Source of the DNA: Brachyspira intermedia PWS/A
GTDB taxonomy: Bacteria > Spirochaetota > Brachyspiria > Brachyspirales > Brachyspiraceae
Assembly: GCF_000223215.1 (NCBI RefSeq)
Contig: NC_017243.1
Coordinates: forward strand, 1,922,001 to 1,986,000
Length of the DNA stretch: 64,000 bases
Direction: 5' to 3'
The notes under the pieces are model-generated. The model saw nothing but the letters and a program-made list of their open reading frames with translations, searched no databases and was not told where the DNA came from. The translations under genes were made by a program, and so were the position numbers. This document shows, piece after piece, positions 1-64,000 of this stretch. Numbering within the stretch: the first letter of the stretch is position 1; every line of letters starts with the position of its first letter.

Positions 1-690
1 AGATTTCAAATTAAAAGCATTAATATCTTTTATAACATTAAAAGAATCTTCTATATGAAGTTCTCTAGATTTACCATTTTTATCAACTCTATTCCAATCA
101 TAAAGCCTATAAGTTACATCACTAGGAGTCTGTATCTCGGCCATAACAACATTCCCTAATATAGAATGTATGCATCCACTAGGTATATAAAATGCATCTC
201 CTTTTTTTATATCAAAATAATTGAACATATTTTCTATATTTTTACTATTATTCAAAGCATTTTTTAAATCTTCTTTTGAAATATTTTCTTTAAGACCAAT
301 GAGAAGTTTTGCATCGCCATAAGTTTCCATAACATACCACATTTCATTTTTACCATGTTTGTTATGTTTTTTACTTGCATATTCTTCATCTGGATGAACT
401 TGTATTGATAATTTATCTTTTGCATCTATAAGTTTCAAAAACAAAGGAAAATAATCGTCTTTACACTTTGTACCCAAAAGTTCAGAAGCATATTCTTTCA
501 CCAAATATGATAAAGTTTTTCCTTTAAGCTCACCATTAGATACTATATTATTATCATTAGGCAAATCGCAAATTTCCCAGCTTTCACCTATAGTTTTATT
601 TTTATCAAAAGGTTTCGAATATACTGAAACCAAAGAATTTCCGCCCCAAATGACTTCTTTTGCTATTTCATTAAATTCCAATAAATACAT
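1..690 (-). CDS. manA: Mannose-6-phosphate isomerase, class I (N-terminal part)
   Basis: Reading down from the ATG at 688-690, the minus strand stays open to the window edge, giving the first 230 codons; the C-terminus lies outside. The product interconverts mannose-6-phosphate and fructose-6-phosphate in the cytosol. Visible family marks are an early segment with VIWGG, then KLSIQVHPDE, which supplies the Gln and His zinc ligands, KNEMWYV, which supplies the Glu ligand, and FYIPSGCIHSI. The last His ligand would lie in the missing part. The gene heads away from the DUF523 gene on the same strand, 38 bp apart. The family assignment is firm. Confidence 0.9.
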   Translation of the reverse strand, partial: MYLLEFNEIAKEVIWGGNSLVSVYSKPFDKNKTIGESWEICDLPNDNNIVSNGELKGKTLSYLVKEYASELLGTKCKDDYFPLFLKLIDAKDKLSIQVHPDEEYASKKHNKHGKNEMWYVMETYGDAKLLIGLKENISKEDLKNALNNSKNIENMFNYFDIKKGDAFYIPSGCIHSILGNVVMAEIQTPSDVTYRLYDWNRVDKNGKSRELHIEDSFNVIKDINAFNLKS

Positions 691-728
691 AGTATAATTA
701 TATAAGATAAAATAAATAATTCAATATA

Positions 729-1166
729 CTATAATCCAAAATATTCTTTTATCTCGCTCTCCCCTATAATTTTTACTCCATTATTATAAAGCAAATCAGC
801 ACATATACCATTACCATTTATAACCATTTTACTAAAAGTTCCATCATATATTTTACCAAAACCGCAGGAAGGACTTCTCTCTTTTAATACCGCTAATTCT
901 GTTTTATAAAGTTTTGCAAGTTTTAATACTTCATTAGCTCCATTAAGAAAATTTTCTGTTACATCTTCATTATCAATATTTATAACTCTGCCTTTAATAA
1001 TTTCAGCAGGTTTTCTAGGAGTAGAAAGACCTCCGAGCTGTTCGGGGCATACTGGAATTAAGTTATAACCCATAGATATAACTTTTAGAAGCTCATCTGA
1101 TTTATTATCATTGCCGTCATATCTGCATTTCAATCCTAATAAACAGGCACTGACCAACACATTCAT
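729..1166 (-). CDS. DUF523 / TudS-like protein
   Basis: A complete 145-residue protein of the DUF523 family, whose usual length is about 140-160. Conserved cysteines are seen in the N-terminal SACLLG segment, in LKCRYDG, in the PVCPEQLGG loop and in the SPSCG motif near residue 100. Members studied as TudS bind a [4Fe-4S] cluster through conserved Cys residues and desulfurate thiouracil or thiouridylate; that function is inferred here from family membership. It lies just upstream of manA on the same strand, but a functional link is not evident. Confidence 0.8.
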   Translation of the reverse strand: MNVLVSACLLGLKCRYDGNDNKSDELLKVISMGYNLIPVCPEQLGGLSTPRKPAEIIKGRVINIDNEDVTENFLNGANEVLKLAKLYKTELAVLKERSPSCGFGKIYDGTFSKMVINGNGICADLLYNNGVKIIGESEIKEYFGL

Positions 1167-1236
1167 AAATTCTCTCTCATAGTTTATCCTAATATTATAT
1201 ACTAAAAATAATTTTATTTGTATAGAAGATAAAAAA

Positions 1237-1442
1237 TTATTTATTTATTTTAAAAATAAATTGCATTAATGCTTCATTAGCATATAAATCTTTTAATTTA
1301 ATAAAAACTTCTATTGCTTTTTTATAATTAAGTAAACATTTTTTACTAGATATAGTAACATACAATTATTTAATTTATCAAACAAATTCATTTTATTTTC
1401 AAATTCTTCATATTCTTCATAGATATCTAATATACTTTTCAT
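1237..1442 (-). pseudogene. Remnant of a small unknown gene with one frameshift
   Basis: Reading from the ATG at 1440-1442, a minus frame gives about 27 residues beginning MKSILDIYEEYEEFE and then runs into non-coding-like sequence. The next frame continues with a helical, lysine-rich segment ending in AIEVFIKLKDLYANEAL and a stop at 1237-1239. One missing base near 1362-1366 would join both parts into a protein of about 68 residues. No homologue is recognised. The rest of 1167-1629 is AT-rich, without other genes except the frr promoter. Confidence 0.3.
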
Positions 1443-1560
1443 ATACAGTCATTATATATAAAAATTAATAATATTGAGTTTATATATTTTACATCTTTAT
1501 AAATTATATCAATTATAAAAATGAACAAGCAGAGTAAGAATTTATAAATAAAGAATTAAC

Positions 1561-1589
1561 TTGACAATAGTATTATATTAAATTATAAT
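1561..1589 (+). promoter_or_regulatory. Vegetative promoter of frr-uppS-cdsA
   Basis: A perfect TTGACA at 1561-1566 and a perfect TATAAT at 1584-1589 are separated by 17 bp. Transcription would start near 1596, giving a leader of about 34 nt that contains the AAGAGG ribosome site before frr. Confidence 0.85.
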
Positions 1590-1629
1590 CTACTAAATAA
1601 ATTATTTTAAATTAAAGAGGATTTTATCT

Positions 1630-2178
1630 ATGTCAAAAGAATCATATAAAGATAGAATGGAAAAAGCAGTTTCAAGTTTACAAAATGATTTAAAAGGTAT
1701 AAGAACAGGAAGAGCTAATGCTTCTATATTGGACGGAGTAAAAGTAGAGGCTTATGGAAGCAGTATGCCATTAAAACAAGTAGGTAACGTTTCAACACCA
1801 GATTCAAGAACTATTATGATACAGCCATTCGATAAAGGTTTAGTTAGCGACATAGAAAAAGCTATATTAAAAGCTGATTTAGGTTTCAATCCTTTCAATG
1901 ACGGCGGAAACATAAGAATAGTAGTACCAGAACTTACTAAAGAAAGAAGAGAAGAGTTAAAAAAAGGTGTTAGACATAGAGGTGAAGAAGCAAAAATTGC
2001 TGTAAGAAACATAAGAAGAGATGAAAATGATAAAATCAAAAAAGAATTAAAAGATAAAACTATCACTGAAGATGAATCAAAATCTCAAGAGAAAAAAATA
2101 CAGAATGATACAGATTCATACATCAAAAAAATAGATGATATGATCACTGCAAAAGAAAAAGAATTAGATACTATATGA
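1630..2178 (+). CDS. frr: Ribosome recycling factor
   Basis: A 182-residue protein, the normal length for RRF. With EF-G it splits the post-termination 70S ribosome. The N-terminal helix contains the conserved GIRTGRANASILD segment, followed by the small beta domain (VSTPDSRTIMIQPFD), and a long helix with LTKERREELKK. The ATG at 1630 is preceded by AAGAGG. It is the first gene of a tight operon: uppS starts inside its last codon with a 4-bp ATGA-type overlap, then cdsA follows. In many bacteria frr sits behind pyrH; here pyrH lies separately near 20 kb beside floA. Confidence 0.97.
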   Translation: MSKESYKDRMEKAVSSLQNDLKGIRTGRANASILDGVKVEAYGSSMPLKQVGNVSTPDSRTIMIQPFDKGLVSDIEKAILKADLGFNPFNDGGNIRIVVPELTKERREELKKGVRHRGEEAKIAVRNIRRDENDKIKKELKDKTITEDESKSQEKKIQNDTDSYIKKIDDMITAKEKELDTI

Positions 2179-2897
2179 TTACTGATGAGCCGAATATACC
2201 TGAACATGTAGCTATAATCATGGATGGCAATGGAAGATGGGCTAAATCTCATAATAAGAGCAGAAGTCTTGGGCATAGAGCTGGAAGCGAAAATGTCATT
2301 AATATAGTAGAAGCATGCTGTGAGCTTAATATAAAATATTTAACTTTGTATGCATTTTCAACAGAAAATTGGAAAAGACCTGAGGAAGAGAAAAAAGCAT
2401 TATTTAAACTTTTAAAAGAATTCTATAAGAAAGAGATAAAAAGGCTTATTTCAAACAATATTTTAGTTAAACATATAGGTGATATTTCTGCATTTCCAAA
2501 AGATACTATAGAAACAATAGAAGAAACAGAAAAAGAAACTCTTGAAAAATGCAAAAATCCAATACTTACTGTTATTTTAGCTTTAAATTATGGTTTCAGA
2601 GATGAATTAAAGAATGCTTTAAAAAATATATGCTATGATGCTATAAATAACAAAATAGACATAGAAAGTATTGATGAAAACTTTATTCAAAATTACTTAT
2701 ATACAAAAGGAATACCAGATCCTGATTTTTTAATAAGAACTTCAGGTGAATATAGATTAAGTAATTTCTTAATGTATCAGGCATCATATAGTGAACTATA
2801 TTTTACAGATATATTATGGCCGGATTTTTCTAAAGAAAATTTCAAAAAAGCTATAGAAGAATACTCAAATAGAAATAGAAGATATGGAGGTCTATAA
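2175..2897 (+). CDS. uppS: Undecaprenyl pyrophosphate synthase (cis-prenyltransferase)
   Basis: 240 residues, typical for bacterial UppS, which condenses isopentenyl diphosphate with farnesyl diphosphate to make the C55 carrier for peptidoglycan and surface glycans. The catalytic N-terminal motif MDGNGRWA is present, followed by the ENWKRP segment, LNYGFRDE, and the C-terminal substrate loop with PDFLIRTSGEYRLSNFL. The ATG overlaps the frr stop by 4 bp, indicating translational coupling, and cdsA follows after 5 bp. This uppS-cdsA pairing is a common lipid-precursor arrangement. Confidence 0.96.
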   Translation: MITDEPNIPEHVAIIMDGNGRWAKSHNKSRSLGHRAGSENVINIVEACCELNIKYLTLYAFSTENWKRPEEEKKALFKLLKEFYKKEIKRLISNNILVKHIGDISAFPKDTIETIEETEKETLEKCKNPILTVILALNYGFRDELKNALKNICYDAINNKIDIESIDENFIQNYLYTKGIPDPDFLIRTSGEYRLSNFLMYQASYSELYFTDILWPDFSKENFKKAIEEYSNRNRRYGGL

Positions 2898-2902
2898 CAA
2901 TT

Positions 2903-3808
2903 ATGAAGAAAAGGCTTATATCTGTAGCTGTAACATTACCATTATTTCTCATAGTAATGTTTTATGATAAAGTTATATTTTTATTTCATATAGCAATATT
3001 GGCTATATCTATTTTAAGTGCCTCAGAAATATTTTATATGGCTAAGGTACATAGACAAAAGAATTTAAGAACTGTTGTAGCAACTATGATAGCTATGGTA
3101 TTAGGATATATAATAACTATATGTGATGTAAATGTATTTAAAGGCGACTTCTCCAATCTTTATAAAATAGTAGAAACTAAACATCCTTCTATGGATTTAT
3201 CATTGGTAATGGTTTTTGCTTTGATAGCTATACTATTTATCATTAATATGTTCAAAGTTCATGTATCAACATTTGAAGAAAAAGGAAGAGCTATATTAAC
3301 TGCTGTTTTCTGCTTTATATATGTTGGTTTGGGAGTATGGCATATATCTCTTATGCGTTTTATGCCTAGCGGAAAATATTACATAGTATTTATTATGCTA
3401 TGTGCTTGGTTCAGTGATACTGGAGGATATATTATAGGAAGGAAATTTGGTAAGCATAAATTATCAAACAGTGCTTCACCTAATAAAAGTTATGAAGGTT
3501 TAGTAGGAATGTTTATATTCACAATACCGCTTTCCATATTATATTATTTCTTATATTCAAATGGGTATCTAACTTGTTTATTAGGAAAGAATATACCTAA
3601 CTTCTCTTTTCCGCAATTAATGTTATTAACTGTAATATTCACATTAACAGGTTTTTTAGGGGATATGGGTGAAAGTCTTATAAAAAGAATGTATGACACT
3701 AAAGATTCAAGTAAATTGTTTCCAGGACATGGCGGAGTATTCGATATATTTGACAGTGTAATACTTACTGCCCCAATATCATATTATGTATTTTTATTAA
3801 TTCAGTAA
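2903..3808 (+). CDS. cdsA: Phosphatidate cytidylyltransferase
   Basis: A 301-residue polytopic membrane protein with about eight hydrophobic segments. It makes CDP-diacylglycerol from CTP and phosphatidate. The C-terminal family signature is clear: WFSDTGGYIIGRKFG, then SPNKSYEGL, and finally KLFPGHGGVFDIFDS with the conserved acidic residues. It is the last gene of the frr-uppS-cdsA unit. No obvious hairpin terminator was seen downstream, and 3809-4077 is AT-rich without a recognisable gene. Confidence 0.95.
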   Translation: MKKRLISVAVTLPLFLIVMFYDKVIFLFHIAILAISILSASEIFYMAKVHRQKNLRTVVATMIAMVLGYIITICDVNVFKGDFSNLYKIVETKHPSMDLSLVMVFALIAILFIINMFKVHVSTFEEKGRAILTAVFCFIYVGLGVWHISLMRFMPSGKYYIVFIMLCAWFSDTGGYIIGRKFGKHKLSNSASPNKSYEGLVGMFIFTIPLSILYYFLYSNGYLTCLLGKNIPNFSFPQLMLLTVIFTLTGFLGDMGESLIKRMYDTKDSSKLFPGHGGVFDIFDSVILTAPISYYVFLLIQ

Positions 3809-4077
3809 AAATATTTTATATTGTTTTTTATACATTATCATTTCAATTATTAACTATTTTAAAAATATATTATTGTTTATGAAATATATTTATAAAAATT
3901 ATAATAATTTTTATAAAATTAGTATATCTAACATAGCATAAATCTCATAATTAAAATTTATAAACTAATAAAATAATCAACAAATAAATTACTGCATTAA
4001 TATGGAAATTTATTTGTTTGAGTTTTATGTAAAAAATGTATACCATTTTAAAAAATATATATAATAAGGGGTACCCT

Positions 4078-5394
4078 ATGATAAAAAAGCTATTCATGTT
4101 ATTCATCATTATTTCTATTACTATAATGTCATGTAATAACAATAAACAAACATCAACAACAGCTGCAAAATTACCAGCTATAGATGAAAATACAGAAACA
4201 GAAATCACTGTATGGGCTTGGAATGTTGCTGCTAAAGCATTAATGGAAACAGCAAAAGCATTTAATGCTAAATATCCAAAAATAAAAGTAAATGTTCAGG
4301 AATTTGGTTTGGCTCAGAATGTATACGAAAGATATGGAGTAATACTATCTTCCGGAAATGGGGTGCCTGATGTTATACAAATAGAAAGCGATTATATACA
4401 GACTTACGCTGAAACTTATCCTCAATACTTTTTAGATATGAAAGATTATATAACTATTGATGGTGTTGTAGATCCTTCTAAAATAGCATCAAGTTATGAC
4501 AGTACTGGAAAATTAGTATCTATACCTTGGGATTCAGGTCCTGTTGTTATGTTCTATAGAGTAGATTTATTTAAAGAAGCTGGAATTGATCCTAATACTA
4601 TAGTAACTTTTGATGATTATATTGCTGCTGGAAAAAAACTTCAGGAAAAATTCCCTAATGTATATATGACTGGTCTTCCTTTCACTCAAGATGAAAATTT
4701 GTACAGAGCATTATTAATAGCTAATAAATCATATTATTTAAATGATAAAGGTGAAATAACAGTTGCATCTCAAAAAGCAATAGAAACTCTTCAAATGATA
4801 AAAAGACTTATAGATGAAGGTGTTGCTAAAAATGTTGTTAACTGGGATGGTTCTATAGTAGCCAATAAAAACGGAGAAGTTGCTTCTTATATAATAGGCG
4901 GCTGGTGGGGCGGTACTATAAAAGACCAAATGCCTGAAATGAAAGGTAAATGGGGAATTATGCCTATACCTGCTCTTAATCAAGATGCTGCTAGAGCTTC
5001 TTCATCTGGTGGTGCTGGATTATCTATAACTGCTACTGATCCTATTAAACAAGCTGCTGCTTTAGAATTCGTAAAAGAAAGTTTAATGAATGTAGATAAT
5101 CAGCTTATGATGTATGAAAAATTCAGTTTATTCCCTTCTTATTTACCTGCTTATGATGATTCTAGATTCTTAAAAGCTGATGACTATTTCGGAGATAATT
5201 TCAATAAAATATTAGCAGATGTAACAAAACAAATACCTAATGTTATATACAATTCTGATGATTTTGCTGAAGTTAGAAACACAGTTGTAAGTGCATATGA
5301 AGATGTTTTGAATAATAATAAAGATATTGCTTCTACATTGAATGATGCTGCAAATCAAATAAGCAGTGCTACTGGAAGAGCAATAGCCAAATAA
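4078..5394 (+). CDS. Sugar ABC transporter substrate-binding lipoprotein
   Basis: 438 residues from the ATG at 4078, chosen over an upstream ATG at 4036 because AAGGGG sits just before it and it begins a proper lipoprotein signal: MIKKLFMLF then a hydrophobic core and ITIMSC, with Cys19 as lipid site. The mature part resembles family 1 extracellular solute-binding proteins, with an early VWAWN segment, a central PVVMFYR and the aromatic-rich GGWWGGT stretch. It would capture an oligosaccharide or sugar in the periplasm. Two permease genes follow. No ATPase is present, so a shared MsmX/UgpC-type ATPase elsewhere is inferred. Confidence 0.88.
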   Translation: MIKKLFMLFIIISITIMSCNNNKQTSTTAAKLPAIDENTETEITVWAWNVAAKALMETAKAFNAKYPKIKVNVQEFGLAQNVYERYGVILSSGNGVPDVIQIESDYIQTYAETYPQYFLDMKDYITIDGVVDPSKIASSYDSTGKLVSIPWDSGPVVMFYRVDLFKEAGIDPNTIVTFDDYIAAGKKLQEKFPNVYMTGLPFTQDENLYRALLIANKSYYLNDKGEITVASQKAIETLQMIKRLIDEGVAKNVVNWDGSIVANKNGEVASYIIGGWWGGTIKDQMPEMKGKWGIMPIPALNQDAARASSSGGAGLSITATDPIKQAAALEFVKESLMNVDNQLMMYEKFSLFPSYLPAYDDSRFLKADDYFGDNFNKILADVTKQIPNVIYNSDDFAEVRNTVVSAYEDVLNNNKDIASTLNDAANQISSATGRAIAK

Positions 5395-5412
5395 ATAAAC
5401 TTATTTTTTTGA

Positions 5413-5450
5413 AGGTGTCTTATGATATTATCATTAGGCACCTCATTTTT
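5413..5450 (+). terminator. Rho-independent terminator after the binding-protein gene
   Basis: Stem of about 14 pairs (AGGTGTCTTATGATA against TATCATTAGGCACCT) with one mismatch and one G-U pair, followed by a T-rich run. It probably attenuates read-through so that the binding protein is made in excess over the permeases. Confidence 0.8.
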
Positions 5451-5602
5451 TATATTGATTTTTTACATATAAATTACCATACAATCTATAAAATTTACTA
5501 TTGTAGGTATCATCAATAATATAAAATCATAAATAATCATATAAGAAGAATATCAAAGAAAATAAGTTTTTAATTAAGAGTATATTATTTTTAGGATATA
5601 TT

Positions 5603-6459
5603 ATGACAATAAAAAAAATATTACACCTTGGATATTTCTGGCACCAGCTTTATTTTTTATAGCTGTATTCAGTATATATCCGCTATTTGAAACAATAGTG
5701 TTAAGTTTTATGAAACAAAATAGAGGGGTTCTTACATTTGCCGGTATAGAAAATTATAAAAGACTCTTCACAGATCAGTACTTTTTTATATCTCTAAAAA
5801 ACTCACTAATCTATTTAATAATACAAGTACCAATAATGACTATATTATCTATACTTCTAGCTATAATACTGCATAGAGGAATTACAAAATTAAAAAGTAT
5901 GTATAGAACGGCATTCTTTGTACCTTTTATAGTAGAATCTGTAGCTTATAGTTTAATATTTGTATTATTGTTTCAGGAGAGAGGTGTTGTTAATTTTTTA
6001 TTTTCTATATTCAATATAGGTCCTATAATGTGGCTTACACAAACTTGGCCTGCAAGAATAGTAATAATGCTAATCATAACATGGAGATGGACTGGATATA
6101 ATATGGTAATAATATTAGCAGGACTACAAACTATACCTGAAGATTATTATGAAGCTTCTAGAATAGACGGAGCTAATGCATTTCAGCAATTTTTCTATAT
6201 AACTATACCAATGCTTAAACCTGTTATACTATTTTCAACTATATTATCAACAATAGGAACTCTAAATTTATTCACAGAGGCATACCTATTAACAAATGGA
6301 GGCCCTAATAATTCTACAATAACTTTAGGATTATACATATACAGACAAGCATTTCAATCTCTCAACTTAACCTATGCTGCAACAATATCTGTAGCAATAC
6401 TTGTGATAGTAGGAGTTCTTTCAAGATTGCAAATGAAATTTGGGGGAAATAACAAATGA
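5603..6459 (+). CDS. Sugar ABC transporter permease (MalF/UgpA type), frame broken in an A8 run
   Basis: The uninterrupted frame begins with a GTG at 5698, but homologous-looking sequence extends upstream in that frame through TPWIFLAPALFFIAVF, the normal first membrane helix. No start codon exists there. The ATG at 5603, preceded by AGGA, is one base out of frame; adding one A to the A8 run at 5611-5618 would join them to MTIKKNITPWIFLAP. The rest has about six membrane helices and the EAA loop (YYEASRIDGANAFQQF) that contacts the ATPase. The next permease overlaps by 4 bp. Confidence 0.82.
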
Positions 6460-7289
6460 ATAAAAATAAACAGCAAAAAATAACTAGAATAATATTATAT
6501 ATAGTTCTCACAATAGCTATGATAGCTTGTATATATCCTTTAATATTTATGTTTATAGCGGCAACTAGAGAATCAGGAGATATATTTTTATTTCCGCCTC
6601 CTATAACTTTTGGAAGCAAATTTCTTGAAAATTTGAAAAATCTTCAGGAAAGAATTCCAATATGGCATGCTTTATTCAATTCATTAAAAATAGCTATAAT
6701 ATATACTGTGATTAATTTGTTGGTATGTTCTATGGCAGCCTATGCTATATCTAAATTTAATTTTAAAGGTAAGAATATAGTGTTTGTTATTATAATGCTT
6801 ACTATGATGCTTCCTGCACATGCTAAATTAGTACCATTATATAGAATGATGACAACTTTAAATATACAAAATACTCATTTGGCAATAATACTTCCTGATA
6901 TAGCAGGAGCTTTCGGAATATTCTTGATGAGACAGAATTTCCATAGTGTACCTGATACATTAATAGAAGCTGCTAGAATAGATGGAGCTAATGAATGGAC
7001 TATATTCTTAAAAATAGTTATGCCTTTAATGATTCCAGCTTTAACTGCTTTAGGAATATATATGTTTGTTGCTGAATGGACTAATTTTACTTGGCCTTTA
7101 ATAATATTAAATAGCCCTGAAAAATTTACTTTGCCTGTAGCATTATCACAATTAAAATCTGATACAAGAATAGATTACGGACAGATTATGGTTGGTGCTA
7201 TATTCGCTGTAGTTCCTATAATGGCAGTATTTTTAACTTTACAAAAATACTTTATATCCGGATTAACAGGCGGTTCTGTAAAAGAATAA
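6456..7289 (+). CDS. Sugar ABC transporter permease (MalG/UgpE type)
   Basis: 277 residues with six predicted membrane helices, the usual length for the second inner-membrane subunit of a carbohydrate importer. The EAA loop reads EAARIDGANEWTIFLKIVM, placed normally in the C-terminal half, and the protein ends with a typical ...GLTGGSVKE tail. Its ATG overlaps the preceding permease by 4 bp. With the upstream lipoprotein it forms an importer lacking its own ATPase. The substrate cannot be told from sequence. Confidence 0.93.
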   Translation: MNKNKQQKITRIILYIVLTIAMIACIYPLIFMFIAATRESGDIFLFPPPITFGSKFLENLKNLQERIPIWHALFNSLKIAIIYTVINLLVCSMAAYAISKFNFKGKNIVFVIIMLTMMLPAHAKLVPLYRMMTTLNIQNTHLAIILPDIAGAFGIFLMRQNFHSVPDTLIEAARIDGANEWTIFLKIVMPLMIPALTALGIYMFVAEWTNFTWPLIILNSPEKFTLPVALSQLKSDTRIDYGQIMVGAIFAVVPIMAVFLTLQKYFISGLTGGSVKE

Positions 7290-7303
7290 AAATAATATAT
7301 AAT

Positions 7304-7340
7304 AAAAAGGATTTAACATTTAATTGTTAAATCCTTTTTT
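7304..7340. terminator. Bidirectional terminator between convergent units
   Basis: A perfect 15-bp stem (AAAAAGGATTTAACA and its complement) around a 6-nt loop, with A and T runs built into the stem, so it works from both sides. It ends the permease operon (+) and the amidohydrolase unit (-). Confidence 0.88.
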
Positions 7341-7360
7341 ATTACTTATATTAATAAATA

Positions 7361-8941
7361 TCAAGCACTATAAACTATATCTCCGTCAACTATAGTTTTT
7401 AATACTTTAATATCTTTTATTTCTTTAGGATCAATTTCAAATATATCTCTATCTAAAACTACAAAATCAGCCAATTTATCTTCTTCAATACTGCCTTTAA
7501 TATTATCTTCAGAAGACATATAAGCACTTCCCATAGTATACAAATAAACTGCCTCTTTAACTGTAAGTTTTTCCTGAGGCATCCAGCCATTTTCAGGCCA
7601 GCCATTTAAATCCTCTCTATTAACAGCACAATGTATACCTTCCATTACACTAATACCGTCTACAGGACCTGAAGAACCGAATCCAATATGAACTCCCATA
7701 TCTTTAGCTGTTTTATAAGCATAACAAGTAGAAGCTTTTTCTTTACCTACCCTATCTTCAACTATATGCATGTCATAGTGAAGGAATATAGGCTGATAAT
7801 ATATACCAACATTTAATTCTTTCATTCTTTCAAATAATTGTTTATCTGTTATTTGAGCATATACTAATCCGTTTCTTCTATATTTGAAATCTTTTGTATT
7901 TTTTATTTTTTCTATAGAATTTAATGCCATATCTACAGCACCATCTCCTGTAGCCTGTATAGCTAAAGAATAATCCAAACTATTAGCATAAGAAACTAAT
8001 TCATCAAGAGCTTCCTGACTATATTGAGAAACGCCCTTGAAACCTTTAGCATCATTATAATCCTCTCTTAATAATGCAGTTCTTGAACCTATACCACCGT
8101 CTATAACAAGTTTTATACGAGCTACTTTAAATCTCTCATCATTAATATATTGATAATAGTAATAATCTCTGAAATCATCTATATCTTTTTTATTGATAAA
8201 TTGTGCCTGTTCGCATACTCTTATTTTTAATTTTTTCTCTCTATTTAATTTTTGATAAGCATCTATAATTTTTCTATAATCGAAATCTGGCAAACTTCTT
8301 AAATCATCTGTTTGAACAGAAGTTATACCCATTTTGAAGAATGCTTCCTGAGTATCTAATATTATTGATTTAAGAGTATCTATTTCCAATGATTTGATTT
8401 TAGACAATATCAATATCATATCTTTAGAACTTATAAGTCCGTTTTCAAAATCTATACTATCAGATTTCATATCTTCCGTAATACCGCATATTTCAAGAGC
8501 TTTACTATTTGCAACTATCATCTCTCCGCAGCATCTTCTAAAGGCAACAGGATATTCATTTGATATATTATCCAAATCATTTTTTGTAAGCATTCTTTTT
8601 TCTTCAAAATAATCCTGATTCCAGCCCCAGCCTATAACCCATCCTTCATATTTTTGGGCATTTTGTGCTAAATCCAATACTTCTTTTATTGACATACATT
8701 TACTTAAATCAAGCATTGTATTAAAACGGGCATATTCAACAAAATTAACACAGCTATCATTAAATCCAGGAACAACTGTTTTTCCTTCTAAATCTATTAT
8801 ATCTTCAGCATTTGGAAATTTTTTTGCTACTTCTTCATTAGTTCCGGCAAAAGCTATTCTTCCATTTTCAACTGCTACAGATTCATAAATATTATCATTT
8901 TTGTCCATAGAATAAATTTTAGCATTCTTAAAAATCCTCAT
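7361..8941 (-). CDS. YtcJ-type amidohydrolase lacking its metal ligands
   Basis: 526 residues with the architecture of YtcJ-like amidohydrolases: an N-terminal beta-sandwich strand, a TIM-barrel and a C-terminal return to the sandwich. Family members hydrolyse C-N bonds using metal ions held by HxH, a Lys, two further His and an Asp. Here the positions read SCVNF (Cys64, Asn66), IKLVIDGG (Lys277 kept), LAIQATGDG (Gln329), LVYAQITD (Tyr361) and GFGSSGPV (Ser424 for Asp). The fold looks intact and the frame is open, so this is likely a pseudoenzyme or has another activity. It lies 19 bp downstream of the ABC-F gene. Confidence 0.8.
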   Translation of the reverse strand: MRIFKNAKIYSMDKNDNIYESVAVENGRIAFAGTNEEVAKKFPNAEDIIDLEGKTVVPGFNDSCVNFVEYARFNTMLDLSKCMSIKEVLDLAQNAQKYEGWVIGWGWNQDYFEEKRMLTKNDLDNISNEYPVAFRRCCGEMIVANSKALEICGITEDMKSDSIDFENGLISSKDMILILSKIKSLEIDTLKSIILDTQEAFFKMGITSVQTDDLRSLPDFDYRKIIDAYQKLNREKKLKIRVCEQAQFINKKDIDDFRDYYYYQYINDERFKVARIKLVIDGGIGSRTALLREDYNDAKGFKGVSQYSQEALDELVSYANSLDYSLAIQATGDGAVDMALNSIEKIKNTKDFKYRRNGLVYAQITDKQLFERMKELNVGIYYQPIFLHYDMHIVEDRVGKEKASTCYAYKTAKDMGVHIGFGSSGPVDGISVMEGIHCAVNREDLNGWPENGWMPQEKLTVKEAVYLYTMGSAYMSSEDNIKGSIEEDKLADFVVLDRDIFEIDPKEIKDIKVLKTIVDGDIVYSA

Positions 8942-8960
8942 TTATATCCTCCATTAAATT

Positions 8961-10778
8961 TTATAACATAGCTTTTATATTATCTATCTCTTCATTAACT
9001 AAAAGCCATTCATTTTCTGTTTCCTCTATTAGTTTTTTAACTTCCAAAAGCCTTTTACTTTTTTCATCATCATAATTTGCAGATGTTTCAAAAAATTTTA
9101 ATATTTCAGCTTCTTCTTTTTTATAATCTTCTATTTGTTTTTCATGTTTTTTGAGCAAAGACTCACATCTTGAAAGTCTGTTTCTAATCTTTTTTCTCTC
9201 TTCATAATTATTGCTGTTCTTATCATCATTGCTGCTGCTTTCTTTACTATTATTCTTATTTTGATACTCTAATTCTTTTTCTTCTTCCTCTAAAGCATCA
9301 AGTCTTACCCTATAAACATAAGCCTCATAATCACCTGAATAAAGAGAAAGTTTTTTATCTTTAACTTCTATAATAGTATCAGCAAGCAAACTAGCAAAAG
9401 TTCTATCATGCGAAGTGAAAAATATTGTTCCGCCATAATCTCTCAAAGAATTAGCAAGTGCCTCAACAGTTTCAAAGTCCAAATGGTTTGTAGGCTCGTC
9501 CAATATAAGAACATCAGCACATTGAGTAATAGCAGCAAGAAGTGAAAGCCTTGCCATCTCTCCTCCGCTTAATACTTTTACATCTTTATTAACATCATCG
9601 CCTGAAAATAAGAAACTTCCTAAAAGTGTTAAAAGTTCTTGAGTCAATAGTCCCTGCTTAGCATTCTTCTTTAAATAAGATAATACAGTATCATTAGAAG
9701 TTATATTTTTGTAAGTATCCTCACCAAAATACGCTATCTTTATGCCATAAGAATAATTATAAGTACCTGATACAGGATTGAGTCTTCCAGCTATAGTTCT
9801 TAAAAATGTAGTTTTACCTTCACCATTTTGCCCAAGAACCGCTACCCTGCTTCCTCTTGCTATTTCTATTCTTCCGCTTTTAGCAACTACTTTATCGCCA
9901 TATCCAACTGCTAAATCATCGGATATAAGAGCAAAACCTTTCTTTTCAGGAACCTCTGGAAGTTTTATTCTTACATTCTTTGATGGGTGATTAATTTCTA
10001 TAGTTTTTAATTTTTCTATTTGTTTTATACGAGATTGAACCGCTTTTGCTTTAGTAGCTTTATATCTGAATCTCTCTACAAATCTCTCTAAATGAGCCTT
10101 TCTCTCCTCTATATTCTTATTATATTTTTTTATTGTATATTCTTTTTCTTCTTTGTATTCAAAATAATCTTCTATATTTCCCGGAAAATATGTTATTTTT
10201 GAATTTTCCATTTCAATAGTTTTTTCACATGTTGTTTTTAAGAATTCCCTATCATGCGAAACTATCAAAAAACCTCCATTATAATCGGTTAAAAAATTTT
10301 CTAAATCGATTAATGTATTTAAATCCAAAAAGTTTGAAGGTTCGTCTAATATTAAAAAATTAGGCTCATAAAGCATCATCTCTGAAAGTTTAACTCTCAT
10401 TCTATATCCGCTAGATAAACTTCCTAGATTATTATTAACTTTTATATGATCTATTCCAAATCGACTTGCTATTTTAGAACATTTCCAAGATTCTTTTCCT
10501 GTAACTCTTGTAAGATAATCTATTACCTTCTCATTATCATCGAAATCACCCTGCTGGCGAAGATATCCTACTCTTACATCATCTGAAAATATTACTTCTC
10601 CGTCATCAGCCTCTTCAAGTCCCATAAGAATCTTCAAAAGTGTTGTTTTGCCTGCTCCGTTTCTTCCAATCATTCCTATTTTAGATTTTTCTTCTATAAG
10701 AAGATTGACATTATCAAGCAGTACTTTATGAACAAATCTTTTTGATATATTAACTATATTTATAATACTTTTAGCCAT
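8961..10778 (-). CDS. ABC-F family ATPase (ribosome-associated type)
   Basis: 605 residues with two ATP-binding cassettes and no membrane segments, as in ABC-F translation factors. The first cassette has Walker A GRNGAGKTT, a variant signature LSSGYRMR and Walker B LILDEPSNFLD. The linker is lysine/arginine-rich (near residues 210-270). The second cassette has GQNGEGKTT, LSGGEMARLSL and LILDEPTNHLD. The C-terminus, about residues 515-605, is a charged coiled coil as in Uup/YdiF-type members. These proteins bind the ribosomal E site; the particular subfamily is uncertain. It begins a two-gene unit with the amidohydrolase. Confidence 0.92.
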   Translation of the reverse strand: MAKSIINIVNISKRFVHKVLLDNVNLLIEEKSKIGMIGRNGAGKTTLLKILMGLEEADDGEVIFSDDVRVGYLRQQGDFDDNEKVIDYLTRVTGKESWKCSKIASRFGIDHIKVNNNLGSLSSGYRMRVKLSEMMLYEPNFLILDEPSNFLDLNTLIDLENFLTDYNGGFLIVSHDREFLKTTCEKTIEMENSKITYFPGNIEDYFEYKEEKEYTIKKYNKNIEERKAHLERFVERFRYKATKAKAVQSRIKQIEKLKTIEINHPSKNVRIKLPEVPEKKGFALISDDLAVGYGDKVVAKSGRIEIARGSRVAVLGQNGEGKTTFLRTIAGRLNPVSGTYNYSYGIKIAYFGEDTYKNITSNDTVLSYLKKNAKQGLLTQELLTLLGSFLFSGDDVNKDVKVLSGGEMARLSLLAAITQCADVLILDEPTNHLDFETVEALANSLRDYGGTIFFTSHDRTFASLLADTIIEVKDKKLSLYSGDYEAYVYRVRLDALEEEEKELEYQNKNNSKESSSNDDKNSNNYEERKKIRNRLSRCESLLKKHEKQIEDYKKEEAEILKFFETSANYDDEKSKRLLEVKKLIEETENEWLLVNEEIDNIKAML

Positions 10779-10885
10779 ATTTCATTTTTAACTTAAATAT
10801 TTTTATTTTTATTAAGCATTAATTCTATAATAATTTTAAAAAATATTCAAATATAAAAATGAAATAATTATATTAAATTACAAGA

Positions 10886-12301
10886 TTATTCTTTTAAATT
10901 TTCGCTAAGTTTATACACCAAACTTTTGAAATATTTTCCTCTCTCTTCATAGTTTTTAAACATATCAAAACTAGTACATCCAGGTGATAATAGAACAGTA
11001 TCTCCGTTTATTGCTATAGACGAAGCATAGTTAAAAGCATCTGTCAAATCTCTTACTATAATTTTATTATCAAAATGAAGCATATCTGAAAGGACATTTG
11101 CTGCCTCTCCCATAAGTATAAGTTTTTTTACTCTTGCATTTACTATACTATTTAAAGGAGTGAAATCTATATTTTTATTTCTTCCGCCCATTATAAGGAT
11201 TATATCTTTATCAAAAGATTTTAAAGCACTCATTACAGAATTCATTGATGTAGCTTTTGAATCATTTATATATTTAACTCCATTAATTTCAGAAACTAAT
11301 TCAACTCTATGTTCTATACCTTTGAAATTATTTACAACTTTCTCTATATTATCTGCAGGTATTCCATCTTTTAAACATATCAAAACTGCTGCCAATATGT
11401 TGGCTATATTATGTTTACCTATTAATTTTCTGTTTGCTATAGAAAATAATTTTTCATTCTCATAATATATATACTCATCTTCTTCATTATAGTATATTGT
11501 AGCAAATTTACTTTTTAAAGAGAATGTAAGCAGCTTACTCTTAGAATTACCATTAAGCTCATTATACCAAATATTAGTGTATATATTATCATAATTAAGT
11601 ACTAGAAAATCATTTTTATTTTGATTGATAATTATATTCTTTTTTGTATTGAAATAATCTTCTATATCTCTATATCTGTCAAGATGATCTTCTGCAATAT
11701 TCAATATAGCAGCTATATGAGCATGAAATTTTTCAACTGTTTCTAATTGAAAACTTGAAAGCTCTAATATGATATCTTCATCAGGCTCTATAGTTTCAAT
11801 CTCTTTAGAAAAAGTATTTCCAACATTTCCAAGAAGTCTTGCCTTTTTATAAGACTTTATTATTTCATGAATCAATGTAACTGTAGTGGTTTTTCCGTCT
11901 GTTCCGGTTACTGCAATATAATTTCTATTAGGAATAAAATTGTATGCAAATTCAATTTCTCCTATAATCTTTATATTTCTTCTTTTAGCTTCTTCAACTA
12001 TAGGTATAGTATGCGGAATGCCTGGTGAAATTATTATCAAAGTGATATTATCCAAAATAGATATATCCTGATTACCGAAAAATAATTTGATATCTTTATC
12101 TTTTAATGCTTCTATACTATCTTTAAGTTGTTCTTCTGTTTTACTATCACTTAAAGCATATTTGATATTAACATTAAAAGTTCTGTTAATATCATATAGA
12201 GTATTAGCTATACTTACTCCGCTTCTTAAAGTAGCACCCAAAATTAATATATTCTGCTTTTTCAATACTTTTATATAAGTTTTATTTAAATCTAAAATCA
12301 T
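10886..12301 (-). CDS. murD: UDP-N-acetylmuramoylalanine--D-glutamate ligase
   Basis: 471 residues, in the MurD range. It adds D-glutamate to UDP-MurNAc-L-Ala in peptidoglycan synthesis. The N-terminal Rossmann-like part ends with IISPGIPHTIP, the central ATPase domain starts with AVTGTDGKTTTVTLI (P-loop), and ELSSFQLETV, AEDHLDRY and KYINDSKATS follow; the C-terminal domain has LIMGGRNKNIDF and LLSPGCTSFDMFKNYEERG, all typical of MurD. It stands alone rather than in a dcw cluster. Downstream lies an unusual repeat-rich region. Confidence 0.95.
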   Translation of the reverse strand: MILDLNKTYIKVLKKQNILILGATLRSGVSIANTLYDINRTFNVNIKYALSDSKTEEQLKDSIEALKDKDIKLFFGNQDISILDNITLIIISPGIPHTIPIVEEAKRRNIKIIGEIEFAYNFIPNRNYIAVTGTDGKTTTVTLIHEIIKSYKKARLLGNVGNTFSKEIETIEPDEDIILELSSFQLETVEKFHAHIAAILNIAEDHLDRYRDIEDYFNTKKNIIINQNKNDFLVLNYDNIYTNIWYNELNGNSKSKLLTFSLKSKFATIYYNEEDEYIYYENEKLFSIANRKLIGKHNIANILAAVLICLKDGIPADNIEKVVNNFKGIEHRVELVSEINGVKYINDSKATSMNSVMSALKSFDKDIILIMGGRNKNIDFTPLNSIVNARVKKLILMGEAANVLSDMLHFDNKIIVRDLTDAFNYASSIAINGDTVLLSPGCTSFDMFKNYEERGKYFKSLVYKLSENLKE

Positions 12302-12310
12302 TTTAACACC

Positions 12311-12472
12311 AATTAAAAAATTATTTTTTATAAAAACTAATTATAACAGAATAATGATAAATTTAAATGATTTATTTTTATAATTTTTTATTGAAAGATA
12401 AAAATTAATGTCTATATAACAAAATTATTTATATCGATCTCTTTTATGATATCGTCTTCAATATAGTATATA
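12311..12472. repeat. Direct repeat copy 1 (gene end plus spacer)
   Basis: This segment is a close copy, with only scattered differences, of 13031-13194. It holds the AT-rich spacer found downstream of the unknown gene at 13134-14165 plus the end of that gene. It ends exactly where the AGTATATAC border of the mosaic repeat begins. It indicates an old tandem duplication, one copy of which was lost apart from its 3' end. Confidence 0.85.
12412..12472 (-). pseudogene. 3' fragment of a paralogue of the 13134-14165 gene
   Basis: The minus frame ends with a peptide close to IEDDIIKEIDINNFVI and a TAG at 12412-12414, matching the C-terminus IENDTIKEIDVNNFII of the neighbouring intact gene. Upstream coding sequence is absent; the mosaic repeat takes its place. 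Only about 20 codons remain. Confidence 0.75.
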
Positions 12473-13030
12473 CCTAAACAACTATATTTTCTTTTTTATA
12501 TATGGGGCTTTGCCCCATACCCCACTTCTTTTGTTGCCACAAAGAAGCAAAAAGGCTATATTTATGGTCTAAATTTAGGTTATATTCTATATTTAATAAG
12601 TATATATTTAATATAAAGTTCTAACAATTGCGTTTTTTGCAACTTTTTTGTGCGGCAAAAAAGTTGATAATAATTACATAATCTGTAGTAGTCGGCAAAA
12701 TGAAATCGTTTCAGTATATACTAAAAATTTTTAAGTTTATCAATTTGTTTATTGTTCTTTTTCCCGCCGCACGCCTACCTAAAGGTACTCCCTTCGGTCG
12801 CAGGCGGACTTCGTCAAAGAACCTATATCCTCGATAAACTCGGATACGCTTCGCGAAAGTGCAAGTATAAAATTAATATTAAATCATACTAAAATTGTAT
12901 TACTTGTAAAAGAATTTATTAAATTAAAGCACAAATGTAGCACTTCGCCTGTGGCATACCTAAAGGTATTTTCTTCGGTCGCAAAAGAAGTGGAGTTGCC
13001 GAAGGCACGCAAATCCCTGCAAATATTTAA
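12465..13030. repeat. Composite GC-richer mosaic repeat, two units in inverted orientation
   Basis: The left unit (12465 to about 12722) starts AGTATATACCTAAACAAC and ends CAGTATATACT; it matches 47012-47308 over most of its length, including the TTGCGTTTTTTGCAACTTTT and GTCGGCAAAATGAAATCG stretches. The right unit (about 12713-13030) matches the reverse complement of 62822-63178, including TTGTTCTTTTTCCCGCCGC, TTCGCCTGTGGCA and the TGCAAATATTTAAAATTAA border. Short hairpins such as GGGGCTTTGCCCC occur. No transposase is encoded. It is probably non-autonomous or a recombining intergenic repeat. Confidence 0.8.
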
Positions 13031-13194
13031 AATTAAAAAAATTATTTTTTATAAAAACTAATTATAATAGAATAATGATAAATTTAAATGATTTATTTTT
13101 TATAATTTTTTATTGAAACATAAAAATTAATGTCTATATAATAAAATTATTTACATCAATCTCTTTTATAGTATCATTTTCAATATAATATATA
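13031..13194. repeat. Direct repeat copy 2
   Basis: Partner of 12311-12472. It consists of the spacer downstream of the unknown gene plus the last codons of that gene, which is intact here. Confidence 0.85.
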
Positions 13195-14165
13195 ATACCA
13201 AAAACATCATTAAAAAAACAATTATTATTTTTTATGGTGATGATATTTTTTATACTTTCATCTTTTATATTATAACTTTTAATATTTATGGAATATTTAT
13301 TGAAATCAAATGCAATTAAATTATCCTTATAAAAATATAGCTTTCCATGAACTTCATTATTTTCATCTAAACTAAATAAATTAATATTAATACTATTATA
13401 GCTTTCTAAATATCTATACTCATTATTATCGCTATCATCTATTTTTATATCATCTATATTGTAGAATCTTAATTGATTATAAATAAAATCTTCATCATTA
13501 AAATTCGTATTATCACAAGCCAAAACAAATCTTTTATTATCTATAAAAGCAAGAGGTCTGTCCCAATTATAACCGCTTATATATTCATTAACAACATCCA
13601 CTTGACATTTCTCATATTCTTTCAAAAACTCCTCAATGTTAAAACAGCTTATACAGTCCACAGGATTCCATACCCAGCCATTACAAAGAAAATGTTTATA
13701 ATCTTTTGATACCAATAAATTACTGTGAAAATAATCTATACCAAATTTTTCTTCATCTCTGTTTATATCTGTTATCATCTCTTTAGTTTTTAAATTCATT
13801 ATATTAAGAGTATTCCATTTAGTTTGAGTGATAAGATGTATTTCATTATTAATAATACAAAATTCATTAGAATAGCTTGATACTTCAGAATGATAATCTT
13901 CTCTTTTTAAATAAATTACTTCTAATGTTTCTATATTTACAACAGCGGAATTTAATCCTTTCTCCTCAGTTATGCATATATAAGGATACATTAATTTTAA
14001 AACTGTAACTTCTTCTTTGGAATTTATATTTTCTATTTTTATTAAATCTTTATACGAATTATATTTTTTATTATACTTTATTAATTTAGAATCATCAGTA
14101 AATAAAAAATATTCTTCTAAGTTTTTATAATTTAAAACAGTATTCTCTATCATAGCGTTTATCAT
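13134..14165 (-). CDS. Protein of unknown function, probably beta-propeller-like
   Basis: 343 residues that I do not recognise. The sequence is rich in short beta-type stretches separated by Asp/Asn turns (for example MYPYICITEEKG, FCIINNEIHLITQ, RFVLACDNTN), in a spacing reminiscent of WD-like or PQQ-like propellers. No signal peptide, membrane helix or Cys cluster is seen, so it is probably cytosolic. The start is ATG at 14163-14165, with another ATG four codons later; no strong ribosome site precedes either. A C-rich tract (14204-14219) lies 39 bp upstream. A truncated paralogue end lies downstream at 12412-12472. Confidence 0.6.
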   Translation of the reverse strand: MINAMIENTVLNYKNLEEYFLFTDDSKLIKYNKKYNSYKDLIKIENINSKEEVTVLKLMYPYICITEEKGLNSAVVNIETLEVIYLKREDYHSEVSSYSNEFCIINNEIHLITQTKWNTLNIMNLKTKEMITDINRDEEKFGIDYFHSNLLVSKDYKHFLCNGWVWNPVDCISCFNIEEFLKEYEKCQVDVVNEYISGYNWDRPLAFIDNKRFVLACDNTNFNDEDFIYNQLRFYNIDDIKIDDSDNNEYRYLESYNSININLFSLDENNEVHGKLYFYKDNLIAFDFNKYSINIKSYNIKDESIKNIITIKNNNCFFNDVFGIIYYIENDTIKEIDVNNFII

Positions 14166-14203
14166 AAAATAAAAATGAAAAATATCAATAAGAATCTACA
14201 CAG

Positions 14204-14219
14204 CCCGCCCACCCGCCCC
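14204..14219 (-). other. G-quadruplex-type tract upstream of the unknown gene
   Basis: On the minus strand the sequence reads GGGGCGGGTGGGCGGG: four runs of at least three G separated by single bases, the canonical intramolecular G4 pattern. It lies between the stop of the CDF gene and the start of the 13134-14165 gene, where the minus-strand transcript or non-template strand carries the G runs. Confidence 0.75.
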
Positions 14220-14241
14220 TATTTTTTTATTAGATAAGCAT

Positions 14242-15120
14242 TTATTTATATGCTTCTATATGTATAGTAGGCTCTATACTCAACTTTTCTCTTATGGCAT
14301 TTTCAAATAATGTAGCCTTTGAATGAGCATCAAAGACAGTCATATCTTTAGGGAAACGCATATGGAAAGTTATTTCGCTATGATCTCCATAAGTATGTAT
14401 ATGAAAATGATGAAGATTTAAATCAGTATTATCTATATTCATTTCTTCAGCTATTTTTTTAATACTCTCTATAGTTTCTTTAGAAGGGTATTCTCCTATC
14501 AAAGGTTTTACACTGGATTTAATAACATCGAAAGCTGCATAAAATATTACAAGTGAAACCAATATACTTAATACACTGTCTAACCACCAAAAACTTTTAC
14601 CAAATAAAATACCAACTAATATAATTATAGAAGTAACACTGTCGCTTCTATGATGCCAAGCATCAGCATAGAGTGATTTTGAACCGGATTTTCTATATCC
14701 CCAAAAAGAATACTGTGCTAATAATTCCTTTACAAGTATTGAAACCACCATAGCAATTATAGCCATAGTTGTAAATGAAGCTGATTTTTTATTCATAATG
14801 TTTTGAATAGCTTCAGAGAAAAAACTATATCCTATAAATACAAGCATTATTCCAACTATAAAACTTGTTATAAGCTCTATTCTTCCATGTCCGAAAGGAT
14901 GTTCTTCGTCTGGAGGTCTTTTTGAAAATATTCCGCCTATTATGACTATTATACTGCTTATACAATCGCTTAATGAATGCCAAGCATCAGCCATAATAGA
15001 AAGAGAACCTGTAAGCAAACCTACAGCATATTTAAAAGCAAATAATAATATATTGATGATTACAGATACTATACCCTCTATTATCATATATTTAGATTTC
15101 TTCTCATTACTCATGTTCAT
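14242..15120 (-). CDS. Cation diffusion facilitator family transporter
   Basis: 292 residues with about five to six membrane helices and a cytoplasmic C-terminal domain, as in CDF/ZitB-type metal-proton antiporters. Helix 2 has ADAWHSLSD and helix 5 ADAWHHRSD, supplying the His/Asp metal site. His in the first motif and the HH pair in the second are compatible with zinc or manganese, but the ion cannot be assigned. The C-terminal domain carries LHHFHIHTYGDHSEI. The start is MNMSN at 15120 or the second ATG two codons later; a GGGGT stretch lies upstream. Confidence 0.92.
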   Translation of the reverse strand: MNMSNEKKSKYMIIEGIVSVIINILLFAFKYAVGLLTGSLSIMADAWHSLSDCISSIIVIIGGIFSKRPPDEEHPFGHGRIELITSFIVGIMLVFIGYSFFSEAIQNIMNKKSASFTTMAIIAMVVSILVKELLAQYSFWGYRKSGSKSLYADAWHHRSDSVTSIIILVGILFGKSFWWLDSVLSILVSLVIFYAAFDVIKSSVKPLIGEYPSKETIESIKKIAEEMNIDNTDLNLHHFHIHTYGDHSEITFHMRFPKDMTVFDAHSKATLFENAIREKLSIEPTIHIEAYK

Positions 15121-15281
15121 TTTATAACCCCAAATTAATTTTAAGCATTGTATTAAAGATAATCAATTTAATATAAAATGTCAATTATTCAAATATAAAT
15201 TGTTGTTTACAGATTCGAATCTTTTAACTTTAATTAAAATAATATAACTAATATAAGAATCCTCAAAATCAAATTAATGTC

Positions 15282-15310
15282 TTGATAAAAGTTAAATTTT
15301 TTGTTAATAT
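15282..15310 (+). promoter_or_regulatory. Promoter of fabD
   Basis: TTGATA at 15282-15287 and TAATAT at 15305-15310 are 17 bp apart. The leader would be about 50 nt and includes the strong AGAAAGGAG ribosome site at 15352-15360. Confidence 0.6.
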
Positions 15311-15368
15311 TTTATAGATTATTAATTTAAGAAAATAAAATATTTATAATAAGAAAGGAGAATAAAAT

Positions 15369-16283
15369 ATGTCAAATATAGCATTTCTATTTCCAGGTCA
15401 AGGTTCTCAATGTGCCGGTATGGGAAAATCTTTATATGATAATGTTGCTGAATCTAAAGCAATATTCGATAAGGCAGCTAATATTTTAGATGATGTTGAT
15501 ATCAAAGCATTATGTTTTGAAGGAAGCGAAGACGATCTTAAAAAAACAGAAAATACTCAGCCTGCTTTAGTTACAGTAGGTATGGCTGTTTATGAGGCTT
15601 TAAAAGCTAAAGGTGTTAAAGGAAATTTATTTGCAGGTCATAGTTTGGGTGAGATTACTGCACTTTCAGCTGCAGGATATATATCATTTGAAGATGCTGT
15701 AAAAATTGCTAGAACTAGAGGTTTATTAATGGCTAAGGCTGGTGCTGATGCCCCTTATGGTATGGCTGCTGTTATGGGATTAGATTATGATGCAGTTTCT
15801 AAATGTATGCCTGAAAATAAAGAAGTTGTTGCTGCTAATTACAATTTAAAAGATCAAATAGTTATATCAGGATTACTTAGTGCAATAGAAGCAGTTACTC
15901 CTAAACTTCAGGAAGCTGGTGCTAAAAGAGTACTTCCTTTAAAAGTATCTGGAGCTTTTCACTCTCCATTTATGAAACCTGCTGCTGATAGCTTGAAAGA
16001 ATTCTTAGAAAAAATTGAATTACATAACAATGATAATAAAGTATTATCAAATGTTACAGCTGAAGTTCATGATTTCAATTCTATAAAAGAAAATTTATAT
16101 AAACAAATGTTCTCAACTGTAAGATGGTATGATAGTATGCTTAATATGCAAAAACAAGGCATTACAAAAATATTTGAATGCGGACCTGGAAAAGTTTTAG
16201 TTGGAATGACTAAAAAAATCACTCCTGACATAACAGCATTACCTGTATTTGATATTGATTCTTTAAATGCTGCTATTCAATAA
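15369..16283 (+). CDS. fabD: Malonyl-CoA--ACP transacylase
   Basis: 304 residues, the normal length. It loads malonate from CoA onto acyl carrier protein for fatty-acid synthesis. Visible motifs are FLFPGQGSQ at the start, the nucleophile elbow GHSLGEITAL near residue 90, an Arg in ARTRGLLM, the catalytic His in VSGAFHSPFM near 200, and ECGPGKVLVGM at the end. A strong AGAAAGGAG lies before the ATG. Other fab genes are not adjacent, so it is a single-gene unit with its own hairpin terminator. Confidence 0.96.
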   Translation: MSNIAFLFPGQGSQCAGMGKSLYDNVAESKAIFDKAANILDDVDIKALCFEGSEDDLKKTENTQPALVTVGMAVYEALKAKGVKGNLFAGHSLGEITALSAAGYISFEDAVKIARTRGLLMAKAGADAPYGMAAVMGLDYDAVSKCMPENKEVVAANYNLKDQIVISGLLSAIEAVTPKLQEAGAKRVLPLKVSGAFHSPFMKPAADSLKEFLEKIELHNNDNKVLSNVTAEVHDFNSIKENLYKQMFSTVRWYDSMLNMQKQGITKIFECGPGKVLVGMTKKITPDITALPVFDIDSLNAAIQ

Positions 16284-16302
16284 TATAATTAATTAAAAAT
16301 AA

Positions 16303-16342
16303 AAAAGACAAGATTTATTTTATTAAATATTTCTTGTCTTTT
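16303..16342 (+). terminator. Terminator of fabD
   Basis: An 11-bp stem (AAAAGACAAGA against TCTTGTCTTTT) with an 18-nt AT-rich loop, followed by T-rich sequence. Confidence 0.75.
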
Positions 16343-16369
16343 ATTTTTCAAAAAATAATGCAATAAAAA

Positions 16370-16397
16370 AGGACATATAAAATTAATTATATGTCCT
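16370..16397 (-). terminator. Terminator of the peroxiredoxin gene
   Basis: A perfect 10-bp stem (AGGACATATA and complement) with an 8-nt loop. On the minus strand it is followed by six T residues. Confidence 0.85.
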
Positions 16398-16419
16398 AAT
16401 ATTCTATATGGTTAATAGA

Positions 16420-16983
16420 TTATAGTTTACCAACTAGATCAATTCCTGGTTTTAAAGTTTTAGCACCTGGTTTCCATTTAGCAGGACAAACTTCACCGCC
16501 ATGTTCAGCTACATACTGAGCAGCTTGAACTTTACGAACTAATTCATTAGCATCTCTACCAATTCCCATATCATGTACTTCATAAGCTTTAATCAAACCT
16601 TCTGGGTTTACGATAAAGCTACCGCGTAAATCTTGTCCAACTTCTTCTACAAATACTTCAAAGAATCTTCCTAATACTCCTGTTGGATCTCCAAGCATAG
16701 TATATTTAAGATTAGCTATAGTTTTTGTAGCATCAGCCCAAGCTTTATGTACGAAATGTGTATCAGCAGATACAGAATATACTTCACAGTTAATTTTCTT
16801 TAATTCTTCATAAACTGAACCTAAATCTTCTAATTCTGTAGGACATACAAATGTAAAGTCTGCTGGATAGAAGAAAAATACACTCCATTTTCCTAAAACA
16901 TCTTTAGTTTCAACTGTTTTGAATTCACCATTCTGATAAGCTTCAACCTTGAAATCTATTAGTTTCTTATTGATTAAACTCAT
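16420..16983 (-). CDS. ahpC: Typical 2-Cys peroxiredoxin (AhpC)
   Basis: 187 residues, the standard AhpC length. It reduces hydrogen and alkyl peroxides. The peroxidatic cysteine sits in FYPADFTFVCPTELED and the resolving cysteine in HGGEVCPAKW near the C-terminus. Start ATG at 16983 is preceded by AAAGGAG. No ahpF reductase lies next to it, so the electron donor is not shown by context. The gene has its own terminator and no recognisable regulator site could be assigned. Confidence 0.95.
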   Translation of the reverse strand: MSLINKKLIDFKVEAYQNGEFKTVETKDVLGKWSVFFFYPADFTFVCPTELEDLGSVYEELKKINCEVYSVSADTHFVHKAWADATKTIANLKYTMLGDPTGVLGRFFEVFVEEVGQDLRGSFIVNPEGLIKAYEVHDMGIGRDANELVRKVQAAQYVAEHGGEVCPAKWKPGAKTLKPGIDLVGKL

Positions 16984-17128
16984 ATTATAACTCCTTTTAT
17001 TTATTGTTTGTATACTCTAACAATACATCAAATAATAGTTTTTGTCAAGTAAAAAAATATCTATATTAGTAAAAATTACTAAAAAATATCACTTTTTCAT
17101 AATTTTTATTTATACAAAAATAAAAGTA

Positions 17129-18328
17129 TTATTTATAATTTTTAGTTTTAAGCTGCAAAATGACGTTATCTGTAAAAATTTTTATATATTCAAAATTCGT
17201 AGCAATATTCAATCTTATAAAACCTTTATAATCTTTAGAAAACCATTCTCCAAAATCAACAGCTATTTTACAGTCATCTTGTATAAACTCTTTTACCCTA
17301 TCAGGATTAACAACTTTTCTTAAATCTATAAAAGGCAAATATGTACCCTCCAAAGGACTTATTATTATATCAGGTACCTTTTCATTTAATTCATTTTTAA
17401 TATAATCATAATTTCTTTTTATAGTTTTTAATAATCCGTCAAGCCAATCTGCTCCATATTTATAAGCAGCCTCCGCAGCAACCATACCAAGCAAGCTCAA
17501 TTCAGTCCTACTTATAGTATTAACATAGTCATTGTATATCTTTCTAGTATCTTCATTAGGTATAATAATATGTGAATTCAAAAGACATGCTAAATTAAAA
17601 GTTTTTGATGCAGAAGTTACTACTATTAATTTATCCATATACTTATCTTTATTTTTTATGGAAAGTGCAGATATAAAAGGACGAATTCCCAAATTTATAT
17701 CCTGATGTATCTCATCTGAAATGATATAAACATTATGCTTTTTGCATATATCAAAAGTTTTATCTATCTCTTCATCAGTCCATACTCTTCCTACAGGATT
17801 ATGAGGATTACAGAATATCATCATTTTAACATTGTTTTTTACAATATCATTTTCTAATCTATCAAAATCTATAGAAAAAATACCATTATCATTATTCAAT
17901 ACGCATTCAATTAAGTTCCTGCCATTATCTTTAACAGCATTATAAAAAGGATAATATACAGGAGTAAGTATAATAATTGAATCATTCTTTTGGGTAAAAG
18001 CATTAACAAGCCAATATATAGAAGTTACAACACCTATAGAAAAACTTATCCATTCTTTTTTTAAATCTATATTGTATCTGCTTTTCTGCCAATTAAAAAA
18101 AGCCTCAAAATAACTATCCCATAAAACAGTATATCCGAAAACTCCATGAATAACTCTTTTATTTATAGCCTCTATTACTTCATTGGGTGCTTTGAACTCC
18201 ATATCGGCAACCCACATAGGAAGCAGTCCATCTGTATTGAATCTTTTATCTTTTTTTGTTTCCCACTTTTCTGAATTTGTACCTTCTCTGCTAACCAAAT
18301 ATTCATCGTTAAATTGTTCTATTGTCAT
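17129..18328 (-). CDS. MalY/PatB-type PLP-dependent C-S lyase / aminotransferase
   Basis: 399 residues, class I/II aminotransferase fold. The N-terminal LPMWVADMEFKAP stretch and the GVFGYT segment are typical of the MalY/PatB cystathionine beta-lyase subgroup. CNPHNPVGRVW is the conserved cofactor-binding loop, and the PLP lysine is in TSASKTFNLACL. Such enzymes cleave cystathionine or cysteine to pyruvate, ammonia and thiols; in some spirochaetes this releases hydrogen sulfide, but that role is only an inference here. It is separated from floA by 125 bp. Confidence 0.88.
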   Translation of the reverse strand: MTIEQFNDEYLVSREGTNSEKWETKKDKRFNTDGLLPMWVADMEFKAPNEVIEAINKRVIHGVFGYTVLWDSYFEAFFNWQKSRYNIDLKKEWISFSIGVVTSIYWLVNAFTQKNDSIIILTPVYYPFYNAVKDNGRNLIECVLNNDNGIFSIDFDRLENDIVKNNVKMMIFCNPHNPVGRVWTDEEIDKTFDICKKHNVYIISDEIHQDINLGIRPFISALSIKNKDKYMDKLIVVTSASKTFNLACLLNSHIIIPNEDTRKIYNDYVNTISRTELSLLGMVAAEAAYKYGADWLDGLLKTIKRNYDYIKNELNEKVPDIIISPLEGTYLPFIDLRKVVNPDRVKEFIQDDCKIAVDFGEWFSKDYKGFIRLNIATNFEYIKIFTDNVILQLKTKNYK

Positions 18329-18453
18329 AAAATAATCCTAAATAAAAAATAAATATATTTAAAAATAACATTAATTTTAATTTTTAAAAATTATATAAAA
18401 ATAGGCCGCATATAAAAATACACAGCCTATAAAAATTTATTTATAATAATAAT

Positions 18454-19473
18454 TTATTGTTTCACATTTCCTGAAGCATTATTATTTTTGCTCATTGAAT
18501 CCATACCGGATATACTATAACGCATTTCAGTATCAGCCATAACATTCTTCATATTATAATAATCTAATACGCCGATATTTCCTTTTTTAAGTGCCTCAGC
18601 AATTGCAAGAGGTAATTGAGATTCAGCTTCAACAACTTTAGCTTTCATCTCTTCAACCTGAGCACGCATTTCCTGTTCTCTGGCTATAGCCATAACTCTT
18701 CTCTCTTCAGCTTTAGCCTGAGCAATTTTTTTATCAGCTTCAGCTTGGTCAATCTGTAAAAAAGCACCAATATTGCTTCCAACATCAACATCAGCTATAT
18801 CAATAGAAAGTATCTCAAAAGCAGTACCAGAATCCAAACCCTTAGCAAGAACCACTTGAGAGATTCTATCTGGATTTTCCAAAACTTCTTTATGTGAAGC
18901 CGCACTACCTATAGTAGTAACGATACCCTCTCCTACTCTAGCAATTATAGTTTCTTCTCCGGCACCTCCAACAAGTCTGTTAATATTAGTTCTAACAGTA
19001 ACTCTTGCAGTAGCCTTCACCTGTATACCGTCTTTAGCAACAGCAGCGATTAAAGGTGTAGCTATAACTCTAGGAGAAACAGAAGTTCTTATAGCATCAA
19101 CTAAATCCCTTCCGGCTAAATCTATAGCAGCAGCACGCTCAAAACTTAAATCCAAAGAAGCCTTATCAGCAGCAATCAAAGCATCAGCAACAGCTGTAGG
19201 GTTTCCGCCAGCCAAATAATGTGCTTCAAGCTCATTGCTTCCTATTTTTAAACCTGCTTTCCATAACTTTATCTGATTTAATACTATAAGTGAAGGATTA
19301 ACTCTCCTCAAACGCATAGTAATCAATGTTATCATATTTATTCTTACACCAGAAAATAAAGCTGTAACCCATAAACCTATTGGGAAGAAACGTAAGAAAA
19401 TAATGATAAATATTAATATTATAACAATACCAATAAACATTGGAATAACAGGTATATAACCATAATCAAACAT
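18454..19473 (-). CDS. floA: Flotillin-like protein FloA
   Basis: 339 residues, the usual FloA (YqfA) length. A single hydrophobic hairpin near residues 8-40 anchors it to the inner face of the membrane. The SPFH region includes the strongly conserved [13 protein letters not shown] and [12 protein letters not shown] stretches, then [19 protein letters not shown] helical C-terminal part rich in Ala/Glu ([15 protein letters not shown]) follows. FloA scaffolds membrane microdomains. An AGGAGG ribosome site precedes the ATG. It follows pyrH by 19 bp and is probably co-transcribed. Confidence 0.96.
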
Positions 19474-19492
19474 AAAAACCTCCTAAATATAA

Positions 19493-20197
19493 TTAATTAT
19501 GTACATAAGTTCCTATAGACTCGCCTAAAAGAGCTTTTGTAATGTTTCCATTTGTATGCATATTAAATACTCTTATAGGCATATTATTATCATTAGCCAT
19601 AGCAAAAGCGGTCATATCCATAACTCTTAAATTCTGATTAATAGCTTCTTTAAAAGTTACTTCATTATACATTTTTGCATCTTGATTCTTTTTAGGGTCT
19701 TTATCATAAACCCCATCAACATTAGTGCCTTTTAATACTATAGAAGCACCAATCTCTAAAGCTCTAAGTATTGCTGTACTATCAGTTGTGAAATAAGGAT
19801 TAGAAGTACCTCCGGCTATTATCAAAACATTTCCTCTTTCTAATATACGAATTGCTTTATCCCTTTCAAAACCTTCTATCATACCTTCAATATTAAAAGC
19901 AGAAAGTATTTGAGTAGGAGTGCCGGCTGCCATAAATCTATCTTTCAAAGCTATAGCATTCATAATAGTGGCAAGCATACCCATAGAATCTGCAGTGGCT
20001 CTTACCATACCTGTTTTATCAGATAACTGCATACCTCTGAAAATATTTCCTCCGCCTACAACAACAGCTATTTCTGTATCACTTCCAGCCTCTTTCATCT
20101 CTAATGCTATTCTATCAACAACATTATTATCTATACCATATTCTTTTTGACCAAGTAAAGCCTCGCCTGATATTTTGAGCAATACTCTTTTTTTCAT
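19493..20197 (-). CDS. pyrH: UMP kinase
   Basis: 234 residues, matching bacterial UMP kinases of the amino-acid-kinase fold. It phosphorylates UMP to UDP. Seen are KISGEALLG at the N-terminus, VVVGGGNIFRG, the conserved DSMGMLATIMNAIALKD helix, ILERGNVLIIAGGTSNPYFTTDS and DMTAFAMANDN near the C-terminus. It is usually located beside tsf/frr; here it pairs with floA instead, 19 bp upstream of it. Confidence 0.97.
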   Translation of the reverse strand: MKKRVLLKISGEALLGQKEYGIDNNVVDRIALEMKEAGSDTEIAVVVGGGNIFRGMQLSDKTGMVRATADSMGMLATIMNAIALKDRFMAAGTPTQILSAFNIEGMIEGFERDKAIRILERGNVLIIAGGTSNPYFTTDSTAILRALEIGASIVLKGTNVDGVYDKDPKKNQDAKMYNEVTFKEAINQNLRVMDMTAFAMANDNNMPIRVFNMHTNGNITKALLGESIGTYVHN

Positions 20198-20296
20198 TAT
20201 TGACCTCTTTTTAAAGTTAATTTTTTGAATTATACTATTTTTTTATATATAATCAAGATTTAATATTCATATCATTAAATAAAATATTTTTATATA

Positions 20297-20782
20297 TTAA
20301 AAATCTAAAAATTTTTTTAAAGCATTATTAGTGAGTCTGTAAACTCTGGCATCCTTAACCATTTCGGCTCCGGTTGATAAATAAAAATCTATACTCGATT
20401 TATTCCAATCCAAACATTGCCATTCAAGTCTTCCGCAATTCCTGCTAAGAGCTATTTTGGCAACTTCTTCAAATAGTTTCTTACCGTATCCAAAGCCTCT
20501 GTATTTTTCATTAACATATAAATCATCTAAATAAAGCCCATGCCTTCCCACAAAAGTAGAAAAAGTTTCAAAAAATACAGCATGCCCCACTGGAACATCA
20601 TCTTCAAAAGCAATGACAACCTCAGCCTTTTTCTTTTCAAAAATATTTTCTTTTAAACTTTCCTCTGTAAGATTGAGTTCATGCTCCAAGCTCTCATAAA
20701 CAGCAAGCTCTTTTATGAATCTCATTATAGTTGGTATATCTTCAACAGATGCAAATCTAATACTAAATTTTTTATCACTCAT
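20297..20782 (-). CDS. GNAT acetyltransferase, SSAT-like (paralogue A)
   Basis: 161 residues. The acetyl-CoA-binding motif is in the segment YRGFGYGKKLFEEVAK, preceded by YLDDLYVNEKYR and followed by LEWQCLDWNKSSIDFYLS, the pattern of spermidine/spermine N1-acetyltransferase-like GNAT proteins. Polyamine or another primary amine is the likely substrate, but this is not proven. It lies 43 bp downstream of a clear paralogue of exactly the same length on the same strand, so the pair arose by tandem duplication. Confidence 0.88.
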   Translation of the reverse strand: MSDKKFSIRFASVEDIPTIMRFIKELAVYESLEHELNLTEESLKENIFEKKKAEVVIAFEDDVPVGHAVFFETFSTFVGRHGLYLDDLYVNEKYRGFGYGKKLFEEVAKIALSRNCGRLEWQCLDWNKSSIDFYLSTGAEMVKDARVYRLTNNALKKFLDF

Positions 20783-20825
20783 CTATACAAACCTTTAAAT
20801 TTTATAATAATTATTCTTTAACAAA

Positions 20826-21311
20826 TCATTCTTCAGCAAATCTTCTTAAAACTTTATGGCTTAATCTGTAAGAATTCCAATCTGACATCTCAATTGCATT
20901 GAGTGATAAATAAAAATCTATACTAGACTTATTCCAATCTAAACACTGCCAATCCAATCTCTCGCATCCTCTTTCAACAGCAATCTTTGCCACCTCTTTT
21001 AAAAGTTTTTTACCATATCCTAATCCTCTATAATCAGGATTAATATATAAATCTTCTAAATATATCCCCGCCTTTCCTAAGAATGTAGAAAAATTATGAA
21101 AGAATAATGCATATCCTATTTCTATACTATTTTCTGAAGCTATTAAAACCTCGCATTTCTTCTTTTCAAATATCCACTCTTTAAGTATCTCCTCAGTTGC
21201 AGTAACTTCATGCTCTAATTTTTCATAACGGGCAAGCTCTTTTATAAATTTCAGTATTAAAGCACAATCTTCTACAGAGGCAAATCTAATATCAAATTTC
21301 TTATCACTCAT
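20826..21311 (-). CDS. GNAT acetyltransferase, SSAT-like (paralogue B)
   Basis: 161 residues, sharing the N-terminal MSDKKF-IRFASVED and the YLEDLYINPDYRGLGYGKK and LDWQCLDWNKSSIDFYLS motifs with its neighbour. The acetyl-CoA pyrophosphate loop is intact. Differences concentrate in the middle region and the last 20 residues (ending RRFAEE rather than KKFLDF), which may change substrate preference. The aminopeptidase gene ends 16 bp upstream, so the three genes may form one unit. Confidence 0.88.
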   Translation of the reverse strand: MSDKKFDIRFASVEDCALILKFIKELARYEKLEHEVTATEEILKEWIFEKKKCEVLIASENSIEIGYALFFHNFSTFLGKAGIYLEDLYINPDYRGLGYGKKLLKEVAKIAVERGCERLDWQCLDWNKSSIDFYLSLNAIEMSDWNSYRLSHKVLRRFAEE

Positions 21312-21327
21312 TTACAAGCCTTTTATA

Positions 21328-22452
21328 TTATTTTAAATTATTAGGATTCAAGCATTTAAGACTATCAATAACAAATAATCCGTCTTTTCTTATCAATTTA
21401 TCATCAAAATAAATTTCTCCGCCGCCGTATTTTTTAGTCTGTATACATACCAAATCCCAATGTATTTTAGAGCTGTTTCCATTACTAGCATCATCATAGC
21501 AAGCACCCGGAGTAAAATGGAAACTTCCCATAATTTTTTCATCAAATAATATATCTTTCATAGGTTCTGTAATATATGGATTAACTCCTATAGCAAACTC
21601 TCCTATATATCTAGCACCAGCATCACTATCTAATATTTTATTTATTCTGTTTGTATCATTACAAGTGGCATTTATTATCTTTCCATTTTTGAACTCGAAT
21701 TTAATATTCTCATAAGTAAATCCGTCGCTGTATAAGGAAGGTGTATTATAAGATAAAACACCATTAACAGAATTTTTCACAGGAGCAGTATATACTTCTC
21801 CGTCAGGTATATTGAGTTCACCGGCACATTTTATAGCAGGTATATCTTTAATAGAGAAAGTCAAATCAGTATCCTTTCCAACTATTCTCACTTTATCAGT
21901 TTTATTCATAAGTTTTACTAAATTATCCATAGCCTTAGACATTTTAGAATAATCCAAATTACAAACTTTAAAATAAAAATCTTCAAATTCATCTGTACTC
22001 ATAGAAGCCTGCTGAGCCATAGCTGGTGTAGGATAATTCATAACAACCCATTTAGTATTTTTTACTCTCTCTTTCATATGAACAGGGTCAAGATAAAACT
22101 TTTCATATATAGCATGATTTTCCATTTTTACAGAAGAACTTTCTGAACTATTTAATCCGCCCCATATACCAACATAAGCATCCATTTCTTTCATAAGCAT
22201 TAAATCGGATTTAGCCCAAATTTTCATCTGCTCTTCATTACATTGTTTTAATAATTCTCTAAGTATATGAGGATCATGATTCCAAACAAAAGGACTTGCA
22301 CCTACTTTATAAACTTCTTTAATAATGGCATTTACTAAATTTCTTTCTTCTCCCTCGCCATAGCATTTTATAAGTATTTTTTCACCTTTTTTTAATTTGC
22401 ATGAATAAGTAACTATATTTTTAGCTAATTTTTCTATTCTAGAATCTTTCAT
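21328..22452 (-). CDS. Aminopeptidase T-type metallopeptidase (family M29)
   Basis: 374 residues from the ATG at 22452, preferred over an upstream start at 22512 because AAGGAA precedes it and the extra residues look non-coding. M29 enzymes are cytosolic dimetal aminopeptidases. Likely ligands are the Glu in NIPDGEVYTAP, the Glu in YIGEFAIGVN, the His in MGSFHFTPG and the His-x-Asp of KIHWDLV near the C-terminus. Two GNAT genes follow closely on the same strand. Confidence 0.9.
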   Translation of the reverse strand: MKDSRIEKLAKNIVTYSCKLKKGEKILIKCYGEGEERNLVNAIIKEVYKVGASPFVWNHDPHILRELLKQCNEEQMKIWAKSDLMLMKEMDAYVGIWGGLNSSESSSVKMENHAIYEKFYLDPVHMKERVKNTKWVVMNYPTPAMAQQASMSTDEFEDFYFKVCNLDYSKMSKAMDNLVKLMNKTDKVRIVGKDTDLTFSIKDIPAIKCAGELNIPDGEVYTAPVKNSVNGVLSYNTPSLYSDGFTYENIKFEFKNGKIINATCNDTNRINKILDSDAGARYIGEFAIGVNPYITEPMKDILFDEKIMGSFHFTPGACYDDASNGNSSKIHWDLVCIQTKKYGGGEIYFDDKLIRKDGLFVIDSLKCLNPNNLK

Positions 22453-22588
22453 AAAATGTTTCCTTAATAATTTTAGATTAATTAATTTTACATAATAAAA
22501 AATAATAATCAATATATAAATTATAAAACACTATAGAAAAAATATTATTTAGATGTATAATTTATAAAAAATAAATTTGGATTATAAA

Positions 22589-23101
22589 ATGAAAAATAAT
22601 ATATTGTCTATAATATTTATAATTATATTTAGTTCTTTATTGTACGGGCAAAATAATGCAAAAGATGTTGAAGGATTTTGGGCTATGCCTGAAAAACCTA
22701 AAGGCAGAATGAAAATCGCAAAAATAATAGTTATTGATAATAAAGTATATGCATATGGTATAGCATTGCATGATGATGTAAAAAGTACATTAGATATACA
22801 TAATCCTAACAAATCACTAAGAGATAAAGATTTGAAAGGATTAATATTCATATACGATATAGAGTTCAAAGACGGTGAGTGGCAAACAGGAAGAATATAT
22901 CATACAGATCAGGGAAGCACATACTATGCCAAAATAAGTTTATCAGATGACAAGAAAACATTATTCCTAAAAGCATCATTAGATAAAAGAGGCATAGTAG
23001 GAGCTACCGTAGAATGGAAAAGACTCTCAAAAGAAGAATCTAATAAATATTCAGATATTCCTGTAAATAAATTAAGAACAATAGAAGGTAAAGGAATATA
23101 A
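22589..23101 (+). CDS. Secreted DUF2147 family protein
   Basis: 170 residues from ATG 22589 (a TTG four codons earlier is less likely). It begins with MKNNILSIIFIIIFSSLLYG, a signal peptide. The mature part fits DUF2147: a GFWAMPE beginning, LRDKDLKGLIFIYDIEFKDG, then WQTGRIYHTDQGSTYYAKI and a last beta strand ending VEWKRLS. The family is thought to be a small periplasmic or secreted beta-barrel of unknown role. Its stop is only 3 bp from the stop of the convergent OppA-like gene. Confidence 0.8.
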   Translation: MKNNILSIIFIIIFSSLLYGQNNAKDVEGFWAMPEKPKGRMKIAKIIVIDNKVYAYGIALHDDVKSTLDIHNPNKSLRDKDLKGLIFIYDIEFKDGEWQTGRIYHTDQGSTYYAKISLSDDKKTLFLKASLDKRGIVGATVEWKRLSKEESNKYSDIPVNKLRTIEGKGI

Positions 23102-23104
23102 ATA

Positions 23105-24730
23105 TTAATTAGTTTCTTCTATAATTTCAGCCTTACTAAAATTATATATACCGAATATATCATAAATAACATTTGTTAATTTTGAATTTTGCATTACAGT
23201 TCCGGCATAATAATATATTGGAATAATAGCCATATCATTCATAGCAATACTTTCAGCTTCATGCATATACTTGCTTCTATCTGAATCATTTTCAGCAATG
23301 GAAGCATTTAACAAAGCCTTATCAAATTCAGGATTACTATATCTGCCCTCATTCAATACATATCCTGTTTTTACTAAAGATAAAAATGCAGCAGGACTAT
23401 TATATCCGCCAATCCAACCCTGTCTAGCCATATCAAAATTTCCATCTCTTCTAGTTTGTAAAAGAACAGCCCATTCTTCCTGCCTTATCACCATATTTAT
23501 ATTTAATGCTTCTTTTAACATAGCCTGTATGCTTTCAGCAATAGTGATATGAAAGCCCGGATTACTTATAAATTCAAATACTGGAAAATTTTCTCCATTA
23601 GGATAACCAGCATCAGCAAGCAAAGCTCTAGCCTCTTCTACATTTTTTTGATAATCCTCGCTTTTTGTAGAAAAATATCCATCTCTTTTATTTCTGAAAT
23701 CATTTGTACTGTCAACATCTTTTATATTATAAGGAACAATAGCAGCAGCAGGTTTTTCTCCGCCTTTCATAATATTATTAACTATATATTCCCTATCTAT
23801 AGCTAAAGAAATAGCCTTTCTCACTCTAACATCATTAAAAGGTTCTTTTCTATTATCAACTTCATAAAAATAAAGAGATATATTAGGTACTGGTCTTGCA
23901 ATACCATCTTTCAAAAGTTTTTCCCTGTCATTTATAGGCGTATTATGATAAAAATATATTTCTTCATTTATTATGGCTGACATTGCTGTATTATCATTAT
24001 CTATAAACTCAAAATTAATAATATCAGGTTTTATCTCTTTATAATTCCAATAGTCCGTATTCTTACGTACAACTAATCTTGAATTATGATCCCAACGTAC
24101 AATTTGAAAAGCTCCGTTTCCAACCATAGTATTAACATCTAAAGTCCAACCATCTTCATTTTTACTTACTATATCCTCTCTCAATGGTGTATAAGCAGTA
24201 TGAGCTACCATCTCTGCAAAGTAAGGAACAGGATATTCTAATTCTACATACAAAGTTTTATCATCTAATGCTTTAACTCCTAATGTTTCTTTATCTTTTT
24301 TACCCATCATTATATCGCTTGCATTTTTTATAACATCTAAAAGTATTGAATATGAAGCCCCATTTTTAGGATCAACTATACGCTTCCAAGCATATGCAAA
24401 ATCATTAGCTTTTAAATCCATTCCGTCAGACCATTTTGCATTACTTCTAATATTAAAAATATATATTGTATTGTTATTAGATGAAGTCCAGCTTTCAGCA
24501 GCACCGGGTATTATATTATTATTTTCATCTCTTATAGTGAGATTCTCAAATAAATGCGTTGTATATATCATAGCATCTACTGCAGAATTGATAGTAGGAT
24601 CTATAGTTTGAGGTTCGGGTCCAACAGACACTGTTAATTCATTCAAAATATTTTTCGGCTCTTTATGGCATGATAAAATAAAAACAGCATAAAATAAACA
24701 AAATAATTTAATTAATATATTCTTTTTCAT
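23105..24730 (-). CDS. Peptide ABC transporter substrate-binding lipoprotein (OppA-like)
   Basis: 541 residues of the solute-binding family 5. The signal has MKKNILIKLFCLFYAV followed by a lipobox ILSC, so it is a lipoprotein. The mature start GPEPQTIDPTINSAVD, then GAAESWTSSNNNTIYIFNIR, SDGMDLKANDFAYAWKR and the C-terminal AESIAMNDMAIIPIYYYAG are typical of oligopeptide-binding proteins. Permeases and ATPases are not nearby, so it is an orphan binding protein. Confidence 0.93.
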   Translation of the reverse strand: MKKNILIKLFCLFYAVFILSCHKEPKNILNELTVSVGPEPQTIDPTINSAVDAMIYTTHLFENLTIRDENNNIIPGAAESWTSSNNNTIYIFNIRSNAKWSDGMDLKANDFAYAWKRIVDPKNGASYSILLDVIKNASDIMMGKKDKETLGVKALDDKTLYVELEYPVPYFAEMVAHTAYTPLREDIVSKNEDGWTLDVNTMVGNGAFQIVRWDHNSRLVVRKNTDYWNYKEIKPDIINFEFIDNDNTAMSAIINEEIYFYHNTPINDREKLLKDGIARPVPNISLYFYEVDNRKEPFNDVRVRKAISLAIDREYIVNNIMKGGEKPAAAIVPYNIKDVDSTNDFRNKRDGYFSTKSEDYQKNVEEARALLADAGYPNGENFPVFEFISNPGFHITIAESIQAMLKEALNINMVIRQEEWAVLLQTRRDGNFDMARQGWIGGYNSPAAFLSLVKTGYVLNEGRYSNPEFDKALLNASIAENDSDRSKYMHEAESIAMNDMAIIPIYYYAGTVMQNSKLTNVIYDIFGIYNFSKAEIIEETN

Positions 24731-24810
24731 AAAATAATACTTCCTAATATGATATTAATGTTTTATAGTATCGAAATAAATTATAATTATCTAACTTAAA
24801 AATTAAAAAA

Positions 24811-24839
24811 TAGGGTATCTTAATAATTAAGATACCCTA
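24811..24839 (-). terminator. Terminator of ackA
   Basis: A perfect stem TAGGGTATCTTAAT with its complement around a 1-nt centre; on the minus strand it runs into six T. Confidence 0.9.
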
Positions 24840-24865
24840 ATATATAAAAATTATTTTTATTATTA

Positions 24866-26056
24866 TTATTTTAAAGCAAGATTATAAGTATCCATAGCTA
24901 TTGCTTTTTCTTCATCAGTAGCTATAACATAAAGTTTAATAGCAGCACCATCTTTTTCAAAATTAGCACAGCCTCTAGCCTTAGAATTTTTATCAGCATC
25001 GCATTTAATACCAAGCTCATCTAAACCTTCAAGTATTCTTCCTCTGATATAAGCACTATTTTCACCTATACCGCCTGTGAATACTATACCGTCAAGATGT
25101 CCTAAAGCAGCCATATAAGCACCTATATATTTTTTTACTCTATAGCAGAACATAGTAATAGCAAGTTCAGCTTTAGGATTAGTTTTAGCAGCTTCTTCCA
25201 AGTTTCTCATATCATTACTTACACCAGAAACACCTAAAAGACCGCTTTTTTTATTTAAAATATTATCCATTTCTTTTGCAGATAAATTTTCTTTAGCCAT
25301 AACAAAAGTAGGAACAGCAGGATCCATATCTCCAGATCTAGTACCCATTACTAAACCTTCTAATGGAGTTAAACCCATACTAGTATCGATAGACTCTCCA
25401 TTTTTAACAGCTGTAACACTAGCACCATTTCCTAAGTGACATACTATAACATTAGCATTAGGTTTATTTGCTGCCTTACAGAACTCACCATAAACATATT
25501 TATGAGAAGTACCATGGAAACCATAACGACGTATTTTATATTTATCATACCATTCATGTGGAACAGCATACATATAAGCATAATCAGGTATTGTTTGGTG
25601 GAAACTAGTATCAAAAACACCTACCATTTTTACATCTTTTAATATTTCTTTACAAGCACTTATACCTTGCAAACCAGCTGGGTTATGTAAAGGAGCTATA
25701 TCACAGCAAGCCTCAATAGCTTTTATAGCTTCATCAGTGATTAATGTACTTTTGTTGAATGCTTCACCGCCATGAACAACTCTATGACCTACAGCAGATA
25801 TTTCGCTCATATCAGCTATAACACCAACTTCTTTGTCTGTTAAAAGAGAGAAAATTAAAGACATACCTGCTTTATGATCAGCAACTTTCTGTTCTATTTT
25901 TTTCTCTTTTCCTTTTTCTACCGCAGTGTGTTTTAAAGCACTTATTTCTTCGCCAATTTTTTCCAAAAGTCCTTTAGCTAAAACTTTTGCTTCAGGCATA
26001 GCGAATAATTGATATTTAATACTTGAACTTCCTGAATTTATTACCAATACATTCAT
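24866..26056 (-). CDS. ackA: Acetate kinase
   Basis: 396 residues, the standard length. It converts acetyl phosphate and ADP to acetate and ATP, a main energy step of an anaerobic fermenter. The phosphate motif NSGSSSIKYQLF opens the protein; GVFDTSFHQTIP, RRYGFHGTSHKYV (catalytic His region), CHLGNGASVTAV and FTGGIGENSAYIR follow in order. Phosphotransacetylase (pta) is not adjacent. It forms a single-gene unit with a strong terminator. Confidence 0.97.
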   Translation of the reverse strand: MNVLVINSGSSSIKYQLFAMPEAKVLAKGLLEKIGEEISALKHTAVEKGKEKKIEQKVADHKAGMSLIFSLLTDKEVGVIADMSEISAVGHRVVHGGEAFNKSTLITDEAIKAIEACCDIAPLHNPAGLQGISACKEILKDVKMVGVFDTSFHQTIPDYAYMYAVPHEWYDKYKIRRYGFHGTSHKYVYGEFCKAANKPNANVIVCHLGNGASVTAVKNGESIDTSMGLTPLEGLVMGTRSGDMDPAVPTFVMAKENLSAKEMDNILNKKSGLLGVSGVSNDMRNLEEAAKTNPKAELAITMFCYRVKKYIGAYMAALGHLDGIVFTGGIGENSAYIRGRILEGLDELGIKCDADKNSKARGCANFEKDGAAIKLYVIATDEEKAIAMDTYNLALK

Positions 26057-26150
26057 AAAATGACTCCATAGTTTTGATTATTTTATTATTATCTTATTAT
26101 ACCATACTCCGTATATTTATCAATGAATTTTTACTTTTTATAAACAAATA

Positions 26151-26184
26151 AAGGCTTTAAATATTTAGATATATTTAAAGCCTT
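26151..26184 (-). terminator. Terminator of the small secreted-protein gene
   Basis: A stem of 14 pairs (AAGGCTTTAAATAT and complement) downstream of the stop at 26222 on the minus strand, followed by a T-rich stretch. Confidence 0.75.
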
Positions 26185-26221
26185 ATAATTATATTTTTTA
26201 TTATTATTTATTCTTTCTTTT

Positions 26222-26535
26222 TTATTCTTTCTTCTCTATCCACATAATAGTATATCTGTCAAAAGATTTGCTTCTGTCGGCAAGCCATATAGTATCTTTC
26301 TTTACTTTAGCTTTTATAGTCATATTTTGTCCTACATACCTAGCATATTCATCAAAAAATTGTTTATCAAAATAATAATCTCTCTCTTCTGTAGTTATAA
26401 CTATCTCTGGAAATATAGCTGTACCTACCATTCTAATAGTACCAGTAATCTCCTGTTTCTTAGCAAAAAGCAAAAAGAAAAAACTAACATAAAAACATAA
26501 GAATATTTTATAATGCTTTTATAAATTCTTTTCAT
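26222..26535 (-). CDS. Small secreted protein, signal peptide out of frame by one base
   Basis: The conserved-looking body (26222-26473, ending TIMWIEKKE) opens with a weak TTG inside a hydrophobic stretch. Upstream, an ATG at 26535 with an ideal AAAGGAG encodes MKRIYKSIIKYSYVFMLVF, a signal peptide in another frame. One extra T in the runs at 26465-26469, 26472-26476 or 26478-26483 (A in the plus sense) would fuse them to a ~105-residue protein. The body of about 80 residues, beta-rich with ITGTIRM and TIKAKVKK, is not recognised; an OB-like fold is possible. Confidence 0.6.
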
Positions 26536-26553
26536 TAATTCTCCTTTTATAAA

Positions 26554-27813
26554 TTAATATTCTTTAATTTTACCATCTTTATCAAACAATATATGTCTGT
26601 ATTTAGGTATATAAGGCTTATCATCTTTACTAACTGTTTTATACATTTTTGATGCCTGTATTGATGATGCTTTAGGAATTGTAATACTTACAGAAGTTGG
26701 AGTATAGCCTGTATAAATATCTTTATTCAAAGCTAATTCCAAACCGCTTGATAACTTTCTTGTTACTAAATTATCTGACGAACTCAAAGTACCATCATAG
26801 GCTACTATTGCTCCAGGATATAAATTAACATTATTATTCTCTTCTTGTTTTTCTATATTAGCTCCTTCTACCTCTCCGTTAGCTACTCCTTCAATCCATT
26901 TTAATAATAAATCATCCCAACTAGATGCACCTGTAAAACTTACATTATTTAAAACTCTATCATAATCCACTAATGATGAATATTTTGCTATATTTTGGAA
27001 TACAGAAGAATTTTTACCACTTTTTTGATAAAGCCAATTCATAAATACTGAAGCTGATGGATAATTAGCAAATATATATTTACTATTAGGATTATTAGGG
27101 TAAACAGATTCAGATGGAAGATTCCAAGTATAAAAACAATAATATCCAAGTGTTGCTTTATTAAATTCATTTATTCTTGAATCAACTTTAACCTGATTGA
27201 AAAATAATATGGATGTAGATTCTGAAAGTGCTTCATTAAGCCAAGTTGACATTTGTCTGCCATTACGTATATAATTCACATTAAAATTAATCAAATGCTG
27301 AAATTCATGCTGTATAGTTCCAGACATATACTCAGGCTTTTCATTAACCATTTTTATATCCATATATAATATCTCAGCATTATTATTCTCATTCAATAGC
27401 AAATCTAGTCCATAAAAATAACCAGTACCTATAGAATCTGAATAGTCGGCATTCAATTCTAATAATAAAATTATAATCTTACCATTCTTATCAACATCTG
27501 TATGTTCTCCGTATATTCTTACTTCTTCATCATAATTATCATTAAATACCTTTGCTATATAATCTACACTCTCTGGATTATATCCTGAACCAGCCATAAC
27601 ATATACAATCAATTTATCATATTCTGCTACTTTATAAAAATCATAAGGTTTATTTCCTTGCTTCCTATAATTAGCTTTAAATGTTTTTTGCCCCATGCTA
27701 TTATTAGGATATATTAATCCATCTATTGACTTTGCAGGATTTGTAACACTGTTCTTACCGCAAGAAATTATAGATAAAATTAAAATAATAATTATACAAA
27801 ATATTTTTTTCAT
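26554..27813 (-). CDS. M30-like zinc metallopeptidase lipoprotein (paralogue 1)
   Basis: 419 residues from the ATG at 27813, chosen over an earlier in-frame ATG at 27903, which would overlap the preceding gene and spoil the signal. The signal reads MKKIFCIIIILIL with lipobox SIISC. Around residue 180 the zinc motif QHEFQHLINFNVNYI is followed by WLNEALSES, the third-ligand helix, as in peptidase family M30 (hyicolysin type). The C-terminal ~90 residues contain beta-type sequence ending GKIKEY. It is the second of two tandem paralogues, 19 bp apart. Confidence 0.82.
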   Translation of the reverse strand: MKKIFCIIIILILSIISCGKNSVTNPAKSIDGLIYPNNSMGQKTFKANYRKQGNKPYDFYKVAEYDKLIVYVMAGSGYNPESVDYIAKVFNDNYDEEVRIYGEHTDVDKNGKIIILLLELNADYSDSIGTGYFYGLDLLLNENNNAEILYMDIKMVNEKPEYMSGTIQHEFQHLINFNVNYIRNGRQMSTWLNEALSESTSILFFNQVKVDSRINEFNKATLGYYCFYTWNLPSESVYPNNPNSKYIFANYPSASVFMNWLYQKSGKNSSVFQNIAKYSSLVDYDRVLNNVSFTGASSWDDLLLKWIEGVANGEVEGANIEKQEENNNVNLYPGAIVAYDGTLSSSDNLVTRKLSSGLELALNKDIYTGYTPTSVSITIPKASSIQASKMYKTVSKDDKPYIPKYRHILFDKDGKIKEY

Positions 27814-27832
27814 AAACTCACACATTTTTTTA

Positions 27833-29071
27833 TTAATATTCTTTAATTTTACCGTCTTTATCAAACAATACATGTCTGTATTTAGGTATGTAAGGCTTAT
27901 CATCTTTACTAACTGTTTTATACATTTTTGATGCCTGTATTGATGATGCTTTAGGAATATTAATATTTATAGAATTTGGAGCATCACCTACATAAGTATC
28001 TTTATTCAAAGCTATTTGTACACCATCAGCAAAATCTTTTGTTACTAAATTTCCAGATGACTGAATGCTTCCGCTATAAGCTACTGCAGCTCCTGGATAT
28101 AATGATACAGTATCTCCGCCTTTCTGAAGTTGTAAATTAGCTCCTGCAACTTCATTATTTTTTATTCCTTCAATCCATTTTAATAATAAATCATCCCAAC
28201 TAGATGCACCTGTAAAACTTGCATTATTTAAAACTCTATTATAATCATCTAATGATGAGTATTTTGCTATATTTTGGAATACAGAAGAATTTTTACCATT
28301 TTTTTGATAAAGCCAATTCATAAATACTGAAGCTGACGGATAATTAGCGAATACATTCATAGTTGAAGGAAGATTCCAAGTATAGAAACAATAATATCCA
28401 TATGTTACTTCATTAAATTCCTTTATTCTTGAATTAACTGTAGTTGGGCTGAATAATACAGATGTAGATTCTGAAAGAGCTTCATTAAGCCAACTTGAAA
28501 TTTCTCTATTATTTTGAATATAATTAACATTATAATTAATCAAATGCTGAAATTCATGCTGTATAGTTCCAGCCATATACTGAGGATTATCATTAAGCAT
28601 TTTTATATCCATATATAATATTTCAGCATTATTATTTTCATTCAATATTAAATCTGCTCTATAAAAATAACCTGTAGTTATAGCTCCTGAATAACTGTCA
28701 TTTATTTCAAACAATAAAATTATAATTTTACCATTATTATCAACATCTGTATGTTCTCCATATATTCTTACTTCTTCAGCATAATTATCATTAAATACAT
28801 TTGCTATATAATCTACATTTTCCGGCTTATATCCTGAACTAGCCATAACATATATATCTAATTTAGGATACTCTGCTACTTTATAAAATTGAGAAGTTTT
28901 TCTAATTGCCTTTCCATCAACTCCGAATGTAAAAACATTAAATGTCTTTTTAGGCATAGTTTCATCAGGATATGTTAAAGAAGAGTCAATATCTACTCCT
29001 AAAATATTTGCAACTTTTTGACAAGATGACAATATTACTAATAAAAATAGCATCAAAAATATTTTCTTCAT
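27833..29071 (-). CDS. M30-like zinc metallopeptidase lipoprotein (paralogue 2)
   Basis: 412 residues with signal MKKIFLMLFLLVILSSC (lipobox LSSC). The same order is seen as in its neighbour: a DIYVMASSGYKPE strand, IYGEHTDVDNNGKI, zinc motif QHEFQHLINYNVNYIQ, WLNEALSESTS, then the SKYSSL/ASSWDDLLLKWIEG helices. It is shorter by a loop where paralogue 1 has a Pro/Asn insertion before FANYPSASVF. Their last 130 or so bases are nearly identical, more so than the rest. Both would face the periplasm or cell surface. Confidence 0.82.
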   Translation of the reverse strand: MKKIFLMLFLLVILSSCQKVANILGVDIDSSLTYPDETMPKKTFNVFTFGVDGKAIRKTSQFYKVAEYPKLDIYVMASSGYKPENVDYIANVFNDNYAEEVRIYGEHTDVDNNGKIIILLFEINDSYSGAITTGYFYRADLILNENNNAEILYMDIKMLNDNPQYMAGTIQHEFQHLINYNVNYIQNNREISSWLNEALSESTSVLFSPTTVNSRIKEFNEVTYGYYCFYTWNLPSTMNVFANYPSASVFMNWLYQKNGKNSSVFQNIAKYSSLDDYNRVLNNASFTGASSWDDLLLKWIEGIKNNEVAGANLQLQKGGDTVSLYPGAAVAYSGSIQSSGNLVTKDFADGVQIALNKDTYVGDAPNSININIPKASSIQASKMYKTVSKDDKPYIPKYRHVLFDKDGKIKEY

Positions 29072-29270
29072 AAAAGTTTTTCTCCATATTATATAAATAA
29101 TAGTAATAGATAAATAATATCTAATACTAATTAATAATCTAGTATATTAAACCAAAAAAGTCAATAAAAAATAATATTATTTTTTCATTTATTTTCTTTT
29201 ATTTTTTACAAAATCATTATAAAATTAGATTTATAATTTATATAATTTTAAAACATTTCGGAGATTAAAA

Positions 29271-30044
29271 ATGAAAAAATTAAGTTTCATAATAATGTTC
29301 ATATTTTTATCAACTTTAATAGTTAATGCTAATACTATAGAAGATGAAGTATTAAGACTAATAAATTTAGAAAGAAGTAAGGAATCTCTTCCACCTCTTC
29401 CAAATAATCAAAGACTTCATTCTTTAGCATTATATCATGCTGATAATATGGCTCAAAAGAAATTTTTTAGTAATACAGATTTAGATGGTTTAGATTCAAA
29501 AGCAAGACAAGTAAAATTATACCCTGAAATGGTAGGAAATATAAGTGAAAGTTTGCATAAATTAGATGTTATTCCATTTACTGATAAAAAAGCAGCTGAA
29601 AGCATTGTTAAAGATTTGATGAAAACTCCTGACAGTAGAAAGAATATATTAAGTAAAGAATATAATGCTATAGGAGTTGGTGCTGTAAAAAGAGGTGTTG
29701 GCGTTTATACTACTGTAACATTTGCCAATATAGTAGCTGAATCTGTTGACTTCTCACCTACAGCTAAATATGAAAGTGAAATAACTGCAAAATATAGAAT
29801 ATTAAATGGTGCTGCATTTACTGATTTTAAATTGGCAGTTGAGATGGCTGATCCTGAAGCTAGAATAACAGGAGATGACGGAAAAACATATATAGGAAAA
29901 GTAATATATGATGTTAAAGATATGGGCAACTCTATATTAGGAAGAACTTTCAAAGCTGAATATGGAAAAGGAGATTATAAAATTTCTATACTATATAAAG
30001 GTCAGCATTTCTTAAGTAATGTAAGAACTATAACAGTAGAATAA
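29271..30044 (+). CDS. Secreted CAP-domain (SCP/PR1-like) protein
   Basis: 257 residues. The signal peptide is MKKLSFIIMFIFLSTLIVNA. The CAP domain spans about residues 22-160: VLRLINLERSKESLPPLP, the first His in LYHADNMAQKKFF, and the IGVGAVKRGVGVYTTVTFA strand. The usual second His/Glu cluster is only partly seen. The last ~85 residues form a beta-rich unit (AEYGKGDYKISILYKGQ). Such proteins are secreted; function varies. A GGAG site lies before the ATG. A TolR-like gene follows 25 bp downstream. Confidence 0.82.
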   Translation: MKKLSFIIMFIFLSTLIVNANTIEDEVLRLINLERSKESLPPLPNNQRLHSLALYHADNMAQKKFFSNTDLDGLDSKARQVKLYPEMVGNISESLHKLDVIPFTDKKAAESIVKDLMKTPDSRKNILSKEYNAIGVGAVKRGVGVYTTVTFANIVAESVDFSPTAKYESEITAKYRILNGAAFTDFKLAVEMADPEARITGDDGKTYIGKVIYDVKDMGNSILGRTFKAEYGKGDYKISILYKGQHFLSNVRTITVE

Positions 30045-30069
30045 TAATTTAGCTTAGCGATAAATATAA

Positions 30070-30474
30070 ATGAAGTTTAGAAGAAGATTCAATATAAAAA
30101 GCGGAATAGATTTAACCCCCATGATAGATATAGTATTTAATTTGCTTATATTTTTCATGGTGGGTTCAACAATCATAGTTACTCCTCAAATAGAAATAAG
30201 TTTGCCTAAATCCACATCGGCAGTTGGATCAGAAAAAAATGACACTGTAGTTATAAGCATATCAAAAGACGGACAAAAATATATAAACGGATATGTTTCT
30301 GAAGATATTGATGCCGATCTTAAAAAATTAGCAGATACAGAAGGCGAATTGGAAAAGCCTGTGGAAATACGCTCAGATCAAGATGTAAAAACTCAGGTAC
30401 TAATATCTGTTATAGACAGTGTAAAAAATGCTGGGTTTACTAAACTTAGTATAGCAACTGAAACTAAAGAATAA
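30070..30474 (+). CDS. ExbD/TolR-type biopolymer transport protein
   Basis: 134 residues, typical of ExbD/TolR. A short cytosolic start MKFRRRFNIKSGIDLTPMID leads into one membrane helix (IVFNLLIFFMVGSTIIV) with the conserved Asp of the proton path in PMIDIVFNLL, then a periplasmic domain. It would work with an ExbB/TolQ channel to energise outer-membrane processes, but no such gene is adjacent in this window. It follows the CAP-domain gene and may be co-transcribed with it. Confidence 0.9.
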   Translation: MKFRRRFNIKSGIDLTPMIDIVFNLLIFFMVGSTIIVTPQIEISLPKSTSAVGSEKNDTVVISISKDGQKYINGYVSEDIDADLKKLADTEGELEKPVEIRSDQDVKTQVLISVIDSVKNAGFTKLSIATETKE

Positions 30475-30629
30475 TTTATAAATACAATAGGAAATAAAAA
30501 TATTTTACAAATTCTTTGTATTATATATTATAATCTTATATAAGATATTTTTTAATTCTTTGATATAAAAGAAACATAATAATCTTATATTTATCATACC
30601 ATATAAATATTACTAATCTTTTTATATAT

Positions 30630-31699
30630 TTATTTGGATGAGTAATTTAACTCAATCCACTTTTTATATTCTCCGCTTTTAATATTGTCTATCCATTTTT
30701 TATTATTTAAATACCAACCTATAGTAAGTTCAATAGCAGTATTAAAATCATATTTTCTCTGCCATCCTAATTCATTTTTTATTTTATCGCAATTGATTGC
30801 ATATCTTCTGTCATGTCCTGCTCTGTCTTTTACAAATTTGATAAGTTTTTATAATAATTTTTATCTTTATTCATTTTAACAGCCAATTTTTCGCATAAAA
30901 TATTTACCATATCAATATTAGTAATCTCATTTTCTCCACCAATATTATAAGTCTCACCTACATTACCTTTATAAATTATATCAAGCACAGCATTATTATG
31001 ATCTTCAACAAATATCCAATCTCTTATATTTTTACCATCACCATAAACGGGAAGATCTTTCTCTTCTACTATATTAGAGATCATTAAAGGTATTAATTTT
31101 TCAGGGAATTGATAAGGTCCATAATTATTGCTGCAATTAGATATTGTAACAGGTAAATTATAAGTGTGATAATATGCTTTTACAATATGATCGCTTGAAG
31201 CTTTTGATGATGAGTAAGGACTCCTAGGATCATAAGGAGTTGTTTCATAAAAATATCCAATTTCACCTAATGAACCATAAACTTCATCTGTACTTATATG
31301 ATGAAATAATTTATTTTCTTTATTATTTTCCCATAATTTACGGGCTGCTTCCAATAAAATAAAAGTACCCATTATATTAGTTTCAATAAAATCTTTAGGA
31401 CCATATATTGAGCGGTCAACATGGCTTTCAGCTGCAAAATGAACTATACAATCCGGATTATATTTATTGAATATTTCATTTATTTTTTTATCATCGCAAA
31501 TATTAACTTTTTCAAAAAAATATCTGCTTTTATATTGCTCTTCTATATCAAGTAAATTTTCTCTATTTCCAGCATAAGTTAAAGCATCTATATTTATGAT
31601 GTTACCTTTATATTCTGTTTGTTGTAATATATATCTTATAAAATTTGATCCTATAAAACCACATCCGCCTGTAACTAAGATATTATTAAATTTTCTCAT
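30630..31699 (-). pseudogene. rmlB: dTDP-glucose 4,6-dehydratase, frameshifted near the C-terminus
   Basis: Codons from 31699 encode a normal N-terminus: ILVTGGCGFIGSNFIRYIL (NAD loop), then AAESHVDRSI, HHISTDEVYGSLG and YSSSKASSDHIVKAYYHTY with the Tyr/Lys pair. The frame stops after KNYYKNLSNL at 30830. The next frame continues with FVKDRAGHDRRYAINCDKI and a WYLNNKKWIDNI end to a stop at 30630. One A added to the A5 run (near 30846-30850) restores about 356 residues. It is the last gene of the rmlC-rmlD-rmlA-rmlB operon of dTDP-L-rhamnose synthesis. Confidence 0.85.
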
Positions 31700-31710
31700 A
31701 TATTATAAAC

Positions 31711-32574
31711 CTATTTTATTAAATTATATAAATATTTACCATATTCAGAGTTTTTTAATTTTGATGCTGTCTCTTCTATTTTAGAAGCATCAATCCATTT
31801 ATTATTATAGGCAATTTCTTCCAAACAAGCTATTTGCATACCTTCAATATTTTCTACAGCAGATATAAATTGAGAAGCCTGAAGTAAACTATCTCTAGTA
31901 CCAGTATCAAGCCAAGCAAAACCTCGTCCTAATACCTAAACTTTTAATTTTTTATTTTCTAAAATATACTTTATTTACATCTGTAATTTCAAGCTCACCT
32001 CTTGCAGAAGGCTTAATACTTTTTGAAATATTAACTACATCATTATCGTAAAAATAAAGCCCTGTAACGACATAATTAGATTTTGGATTTTTAGGCTTTT
32101 CTTCTATAGATAATGCATTATAATCATTATCTATTTCAATTATACTAAAACGTTCTGGATCTTTTACTTGATAAGCAAATATAATAGCCCCATTATCTAT
32201 TTTAGAACTTTTTTCTAATACATAAGAAAAACTTTGACAAAAGAAAATATTATCACCTAATACCATAGAAACACTATCTTTCCCTATAAAACTTTCCCCT
32301 ATTATAAATCCTTTTGCAAGCCATTATGTGCTTTTTGTACAGCATATTCTATGTTACATCCCCATTGACTTCCATTTTTCAATAATTTTTTAAAAAGAGG
32401 AGTATCATTTTCTGTTGATATTATAAGTATATCTTTAATTTTAGATAGCATTAAAACAGATAAAGGATAATATACCATAGGCTTATCATATATAGGTAAT
32501 AATTGTTTTGATATAACATGTGTCATAGGATAAAGTCTTGTCCCACTTCCTCCTGCTAATACTATTCCTTTCAT
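31711..32574 (-). pseudogene. rmlA: Glucose-1-phosphate thymidylyltransferase, multiply disrupted
   Basis: The start [19 protein letters not shown] and [13 protein letters not shown] mark RmlA. The frame breaks near 32315-32322 (a base is missing before LAKGFIIGE), resumes as [24 protein letters not shown] and [14 protein letters not shown], breaks again at 31964-31967 (extra T), and meets an in-frame TAG near 31935 where VxVLGRGFAWLDTGT expects a Glu or Gln codon. The tail ends KYLYNLIK with TAG at 31711. Three independent lesions, two outside long homopolymers, favour true decay over sequencing error. Confidence 0.85.
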
Positions 32575-32585
32575 ATAAAAAACCT

Positions 32586-33440
32586 TTAATATTTATTCTT
32601 ATGAGCTTTAAAGAAATTATTTAAACTATACTCATAATCATATATTTTAGCATATTTTTTTATTTTTTTTACAGATAAAACACTGTATTTTGGTCTTTTT
32701 GCCTTGGTTGGATATTCTTCTGTAGTGCATGGATTTATTTTGCAATCATTATTTATAACATTATATTCTTTTCCAATTTTGTATATACTATTGGCAAAAT
32801 CATACCAAGAAATATTTCCTTCATTAGTATAATGATAAAGTCCATAATTATTTTTATCAATTAAATTAAAAATTGCCTCAGAAACATCTTGAGTAAAAGT
32901 AGGAGAACCAAATTGATCATTAACAACTTTGATGCTTTCTTTACTATTCATTAAGTTAATCATAGTATATACAAAATTTTTTCCATAAATTCCGTATAAC
33001 CAAGAAATTCTTATAACAGTAGATCTATTGTATGACAAAGCGTAATTTTCTCCTTTTAATTTACTTTTGCCATAAATATTTATTGGATTAGTTATATCAT
33101 TTTCATTATATGGTTTTGTATTATCTCCATCAAATACATAATCAGTAGAAAAATGAATCAAATCAGATTTTATATTGAATGCTATTTCTGTTATATTTTT
33201 TACACCTTCCGCATTTACTTTATAGCAAATATCTTTTTCATCTTCTGCTAAATCTACTTTAGTATATGCTGAACAATTGATTATAGTTTTTATATTTTTA
33301 TCTTTTATGAAATTATTAAGTATATTAATATTAGTAATATCTATATCAGAAGCTGTTGCAATATATTCTATATTATTTTTATTGAATATTTGAAGTATAT
33401 CTTGAGCAAGCATTCCATTTTTACCAATTATCCAAACCAT
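32586..33440 (-). CDS. rmlD: dTDP-4-dehydrorhamnose reductase
   Basis: 284 residues from the ATG at 33440, set by GGAG about ten bases upstream; an earlier in-frame start would run into rmlC. The NADPH loop [46 protein letters not shown], the catalytic YGKSKLKGE and [11 protein letters not shown] are all present. It makes dTDP-L-rhamnose from the 4-keto sugar. It is the only gene of the four rml genes with a fully open frame. It lies 11 bp from rmlA and 5 bp from the end of rmlC. Confidence 0.93.
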
Positions 33441-33445
33441 AAAAA

Positions 33446-34026
33446 TTATTCTCCAATCCAATTACCATCTAGTGAGAAATATTTTTTATTTTTATCAAAT
33501 GCAGGTAATTTTAAATCTTTATCAGATACTAATACATCTTTTGTATCACAAGTCCAATCTATATTAATACTATTATCATTATATATCCACCCCCGCCTTC
33601 ATCTTCAGGATGATAAAAATCAGAACATTTATATACAAAAACAGCTGAATTGCTTAGAACAATAAATCCATGAGCAAAACCTTTTGGAATAAAAAACTGC
33701 TTTTTATTTTCTTCTGTTAATAAAACACCATAATATTTCCCAAATGTAGGAGAATCATTTCTTAAATCAACAGCCACATCAAATACTTCACCCTCTAATA
33801 CTCTAACCAATTTAGCTTGACAATATTTCTTCTGATAATGAAGTCCTCTTAATACATTTTTTGTAGATTTAGATTGATTATCTTGTACAAATTTTTCTTT
33901 AATTCCTGCTTCAAAAAAATCTTTCTCTGAATATGTTTCTAAAAAATATCCTCTAGAATCTCCAAAAACTTTAGGTTCTACTATAAAAAGACCTTCTATA
34001 TCTAATTTTATAAAAGTAAAAGCCAT
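33446..34026 (-). pseudogene. rmlC: dTDP-4-dehydrorhamnose 3,5-epimerase, frameshifted in a G5 run
   Basis: The N-terminal two thirds are normal: EPKVFGDSRGYFLETYSEKD, QDNQSKSTKNVLRGLHYQ with the catalytic His, and FIPKGFAHGFIVLS. At 33589-33593 (plus-strand CCCCC) the frame is lost and a stop follows at 33559. In the next frame the expected tail WIYNDNSINIDWTC, then VLVSDKDLKLP, runs to a stop at 33446. One more G would restore a protein of about 193 residues. It is the promoter-proximal gene of the rml operon, with an AGGA site before its ATG. Confidence 0.85.
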
Positions 34027-34194
34027 ATATATATCCTAAAATTGTTTTATATAAATTATAGTAAAAAAATTATAAAGTAAGCAATACAATATATAAACTT
34101 CAAATATATTTCAATTATAATAATTCTAAAGTAATCAATAATTATCATAAAATATATTTTTATTATTCAATAAACTAATAAAATATAAAAAATA

Positions 34195-36030
34195 TTAATT
34201 ATCTCTAAACTGAAGTGAATAAAGATATTGGTATTTTCCACCTCTTTTCATTAGTTCATCATGAGTACCAGATTCTGTTATCTTACCATTTTCAACTACA
34301 CATATATATGTTGCATTTTTTATTGTAGAAAGTCTATGTGCTATAACAAATGTAGTTTGTAAATTAATAATTTGATTTAAAGCTTTTTGTACATACATTT
34401 CACTTTCTGTATCTAATGCACTAGTTGCCTCATCAAGTATCAATATAGAAGGTCTTTTCACAACAGCTCTAGCCAATGCTATTCTTTGACGTTGACCTCC
34501 TGAAAGCATTACACCTCTTGGTCCTATGTGGGTATCATAACCATTAGGTAATTTCAATATAAACTCATCAGCATGTGCTATTTTAGCTGCTCTAAGCAAA
34601 TCATCATCTGTAGCATCAGGCTTACCATATAAAATATTTTCTCTTACAGTTCCATAGAATAAAATATTTTCCTGAGATACTACACCTATTTGATTTCTTA
34701 CACTTCTAGTATTTAATTCATTTATATCAATACCATCAAATCTTATAACACCCTGACTCGGTGTAAATAATTTAGGTATTAAACTGATTAAAGTAGTTTT
34801 ACCGCCTCCAGAATTACCAACAAAAGCAACAACATCACCTTTTTTAACATTGAAATTTACAGGACCCAAATGAAAAGGTTTTTCTTTACCCCTTTTACCA
34901 TATTCAAAATGTACATTTTCAAAAGTTATAGAATGCTCTATAGGTTTCATTTCTTTTTTATTTGGATCATCAACATTCTCACTAGGTAAATCCATTATTT
35001 GAAATACACGTTGAGCTATTCCCATTGTTCTTTGCAAATTAATTACAATACCTGATAAATCTCTTACTGGAGTAGATATATTAAGCATGTAAAGTAAAAA
35101 TCCCCATAAAAACTCAAAAGGCATTTCTCCTTTAAATATTAAAAATCCGCCATAAGCAAGTATTATAAGCATAGCAACTATCATTACAAGCTCTGTCATA
35201 GGTCTATTTAAAGAAGTTAATAAAGAAATTTTTCTCATAAATTTTATTAATTCTGAATATACAGTTCTATATCTATTTACTTCCTGATCTTCTTTAGAAA
35301 ATATTTTAATAACCTCTATTCCTCTTATATCTTCTTGTATTACAGAAGTTGTAGCGCCTAGCAAATTTTGCTCAGCTGTAACTCTAGTTCTTATTAATTT
35401 TGAAACCTTATCTATGCCCAAAGCTATTAATGGAGCAGCTATAAAACAAGCTAAAGTTAATTTAACATTCAAAATTAAAAGCATACATAATGTTAATATT
35501 AAAGTTAAAGGCACAGTAATCATATTAGGTAATGTACTTGATAAAAAACCTTCTATTGTTCCAGACTCATTAATAACTCTGCTCATTAAATCACCTTCTT
35601 TTTCCTGTTTAAAATATGCAATATCAGTATTAAGAAGACCTTTCATCATATCAGCACGAACATCTTTACCTATTTCCTGAGCAGTAAATGCAAAAAGAAA
35701 TGTTTTAGTATAATCAAAACCTACACGAAATATTACATATATAAATCCAATTATTATAATAAAAGCAAATTGTGCCATTATAACAGGATTTCCAATAGAA
35801 TCCACATTTAAAAATTGCTGGGCCAAACTTTTTGTATCCAAATTGCTAAATTTGGCAGTTAAATCTGATACAAAAGGAATTTTATCCAATAAATCGACTC
35901 TTTTACCTCCAGTGATAGCTATTGCCATTTGACCAAAAAATGGAGGCAGTATATTTATTATTGTATATCCAACACTCAAAATAAAAGATGGTATAAATAA
36001 TTTCTTATGTCTCATAGCATAGGAAAACAT
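34195..36030 (-). CDS. MsbA-like ABC exporter (membrane plus ATPase), N-terminus probably longer
   Basis: 611 residues from 36030: six membrane helices in the first ~330 residues, then an ATPase with Walker A GNSGGGKTT, signature LSGGQRQRIALARA and Walker B SILILDEATSALD. It probably exports a lipid or lipid-linked compound as a homodimer. The frame stays open upstream through YYSKIEKHPYKR and, after one-base shifts in two T6 runs (36067-36072 and 36138-36143), reaches an ATG at 36151 preceded by AGGA, adding about 41 residues. It is a neighbour of the rml operon, suggesting an envelope role. Confidence 0.88.
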   Translation of the reverse strand: MFSYAMRHKKLFIPSFILSVGYTIINILPPFFGQMAIAITGGKRVDLLDKIPFVSDLTAKFSNLDTKSLAQQFLNVDSIGNPVIMAQFAFIIIIGFIYVIFRVGFDYTKTFLFAFTAQEIGKDVRADMMKGLLNTDIAYFKQEKEGDLMSRVINESGTIEGFLSSTLPNMITVPLTLILTLCMLLILNVKLTLACFIAAPLIALGIDKVSKLIRTRVTAEQNLLGATTSVIQEDIRGIEVIKIFSKEDQEVNRYRTVYSELIKFMRKISLLTSLNRPMTELVMIVAMLIILAYGGFLIFKGEMPFEFLWGFLLYMLNISTPVRDLSGIVINLQRTMGIAQRVFQIMDLPSENVDDPNKKEMKPIEHSITFENVHFEYGKRGKEKPFHLGPVNFNVKKGDVVAFVGNSGGGKTTLISLIPKLFTPSQGVIRFDGIDINELNTRSVRNQIGVVSQENILFYGTVRENILYGKPDATDDDLLRAAKIAHADEFILKLPNGYDTHIGPRGVMLSGGQRQRIALARAVVKRPSILILDEATSALDTESEMYVQKALNQIINLQTTFVIAHRLSTIKNATYICVVENGKITESGTHDELMKRGGKYQYLYSLQFRDN

Positions 36031-36206
36031 TCTTTTATATGGATGTTTTTCTATTTTAGAATAATATTTTTTCTATGCGCTTCTGTAACAGCACCATAAT
36101 TAAATGATTTATTTTCTTTTTTAAAAAATTCTTTAACTTTTTTATTAACATAAATTAATATTCCTATACATATTTATTTATAATTTTACATTATATAATT
36201 AATATT

Positions 36207-36896
36207 TCAATATTCTATTAAATTTTCACCATATTCCAAACGTAGCTTCCTATCAGCCATATTAGCAATAGAAACAGAATGCGTTACAATTATTAAAGAA
36301 GCATTACTTTGTTTTGTCATACTCCATAATAATTCTCTTACCACTTCAGCATTCTTCTTATCCAAATTACCAGTAGGCTCATCAGCTAATACCACACTAG
36401 GCTTATTTATTAAAGCTCTAGCAATAGCAACTCTCTGTGCCTCACCTCCTGAAAGTTCACCTATTCTATGCTCCATTCTATCTTTTAACCCTACAGTTTC
36501 AAGAAGAGCTTCTGCTTTTTGCTTTGCTTCTTTTTTATTATATTTAAGCATTAAAGATGGTATCATAACATTTTCCAAAGCGCTAAACTCACCAAGCAAA
36601 TTATGAAATTGAAATACATATCCAAGAGAACTATTTCTAAAATGTGCTAATTGTCCCTCATTCATCTTACCAATATTATTTCCTAATATATCTATACTGC
36701 CCTCTGTAATATCATCTATTCCGCCTATTAAATTTAAAAGAGTAGTCTTTCCGCTTCCTGATTCACCTGTTATGGCAAGTATTTCATTTCTATAAACTTT
36801 TAAACTTATAGATTTTAATACTTCTACTTTAGGAGGTCCTGCATAAGTTTTTTTTAATTTTTCTATATTAATAAGAACTTCTTTATTATCACTCAT
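36207..36896 (-). CDS. lolD: Lipoprotein-releasing ABC ATPase
   Basis: 229 residues, typical of LolD. Walker A is GESGSGKTT, the Q-loop region reads YVFQFHNLLGEFSALENVM, signature LSGGEAQRVAIARAL and Walker B VVLADEPTGNLD. LolD energises transfer of lipoproteins from the inner membrane to the LolA chaperone. Its start overlaps the end of the upstream permease gene by 8 bp, so the two are translated together. Confidence 0.92.
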   Translation of the reverse strand: MSDNKEVLINIEKLKKTYAGPPKVEVLKSISLKVYRNEILAITGESGSGKTTLLNLIGGIDDITEGSIDILGNNIGKMNEGQLAHFRNSSLGYVFQFHNLLGEFSALENVMIPSLMLKYNKKEAKQKAEALLETVGLKDRMEHRIGELSGGEAQRVAIARALINKPSVVLADEPTGNLDKKNAEVVRELLWSMTKQSNASLIIVTHSVSIANMADRKLRLEYGENLIEY

Positions 36897-38199
36897 ATCT
36901 AAGTACCTCCGCAGGTTTATATCTGCTTGCTATATAAGCCGGTATTATAGCAAATAAAACAGAAAGTAAGAATGAAATACTAGCAACCATTATAACCTGA
37001 GAAACATGTATTATAGAAGGAAGTCCTCCGCTTACATAATATATATCTGAGGGGAAAAAGTCTGGAACTATAGGTATTGATATTCCTGCACTTATTTTTG
37101 AAGGAATAAACCAAATAATATTAACTATAAACTGCATTATAATTCTAAGTCCTTCTAAAGCCTCATTGACATAATTAGCAAGCAATATACCGAATATTAC
37201 ACCTAGTACAGTACCTATCAAACCAATTATAGCTCCTTCTAAAAAGAAAACTTTAGCCACATTTGAAGGTCTTAAACCCAATGTCTTTATTATAGCAATA
37301 TCTCTTCTTTTATCTTTAACAAATATTATCTGGCTTGATGCAATATTCAAAGCTGCTATCAATATTATAAAAGAAAGTATCAAAGCAAGCATCAATTTTT
37401 CTGTATGCAAAGCCTGAAAGAAATTTCTATCAAACAGCATCCAAGGCATAACATTATAAAATTCCTTTAAATCTGTATCAATCTTTTTAGCAACCTTATC
37501 TGCATCAAAAAAATTTCTTACCTTTACAGCAACCCCAGTAACAGCATTATCATACCCAACCATTTTTTGACCTGTAGCAAGCGGAACTATTACCATTCTG
37601 CTGTCATATTCATAATAACCTGTTTTATAAATACCTTTAATAGTGAAAGTAGTTTTTTGAGGCTTGAATCCTCTATCAAAACTTCCAGAAGCTGAAATTA
37701 TATCTATAGTATCTCCAATAGATAAAGCATAATCCTTTGCCATTTCAGAGCCTATTAAAGCATCATTAGTATTCATATTTTTGTTATTACCTTCAACAAA
37801 ATTAAAATACTTTATGAAATCTTTATCTGTTGTAAATATATTATCCTCAAATGAACGCACTGTTATAAGAGTGGTAAAACCATAAGAACGCATTATACAA
37901 GGCAAAACTATATAAGGATAAGCACTTGTTATTTCTTTATTGCCCATTATATTATCAACAACATATTTATAATCCGTAAGAGGCTGATCGCTATAAGCAC
38001 TGATATTTATATGTGCCCTCATACCAAGTATTTTATCTCTTATATCGTCCTGAAAACCATTCATAACAGAAAGCACGGTAATCATTACCATATCTCCAAC
38101 TAATATTCCGAGTACACATATAATTGTGATAATTGAAACAAATGAAAATTTCTTTTTGGCTCTCAAATATCTGACGCCAAGCATTAACTCTAATCTCAA
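36889..38199 (-). CDS. lolC: Lipoprotein-releasing permease (LolC/LolE family)
   Basis: 436 residues, with a membrane helix near the N-terminus, a large periplasmic domain and three C-terminal helices of FtsX type. The family start RLELMLGVRYLRAKKKFSF is seen. The start codon is a TTG at 38199: AAGGAG lies five bases before it, and the first ATG only 15 bases later has no such site. Only one permease is present, so a homodimer is likely, as in bacteria with a single LolF-type protein. lolD follows with an 8-bp overlap. Confidence 0.92.
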   Translation of the reverse strand: MRLELMLGVRYLRAKKKFSFVSIITIICVLGILVGDMVMITVLSVMNGFQDDIRDKILGMRAHINISAYSDQPLTDYKYVVDNIMGNKEITSAYPYIVLPCIMRSYGFTTLITVRSFEDNIFTTDKDFIKYFNFVEGNNKNMNTNDALIGSEMAKDYALSIGDTIDIISASGSFDRGFKPQKTTFTIKGIYKTGYYEYDSRMVIVPLATGQKMVGYDNAVTGVAVKVRNFFDADKVAKKIDTDLKEFYNVMPWMLFDRNFFQALHTEKLMLALILSFIILIAALNIASSQIIFVKDKRRDIAIIKTLGLRPSNVAKVFFLEGAIIGLIGTVLGVIFGILLANYVNEALEGLRIIMQFIVNIIWFIPSKISAGISIPIVPDFFPSDIYYVSGGLPSIIHVSQVIMVASISFLLSVLFAIIPAYIASRYKPAEVLRYE

Positions 38200-38320
38200 A
38201 CTATCTCCTTAAAATTCAAAAATTCATATCAATATAATTTGAAATATTATATATTATATACAATAAATTTAAACCTATTTTATACAAATATAATAAAACT
38301 TTTATGATGATAATTTATAG

Positions 38321-39394
38321 TTATTTTTTTACAAATAGAAGTGTAAACTTTGAAATAATTTTTAATAGAAAAGTTTTTATATTATTATGAGACATATTAA
38401 AATCTTTTATAGCATTATTATAATCTTTTAATTTATATTTACAAAATCCTCTATAGTAATATATTTGCTTATCAGGATTACTATGTTCTATATAATAATT
38501 AAAATCTTCTAAAGCCTCTCTATAATTTTTTAATTTTAATTTCACCTCTCCCCTTTTGCAACAAGCAGGATAATAATTAGGCTCTAATTCTAAACATCTA
38601 TTAAAATCATACAAAGCACATTCATATAATTCTAATTCTAATTCTGAAAGCCCTCTGTTATAATATGCCTTAGAATAATTTTTATCTAATGCTAAAGCCT
38701 TATTAAAATATTCTAATGCCTCACTATGCTGCTTTAAATCCTGTTTTATTATACCAATATTATTATATGAATGTATATTTTTAGAGTCTAATTCTAAAAC
38801 CTTATTAAAATATTCTAATGCTTCATCATATTTTTTTAAATTATATTTCGATAACCCTATATTATAGTATGCCTTAATATAATTATTATCTAATCGTATA
38901 ACTTTATTAAAATATTCAATAGCTTCTTCATACATACCTAAATCATTCTTTATCAATCCTATATTATTATATGTATGAACATTAGGAGAAATTTCTATAG
39001 CTTTAATATAATATTTGATGGCTTCTTCATACATTCCCAAATTATGATTGGCTAAACCTATATTATTGAAAGCCTGAATACATTTATTATCTAATGACAA
39101 AGCCTTTTTATAATAATCAATAGCTTCCTCATACATTCCTAAATTATGCTTAACCAATCCTATATTATTGTAAGCATTAACATATTCAGCATCAATACTT
39201 ATAACCTTTTCAAAATCGGAAATAGCTTCCTCATACATTCCTAAACTGCTTTTGGCTAATCCTCTATTATTATATATCTCAACACTATCTCCATAATAGA
39301 AAATTAATTTGTCAAAATATTCTAAAGATTTTTTATAATCTGCACTGCCAAAAGCTTTATTGGCTAATTCCAATAAATTATCTATACAATTCAT
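38321..39394 (-). CDS. Tetratricopeptide repeat protein
   Basis: 357 residues with about nine consecutive 34-residue TPR units; most show the consensus YNNIGL-K--L--Y-EAI-YY-KAI. No signal peptide is obvious and the short C-terminus is hydrophobic (KTFLLKIISKFTLLFVKK). TPR proteins mediate protein-protein contact; the partner is unknown. The DNA has diverged enough that the repeats are not DNA-level tandem repeats. Confidence 0.93.
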   Translation of the reverse strand: MNCIDNLLELANKAFGSADYKKSLEYFDKLIFYYGDSVEIYNNRGLAKSSLGMYEEAISDFEKVISIDAEYVNAYNNIGLVKHNLGMYEEAIDYYKKALSLDNKCIQAFNNIGLANHNLGMYEEAIKYYIKAIEISPNVHTYNNIGLIKNDLGMYEEAIEYFNKVIRLDNNYIKAYYNIGLSKYNLKKYDEALEYFNKVLELDSKNIHSYNNIGIIKQDLKQHSEALEYFNKALALDKNYSKAYYNRGLSELELELYECALYDFNRCLELEPNYYPACCKRGEVKLKLKNYREALEDFNYYIEHSNPDKQIYYYRGFCKYKLKDYNNAIKDFNMSHNNIKTFLLKIISKFTLLFVKK

Positions 39395-39541
39395 AATAAC
39401 CCCAAATATTAAAGCTATAAAATAATTTACAGCTTAGTACAAGCTATAAAAAACAATAAATATCCTAACCCTAAAGAATATATTTTTAATACTAATGTAC
39501 CCGTAAAAATTGTATAATAGTTTTTATATTTTTCAACTATT

Positions 39542-40048
39542 TTACAGCAAAGTTCTAGTATATTTTATTATATTTATATTAATGTCATTATGAAAAAAAG
39601 TTTTTAATTTGCTGGATTGAAATAATTTTGTATCTATTTGAGGAAAAAATCTGTCACAATTATAATCTTTATCTATATGAGTGAGATATATTATATCAGC
39701 ATAATCTAAAGCCTTTTTATATATTGATTCTCCGCCTATAATGAATATTTGATTATTCTTTTCTAATAACAATTTAGAAATAGTATTCTCAAAAGATGAT
39801 TCATAAAAAAGATTATCATACTTTTCTAGAAGATCATTATTTATACTAGAAGATATAACAATGTTTTTTCTATTTGGAAGAGGCTTTGAACCTAAAGACT
39901 CAAAAGTAACTCTGCCCATAACAACCGCATATCCTGTAGTTGTGCTTCTAAAGAACTGCATATCTTCTTTTATATGTCCCCAAGGCATGACACCATTTAA
40001 TCCTATGCCATTTTTAGAATCAACAGCAGCAATTAATGAAACTATCAA
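39542..40048 (-). CDS. folA: Dihydrofolate reductase
   Basis: 168 residues, normal for DHFR. It regenerates tetrahydrofolate. The N-terminal SLIAAVDSKNGIGLNGVMPW, then EDMQFFRSTTTGYAVVMGR with the adenosine-binding TxxGR-type loop, LPNRKNIVISSS and FIIGGESIYKKAL are diagnostic. The ATG overlaps the stop of thyA by 4 bp, the classic thyA-folA coupling in which DHFR recycles the dihydrofolate made by thymidylate synthase. Confidence 0.95.
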   Translation of the reverse strand: MIVSLIAAVDSKNGIGLNGVMPWGHIKEDMQFFRSTTTGYAVVMGRVTFESLGSKPLPNRKNIVISSSINNDLLEKYDNLFYESSFENTISKLLLEKNNQIFIIGGESIYKKALDYADIIYLTHIDKDYNCDRFFPQIDTKLFQSSKLKTFFHNDININIIKYTRTLL

Positions 40049-40845
40049 ACAGCCACCTCCGCTTTTATAGTTGGATAATATTTATATCCTTCTAATCTAA
40101 AATCTTCATAAACATGGCTGAATATATTAGGACGATTTTCTATAAATAATTCTGTTGTTTGATTGAAAGGCTCTCTTGAAAGCTGAAGTTTAACCTGTTC
40201 TATATGATTATTATAAATATGTGCATCTCCGAATGTCATTATTAATTCTGAAGCATGAAGTCCGCTATGCATAGCTAGGAGTCTTGTAAGTATAGCATAT
40301 GAACTTATATTAAAAGGAACTCCCAAAAATAAATCTGCAGATCTTTGATATAAATGCGTAATTATTCCTCCTTTGCTATTAACAGAAAACTGACACATCA
40401 TATGACATGGAGGAAGATGCATCTGATCAATCTCCCCTACATTCCAAGCATTCAAAATGATTCTTCTGCTTGTCGGATTGTTTCTTAAAGTATTAACAAT
40501 ATTTGATATTTGATCTATTTTATTACCTTCTTTAGTCTCCCAAGCTCTCCATTGCTTTCCATATACAGGTCCAAGCTCTCCCATATCATCAGCCCATTCG
40601 TCCCATATATGAACATTATTTTCTAATAAAAATTTTATATTTGTAGAACCTTGTAAAAACCAAAGTAATTCTATAATAACGCCTTTCATAAAAACTCTTT
40701 TAGTAGTTATGATTGGTATTTTATTTCCTTCAAATTTAAATCTTAATTGAGGACCAAATATTCTTCTTGTACCTACTCCAGTTCTGTCTTTAGTTTCTTC
40801 GCCTTCTTCTAATACTTCTCTTAATAATTCTAAATAGTTCTGCAT
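40045..40845 (-). CDS. thyA: Thymidylate synthase
   Basis: 266 residues, normal for ThyA. It methylates dUMP to dTMP. The catalytic cysteine lies in LPPCHMMCQFSV; also seen are EGEETKDRTGVGTRRIFG, the QWRAWET stretch, RSADLFLGVPFNISSYA and FGDAHIYNNHIEQV. It is followed by folA with a 4-bp overlap. Confidence 0.97.
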   Translation of the reverse strand: MQNYLELLREVLEEGEETKDRTGVGTRRIFGPQLRFKFEGNKIPIITTKRVFMKGVIIELLWFLQGSTNIKFLLENNVHIWDEWADDMGELGPVYGKQWRAWETKEGNKIDQISNIVNTLRNNPTSRRIILNAWNVGEIDQMHLPPCHMMCQFSVNSKGGIITHLYQRSADLFLGVPFNISSYAILTRLLAMHSGLHASELIMTFGDAHIYNNHIEQVKLQLSREPFNQTTELFIENRPNIFSHVYEDFRLEGYKYYPTIKAEVAV

Positions 40846-41160
40846 AAATAATCCTAATATTTTTTATTATATCATTCTATAGTATGTTGTTACAGAATCA
40901 CTATTATATATGTTTAAAATATTTTATCAATAATCTATTTTACATTAATTTTTTTACATAATAAAATGTCATTAATTATTTGAAAAATGACTCTTTTATG
41001 CATTAATTAAGATTAGGTATAAAAACATATATTCTATCATATGAACTATATTTATATTTTTAAATAGTATCTATCTAATATATTTTATTTTTACGCACTT
41101 ATTTTTATTTTATGATAATTATTACGATATTATATAGCATATAAAACAAAAGGACAGCTA
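40846..41160. other. Intergenic region without recognised features
   Basis: About 315 bp, very AT-rich, between the divergently transcribed thyA and small lipoprotein genes. It should hold promoters for both, but no convincing -35/-10 pair stood out. AAAGGAC at about 41150-41156 is the ribosome site of the lipoprotein gene. Confidence 0.5.
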
Positions 41161-41514
41161 ATGTATAAAATATTAATATTATTATTATCATTTTCAATAA
41201 TCATAGGTTCATGCCAAAGAAAAGAAATTATCAGTATAGAAAGAGGCGTTGTAGATCATAGATTCGTAGGAAGCTGGAAATTAATAAACGGAAATGAAAA
41301 ATATACTTTTTTTAATAATAATAAAATAGAATATACAAGCAGTAATGGTCAGGAAAAACAAATATATACTTATGAATGGAAAAAAGAAGGAGATAACTAT
41401 TATTACAGATTATGGAATAATGAACTTGATAGTTGGTCTGATTTTCCTATAAAATATATTAATACAAATACAATAAAAATATACTCAGACTTCTTTAAAA
41501 AATCTTATATTTAA
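41161..41514 (+). CDS. Small lipoprotein, lipocalin-like
   Basis: 117 residues. MYKILILLLSFSIIIGSC is a lipoprotein signal with lipobox IGSC. The mature part (FVGSWKLINGNEKYTFF, then IYTYEWKKEGDNYYYRLW) is a small beta-rich sequence resembling lipocalin-like or META-type stand-alone domains of unknown role. AAAGGAC lies before the ATG. Confidence 0.65.
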   Translation: MYKILILLLSFSIIIGSCQRKEIISIERGVVDHRFVGSWKLINGNEKYTFFNNNKIEYTSSNGQEKQIYTYEWKKEGDNYYYRLWNNELDSWSDFPIKYINTNTIKIYSDFFKKSYI

Positions 41515-41550
41515 GATATAATATAGAAAACTATCAATGGATATATAAAA

Positions 41551-41814
41551 GTGGATTTATTAGTTATTATATTTTTCATAGCTATTATAATTATATTTAT
41601 TTTAATGTTTGGGATATTATTTTTCGTATCTGGTATAGGGAAAATAGTAGACTTTATATCAATGATAATATTTAGAAATCATGAAGACTGTCCATTTTGT
41701 AAATGTAAAAACTCTATGAGAATTATAAAAACTTCAACAGGCTATAAAAAAGTTTGTAATAAATGCAAATTTTCTGTAGAAATTGATAATAATAAAAATG
41801 ATGGGAATAAATGA
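41551..41814 (+). CDS. Membrane protein with a cytoplasmic Cys4 zinc-ribbon
   Basis: 87 residues starting at a GTG; no ATG is available in frame near the hydrophobic start. Two close hydrophobic stretches span residues 2-45, followed by CPFCKCKNSMRI and VCNKCKF, two CxxC knuckles forming a probable zinc ribbon. No family was recognised. It lies 36 bp downstream of the lipoprotein gene on the same strand. Confidence 0.55.
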   Translation: MDLLVIIFFIAIIIIFILMFGILFFVSGIGKIVDFISMIIFRNHEDCPFCKCKNSMRIIKTSTGYKKVCNKCKFSVEIDNNKNDGNK

Positions 41815-41831
41815 TAATATATATAAAAGAT

Positions 41832-41912
41832 TACGAGGGGAGGGAATCGAACCCTCATGCCTAGGGCGCTAGATCCTAAGTCTAGTGCGTCTGCCAGTTC
41901 CGCCACCCTCGC
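41832..41912 (-). tRNA. tRNA-Leu (anticodon UAG)
   Basis: The minus strand folds to a class II tRNA of 81 nt: acceptor GCGAGGG with CCCTCGT, D arm GGCGGAACTGGCAGACGC, anticodon loop CTTAGGA (anticodon TAG), a variable arm GCGCCCTAGGCATGA and T arm GGGTTCGATTCCC. Position 72 is U facing G1, and CCA is not encoded. Confidence 0.93.
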
Positions 41913-41925
41913 TTAATGTTTATAT

Positions 41926-41954
41926 ATTATACATTATTTAATTTTTTTTTGCAA
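41926..41954 (-). promoter_or_regulatory. Promoter of tRNA-Leu
   Basis: On the minus strand TTGCAA (41949-41954) and a perfect TATAAT (41926-41931) are 17 bp apart, placing the start a few bases before the tRNA. The -35 lies within the leader of the opposite YihY gene. Confidence 0.7.
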
Positions 41955-41964
41955 GAAGTGTTAT

Positions 41965-43689
41965 ATGGCTAAAATTCAAAAAATTAAAAATTTTTTCAAA
42001 AAATTGAAGATTTTTTTCAATGAAGAGATATATTATACGGATCCTAAACTATTTAACCCTATACAAAAGTTTTTTCTTAATTCTTATAGAATAGTAGTAT
42101 TCGCTGTAACAGACTTCTTTAAAGATGACTGTACAATAAGAGCAGCAGCATTAACTTACCTTGTAACATTATCATTCATACCAACATTGATAGTAGGACT
42201 CTTTATATTAAGAATATTCAATATATATCAGAATATATTTGTTTTTATATTTGATTGGATGGAAAAAAATGCCCCATTCTATGAGCCTATGGTAAGACAA
42301 ATACTTAATATAGCTGATAATACAGATCTAACTAGTTTTGGTATCATAGGTATTATATCTACAATAGTGAGTGTTGCTTTAATACTTCATAGCATACAAA
42401 AATCATTAATAAAAATATGGCGTGTTAAAATTAAAACTTCTGTGCCTAGAGTAGTCGCTAATTATATAGCATTATTATTTTTAATACCTATACTTATTGG
42501 TATATCATTTACTTTAATCACATATACTTCAATAAGTCTGCATAATCTTCCTGCATTAATAAAAATATTATTATCTTGGGTTACTCCTATAATATCAACA
42601 TCCATACTAGTATTATTTTTATATGTATTAGTGCCTCAAACCAAAGTTAATTGGTCTAATGCTACTATATCATCTGTATTAGTTGCTATGGCTATAATAA
42701 CTCTATTCAGTGTATATTTTAAACTTAATATAGATGTAAAAAATTACAAGCAAATATTTGACAGTGATAAATATAAAATAGAATATTTAGTAAAAGAAAT
42801 AAATACAGGAAATGAAGAAGAAAATATAAATAATAATGAAACTATCGAAAATGAGAATAATGATTTAACAACAAATAATACTCAAAATATGCTGCAAAAA
42901 AATACAAAAATTGATGTAGAAAACATAAAAAGTATTAAAATAGAAAGAATAAGTTATGTTATTATAGAGAATGTAGGAACTGGTATATCTGCTACCACTT
43001 ATGAAAAAGAACCAATAGATACTAATATGCTTGAATTCCAAACTTTTTCACCTAATGTATCAGAACAATTATTAAAATACAATTTCCAAATAGATGATAT
43101 AGTTACTATAAGCAGCGAAAACAATATGCTTACAAGTATAATGCCTGCTGAATTATCTTCTGCAAGCTCTTTTGCTCAAATACCTGTTTTACTATTATTA
43201 TTATATATCGTTTGGAATATAATATTATTTGGGGCAGAACTCACCTACTCTATACAATATTTCAGATCTTATGGTGTTGATAAAAACAGCATTAAATTAT
43301 CATTTGCTGAAAAAGAACTTATAGCATTAGAATTTATGCATACAATTGCATATAGATTTATCAAAAAGAAAAAAGCTATAACCATGTATGAATTAGCTAA
43401 AGAATTAAGAACAGCACCTACAATTATTACGGAAATATCAGAACCATTGGAAAAATCAATGTATGTTATAAAAATATCAAATGGCCCTAATATATCATAC
43501 TCTTTAGGATGCCAGCCTGAATCAATTAGAATAGGAGATATTTTATATTGCGTAAGAATGGAAGGCGGATTTAGAAATAAAAGTATAAAAACTGATGATA
43601 AATATAAAAATATAATATATCAAAATAGAGAAATATCAAAAAAAGATTATAATACTAATCTGCTTGATTTAGTAAAATATAAAAAATAA
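41965..43689 (+). CDS. YihY/RNase BN-like membrane protein with large insertion
   Basis: 574 residues. The membrane core carries family marks: RAAALTYLVTLSFIPTL in the first helix and SSFAQIPVLLLLLYIVWN to FGAELTYSIQYF in the last, with about six helices in all. Between the fifth and sixth helices, residues ~255-400, sits an Asn/Glu-rich insertion of about 145 residues that ordinary members lack. After the membrane part, residues ~440-574 resemble a winged-helix domain (TMYELAKELRTAPTIITEIS). Despite the old name, these are not thought to be the RNase. The tRNA-Leu gene lies antisense just upstream. Confidence 0.85.
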   Translation: MAKIQKIKNFFKKLKIFFNEEIYYTDPKLFNPIQKFFLNSYRIVVFAVTDFFKDDCTIRAAALTYLVTLSFIPTLIVGLFILRIFNIYQNIFVFIFDWMEKNAPFYEPMVRQILNIADNTDLTSFGIIGIISTIVSVALILHSIQKSLIKIWRVKIKTSVPRVVANYIALLFLIPILIGISFTLITYTSISLHNLPALIKILLSWVTPIISTSILVLFLYVLVPQTKVNWSNATISSVLVAMAIITLFSVYFKLNIDVKNYKQIFDSDKYKIEYLVKEINTGNEEENINNNETIENENNDLTTNNTQNMLQKNTKIDVENIKSIKIERISYVIIENVGTGISATTYEKEPIDTNMLEFQTFSPNVSEQLLKYNFQIDDIVTISSENNMLTSIMPAELSSASSFAQIPVLLLLLYIVWNIILFGAELTYSIQYFRSYGVDKNSIKLSFAEKELIALEFMHTIAYRFIKKKKAITMYELAKELRTAPTIITEISEPLEKSMYVIKISNGPNISYSLGCQPESIRIGDILYCVRMEGGFRNKSIKTDDKYKNIIYQNREISKKDYNTNLLDLVKYKK

Positions 43690-43698
43690 TAAATATTA

Positions 43699-43728
43699 TT
43701 GACTTGAATAAGTTATATTTACTATAAT
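43699..43728 (+). promoter_or_regulatory. Promoter of the chemotaxis receptor gene
   Basis: TTGACT at 43699-43704 and a perfect TATAAT at 43723-43728, 18 bp apart; start about 25 nt before the ATG. No flagellar sigma28-type sequence was recognised instead. Confidence 0.65.
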
Positions 43729-43758
43729 AGAGTTATATAATATGTTGGGGGTAACATT

Positions 43759-45588
43759 ATGAAAACTTTCATAAAACATATTAATAACTTGATGTTTAAA
43801 TTTTTATTTCCATTTTCAGCTTTCTTATTTACAGTGTATATAGTTATATTATTAATATATGAACCTATATACAAAGAAAATTTTATGAAAGACAATATCA
43901 ATTTTATGCATAATGTTGAGTCTGATATATCAAATTGGTTATTGTATTTTAATTCAAAGATAGAAGTTATAAAATCATACAATACAGCTCCAATATCAAA
44001 AGAAGATATGTTAATAGCATTTGGTGAAATATTAAAAGATCCGGGAATGGTGGATTTATATTTTGCCAATGATATACCTTTCAAAGACGGAGGTTCATTC
44101 ATAAACCTTTTAGAAGCAAGTTTGCCTCCTGATTATGATCAAACTACAAGAGAATGGTTTCAGGGAGCATTAAAAACTACAAATTTCTATGTAAGTGCTC
44201 CATATATAGCAGCAACTACCGGAGAAGTAGTTGTTACATTTGCAAAGGCTGTTTATACTAATAATGCTTTAAAAGGTGTTATAGGTATGGACATATCTTT
44301 AAAAAATTTAGAAACAATATCTGATAAATACGGCAATGAAAATAATGCTACTATTAATATTGTTACAGATAAAGGAATATACTTGAATCATAAGGATAAA
44401 AATTATTTGCTTAGCGAACAAAATACATTATCAAAAAATAATTTATTTTCAAAATATATCAATGATGTTACAGGAAAAGAAATTTTTTATAATTTGGACA
44501 ATAAGAATTGGATAATAAGCATGAAAATTCCTTCTGTATCATGGATATGTACAAGTTATGGAGATAATACAAAACTAAATAAATCATTAGCATTTTTTAA
44601 AATTTTATTATTAATAATTATATTGCTGCTAATACTTTTAGAAACTATATTGGTTATGGTAATAGCAAGGCCTATATCAAACAGTTTAAATTTAGTTGCA
44701 TTGAATATGAGTAAGATGGCGGAAGGTAATTTCCATATAAAATTTGATGATAAATACAATAAAAAGAAAGATGAAATGGGAAGAGTTGTTAATTCTATAA
44801 ATGATATGCAATCTCATATATCCGAAGTTATATCCAATTTTAAACAAGAAATCAATAATATAAACAGCGATGCTGCTACAATATCAAATGGAAGCATACA
44901 TCTATCTGACAGAACTTCATCACAAGCAGCATCTTTAGAAGAATTAGCAAGTTCTATAGAGGCATTGTCAAATTCTTTGAGAGACACTTCTATAAACTCA
45001 TCAAAGGCTAAAGAAGTAAGTACTAAAGCTGCCGAAGCTACAAAAAACGGCGTAGAAGCATCTAACAGAACATTAAAAGATATGCAGGATATTTCTGAAG
45101 CTAGTAAAAAAATATCTGATATAACAAAGATGATACAATCCATAGCATTTCAAACTAATATATTGGCTTTAAATGCAGCGGTAGAAGCGGCAAGAGCTGG
45201 AGAACAAGGAAGAGGATTCGCAGTTGTTGCTTCCGAAATAAGAACATTAGCACAAAATGTTAATGATGCTGCAAATGAAATAACTAATATCACATCAGAT
45301 ACTATAAATAAAATAAATGTAGGAAATGAGGCTGTAGAATTATCTGCTAAACTATTAGGCGATATAGAAGCTTTTGTATTTGAAGTATCTGAAGATTTAT
45401 CTAATATAACAAATGCTATAATAGAAGAAGATGACAATATCACTCAAATAAAAATGGCAGTTAACTCTTTAAATGATATTACTCAAGAGAATTCTTATAT
45501 GGCTCAGGAAAGTGCTAATCTCAGTAAAAATGTATCAGAAAAAACAGAGGCGATGGTAAAAGATTTAGAATATTTTTCATTAGAATAA
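43759..45588 (+). CDS. Methyl-accepting chemotaxis protein
   Basis: 609 residues. Membrane helix 1 spans ~14-36, a periplasmic dCache-like sensor ~37-275 (with [20 protein letters not shown], the ligand-pocket pattern), helix 2 ~280-305, HAMP ~306-360, and the signalling domain to the end. The hairpin tip is intact: [37 protein letters not shown]. Methylation helices flank it. No CheR-docking pentapeptide is seen at the C-terminus. The ligand is unknown. Confidence 0.95.
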
Positions 45589-45597
45589 AATATACTT

Positions 45598-45800
45598 GTT
45601 TAAAAACTAAATTAAAAAATATTTATACTGCTTATTTTTTAATGTTTTAAATTTTATAATTGCTATACCTGCCTACACATAGTATAAGCAGGATAGTCAG
45701 ATTTATACATTAAAATCAATTATTATAAAATATATGAAACATTAATATATATAAAATTATATTGAAAATTAATCAAATAATTTTGAAATAACTCTATTAT
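45598..45800. repeat. Diverged direct repeat flanking the LRR lipoprotein gene, left copy
   Basis: Starts GTTTAAAAACTAAATTAAAA and continues AT-rich with an AAAATTATATTGAAAATTA stretch. It matches 46830-47016 best over its first 65 bp and again over its last 60 bp. Apart from this repeat, the region 45589-45830 holds nothing recognisable. Confidence 0.7.
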
Positions 45801-45830
45801 ACAAAATAGTGCCGTCAATATATTAAAATA

Positions 45831-46736
45831 TCATTGTTTTGGTTTTTCTCTTCCTACATAAGTAAAATTAGCGTTACCAAAAGTTTTCCAAGCATCATCA
45901 TCCGGATTTATAGCATTAGGTACTATTAAATTTTTAACTGGGCAATTATCAAAAATATTTTTATCTAGAAATTTTATATTATTTGGAGAATCACCATAAT
46001 AAATTATAGTTGTTAAATTAGGACAGTCATAAAATGCAAACCTATCTATTTCTTTTACAGAAGCAGGTATAGCAAATTCTGTTAGTGCCGGTAATTGACA
46101 ACATATCCTTCTTCCTATATATTCCAATGAAGAACAACGAGATGTATCAATTTCATTTAGGTTATCGGAAGGCCAAAATGGCTCGCCATCAAGACGTTTA
46201 ATCCCCTTACCTAAAGTAATTTTTTCTAACCTATGACAACCACCAAAAGCAGCAAAATCTATTTTTGTTACAGAATCTGGTATTACTATTTCTTTTATAC
46301 TATAATTAATCTCGAATGCACGGTTTCCTATAGTTGTTATTCTGTTTTCCGGGAATATAAAATTATAGAATACTGAAATGTAATTACCTATCTCGGGCGA
46401 AAACATCCTTTCTGTTAAAGTTCCATTTATATAATTGATATATCTAATATCAATATCTATAGTTATATCCTTAATATCCATTTCAATTAAAGCATTTTTT
46501 AATGCTTCTGCCACAGAATTAGTCCTATCATATTTTATAGAAGGAGTTCCAGTCAATACTACTTTATATGAACCTTCTTTCTCAAAATAAAATTTTAAGT
46601 TTTCTTTTATTTCCTGCTTTAATTCTTCATATGGTAAACTTACATCTATACTATATAATTCTGGAGCTGCAACATGCTCAGCACATGACAGCAATATAAA
46701 TAATGATATTAATATTAATAAACTTTTTTTAATCAT
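45831..46736 (-). CDS. BspA-type leucine-rich-repeat lipoprotein
   Basis: 301 residues. Signal MIKKSLLILISLFILLSC gives a lipoprotein with Cys18. After an N-terminal region of about 110 residues (LPYEELKQEIKENLKFYF) come LRR_5 (BspA-like) units: ITTIGNRAFEINYSIKEIVI, VTKIDFAAFGGCHRLEKITL, then VKEIDRFAFYDCPNLTTIIY. The tail TFGNANFTYVGREKPK is common in this family. It is probably surface-exposed and adhesin-like. Direct repeats on both sides suggest it was inserted or duplicated as a unit. Confidence 0.88.
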   Translation of the reverse strand: MIKKSLLILISLFILLSCAEHVAAPELYSIDVSLPYEELKQEIKENLKFYFEKEGSYKVVLTGTPSIKYDRTNSVAEALKNALIEMDIKDITIDIDIRYINYINGTLTERMFSPEIGNYISVFYNFIFPENRITTIGNRAFEINYSIKEIVIPDSVTKIDFAAFGGCHRLEKITLGKGIKRLDGEPFWPSDNLNEIDTSRCSSLEYIGRRICCQLPALTEFAIPASVKEIDRFAFYDCPNLTTIIYYGDSPNNIKFLDKNIFDNCPVKNLIVPNAINPDDDAWKTFGNANFTYVGREKPKQ

Positions 46737-46829
46737 AAATATTTACTCCATAAAATACAAAAGATATTTATAATATAACAGAGAGTAAAAAAAGTAAACT
46801 CATTTATAATATATTTTTTAATTATAATC

Positions 46830-47016
46830 GTTTAAAAACTAAATTAAAAAATATTTATACTGATTATTTTCCAGTGTTTAAAATTTGTAATTTGCCATGT
46901 GAAGCATATCTGTAGTAAGTGCGTTTATAACAATTAATGATACAACATATAAGCCGCTATTTTATAGTAAAAATTATATTGATAATTATTAAGTACTTTT
47001 GAAGCAAGTCTAGTAT
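46830..47016. repeat. Diverged direct repeat, right copy
   Basis: Same orientation as 45598-45800. It ends where the mosaic repeat begins. The remaining intergenic sequence 46737-46829 is AT-rich without recognised features. Confidence 0.7.
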
Positions 47017-47308
47017 ATACCTAAACAACTATATTTTGTCAAAAAATATTTTTTATATTGTTGTTATTTTCGGGGACTAGCCCCCGAACCCCCAGTTCTT
47101 TTGTTGGCACATACGAAGTACGCCTACGGCGAGAACCAAAAAGACTGCATTTTTAGTCTAAATTTAGGTTATATTCTACATTTAATACATATATTTTAGG
47201 TATAAAGTTCTAGCAATTGCGTTTTTTGCAACTTTTTTGTGCGTCAAAAAAGTTGATAATAATTATATAATGTGAAGTAGTCGGCAAAATGAAATCGTTT
47301 CAGTATAA
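47012..47308. repeat. Mosaic GC-richer repeat (single unit)
   Basis: Begins AGTATATACCTAAACAACTA and ends CAGTATAAT. It matches the left unit of 12465-13030 over most of its length and contains a CGGGGACTAGCCCCCG hairpin plus a module CGCCTACGGCGAGAA shared with 62822-63178. No coding sequence. Confidence 0.82.
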
Positions 47309-47319
47309 TTAATAAAAAT

Positions 47320-47350
47320 AAAGCCCCAGTAAAAATACTGAGGCTTTTTT
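47320..47350. terminator. Terminator of groL
   Basis: Stem AAAGCCCCAGTA against TACTGAGGCTTT with a 4-nt loop, flanked by A-rich and T-rich runs, so it can work in both directions. Confidence 0.85.
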
Positions 47351-47400
47351 ATATAAACTTAATTACTATAATTTATATTTTCTTTTATATAGGCTATTTA

Positions 47401-49098
<1,698 letters not shown>

Positions 49099-49117
49099 TC
49101 ATTTTAAAATTGTGAGA

Positions 49118-49146
49118 ATTATACATTAAATAATAAATATTTTCAA
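49118..49146 (-). promoter_or_regulatory. Promoter of groL
   Basis: On the minus strand TTGAAA (49141-49146) and TATAAT (49118-49123) are exactly 17 bp apart, giving an ~80-nt leader. No CIRCE (TTAGCACTC inverted repeat) is present. Confidence 0.75.
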
Positions 49147-49167
49147 GTATATATATTAACTAGATTA

Positions 49168-49199
49168 AAAAAAGCACTGATACGAAATATCAATGCTTT
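49168..49199 (-). terminator. Terminator of rpsU
   Basis: Stem AAAGCATTGATA against TATCAGTGCTTT (one mismatch) with a 5-nt loop, followed on the minus strand by seven T. Confidence 0.85.
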
Positions 49200-49218
49200 G
49201 AATAAAAAAACAGATAAA

Positions 49219-49437
49219 TTATAACAAACCAAGTCTGCGTTCTTTTTTGATTTTTCTTTTCATTCTCTTAAGAGCTTTTTCTCTTTGAAGTTTTTTCTCA
49301 AGAGAAGGTTTTTTATAGAATTGTTTTTCTTTAAGATCCTGTAAAATACCTTCATTTTCACAAGCTCTGCGGAATCTTTTAATAACGCTTTCTACTGGTT
49401 CGCCTTCATTAGCGAATACTCTTACCAATTCACTCAC
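49219..49437 (-). CDS. rpsU: Ribosomal protein bS21
   Basis: 72 residues from a GTG at 49435-49437, matching the family start SELVRVFANEGEPVESVIK. A longer reading frame upstream would pass through the tRNA-Met gene and is rejected. AAGG lies just before the GTG. Family core FRRACENEGILQDL and a basic tail are normal. It is downstream of the tRNA-fMet and tRNA-Met genes on the same strand, probably in one transcript. Confidence 0.95.
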   Translation of the reverse strand: MSELVRVFANEGEPVESVIKRFRRACENEGILQDLKEKQFYKKPSLEKKLQREKALKRMKRKIKKERRLGLL

Positions 49438-49457
49438 CTGCCTTTTTATAAAATTAT

Positions 49458-49531
49458 TAGCGGCGAAGGGACTTGAACCCCTGACACTGCGGATATGAGC
49501 CGCATGCTCTAACCACCTGAGCCACGCCGCC
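49458..49531 (-). tRNA. tRNA-Met, elongator type (anticodon CAU)
   Basis: 74 nt: acceptor GGCGGCG with CGCCGCT, D arm GCTCAGGTGGTTAGAGC, anticodon loop CTCATAT, T loop TTCAAGT. G1 faces U72 and CCA is not encoded. The CAU anticodon could also belong to the lysidine-modified tRNA-Ile2. Confidence 0.88.
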
Positions 49532-49563
49532 AAAACAATAAGCCTAAGTCTATTTTTGGCTAT

Positions 49564-49636
<73 letters not shown>

Positions 49637-49656
49637 ATGTCTATTAAATCATAAGC

Positions 49657-49684
49657 ATTGTACATGTTTTTAAAAAAATGTCAA
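49657..49684 (-). promoter_or_regulatory. Promoter of the tRNA-fMet - tRNA-Met - rpsU unit
   Basis: On the minus strand a perfect TTGACA (49679-49684) and TACAAT (49657-49662) are 16 bp apart; start expected about 10-15 nt before the first tRNA. Confidence 0.8.
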
Positions 49685-49690
49685 GCATTT

Positions 49691-50626
49691 TTATATAAAC
49701 TTATTCAAAAACTCTTCAGGTTTTTCATTTTCTCCTGACTCAAATAAGCCTATTATGTACTTATTCACAAATATTTTCTCTTTTTTCACCTTAGTTTCAG
49801 AAAATAAGCCCTCTTCTCTTAATTTTGATAATAATCTTGCTGCTTTATCTCTTTTCCAATCAAATATTTCCATTAAATCAACTATTCTTATATAAGGAGT
49901 AATAAATATAATAGAAAATACATTAGAATCAGTCAATTTCTTAAAATTTTTATTAAGAAGTAATTTATTTTTAAGTACTAATAAATTCTTATGAACAAAG
50001 CTAATAGTATCTACAGCGTATAAACATATTCCTCTTAAAAATTTTAAATACCTTATTATAGACTCTTTATCTGAAGCACCATTCATACTCGCTTCAAAAA
50101 ATTGATAAGGATATAATATCGGTGTATCTAATAATTTTAATTTATATGAATATATATTAAATATAACACGGCATATTATAAAACTGCTTTGATACTTCTT
50201 AACATATTCATAAGATATTTTCTGATAAACTAATAATTTTAAAATAGGATCTAAATCCAAATTATCTATATAATTAATATCTTCATCGTATTTTTTATCA
50301 ATGACAATATCATTCCCCTCTAATAAAGTTACTATCTCTGATAAAATTTCTGAATTATATTCTCTATCTAAAAACTCTTTTAATATGCCAAACTCTTTAT
50401 GTTTAGAATGATATTCTTCTAAAATACCATACGATATCATACCAATATCTTTATATTCATAATGATTGGCTGGATTTAGTATTAAAGATAATATACTTAA
50501 TAAATACTCTGAATTTTTTAATGATATACAAGACATTCTAAAATTATAATAAGCATGCCAAGTTTTTGCTAATTCTTTTAAAATATCAATATCATCAAAT
50601 ATATTTATATCAAACCTATTACACAT
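49691..50626 (-). CDS. Fic-like protein without the catalytic loop
   Basis: 311 residues. The second half follows the pattern of Fic AMP-transferases: DPILKLLVYQKISYEYVKKY before the active site, then LKLLDTPILYPYQFFE, then a helical linker and a C-terminal winged helix (ITPYIRIVDLMEIFDWKRDK, ending LREEGLF). The catalytic motif HPFxDGNGR expected between residues ~150 and 170 is replaced by SSFIICRVIFNIYSYK. The frame is open, so it may be a regulatory or inactive derivative. Homology is judged by pattern and order only. Confidence 0.5.
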   Translation of the reverse strand: MCNRFDINIFDDIDILKELAKTWHAYYNFRMSCISLKNSEYLLSILSLILNPANHYEYKDIGMISYGILEEYHSKHKEFGILKEFLDREYNSEILSEIVTLLEGNDIVIDKKYDEDINYIDNLDLDPILKLLVYQKISYEYVKKYQSSFIICRVIFNIYSYKLKLLDTPILYPYQFFEASMNGASDKESIIRYLKFLRGICLYAVDTISFVHKNLLVLKNKLLLNKNFKKLTDSNVFSIIFITPYIRIVDLMEIFDWKRDKAARLLSKLREEGLFSETKVKKEKIFVNKYIIGLFESGENEKPEEFLNKFI

Positions 50627-50750
50627 AGTAATATATTAACATAAAAACATTTATACATCAATATAAATTTATAAATTAAAAATTATCATATTATTAATAA
50701 CAAATATTTTTATATATACATATATTAACATTCTTTATTTTTAATAAACT

Positions 50751-50778
50751 TTGACAAATAAAAAATAGAGTATATAAT
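50751..50778 (+). promoter_or_regulatory. Promoter of the TetR-type gene
   Basis: Perfect TTGACA (50751-50756) and TATAAT (50773-50778) with 16 bp between; the leader is about 24 nt. Confidence 0.8.
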
Positions 50779-50808
50779 ATAATTAAATATGGGTTAAAGG
50801 CTAGTAAA

Positions 50809-51378
50809 ATGACTCCTCGTGAACAGATAGTAAATGCTGGAAAAAGATTATTCAAAAAATACGGATTCAAAAAAGCATCTATGAGCGATATAGCATTGAT
50901 GGTGCATAAATCTAAAAGCAGTATTTATCATTATTTTAAAAGTAAAGAAGAAATATTTTTTGCAATAGCCGAAAATGAAGCTAATGATTTAAAAAAAGAG
51001 TTATACGAGGCAATAAAAAAAGAAGATACCGCAGAAGCAAAATTAAGAGCATATATTCTAACAAGACAAAAAGGTTATATAAAACTTGCCAATCTTTACG
51101 AAGCACTTCATAGTGAAATATTCGAGGACTTTACCCTTATAGAGCATATGAGAGCACAATATCATAAAGAAGAATACAATACTATAAAAATGATATTGAG
51201 AAGCGGAGTAAAAAAGGGTTTATTCAATATAGATTTAAGACTTGCCACTGAAGCTATTCTTGCAATAATAAAAGGTTTTGAATTGGAATGGGCTAAAAAT
51301 AAAAATTCAGAGCTTTATGAAAAAGATTTAGACACCATTATAAATATTATTTTCTATGGAATCGTTAAAAGAGATTAA
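50809..51378 (+). CDS. TetR family transcription regulator
   Basis: 189 residues. The N-terminal HTH is GFKKASMSDIALMVHKSKSS followed by IYHYFKSKEEIFFAI, the classical TetR pattern. The C-terminal helical part is a ligand/dimer domain of unknown specificity. Its end overlaps comEC by 23 bp in another frame. Ribosome site AAAGG before the ATG. Confidence 0.92.
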   Translation: MTPREQIVNAGKRLFKKYGFKKASMSDIALMVHKSKSSIYHYFKSKEEIFFAIAENEANDLKKELYEAIKKEDTAEAKLRAYILTRQKGYIKLANLYEALHSEIFEDFTLIEHMRAQYHKEEYNTIKMILRSGVKKGLFNIDLRLATEAILAIIKGFELEWAKNKNSELYEKDLDTIINIIFYGIVKRD

Positions 51379-52972
51379 AAATTATAATAAATTCTTTTTT
51401 CTATATCCTCTCACATATATAATATACATTACATTATCATTTGCAATTGGTATAGCAGTCGCATTTAAAAATAACAGCTTTCTTAATATTTCAATTATAA
51501 TTTCTTTTATACTTATAGTTTTATCAATAATATTGGCATTAAAAAATAAATTAAATATTTCTATAATGATACTTATATTTTCATGCTTATTCATTGGATA
51601 TAGTTATACAGTTATTAGATATTATGACATATTAAAAAATCCGCTTAGTAATTTTGACAGACCAATAGAAGCATACAATGCAAAAATATTATCCTATGAC
51701 GGAGTTGTCGGTTTTAGAGAAAGATACATTGCTTATGTAGATAAAGTTTATGACGGCACTAATTGGTATAATTATGCTGGAAATATAAGAATTTACAATG
51801 ATTCATTAAAAACATTATTCATTAATGATGAAATAACAGTATCTTCAAAAATAAATTTATACAAAAACATATTAACTAATAATGATATTTATAATTCTAA
51901 AATAATAATAGAAGTTCTAGCAGACAGAATGCTTTATGGTGTTGCTAGCATATACAGATATAATAATTTTGTAATTCAAAAAAACGGATTTTCTATTGTT
52001 AATTATATAAATGCTCATTCCATAAAAATAAGAAACATGATAAAAAAATCATTAGGCTCAAATATGGAAGCTATACCCTACTCTATAGCACAGGGAATAA
52101 TGATTGGAGATAAAAACATAATACCATATCATATAAGACAATACTTTATAGATTCTGGAATATCTCATATACTTTCTATATCAGGTCTTCATATTTCGAT
52201 GATACTTTCAATTTTATTTTTAATATTATCTTTCTTTCCTATAAACTTTTATAAAAGAATATTAATATCAACGATCATAACCATAATAATATATCCGCCT
52301 ATAACATTGTTTTCAGTTTCTATAATAAGAGCAAGTATAATGGCATTTTGTCTGCTTATATCATATTATTTTGATAGAAATAGAAATTCTATTAATGCAT
52401 TATTTTTATCAGGATTAATTATACTGCTTTTAAATCCAAACTCTATTAAAGATATAAGTTTTCAATTTTCATTTTTAGCAACTTTAGGAATAATTATTTA
52501 TTATCCTATATTCAATTTTTATATAATTAAAAAGATAAATAATATAAATACGAATAATAAAATTACAAACTTGATAAAAAATATTTCTATAAAACTATTA
52601 GCATTTTTATCTATAAGCATATTTGCACTTATTGCTGTTCTTCCATTAAGCATACATCATTTTTCAATATTAAATATTACTTCTTTGATATCCAATATAT
52701 TTGCTGTGCCTATATCATTTATAATACTTTCATCATCAATATTAACGATAATCACATATCAAATATATGCTCCATTATCAATTTTCCCTTCAAAAACAGC
52801 AAAATTTTTTTCTAGTGTTTTAATAGAATTGGCAAATAAATTCAGTAATTTAAATTTTCTTAAATATGAATTAAGCCTAAATTTATATTCTGCAGTATTT
52901 ATAACGTTTATAATAGTATTTATAGGTATTATAATAAGAGTAAAAATTAATAAATCAAATTCCTCTTCATAA
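51356..52972 (+). CDS. comEC: ComEC/Rec2-type membrane protein without a nuclease domain
   Basis: 538 residues starting at an ATG inside the tetR gene. An N-terminal DUF4131-like region is followed by the competence domain with QYFIDSGISHILSISGLHIS and SIIRASIMAFCLLISYYFD. About ten membrane helices are predicted. The metallo-beta-lactamase domain found at the C-terminus of ComEC in Bacillus is absent: the protein stops after the last helices. It would form the DNA uptake channel, with any nuclease supplied elsewhere. Confidence 0.87.
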   Translation: MESLKEIKNYNKFFFLYPLTYIIYITLSFAIGIAVAFKNNSFLNISIIISFILIVLSIILALKNKLNISIMILIFSCLFIGYSYTVIRYYDILKNPLSNFDRPIEAYNAKILSYDGVVGFRERYIAYVDKVYDGTNWYNYAGNIRIYNDSLKTLFINDEITVSSKINLYKNILTNNDIYNSKIIIEVLADRMLYGVASIYRYNNFVIQKNGFSIVNYINAHSIKIRNMIKKSLGSNMEAIPYSIAQGIMIGDKNIIPYHIRQYFIDSGISHILSISGLHISMILSILFLILSFFPINFYKRILISTIITIIIYPPITLFSVSIIRASIMAFCLLISYYFDRNRNSINALFLSGLIILLLNPNSIKDISFQFSFLATLGIIIYYPIFNFYIIKKINNINTNNKITNLIKNISIKLLAFLSISIFALIAVLPLSIHHFSILNITSLISNIFAVPISFIILSSSILTIITYQIYAPLSIFPSKTAKFFSSVLIELANKFSNLNFLKYELSLNLYSAVFITFIIVFIGIIIRVKINKSNSSS

Positions 52973-53030
52973 TAAAAAAATTTCATATTATAACAAGCAT
53001 TGAAAAATTAAAATAAAACTAAAATTTACT

Positions 53031-53058
53031 TTGACAATTATATATATTTTAGTATAAT
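53031..53058 (+). promoter_or_regulatory. Promoter of a leaderless gene
   Basis: Perfect TTGACA (53031-53036) and TATAAT (53053-53058), 16 bp apart. The ATG at 53066 begins only 7 bp after the -10 box, so transcription should start at or next to the ATG. Confidence 0.8.
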
Positions 53059-53065
53059 TTAAGCT

Positions 53066-53350
53066 ATGAATAAATATATTTTAATACATAGAATAGTTAA
53101 CGCATCTATATTTATGCTTTTCCCTATAGCAGCTTTTTACATTGTAGAGCATAATAATATAAAAACAGGAATATATGAAGCTATTTTTATTATAGTAAAT
53201 GCTGTTGAAATATTATTATTTATTGCGTTTATAATATTATATTTTAAATGTGAATGGGGTACAAGAAAACATCATGCATTAGTAAAGGCAGGTATTTCTT
53301 TTATTGTGTACTTACTTATTATTATAATGACTATGGCGGCTATTTTATAA
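53066..53350 (+). CDS. Small membrane protein, unknown function, probably leaderless
   Basis: 94 residues, with three hydrophobic stretches (near 10-25, 36-60 and 72-94). The middle segment KCEWGTRKHHALVKAG is charged and would face the cytosol. No family recognised. No ribosome site precedes the ATG, in keeping with a leaderless transcript. kdtA follows 20 bp later and may be transcribed with it. Confidence 0.65.
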   Translation: MNKYILIHRIVNASIFMLFPIAAFYIVEHNNIKTGIYEAIFIIVNAVEILLFIAFIILYFKCEWGTRKHHALVKAGISFIVYLLIIIMTMAAIL

Positions 53351-53370
53351 TTTAAAGGAAATAATAATCT

Positions 53371-54633
53371 ATGCAGAAATTTTTGATGTCTGTATATACA
53401 ATATTCGGATATATTTTTTATCCTATAATATTTATAGCTTTTTCCATTATGATGATATTTAATAAACCTATAAGAAAAGGCGCTTTATCAAGATTAGGTT
53501 TCATATATCCTAAAGAAAACAATAAAAATGCTGTATGGATACATGCTGTAAGTGTAGGAGAAATAGTAGCGGTTAAAGAAATAATATTTACTTTGATAGA
53601 TAAAGGATATACAATTTACTTGTCTACTACTACAGTTGGCGGTTATGACATAGCTAAAAAGAATTATGGCGATAAAGTAGAACTATTTTATCTTACTTTA
53701 GATTATCCGCATATGATTAATAAACTGATAAATTTAATTTCTCCTGAATATGTAATGATAGCAGAAATAGAAATATGGCCTACTCTTATATATTCGCTTC
53801 ATAAAAAATTGATACCTTTATATATGATTAATGGCAGAATAGGTAAAAAAGAAATAAAAGGATATAAAAATTTTAAATTCTTTTTTAAGCCTTATTTCAA
53901 TATGTATACAAAAATATTAGCTCAGAGTAATATAGATAAAGAAAATATGATATATATAGGAATGCCTGAATCTCTTATCACTGTTACAGGAAATTTAAAA
54001 TACGATATAACTTATCATGTAGATGAAAAAAAGATAGATGACTTAGAAAATATGATTCCTGTAAATAAATTTGTTATAACAGCAGGAAGTACGCATGCAG
54101 GGGAAGAAGAACTCATATTAAAAGCTATAAATGATCTTGGAATTAAAGATAAAGTATATATAGTTATAGTACCAAGGGACATAAACAGAGGTGAAGATAT
54201 ACAAAAACTAGCTAATAAATTAGATTATGAAATGCCTCTTTATACAGATTATGATAAAACATCTGAAGACGGAATAATAATAAATACAATAGGTGAATTA
54301 TTGAATTGGTATAAGCTTTCTGACTTAGTTATAATGGGTGGTACTTTTATGGGAACTATGGGCGGACATAATATATTAGAAGCTATTTATTTTAAAAAGC
54401 CTGTTATAGTTGGAAAGTATATGTATAATTTTATTGAAATATATGAATATATGAAAGAAGCTGTACTCACTTGTGATGATAAAGTAAAATTAGCCGATAC
54501 AATAAAAGAAGCATATCAAAATGAAGAGCTTAGAAATAATTTGGCAGATAAAGCATATAATTTATTAATACAAAACAATGGTGCTTCCAAAAGAACTATA
54601 GATATCATAAATAAATACCAAGGTATAGTATAA
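53371..54633 (+). CDS. kdtA: 3-deoxy-D-manno-octulosonic acid transferase
   Basis: 420 residues, normal for WaaA/KdtA, which adds Kdo to lipid A precursor at the inner membrane. An N-terminal membrane anchor (residues ~8-30) precedes RLGFIYPKEN; AVWIHAVSVGEIVAV, the EIEIWPTLIYSL motif, AGSTHAGEEE and VIMGGTFMGTMGGHNILEA follow. The presence fits the lipooligosaccharide of Brachyspira. It ends at the border of a tandem repeat array. Confidence 0.93.
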   Translation: MQKFLMSVYTIFGYIFYPIIFIAFSIMMIFNKPIRKGALSRLGFIYPKENNKNAVWIHAVSVGEIVAVKEIIFTLIDKGYTIYLSTTTVGGYDIAKKNYGDKVELFYLTLDYPHMINKLINLISPEYVMIAEIEIWPTLIYSLHKKLIPLYMINGRIGKKEIKGYKNFKFFFKPYFNMYTKILAQSNIDKENMIYIGMPESLITVTGNLKYDITYHVDEKKIDDLENMIPVNKFVITAGSTHAGEEELILKAINDLGIKDKVYIVIVPRDINRGEDIQKLANKLDYEMPLYTDYDKTSEDGIIINTIGELLNWYKLSDLVIMGGTFMGTMGGHNILEAIYFKKPVIVGKYMYNFIEIYEYMKEAVLTCDDKVKLADTIKEAYQNEELRNNLADKAYNLLIQNNGASKRTIDIINKYQGIV

Positions 54634-54830
54634 CAAAAACATATAATTCGTATTTACTTTTATATAATTAATTTATGCAATATTTGAATTTCTATATATC
54701 AAATTTCAAAATAAAGTAAAACTTATCTTCATTAGAAGAATAATATACATATTATTAATAAATCATCATAATAGAAAAAGTTTTATAACATATGGTGATA
54801 TATTTTTATATATACCCATTTTTATAATTA
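54621..54830. repeat. Remnant copy 0 of the tandem outer-membrane-protein unit
   Basis: The sequence begins at AAGGTATAG at the kdtA end, like later units; keeps part of the leader (ATTTATGCAATATTTGAATT near 54672), then jumps to the gene-end sequence ACTTATCTTCATTAG (54721-54735, coding for NLSSLG in the later copy) and the 3' segment AGAAAAAGTTTTATAACAT. The promoter boundary and most of the coding part are deleted. Confidence 0.75.
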
Positions 54831-54902
54831 TACAAAATTAACATTATATATTATAAAAACTCTATACTAAGATATAGTATAGCAAAAATATATATTTTCA
54901 TA

Positions 54903-55128
54903 TTGACTTTTATATAAAAAACATTTACATTAATATTAGGTTTATGAAAAGTTTTATGGAATTAATTTATGCAATATTTAAATTTCTATCTTAAAAATTC
55001 TACGTTTGTGTTCTCAAATTTTAAACGTTCGTTTATTCTTTCATTATTTTTTTTATCAAAAAGGAATATTCTAAATTATTTCATGTTTCTATCATATCCC
55101 TAAACATAATAGTTTTAAGGAGAAAAAT
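54903..55128 (+). promoter_or_regulatory. Conserved promoter and ~190-nt leader, copy 1
   Basis: TTGACT (54903-54908) with TACATT (54926-54931) is a likely promoter. The leader to the ATG at 55129 differs from the second copy (55976-56199) by only about 15 bases in 225, nearly all in its first 60 bp. It contains the small ORF at 54944-54994 and ends with an AAGGAG ribosome site. Confidence 0.7.
54944..54994 (+). CDS. Possible 16-residue leader peptide, copy 1
   Basis: ATG to TAA encodes MKSFMELIYAIFKFLS. The second copy at 56016-56066 encodes the same peptide with F as last residue (one silent and one replacing base change). A weak AGG lies close upstream. It could be a leader peptide, a small membrane peptide, or chance inside a conserved RNA. 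Confidence 0.35.
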   Translation: MKSFMELIYAIFKFLS

Positions 55129-55805
55129 ATGAAAAAAAGCATTATACTAATCAGTACATTCCTGATTACATCGGCATTAGCCTACTCTCACTCTTTAGGT
55201 GTAGGACTTTATATCCCATTGGGGGAAGTATTCCTAGCATATATCAAAATGACAATTTAAATCCGACCGCATCATTGAGTCCTAAAACAGCATTTGAAGT
55301 AGGTGTTATATTTAATCCTAGAGTTACTCTTAATATAGATAAATATAACAATATACATATAGGTATAGATGTAGGTTGGTATAGAGACACATTTAAATTC
55401 CAAACTGCTTCTCAAAACTTTACACATGAATTTGATACTGTTATGACAGGGATTAATTTTAGATGGAGTCCTTCTCTATTTCTATTAGGTATAGGAGCAG
55501 GTGTTAAATTTCCTTTCTTAGGTAAATATTGGACAGGAGACAGTAATGTAGCATTAAACGTAGGACATTTCTCAACAAGATTTAATAATACTGTTATACC
55601 TTATATAAGCTTTTATACAGGTATAGATTTATATCTTGTAAGTTTAGCATTATATGTTAATTTCGACATACCAAATATGCAAATAAAAGATAACTTATCT
55701 TCATTAGGTGAAGGATATAGCTATCCTGGAAAATTAGCTTCTGTTGATATAGGTGTTCAGATTGGTTTACATTTAGATATATTCGAATTCGGAGAGAATC
55801 AATAA
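55129..55805 (+). CDS. Outer-membrane-barrel-like protein, copy 1, frame broken in a G5 run
   Basis: MKKSIILISTFLITSALAYS is a signal peptide. At 55221-55225 a G5 run shifts the frame (PLGEVFLAY then a stop at 55258); the neighbouring copy has GGAGGA here. One more G would restore PLGGSIPSIYQNDN and a ~225-residue protein. The mature part alternates hydrophobic and polar residues (IHIGIDVGWYRDTFKF, LFLLGIGAGVKFPF) as outer-membrane beta barrels do, with a common end GVQIGLHLDIFEF. Family unknown. Confidence 0.7.
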
Positions 55806-55975
55806 CCTATTAAGAAACTATCAAATAATTCAGTATAGAAAAAGTTTTATAACAATGGGGATATATTTTTATATATCCCTATTTTATATAAACTAATATA
55901 GTTTAATTATACAGAATATAATTTAAAAAAATACAAATACCAATATAAGGTATAACAAAATTATATATTTTTATA

Positions 55976-56199
55976 TTGACTTTTATATAAAAACATTTAC
56001 ATTAGTAATAGGTTTATGAAAAGTTTTATGGAATTAATTTATGCAATATTCAAATTTCTATTTTAAAAATTCTAAGTTTGTATTCTCAAATTTTAAACAT
56101 TCGTTTATTCTTTCATTATTTTTTTATCAAAAAGGAATATTCTAAATTATTTCATGTTTCTATCATATCCCTAAACATAATGGTTTTAAGGAGAAAAAT
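55976..56199 (+). promoter_or_regulatory. Conserved promoter and leader, copy 2
   Basis: Same order as copy 1: TTGACT (55976-55981), TACATT-like -10, small ORF, conserved leader and AAGGAG before the ATG at 56200. The preceding part of the 394-bp gap (55806-55975) has the 3' segment AGAAAAAGTTTTATAACA and the AAGGTATAAC unit start. Confidence 0.7.
56016..56066 (+). CDS. Possible 16-residue leader peptide, copy 2
   Basis: Encodes MKSFMELIYAIFKFLF, one residue different from copy 1. The evidence and alternatives are the same as for copy 1. Confidence 0.35.
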   Translation: MKSFMELIYAIFKFLF

Positions 56200-56904
56200 A
56201 TGAAAAAAAGTATTATAATGATCACTATATTTATAATGACATCAGCACTAGCCTACTCTAACTCTTTAGGATTAGGACTTTATATCCCATTAGGAGGAAG
56301 CATTCCTAGTATCTATCAAAATAATAATGCAGATCCAAATTTAACATTATCTCCTCAAAGTGCATTTGAAGTAGGAGTTATATTTCAACCTAGAATCAAT
56401 TTTAATATAGGTAGAAAAGGTATTCATAATATTTCTATAGGCTTAGATATAGGCTGGTATAGAGATACATTCAAATTTCAATATGATTATCAGGATTTTA
56501 CACATGAATTTGACAGCCTTATGACAGGGATTAATTTTGAATGGCGGCCTGCAATATTTCAATTAGGCATAGGAGGAGGCATTAAATTTCCTTTCACAGG
56601 TAAATATTGGATTGGAGGTAATGATACAGGATTAAATGGCGGAACTTTATCATCAAGATTTAATAACCCTTTAATACCTTATATAAGACTTTATACAGGT
56701 ATAAATTTAATTGTTCTAAGTTTATCATTATACGTTAATTTTGATATTCCAAACATGGCAATAAAAGATAATTTAGGTTCATTAGGCGAAGGATACAAAT
56801 ATCCTGGTAAATTATTTTCTGTTGATGTAGGTGTTCAGTTTGGCATACATTTAGATATATTCAAATTTAGTGAAAAAGAAAGAGAAGAACTATTATTTAT
56901 ATAA
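56200..56904 (+). CDS. Outer-membrane-barrel-like protein, copy 2 (intact)
   Basis: 234 residues with signal peptide MKKSIIMITIFIMTSALAYS. The mature part has periodic beta strands: SIGLDIGWYRDTFKFQ, FQLGIGGGIKFPFTGKYW, YIRLYTGINLIVLSLSLY and GVQFGIHLDIFKF. It aligns over its full length with copy 1, differing mostly at surface-loop-like spots. It is likely a small outer-membrane barrel specific to the genus; no named family is recognised. The unit repeats every ~1.07 kb. AGAAAAAGTTTTATAACAT follows its stop. Confidence 0.75.
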   Translation: MKKSIIMITIFIMTSALAYSNSLGLGLYIPLGGSIPSIYQNNNADPNLTLSPQSAFEVGVIFQPRINFNIGRKGIHNISIGLDIGWYRDTFKFQYDYQDFTHEFDSLMTGINFEWRPAIFQLGIGGGIKFPFTGKYWIGGNDTGLNGGTLSSRFNNPLIPYIRLYTGINLIVLSLSLYVNFDIPNMAIKDNLGSLGEGYKYPGKLFSVDVGVQFGIHLDIFKFSEKEREELLFI

Positions 56905-56939
56905 TTAGAAAAAGTTTTATAACATATTGAAATATATTT

Positions 56940-58262
56940 TTATATATCCTTATTTTTATATAAACTTATAAATTCACTGGCTGCATATAATGAACCTATT
57001 ACAAGTACAGGCTTATTAATTTTATTAATTGATTTTAAATTTTCAACTGCTTCATGAAAATTCGGTATGTGCTTAACATTACTATTATCTTTAAAATATT
57101 TATAAGTTTTATAGCTGTCTGCTTCTTTATGGGCTATATTGTCCGGTGAACTTAGTACTATTAATGAATCATGTTGTTTTAATACTTCAGACATATTTTT
57201 TATATCTTTCTGACTCAAAGGTGCAAATAATATTATAACATCATCATACCATTTATATATAGTGTTCAGTATTCTTTCTAATGATTTTGAATTATGAGCA
57301 CCATCTACTATTATATCAGGATTTTTATGCATAAATGTGAGTCTTGCATTTATACTAAAATCTTTTAAAGACTTTACTGCCTTATTAATATTTTTTTCTG
57401 TATGATTATTATCCGCTTTAAGAAGTATATTTAATGCTTTAAAAGAAAGAGATATATTTTCTGCCTGATGTTCCCCAAGCAAAACAGTTGAAAAACTATA
57501 TTTTTTATTATTCTCCAAATAATTAAATTCTAATTTTTCATTGCTATTTAGTATTATTTCTGAATTAAAATCTCTTTTAAAAACATATAATTTACAGTTA
57601 TTTTCTTTTGATATGTTTTCTATTATTTTTATAGAATTCTCTTCCTGATAAGCTGATATTACAACAGAATTAGGTTTTATTATTCCTGCTTTCTGAGTAG
57701 TTATTTCTTCTATAGTATAGCCTAACACTTCCATATGATCATAAGATATTGATGTGAGTATGCTTATATCAGATTCCACTATATTAGTACAATCCAATTT
57801 ACCTCCTATACCAACTTCAATACATGCATAATCAACGCCTTTTATAAAGAAGTAATAAAGCCCCATTATTGTAAATATTTCAAATACGGTTACATTACTA
57901 TATATTTCATTATTATCTATAATATTCTTTAATTTATTTGTTATATTAATAAAATCTTCTTCGCTTATCCATTCTTCATTTATAGATATTCTCTCTCTTT
58001 CATTAACTATATGAGGAGAAATGAAAGCTCCAGACTTATAGCCTATAGATGAAAGCATTTTTGACAATACCAATGTAGTAGAGCCTTTTCCTTTTGTTCC
58101 TGTTATATGTATAACTTTAAAAATCTGCTTGTATCCTAAAATTTTTAAAATACCTTTAACATTGTTCATATGATTAAAACTATTTTTATGCAATGTCTTT
58201 TTACCCATAAATGAGTATATATAGTCTAAGGCTTCATTCATATTGTTCATATTTGTTTCCAT
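56940..58262 (-). CDS. folC: Folylpolyglutamate synthase / dihydrofolate synthase
   Basis: 440 residues, usual for FolC. It adds glutamates to folates (and, in many bacteria, glutamate to dihydropteroate). The ATP loop is IHITGTKGKGSTTLVLSKM, then SPHIVNERERISIN, CIEVGIGGKLDCTNIV, SISYDHMEVLGYTIEEI and DGAHNSKSLERIL. The start is METNMNNMNEAL; either of the first ATGs is possible. It lies convergent with the barrel-protein gene. Confidence 0.93.
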   Translation of the reverse strand: METNMNNMNEALDYIYSFMGKKTLHKNSFNHMNNVKGILKILGYKQIFKVIHITGTKGKGSTTLVLSKMLSSIGYKSGAFISPHIVNERERISINEEWISEEDFINITNKLKNIIDNNEIYSNVTVFEIFTIMGLYYFFIKGVDYACIEVGIGGKLDCTNIVESDISILTSISYDHMEVLGYTIEEITTQKAGIIKPNSVVISAYQEENSIKIIENISKENNCKLYVFKRDFNSEIILNSNEKLEFNYLENNKKYSFSTVLLGEHQAENISLSFKALNILLKADNNHTEKNINKAVKSLKDFSINARLTFMHKNPDIIVDGAHNSKSLERILNTIYKWYDDVIILFAPLSQKDIKNMSEVLKQHDSLIVLSSPDNIAHKEADSYKTYKYFKDNSNVKHIPNFHEAVENLKSINKINKPVLVIGSLYAASEFISLYKNKDI

Positions 58263-58502
58263 TCATTTATCATATTATTTATCATAGTCTCAAAAAAATA
58301 AGAATATCATATTTTAAAAAAGACTGCAATATAAAACCATAAAATCTACAAAATAAAAAATCAATAAATTTACAGTTTTAATATTTAATATTATATTAAT
58401 AAATTGATACAAATAAAAATTAATAATTGAAAAATATTCTATATAGTATAAAATATATTATCAATTTTTAATATTATTATTGACTGATTGGAGGAAAAGA
58501 AT

Positions 58503-61157
58503 ATGAAACATACTTTAGAAGGGTCATATACCCCTAAAAATATCGAGGACAAATTATATAATTTCTGGAAAGAGAATGGATTTTTTCATGCTGTTATGGA
58601 TAAAAATAAAGAGCCATATTCTATAGTCATACCTCCTCCAAATGTTACAGGCGTACTTCATATGGGACATGGTCTTAATAATACGCTTCAGGATATACTT
58701 ATAAGATTTCATAGAATGCTTGGAAAATGTACTTTATGGATGCCTGGAACTGACCATGCTGGTATTGCCACTCAAAATGTTGTTGAAAGGAGATTAAAGG
58801 CTGAAGGCAAAAATAAGCATGATTTAGGAAGAGAGGCATTCGTTAAAAAAACTTGGGAAGTTGCTAATGAACATCACTCTATCATAGTAAAACAGTTAGA
58901 AAAAATAGGCTGTTCATGCGATTGGGACAGAGAAAGATTTACTCTTGATGAAGGACTTAGCAATGCTGTAAGAGAGGTATTCGTTGAGCTTTATAATCAG
59001 GGTTTAATATATAGAGGAAAATATCTTATTAACTATTGTCCTAGCTGCGGTACTGCTTTAGCTAATGATGAGGTAGAGCATGAAGAAGTAGCTGGTGCTT
59101 TATATCATGTTAAATACCAAATAGAAGGAAAAGATGAATATATTGAAATAGCTACTACAAGACCTGAAACTATTTTAGCTGACGTTGCTATTGCTGTTCA
59201 CCCTGATGATGAAAGATATGCCAATCTTACAGAACAAGATGTTTTAATACTTCCTATTGTAGGCAGAAAATTAAGACTAGTAAAAGATACTTATGTTGAT
59301 AAAGAGTTCGGTACAGGGGCTTTAAAAATCACTCCAGCACATGACCCTAATGACTTTGCTATAGCTCAAAGACATAATTTAGAAATAATAAATATACTTA
59401 ATGTCGACGGTACATTCAATGAAAATACACCTGCTAATTATCAAGGTAAAACAGTTAAAGAAGCAAGAGCTTTGATAATACATGAACTTGAAAAATTAGG
59501 TGCATTCGTTGGAAAGGATAATATTAAACACCAAGTAGGACATTGTTACAGATGTCATAATGTTGTAGAGCCTTATTACAGCGATCAATGGTTTGTAAAA
59601 ATGAAGCCTTTAGCAGAAAAAGCATACAAGGCGGTTAATGACGGCAATACAAAAATTTATCCTGAAAGATGGATTAACACTTACAATCACTGGATGACTG
59701 ATATCAGAGATTGGTGTATAAGCAGACAATTATGGTGGGGACATAGAATTCCTGTTTGGTACTGCGATGACTGCGGCGAGATGATGGTTTCAAAAACAGA
59801 TATTACAGAATGTACTAAGTGTAAATCTAAAAATATTCATCAAGATGAAGATGTACTTGATACTTGGTTCTCTTCTTGGTTATGGCCTTTCTCTACTTTC
59901 GGATGGCCTGAAGTTAATGAGGAATTAAAATACTTCTACCCTACTACAGCACTTGTTACAGGTTATGATATATTATTCTTCTGGGTTGCTAGAATGATTA
60001 TGGCAGGAACTCATTTTATGAATGATGTGCCTTTCAAAGATGTTTATCTTAACGGACTTATAAGAGATAAAATCGGAAGAAAAATGTCTAAGAGTTTAGG
60101 AAACGGCATTGACCCTATAGAAATTATTGATGAGCATGGTGCTGATGCATTCAGATTTACTTTATCATTCATAACTTCATTAGGCGGACAGGATATTTGG
60201 CTTGACAGAGAACTTTTCAAGATGGGCGGAAAGTTTGCTAATAAAATCTATAACAGTGCTAAATATATTTTTGGAAATATCGATGATAATGCTAATATAA
60301 AAGATTTAGACAGCTACACTCTCGAAAACAAAGATAAATGGATATTATCAAGACTTCAGAAAGCTATTGAATCAACTACTCAGAAATTAAAAGAGTATAG
60401 ATTTGATGAGGCTTCTCAGACAATTTATAAATTCTATTGGAATGAGTTCTGTGATTGGTACATAGAAATAAGTAAATTCGATTTGAAAGATGAAAGCAAG
60501 AAAGAAAAAACTATTGCTGTATTATTATATGTACTTGAAGAATCAATGGCTATGATTCACCCATTTATGCCATTTATAACAGAAGAAATTTACTCTAATT
60601 TACCAAAGCATAATATTGATTCAAAAGCATTGATGATTAGAGAGTATCCTAAATCTAATGCTAAATATATATTTGAAGATATAGAAAAAGATTTCAACTT
60701 GATTCAAGATATAGTGTCAGGAATAAGAAACTCACGTTCATCATTTAATTTGCCTCCAAACAAAAAACTTGATGTAATAATTCGCTATACTTCAGATTAT
60801 TTCAAAAATACTGCAGAAAGCTATAAGGATATTATATCAGCACTTTCACTTACAGAATCATTGAATATAGTTTCTTCAGCAGAAAGTGAAAGAAATAAAG
60901 GTTCATTTGTTAAAGTATTTGAAGGCGGTGAAATCAATGTTAATCTTATTGGTATAATAGATTTAGAGGCAGAGAAGAAAAGATTAGAAAAAGAAGCAGC
61001 AGGATACAAAAAAGATTTAGAAGCTGTAAACAAAAAACTTTCTAATGAAAACTTCATGAAAAAAGCTAAACAGGAAGCTATTGACACTGAAAATAGAAAG
61101 AAAAAAGAGTTTGAAGATAAATTAAAAGGTATAGAGGAAGTTTTATCATCTCTATAA
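58503..61157 (+). CDS. valS: Valyl-tRNA synthetase
   Basis: 884 residues from the ATG at 58503; GGAGG lies a few bases before it, whereas the in-frame TTG at 58488 would place that site inside the gene. It charges tRNA-Val. HIGH-type motif VLHMGHGLNNTLQ, KMSKS motif GRKMSKSLGNGIDP, Cys pairs in NYCPSCG and WYCDDCGEM, editing-domain TTRPETILADVAIAV, and a C-terminal coiled coil (LEAEKKRLEKEAAG) are present. No T-box leader was recognised upstream. Confidence 0.97.
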   Translation: MKHTLEGSYTPKNIEDKLYNFWKENGFFHAVMDKNKEPYSIVIPPPNVTGVLHMGHGLNNTLQDILIRFHRMLGKCTLWMPGTDHAGIATQNVVERRLKAEGKNKHDLGREAFVKKTWEVANEHHSIIVKQLEKIGCSCDWDRERFTLDEGLSNAVREVFVELYNQGLIYRGKYLINYCPSCGTALANDEVEHEEVAGALYHVKYQIEGKDEYIEIATTRPETILADVAIAVHPDDERYANLTEQDVLILPIVGRKLRLVKDTYVDKEFGTGALKITPAHDPNDFAIAQRHNLEIINILNVDGTFNENTPANYQGKTVKEARALIIHELEKLGAFVGKDNIKHQVGHCYRCHNVVEPYYSDQWFVKMKPLAEKAYKAVNDGNTKIYPERWINTYNHWMTDIRDWCISRQLWWGHRIPVWYCDDCGEMMVSKTDITECTKCKSKNIHQDEDVLDTWFSSWLWPFSTFGWPEVNEELKYFYPTTALVTGYDILFFWVARMIMAGTHFMNDVPFKDVYLNGLIRDKIGRKMSKSLGNGIDPIEIIDEHGADAFRFTLSFITSLGGQDIWLDRELFKMGGKFANKIYNSAKYIFGNIDDNANIKDLDSYTLENKDKWILSRLQKAIESTTQKLKEYRFDEASQTIYKFYWNEFCDWYIEISKFDLKDESKKEKTIAVLLYVLEESMAMIHPFMPFITEEIYSNLPKHNIDSKALMIREYPKSNAKYIFEDIEKDFNLIQDIVSGIRNSRSSFNLPPNKKLDVIIRYTSDYFKNTAESYKDIISALSLTESLNIVSSAESERNKGSFVKVFEGGEINVNLIGIIDLEAEKKRLEKEAAGYKKDLEAVNKKLSNENFMKKAKQEAIDTENRKKKEFEDKLKGIEEVLSSL

Positions 61158-61214
61158 TTTTTAATAATAAATATATAAAACAATTAAACTATAATTTTTT
61201 ATAAAATATAAATA

Positions 61215-61310
61215 TGCAGTTCTTTTGGTTCTCGCCGAAGGCGGGCTGTGCCTTATACCAATAAAAGAACTGGGGTGCGGGGCAAAGCCCTGCAAATAAT
61301 AAAAAAATTA
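61215..61310. repeat. Short piece of the mosaic GC-richer repeat
   Basis: Contains GTTCTTTTGGTTCTCGCCGA, AAAGAACTGGGGTGCGGGGC and AAAGCCCTGCAAATAATA, modules also found (reverse orientation) in 62822-63178 and in 12713-13030. Lies 58 bp after valS. Confidence 0.75.
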
Positions 61311-61332
61311 CTAATATAATTGTTAAAATATA

Positions 61333-61372
61333 AAAACTTGGCTTATGTTTGTTAATTTAAGTCAAGTTTTTT
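61333..61372. terminator. Terminator between valS and the MATE gene
   Basis: Stem AAAACTTGGCTTA against TAAGTCAAGTTTT (one G-U pair) and T run on each strand; may serve both converging genes. Confidence 0.75.
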
Positions 61373-61460
61373 ATTTTAACTAATTTACTATTGACAAAAA
61401 AGTCAAATACTAATATAGAAAAATTAAATATATAAAATATACTCATATATCTAAAAATAA

Positions 61461-62804
61461 TTAATATCTAATTAAAATATCAATGCTTCTATTTTTGTAT
61501 AAGGCCATTGATACAATTAATGTTATAATCTCGCTTATAGGAAGAACCAAAACAAGACCTAAAAATCCTAATATATTTGGCAAAGTAAGTACTAATAAAA
61601 CAGGTAAAATTAAAGTTCTTAAACCGGCAATCAAAGCAGATGCTCCAGCTTTTTGAATAGAAGTATAATAGGCACTCATTATTATATTTATACCAACGCA
61701 TATAAATATTGGTATAGATGATCTTACAAAAAACATAGCATCTTCAGCAGTTTTTGAATCTATATTTTTTAATAAAGCATTAACTAATATATTTGGATTT
61801 ATAAGCAATATTATAGAAGCTGATATTGATAATGATGAAACAAATATAATTCCCATTTTTAGAAAATCTTTCATTTTGTTTTTATTTTTAGCTCCGTAAG
61901 AAACGCTTATTAAAGATGATAAAATTTCTCCTATATCGCTTGCAATCATTATAAAAAATGTAATTATATAATTTGCAGCAGAATAAATAAGTATTCCATT
62001 GTTTCCCAATATTTTGTATGCTGTTATATTAAATAACCATGGTATTATTCCAGAAGAAATATTACTTAAAAACTCTGAAAAACCATTTAATATAGCTTTG
62101 AATATATAATTCCATCCTCCATATACTTTTATGATTTTTATTTTGCATTTAGGATTAAAGAAATATGAAAATCCTATTATAAATGAAATTATATATGAAA
62201 AAGCTGTAGCCCAAGCAGCACCTGAAATACCTAATTTTAATACTACTATAAATATAGCATCTAATATTATATTTGTTAAAGATGAAGTTATAAACATCAA
62301 TGATGCAAACTTTGGAGAACCATTCAGCCTTATAAATTGACTGAATACATAAGCCATTCCCCAAAAGAATACAGCTACAATAACACCATTAATATATTCT
62401 AATGAGAAATTATATATGTTTCCATGTGCCCCGAATAATGGAAGCAATGTTTCTCTAAATATATAAATTAATATCAATACTGGAGTAGTTAAAGTTATAA
62501 CAGTTATTAAAGTTTGAGTAAATATTAAACTCGCACGCCTCATATTATTTTCACCTATACATTTTCCAGCTATAGCAATTGAACCTAATGTAAGCATAAC
62601 ATACAATGCAAATGATAATGCTGTAATAGGCCAAACAATACCTATTGCAGAAAAAGCCTCCGATGATATAAAATTCGCTACGAATAAACCGTCTATAAAT
62701 ACTGCTGAACTTTCCATAAGCATTCCGAGCATACTTGGAATTGCATAGTTTATAAATATTTTTTTACTAGAATTTTCTTTTAAAACTTTATTATTAAGCT
62801 GCAT
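61461..62804 (-). CDS. MATE family efflux protein
   Basis: 447 residues from the ATG at 62804; GAGGTG precedes it, whereas a longer frame would run into the neighbouring repeat. About twelve membrane helices, with the duplicated half structure of MATE transporters; the segment NYAIPSMLGMLMESSAVFID opens helix 1 and the second half starts near FLSNISSGIIPWLF. Exports drugs or cations by ion antiport; substrate unknown. Confidence 0.92.
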   Translation of the reverse strand: MQLNNKVLKENSSKKIFINYAIPSMLGMLMESSAVFIDGLFVANFISSEAFSAIGIVWPITALSFALYVMLTLGSIAIAGKCIGENNMRRASLIFTQTLITVITLTTPVLILIYIFRETLLPLFGAHGNIYNFSLEYINGVIVAVFFWGMAYVFSQFIRLNGSPKFASLMFITSSLTNIILDAIFIVVLKLGISGAAWATAFSYIISFIIGFSYFFNPKCKIKIIKVYGGWNYIFKAILNGFSEFLSNISSGIIPWLFNITAYKILGNNGILIYSAANYIITFFIMIASDIGEILSSLISVSYGAKNKNKMKDFLKMGIIFVSSLSISASIILLINPNILVNALLKNIDSKTAEDAMFFVRSSIPIFICVGINIIMSAYYTSIQKAGASALIAGLRTLILPVLLVLTLPNILGFLGLVLVLPISEIITLIVSMALYKNRSIDILIRY

Positions 62805-62821
62805 AGTACACCTCATAGATT

Positions 62822-63178
62822 GGTATATACCTAAATAAATATACTTTGTCAGAAATATTTTTTTAATTTTAAATATCTGCAAGGCTTTGCCCGCTGCTCT
62901 GCATGCTTACGCAATACCCCAGTTCTTTTGCAACCGAAAGAAGTACTGTAAGTATTGCCACAGGCGAAGCCCGCCTACGGCGAGAAGCTATATCCTCGAC
63001 AGGCTCGGATACGCTTCGCGAAGGGTAATATTTTAGCTTAAATTAATAATATATATTACTTGTAAAACAAAATTAGTACTATTTAGAACTAATTTTACAC
63101 TTGCACTTTTTGGTTCTTTTTGCGGCGGGAAAAAGAACAATAAAAAAATTGACAAAGTTAAAAATTTTCAGTATATAT
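62822..63178. repeat. Mosaic GC-richer repeat (single unit)
   Basis: Starts GGTATATACCTAAATAAATA, ends TTTTCAGTATATAT. Internal hairpin modules include ACGCTTCGCGAAG, CGCCTACGGCG and GGCGAAGCCCGCC; its right half is the reverse complement of much of 12713-13030. It lies directly upstream of the MATE gene. The remaining gap 63179-63418 is AT-rich and shows nothing recognisable. Confidence 0.82.
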
Positions 63179-63418
63179 ATTTTTTTATAGATAAAATTGA
63201 TTAAATAAAATTAGAATACTTTTGTAAGTGATTTGTATATAAAGAATAATATATTAACTTTTGAAGTTATAAATATTTTTAGATAGCCTAACATTTATTT
63301 ATCCCCATTAACAAAATAAATTATAGTCCGATTTTTTACTAATAAGTATAATACTTTTATATTTTTATGTCAAGCATATATTTAATAGTTTTAGAAAGAA
63401 ATAAAATATTTTAAATAA

Positions 63419-64000
63419 TTATTTAGAAGATATAATTTTTATTATTTCAATTGTAGTTTGTAAACTCTTATAAAATGAAGATATAGGAAGAAACTCATAT
63501 ATAGAATGAAAATTATGAGCACCAGTGAAGTAATTAGGAGTGAGAAGCCCTTTAGATGATAAAACAGAACCATCAGTGCCACCTCTCATAGATAAAGTTT
63601 TAGGATCTATATTAAGATTTTTCATAGCCTCATACATAATATCTATTGCAAATCTATCATCTTTTATAGAGTCTGATATATTGCTGTATACATCTTGAAG
63701 ATTCAATTCTATATTAGCTCTAGAATTTAACTTTCTATATTTTTCAACGGCTTCTTTTACTTTTGATTTTTTATTTTCATAAAGAGCTTTATTATGATCT
63801 CTTATACTCAATCTTAAAGATGCATGTCTCTGATTTCCGCTTATACCCTGCACCCAAATATAACCTTCCTTTTTTTCTGTACATTCCGGAGTTTCTTTTC
63901 TATCAAATTCATTAGCTATATCTATGGCTATTAATATGGGATTGACCAATACATTTTTAGCACTCATAGGATGAGCAGTTACACCTTCTATATTTATAAT
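63419..64000 (-). CDS. pepT: Peptidase T (tripeptide aminopeptidase), C-terminal part
   Basis: The minus frame is open from the window edge (64000) to the stop at 63419, 193 residues, N-terminus outside. It begins INIEGVTAHPMSAKNVLVNP, matching the lid-domain segment of PepT, and ends with the catalytic-domain motifs MRGGTDGSVLSSKGLLTPN and TGAHNFHSIYEFLPISSF, where the last zinc-ligand His lies. PepT removes the N-terminal residue of tripeptides. Identified with good confidence despite truncation. Confidence 0.92.
   Translation of the reverse strand: MINIEGVTAHPMSAKNVLVNPILIAIDIANEFDRKETPECTEKKEGYIWVQGISGNQRHASLRLSIRDHNKALYENKKSKVKEAVEKYRKLNSRANIELNLQDVYSNISDSIKDDRFAIDIMYEAMKNLNIDPKTLSMRGGTDGSVLSSKGLLTPNYFTGAHNFHSIYEFLPISSFYKSLQTTIEIIKIISSK

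Follow-up and report, generated by a model that had tools for sequence, protein, structure and literature searches.

The stretch of DNA considered here raises a simple question: what is a run of four guanine tracts doing between two genes of a spirochaete whose DNA is so poor in G and C? The window, by which we mean the whole stretch of 64,000 nucleotides that was analysed, has a G+C content of 27%, and on its minus strand the letters at 14204-14219, read directly from the sequence, are GGGGCGGGTGGGCGGG. This core fits the canonical G-quadruplex (G4) pattern of four tracts of three or more guanines separated by loops of one to seven bases, and the 16-mer has a G4Hunter score of 2.56. An earlier note on this DNA had described the motif as a canonical G4 form that was improbable at this composition, and both descriptions hold, the first as a statement about sequence. 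No four-tract match arose in 100 dinucleotide-preserving shuffles of the window, and a first-order Markov model using the window's base steps gives about 0.0016 expected sites on both strands of 3.31 Mb, against nine places found. Neither strand at the core gives a stable ordinary structure in a folding tool, which we take not to model quadruplexes. The features of the locus are as follows.

14242 to 15120, minus strand: cation-efflux (CDF) transporter gene (PF01545, E 1.1e-52; PF16916, E 2.6e-12)
14204 to 14219, minus strand: G4 core, GGGG C GGG T GGG C GGG, with one-base loops; one of the nine four-tract places in the genome
14192 to 14203, minus strand: conserved 3′ flank (CTGTGTAGATTC), family pattern approximately S W N A N T A N A T, the window copy having T and not A at +4
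14164 to 14221, minus strand: stretch matched by the family model R1 at 45.1 bits (E 5.7e-13), a match that follows by construction, since the model was built from an alignment that includes this copy
14161 to 14188, minus strand: promoter-like boxes TTGATA and TATGAT with a 16-nt spacer, 15 nt downstream of the G4 core
13134 to 14165, minus strand: open reading frame (ORF) of 343 amino acids without a family match, broken in six of the 12 genomes that carry the element here

The core lies 22 nt past the stop codon of the cation-efflux gene and 38 nt ahead of the listed start of the 343-aa ORF, just upstream of an unknown gene as the earlier note had it; this ORF matches nothing in Pfam at E 0.1 or in NCBIfam at E 1.

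A dispersed family of copies

The genome-wide search that the earlier note had called for covered 3,308,048 bases in two contigs (3,304,788 and 3,260). Once overlapping rows were merged it returned nine separate places matching GGGN{1,7}GGGNGGGNGGG, so the motif is not unique, and the fourth tract is present in nine of the ten places that have three tracts at one-base spacing. The four-tract pattern is matched in 20 of 26 Brachyspira genomes, the match in G001 being a poly-G run alone; with the poly-G rows of G001 and G022 omitted, there are 136 four-tract places across 19 of the 26. Absence from related strains, which the earlier note had named as grounds for abandoning its idea, is therefore not what is seen at the level of the genus. 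No two rows stand four bases apart, so a fifth tract is absent in all 136 places. A stricter pattern that includes the flank found 20 stretches in genome_contigs (84,980 species), all of them Brachyspira by title, in a scan that may omit records of the window's own genome or of one very near to it.

Two other readings of the motif were tried and rejected. The strict pattern was without any match in IMG/VR, which speaks against a virus-borne origin, and the comparison with known RNA families gave a single snoRNA match, below threshold, at E 0.7.

Surroundings were read for 83 of the 136 places, with about 3 kb on each side, in 12 genomes (G025 being represented by two of its seven places). By a crude ORF caller, 79 of the 83 lie outside ORFs of at least 60 aa; three of the remaining four fall in frames of 62-68 aa, and the last falls in a 490-aa frame, where, judging by start choice, it probably sits ahead of the true start. 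When the places are clustered by their flanking proteins, 29 groups result, of which 15 have more than one member. Some of these groups are orthologous loci, one spanning eight genomes, and the largest, with 11 members, is joined through vsp and PDDEXK_2 genes and is not a single locus.

The family model matches at least 22 of the 26 genomes at E 0.01, some of the weak matches being two-tract forms that may belong to another repeat; the next-best match in the window reaches only 11.4 bits. Among the 83 fetched places the first tract ranges from three to five G, and the first loop is itself G in two copies, giving a run of eight. Lower-scoring matches were the main target in a set of 18 stretches, which contain 25 matches to the model; we sorted these by eye into four intact copies, seven with one unit lost, nine with a broken tract and five two-tract forms; a gain of a unit was seen in none of them. 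One intact copy of the family has a loop of two bases.

A common 3′ flank at unrelated loci, together with a clean empty counterpart in relatives, makes it nearly certain that this is a dispersed short intergenic repeat of Brachyspira. We prefer to go one step further and regard the window motif as one copy of an interspersed intergenic quadruplex repeat that acts in DNA, an account over which our confidence is evenly divided. It has two serious remaining rivals, a binding site read in duplex DNA and a neutral relic.

The flank and the duplex-binding alternative

Beyond the tracts, the element was characterized from an alignment, A1, of 31 chosen copies with the vsp-type omitted, and flank statistics were taken from 26 chosen copies, with groups represented mostly once and never by more than a few. 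Positions +1 to +12 of the flank have a mean column entropy of 1.15 bits, against 1.53-1.69 in background stretches, and A stands at +4, +7 and +9 in 23, 23 and 24 of the 26 copies. This conservation between unrelated loci counts against the quadruplex account, since folding alone would not need it, and it favours the idea of a DNA-binding protein of Brachyspira that recognizes GGGGYGGGYGGGCGGG, together with the A positions of the flank, in the duplex, G4 potential being incidental. The third loop, which is C in most of the 136 places and in at least 90% of A1, points the same way. Other features of the core are hard to square with a protein that reads letters: loop letters differ between orthologues, the length of the first tract and the identity of the first loop vary as described above, one intact copy has the longer loop, and neither spacing nor orientation to the adjoining genes is fixed. 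We consider a duplex site rather unlikely.

No common hairpin follows the core, and folds differ among the 34 copies folded. A coding origin was also rejected: the flank reads A-E-stop in one frame of several copies, but the frame is soon closed by stops on the upstream side (11-27 residues in the five G4 copies inspected), so we do not take it for the end of a gene.

Conservation at orthologous loci

The quadruplex account was examined further at three loci where copies can be compared between genomes. The cation-efflux gene is found in 25 of the 26 genomes and is followed by the element in 12, of which ten have it intact, G006 has one tract broken and G005 has it split. At the second locus, in front of hisH, the gene was found in 19 genomes and the preceding gap was read in 18. 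(The names hisB, hisH, DmpA-like, FtsH, peptidase-like and lipoprotein are our presumptions, from reading sequences by eye.) The gap between hisB and hisH is filled in eight of the 18, with 78-81 nt from the preceding stop to a promoter box and the element intact in all eight, and is empty in six (G002, G006, G008, G009, G018 and G020), with 2-13 nt and no element; of the other four, G001 and G003 have hardly any gap, and G014 and G015 have other upstream DNA. Inspected by eye, the gap sequences are so diverged that a target-site duplication would not show in them.

The two loci agree on which columns change. At the CDF locus (11 genomes, the split G005 omitted), one of 13 G columns, three of three loop columns and 22 of 84 flank columns are variable; at the hisH locus (eight genomes) the counts are 0 of 13, two of three and 26 of 107, and pooled they are 1 of 26, 5 of 6 and 48 of 191. 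Loop letters exchange C and T between orthologues. Since the genomes are related and not independent, the corresponding p values, 0.007 (CDF) and 0.025 (hisH) for G against loops and 0.18 (CDF) and 0.07 (hisH) for G against flank, are to be read with that in mind. G columns steadier than loops at two loci suggest selection on the G-tracts, which is likely, if thinly based on two loci in related genomes.

The third locus was found in 25 genomes and read in 22 (G001, G020 and G023 left out), 12 of which have the element there. Five copies are intact (G004, G005, G006, G009 and G017), G008 and G015 have three tracts, G021 has one, and those of G000, G007, G022 and G024, judged from the flank that remains, are decayed, so that the window's own species has a decayed copy here. 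That only five of the 12 element-bearing genomes keep the third copy intact counts against the quadruplex account.

These data bear directly on the second serious rival, in which the element is a small repeat that has no function, spread selfishly or by accident, and is now in slow decay. Decayed or contracted copies are indeed common (the seven three-tract and nine broken-tract copies in the 18 stretches picked mainly for lower scores), presence varies between species, and seven of the 12 third-locus copies are not intact. Yet a run of 13 G should erode fast at the intergenic G+C of B. intermedia PWS/A, which an excerpt of PMC3163572 puts at 20.4%, and of the 20 copies at the CDF and hisH loci 18 have stayed intact, their loops changing all the while. 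A neutral relic seems improbable to us, and is by a small margin the less probable of the two rivals.

Independence from the adjoining genes

Two further explanations tie the element to a neighbouring transcript. The earlier note proposed that the motif regulates the downstream gene, as a switch upstream of the promoter of the 343-aa ORF. The core does end 15 nt before a promoter-like -35 box, and this TTGATA box is conserved in all 11 genomes aligned; taken alone, the boxes are weak evidence, as the region has three promoter-like sites against 3.9 expected in shuffles. The core, being upstream of these boxes, would be absent from any transcript started there. Among the 12 carriers, the 343-aa gene is full length or nearly so in four (G000, G004, G005 and G008), runs open to the contig end in G023, escapes scoring in G015 because of a run of N, and is broken in six (G006, G007, G009, G022, G024 and G025), five of which have an intact core. 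Conversely, an unbroken gene is found elsewhere in G002, G014 and G020, where the three-tract motif is absent from the fetched gene loci and a four-tract match is absent from the contigs. Other copies of the element have no fixed linkage to a promoter. Since the motif often persists where its neighbouring gene has broken down, it is probably neither kept for the 343-aa gene nor a private switch of that gene; this part of the earlier note is not supported, and we regard such a switch as very improbable.

The start of the 343-aa ORF deserves a remark of its own. The second ATG, at 14153, is the likelier start, because most relatives' frames begin there. Within 14153-14166, the listed start ATG overlaps the -10-like box, and the ATG at 14153, common to relatives, would yield a leaderless message.

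A signal at the RNA level, in which a transcript of the G strand folds and influences where the mRNA of the upstream gene ends or how stable it is, deserves equally little credence: in 51 of the 79 intergenic copies the G strand has the sense of the upstream gene, sometimes 13-26 nt past its stop, but it is antisense in 28, the copy in the his gap is antisense to both neighbours, and a normal terminator hairpin, by eye, precedes some copies. Measured against the G strand, the upstream and downstream neighbours run same-same in 31 cases, same-opposite in 19, opposite-opposite in 15 and opposite-same in 13, with one copy lacking a downstream gene, so the element occurs in convergent, divergent and codirectional gaps and its orientation is not fixed.

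A junction inside the motif

We return to the quadruplex repeat and to the suggestion in the earlier note that the motif pauses replication. In G005 the DNA after the CDF gene reads GGGGTGGGCGG and continues into foreign sequence, the junction falling inside the motif core. The 53-base stretch that ends in GGGGTGGGCGG recurs identically on another G005 contig, ahead of the 343-aa gene with its complete core. The foreign sequence consists of three pieces. The first is 67 bases matching a distant peptidase-like gene, whose source is still in place in G005 and is there preceded by GGGGTTGGCGG; the second is a 39-base match on the opposite strand of that distant locus, about 220 bases away, with 10 bases in common with the first; and the third comes from a lipoprotein locus. 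Fork stalling with template switching is marked by a few letters in common at each switch point and by copied segments whose donor stays behind. The G005 junction bears signs of such a switch, as one event in one draft assembly.

A general rearrangement hot spot was also considered and rejected. In 477 ordered comparisons between loci sharing one flank, the other flank across the motif is kept 372 times; a matched control that uses the next stretch on the same side gives 384 out of 487 (p 0.75, the genomes being related and not independent). The control takes pairs with the motif in both genomes, so breaks that destroy the motif are missed. Flank changes near copies were viewed in five pairs; in one (L089) homology ends about 35 bases from the core. 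Of the pausing idea there stands, then, one junction inside the motif with template-switch features, while a general excess of breakpoints does not appear in the matched control.

Other repeats and neighbourhoods

Several observations on distribution and surroundings are recorded here in their own right. On C2 of G000, eight of the ten places with at least three tracts are no farther than about 420 kb from the published origin end of the chromosome, a span that covers a quarter of the genome; this limit was set after the data had been seen, and two places are a local duplicate. In G004 (locus L260, 2146-9730), four tandem vsp-like surface-protein genes each have a copy of the element about 135-151 nt downstream; only the fourth gene's copy is intact, and it is followed by a three-tract copy and another intact copy. 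PF05540 was confirmed on a gene of a relative. In G009, G015 and G006, several copies precede nuclease genes of the PDDEXK_2 (Rpn) type or fragments of them (L111, L113, L116, L121, L122 and L099), an assignment for which Pfam was run on two of those loci. Copies also lie 62-63 nt downstream of genes that by eye resemble type I restriction specificity subunits (L069 and L071).

A second, larger repeat of G000, seen for example in L280, L285, L286 and L299 around position 1501, is palindromic, apparently non-coding and about 200 bp long. One arm contains GGGCGGGGTATGTAAAT and the other GGGTGGG, and the whole resembles a MITE. It is frequently reduced to one arm, and no strong copy was seen in the window. 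Allowing up to two mismatches, the seed pattern has at least 110 matches in G000 (at least 52 for the reversed pattern), of which at least six are G4 elements. The letters after the G-tracts are similar, but a CCC.CCC partner is found within 200 nt in only two of 83 copies of the G4 element, so the two repeats are kept apart. Some relatives have other repeated stretches, after the CDF gene (L156 and L160) and after a DmpA-like gene (L186 and L195), whose letters include CCCGCCGC and AAAAAGT.GCAAA.

Relation to known systems

We found no report of this Brachyspira G-quadruplex repeat in the open-access literature searched. The nearest published case found, going by an excerpt of the source, is that of the intergenic quadruplex-forming heptamer repeats GGGAATC of Xanthomonas and GGGGAYT of Nostoc (Rehm et al. 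2015, PMC4692102). As excerpted there, those repeats are likewise dispersed, mostly intergenic, G4-capable and found on both strands, and they are tandem arrays of a 7-nt unit, the arrays varying in length (39-179 nt in the Nostoc-type genome). Unlike them, the Brachyspira element has four tracts at a 4-nt step, one-base loops and a conserved non-G flank; it shows no tandem heptamers and no fifth tract in 136 places, and three-tract copies exist.

Neisseria pilE has a quadruplex that serves antigenic variation. The G-runs of Borrelia vls are described in PMC3585125 as antigenic-variation quadruplexes too, and the likeness to both systems is of G-rich, G4-capable DNA in a bacterial genome, with copies following each of four vsp surface-protein genes in one relative. 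Unlike pilE and vls, the window copy lies between a CDF transporter gene and the 343-aa ORF, with no surface antigen adjacent and no donor-recipient gene set seen at the locus; linkage to vsp is confined to some copies of relatives, and many other copies lie away from surface-protein genes. With REP and MITE elements it shares being short, non-coding, multi-copy, intergenic and present or absent at the same gap in relatives, as between hisB and hisH; unlike them, it has neither an inverted repeat nor a hairpin common to the copies folded.

A proposed role in DNA

On the quadruplex account, a core of four G-tracts with single-base loops, followed by an AT-rich conserved flank, would have spread to many loci. 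Its copies are conserved at orthologous loci, and their loss would proceed through a dropped GGGY unit or through changes of single G. Selection, where it acts, would target the four-tract pattern more than the loop letters, and a preference of this kind would make a folded quadruplex in DNA the most likely working form, arising when replication or transcription opens the duplex. Folding of the element in the cell is plausible; once folded, it may hinder polymerases locally or serve as a docking site for a protein that binds quadruplexes, with whatever benefit that might confer.

Tentatively, and with more doubt than belief, we propose a wider view: a genus-specific family of single, fixed-size quadruplexes that, in DNA otherwise avoiding G and C, are selected as chromosome-level structural signals, as programmed fork obstacles or platforms for a dedicated G4-binding protein, and that on failure seed template-switch rearrangements. 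If this is true, an extremely AT-rich bacterial genome maintains about ten isolated, near-identical quadruplex motifs. They would form a clean natural system, small and countable, with decayed and empty orthologous sites as controls and one fork-switch-like junction at the motif itself, and the old question of whether G4 motifs have any role in bacterial cells would become testable copy by copy.
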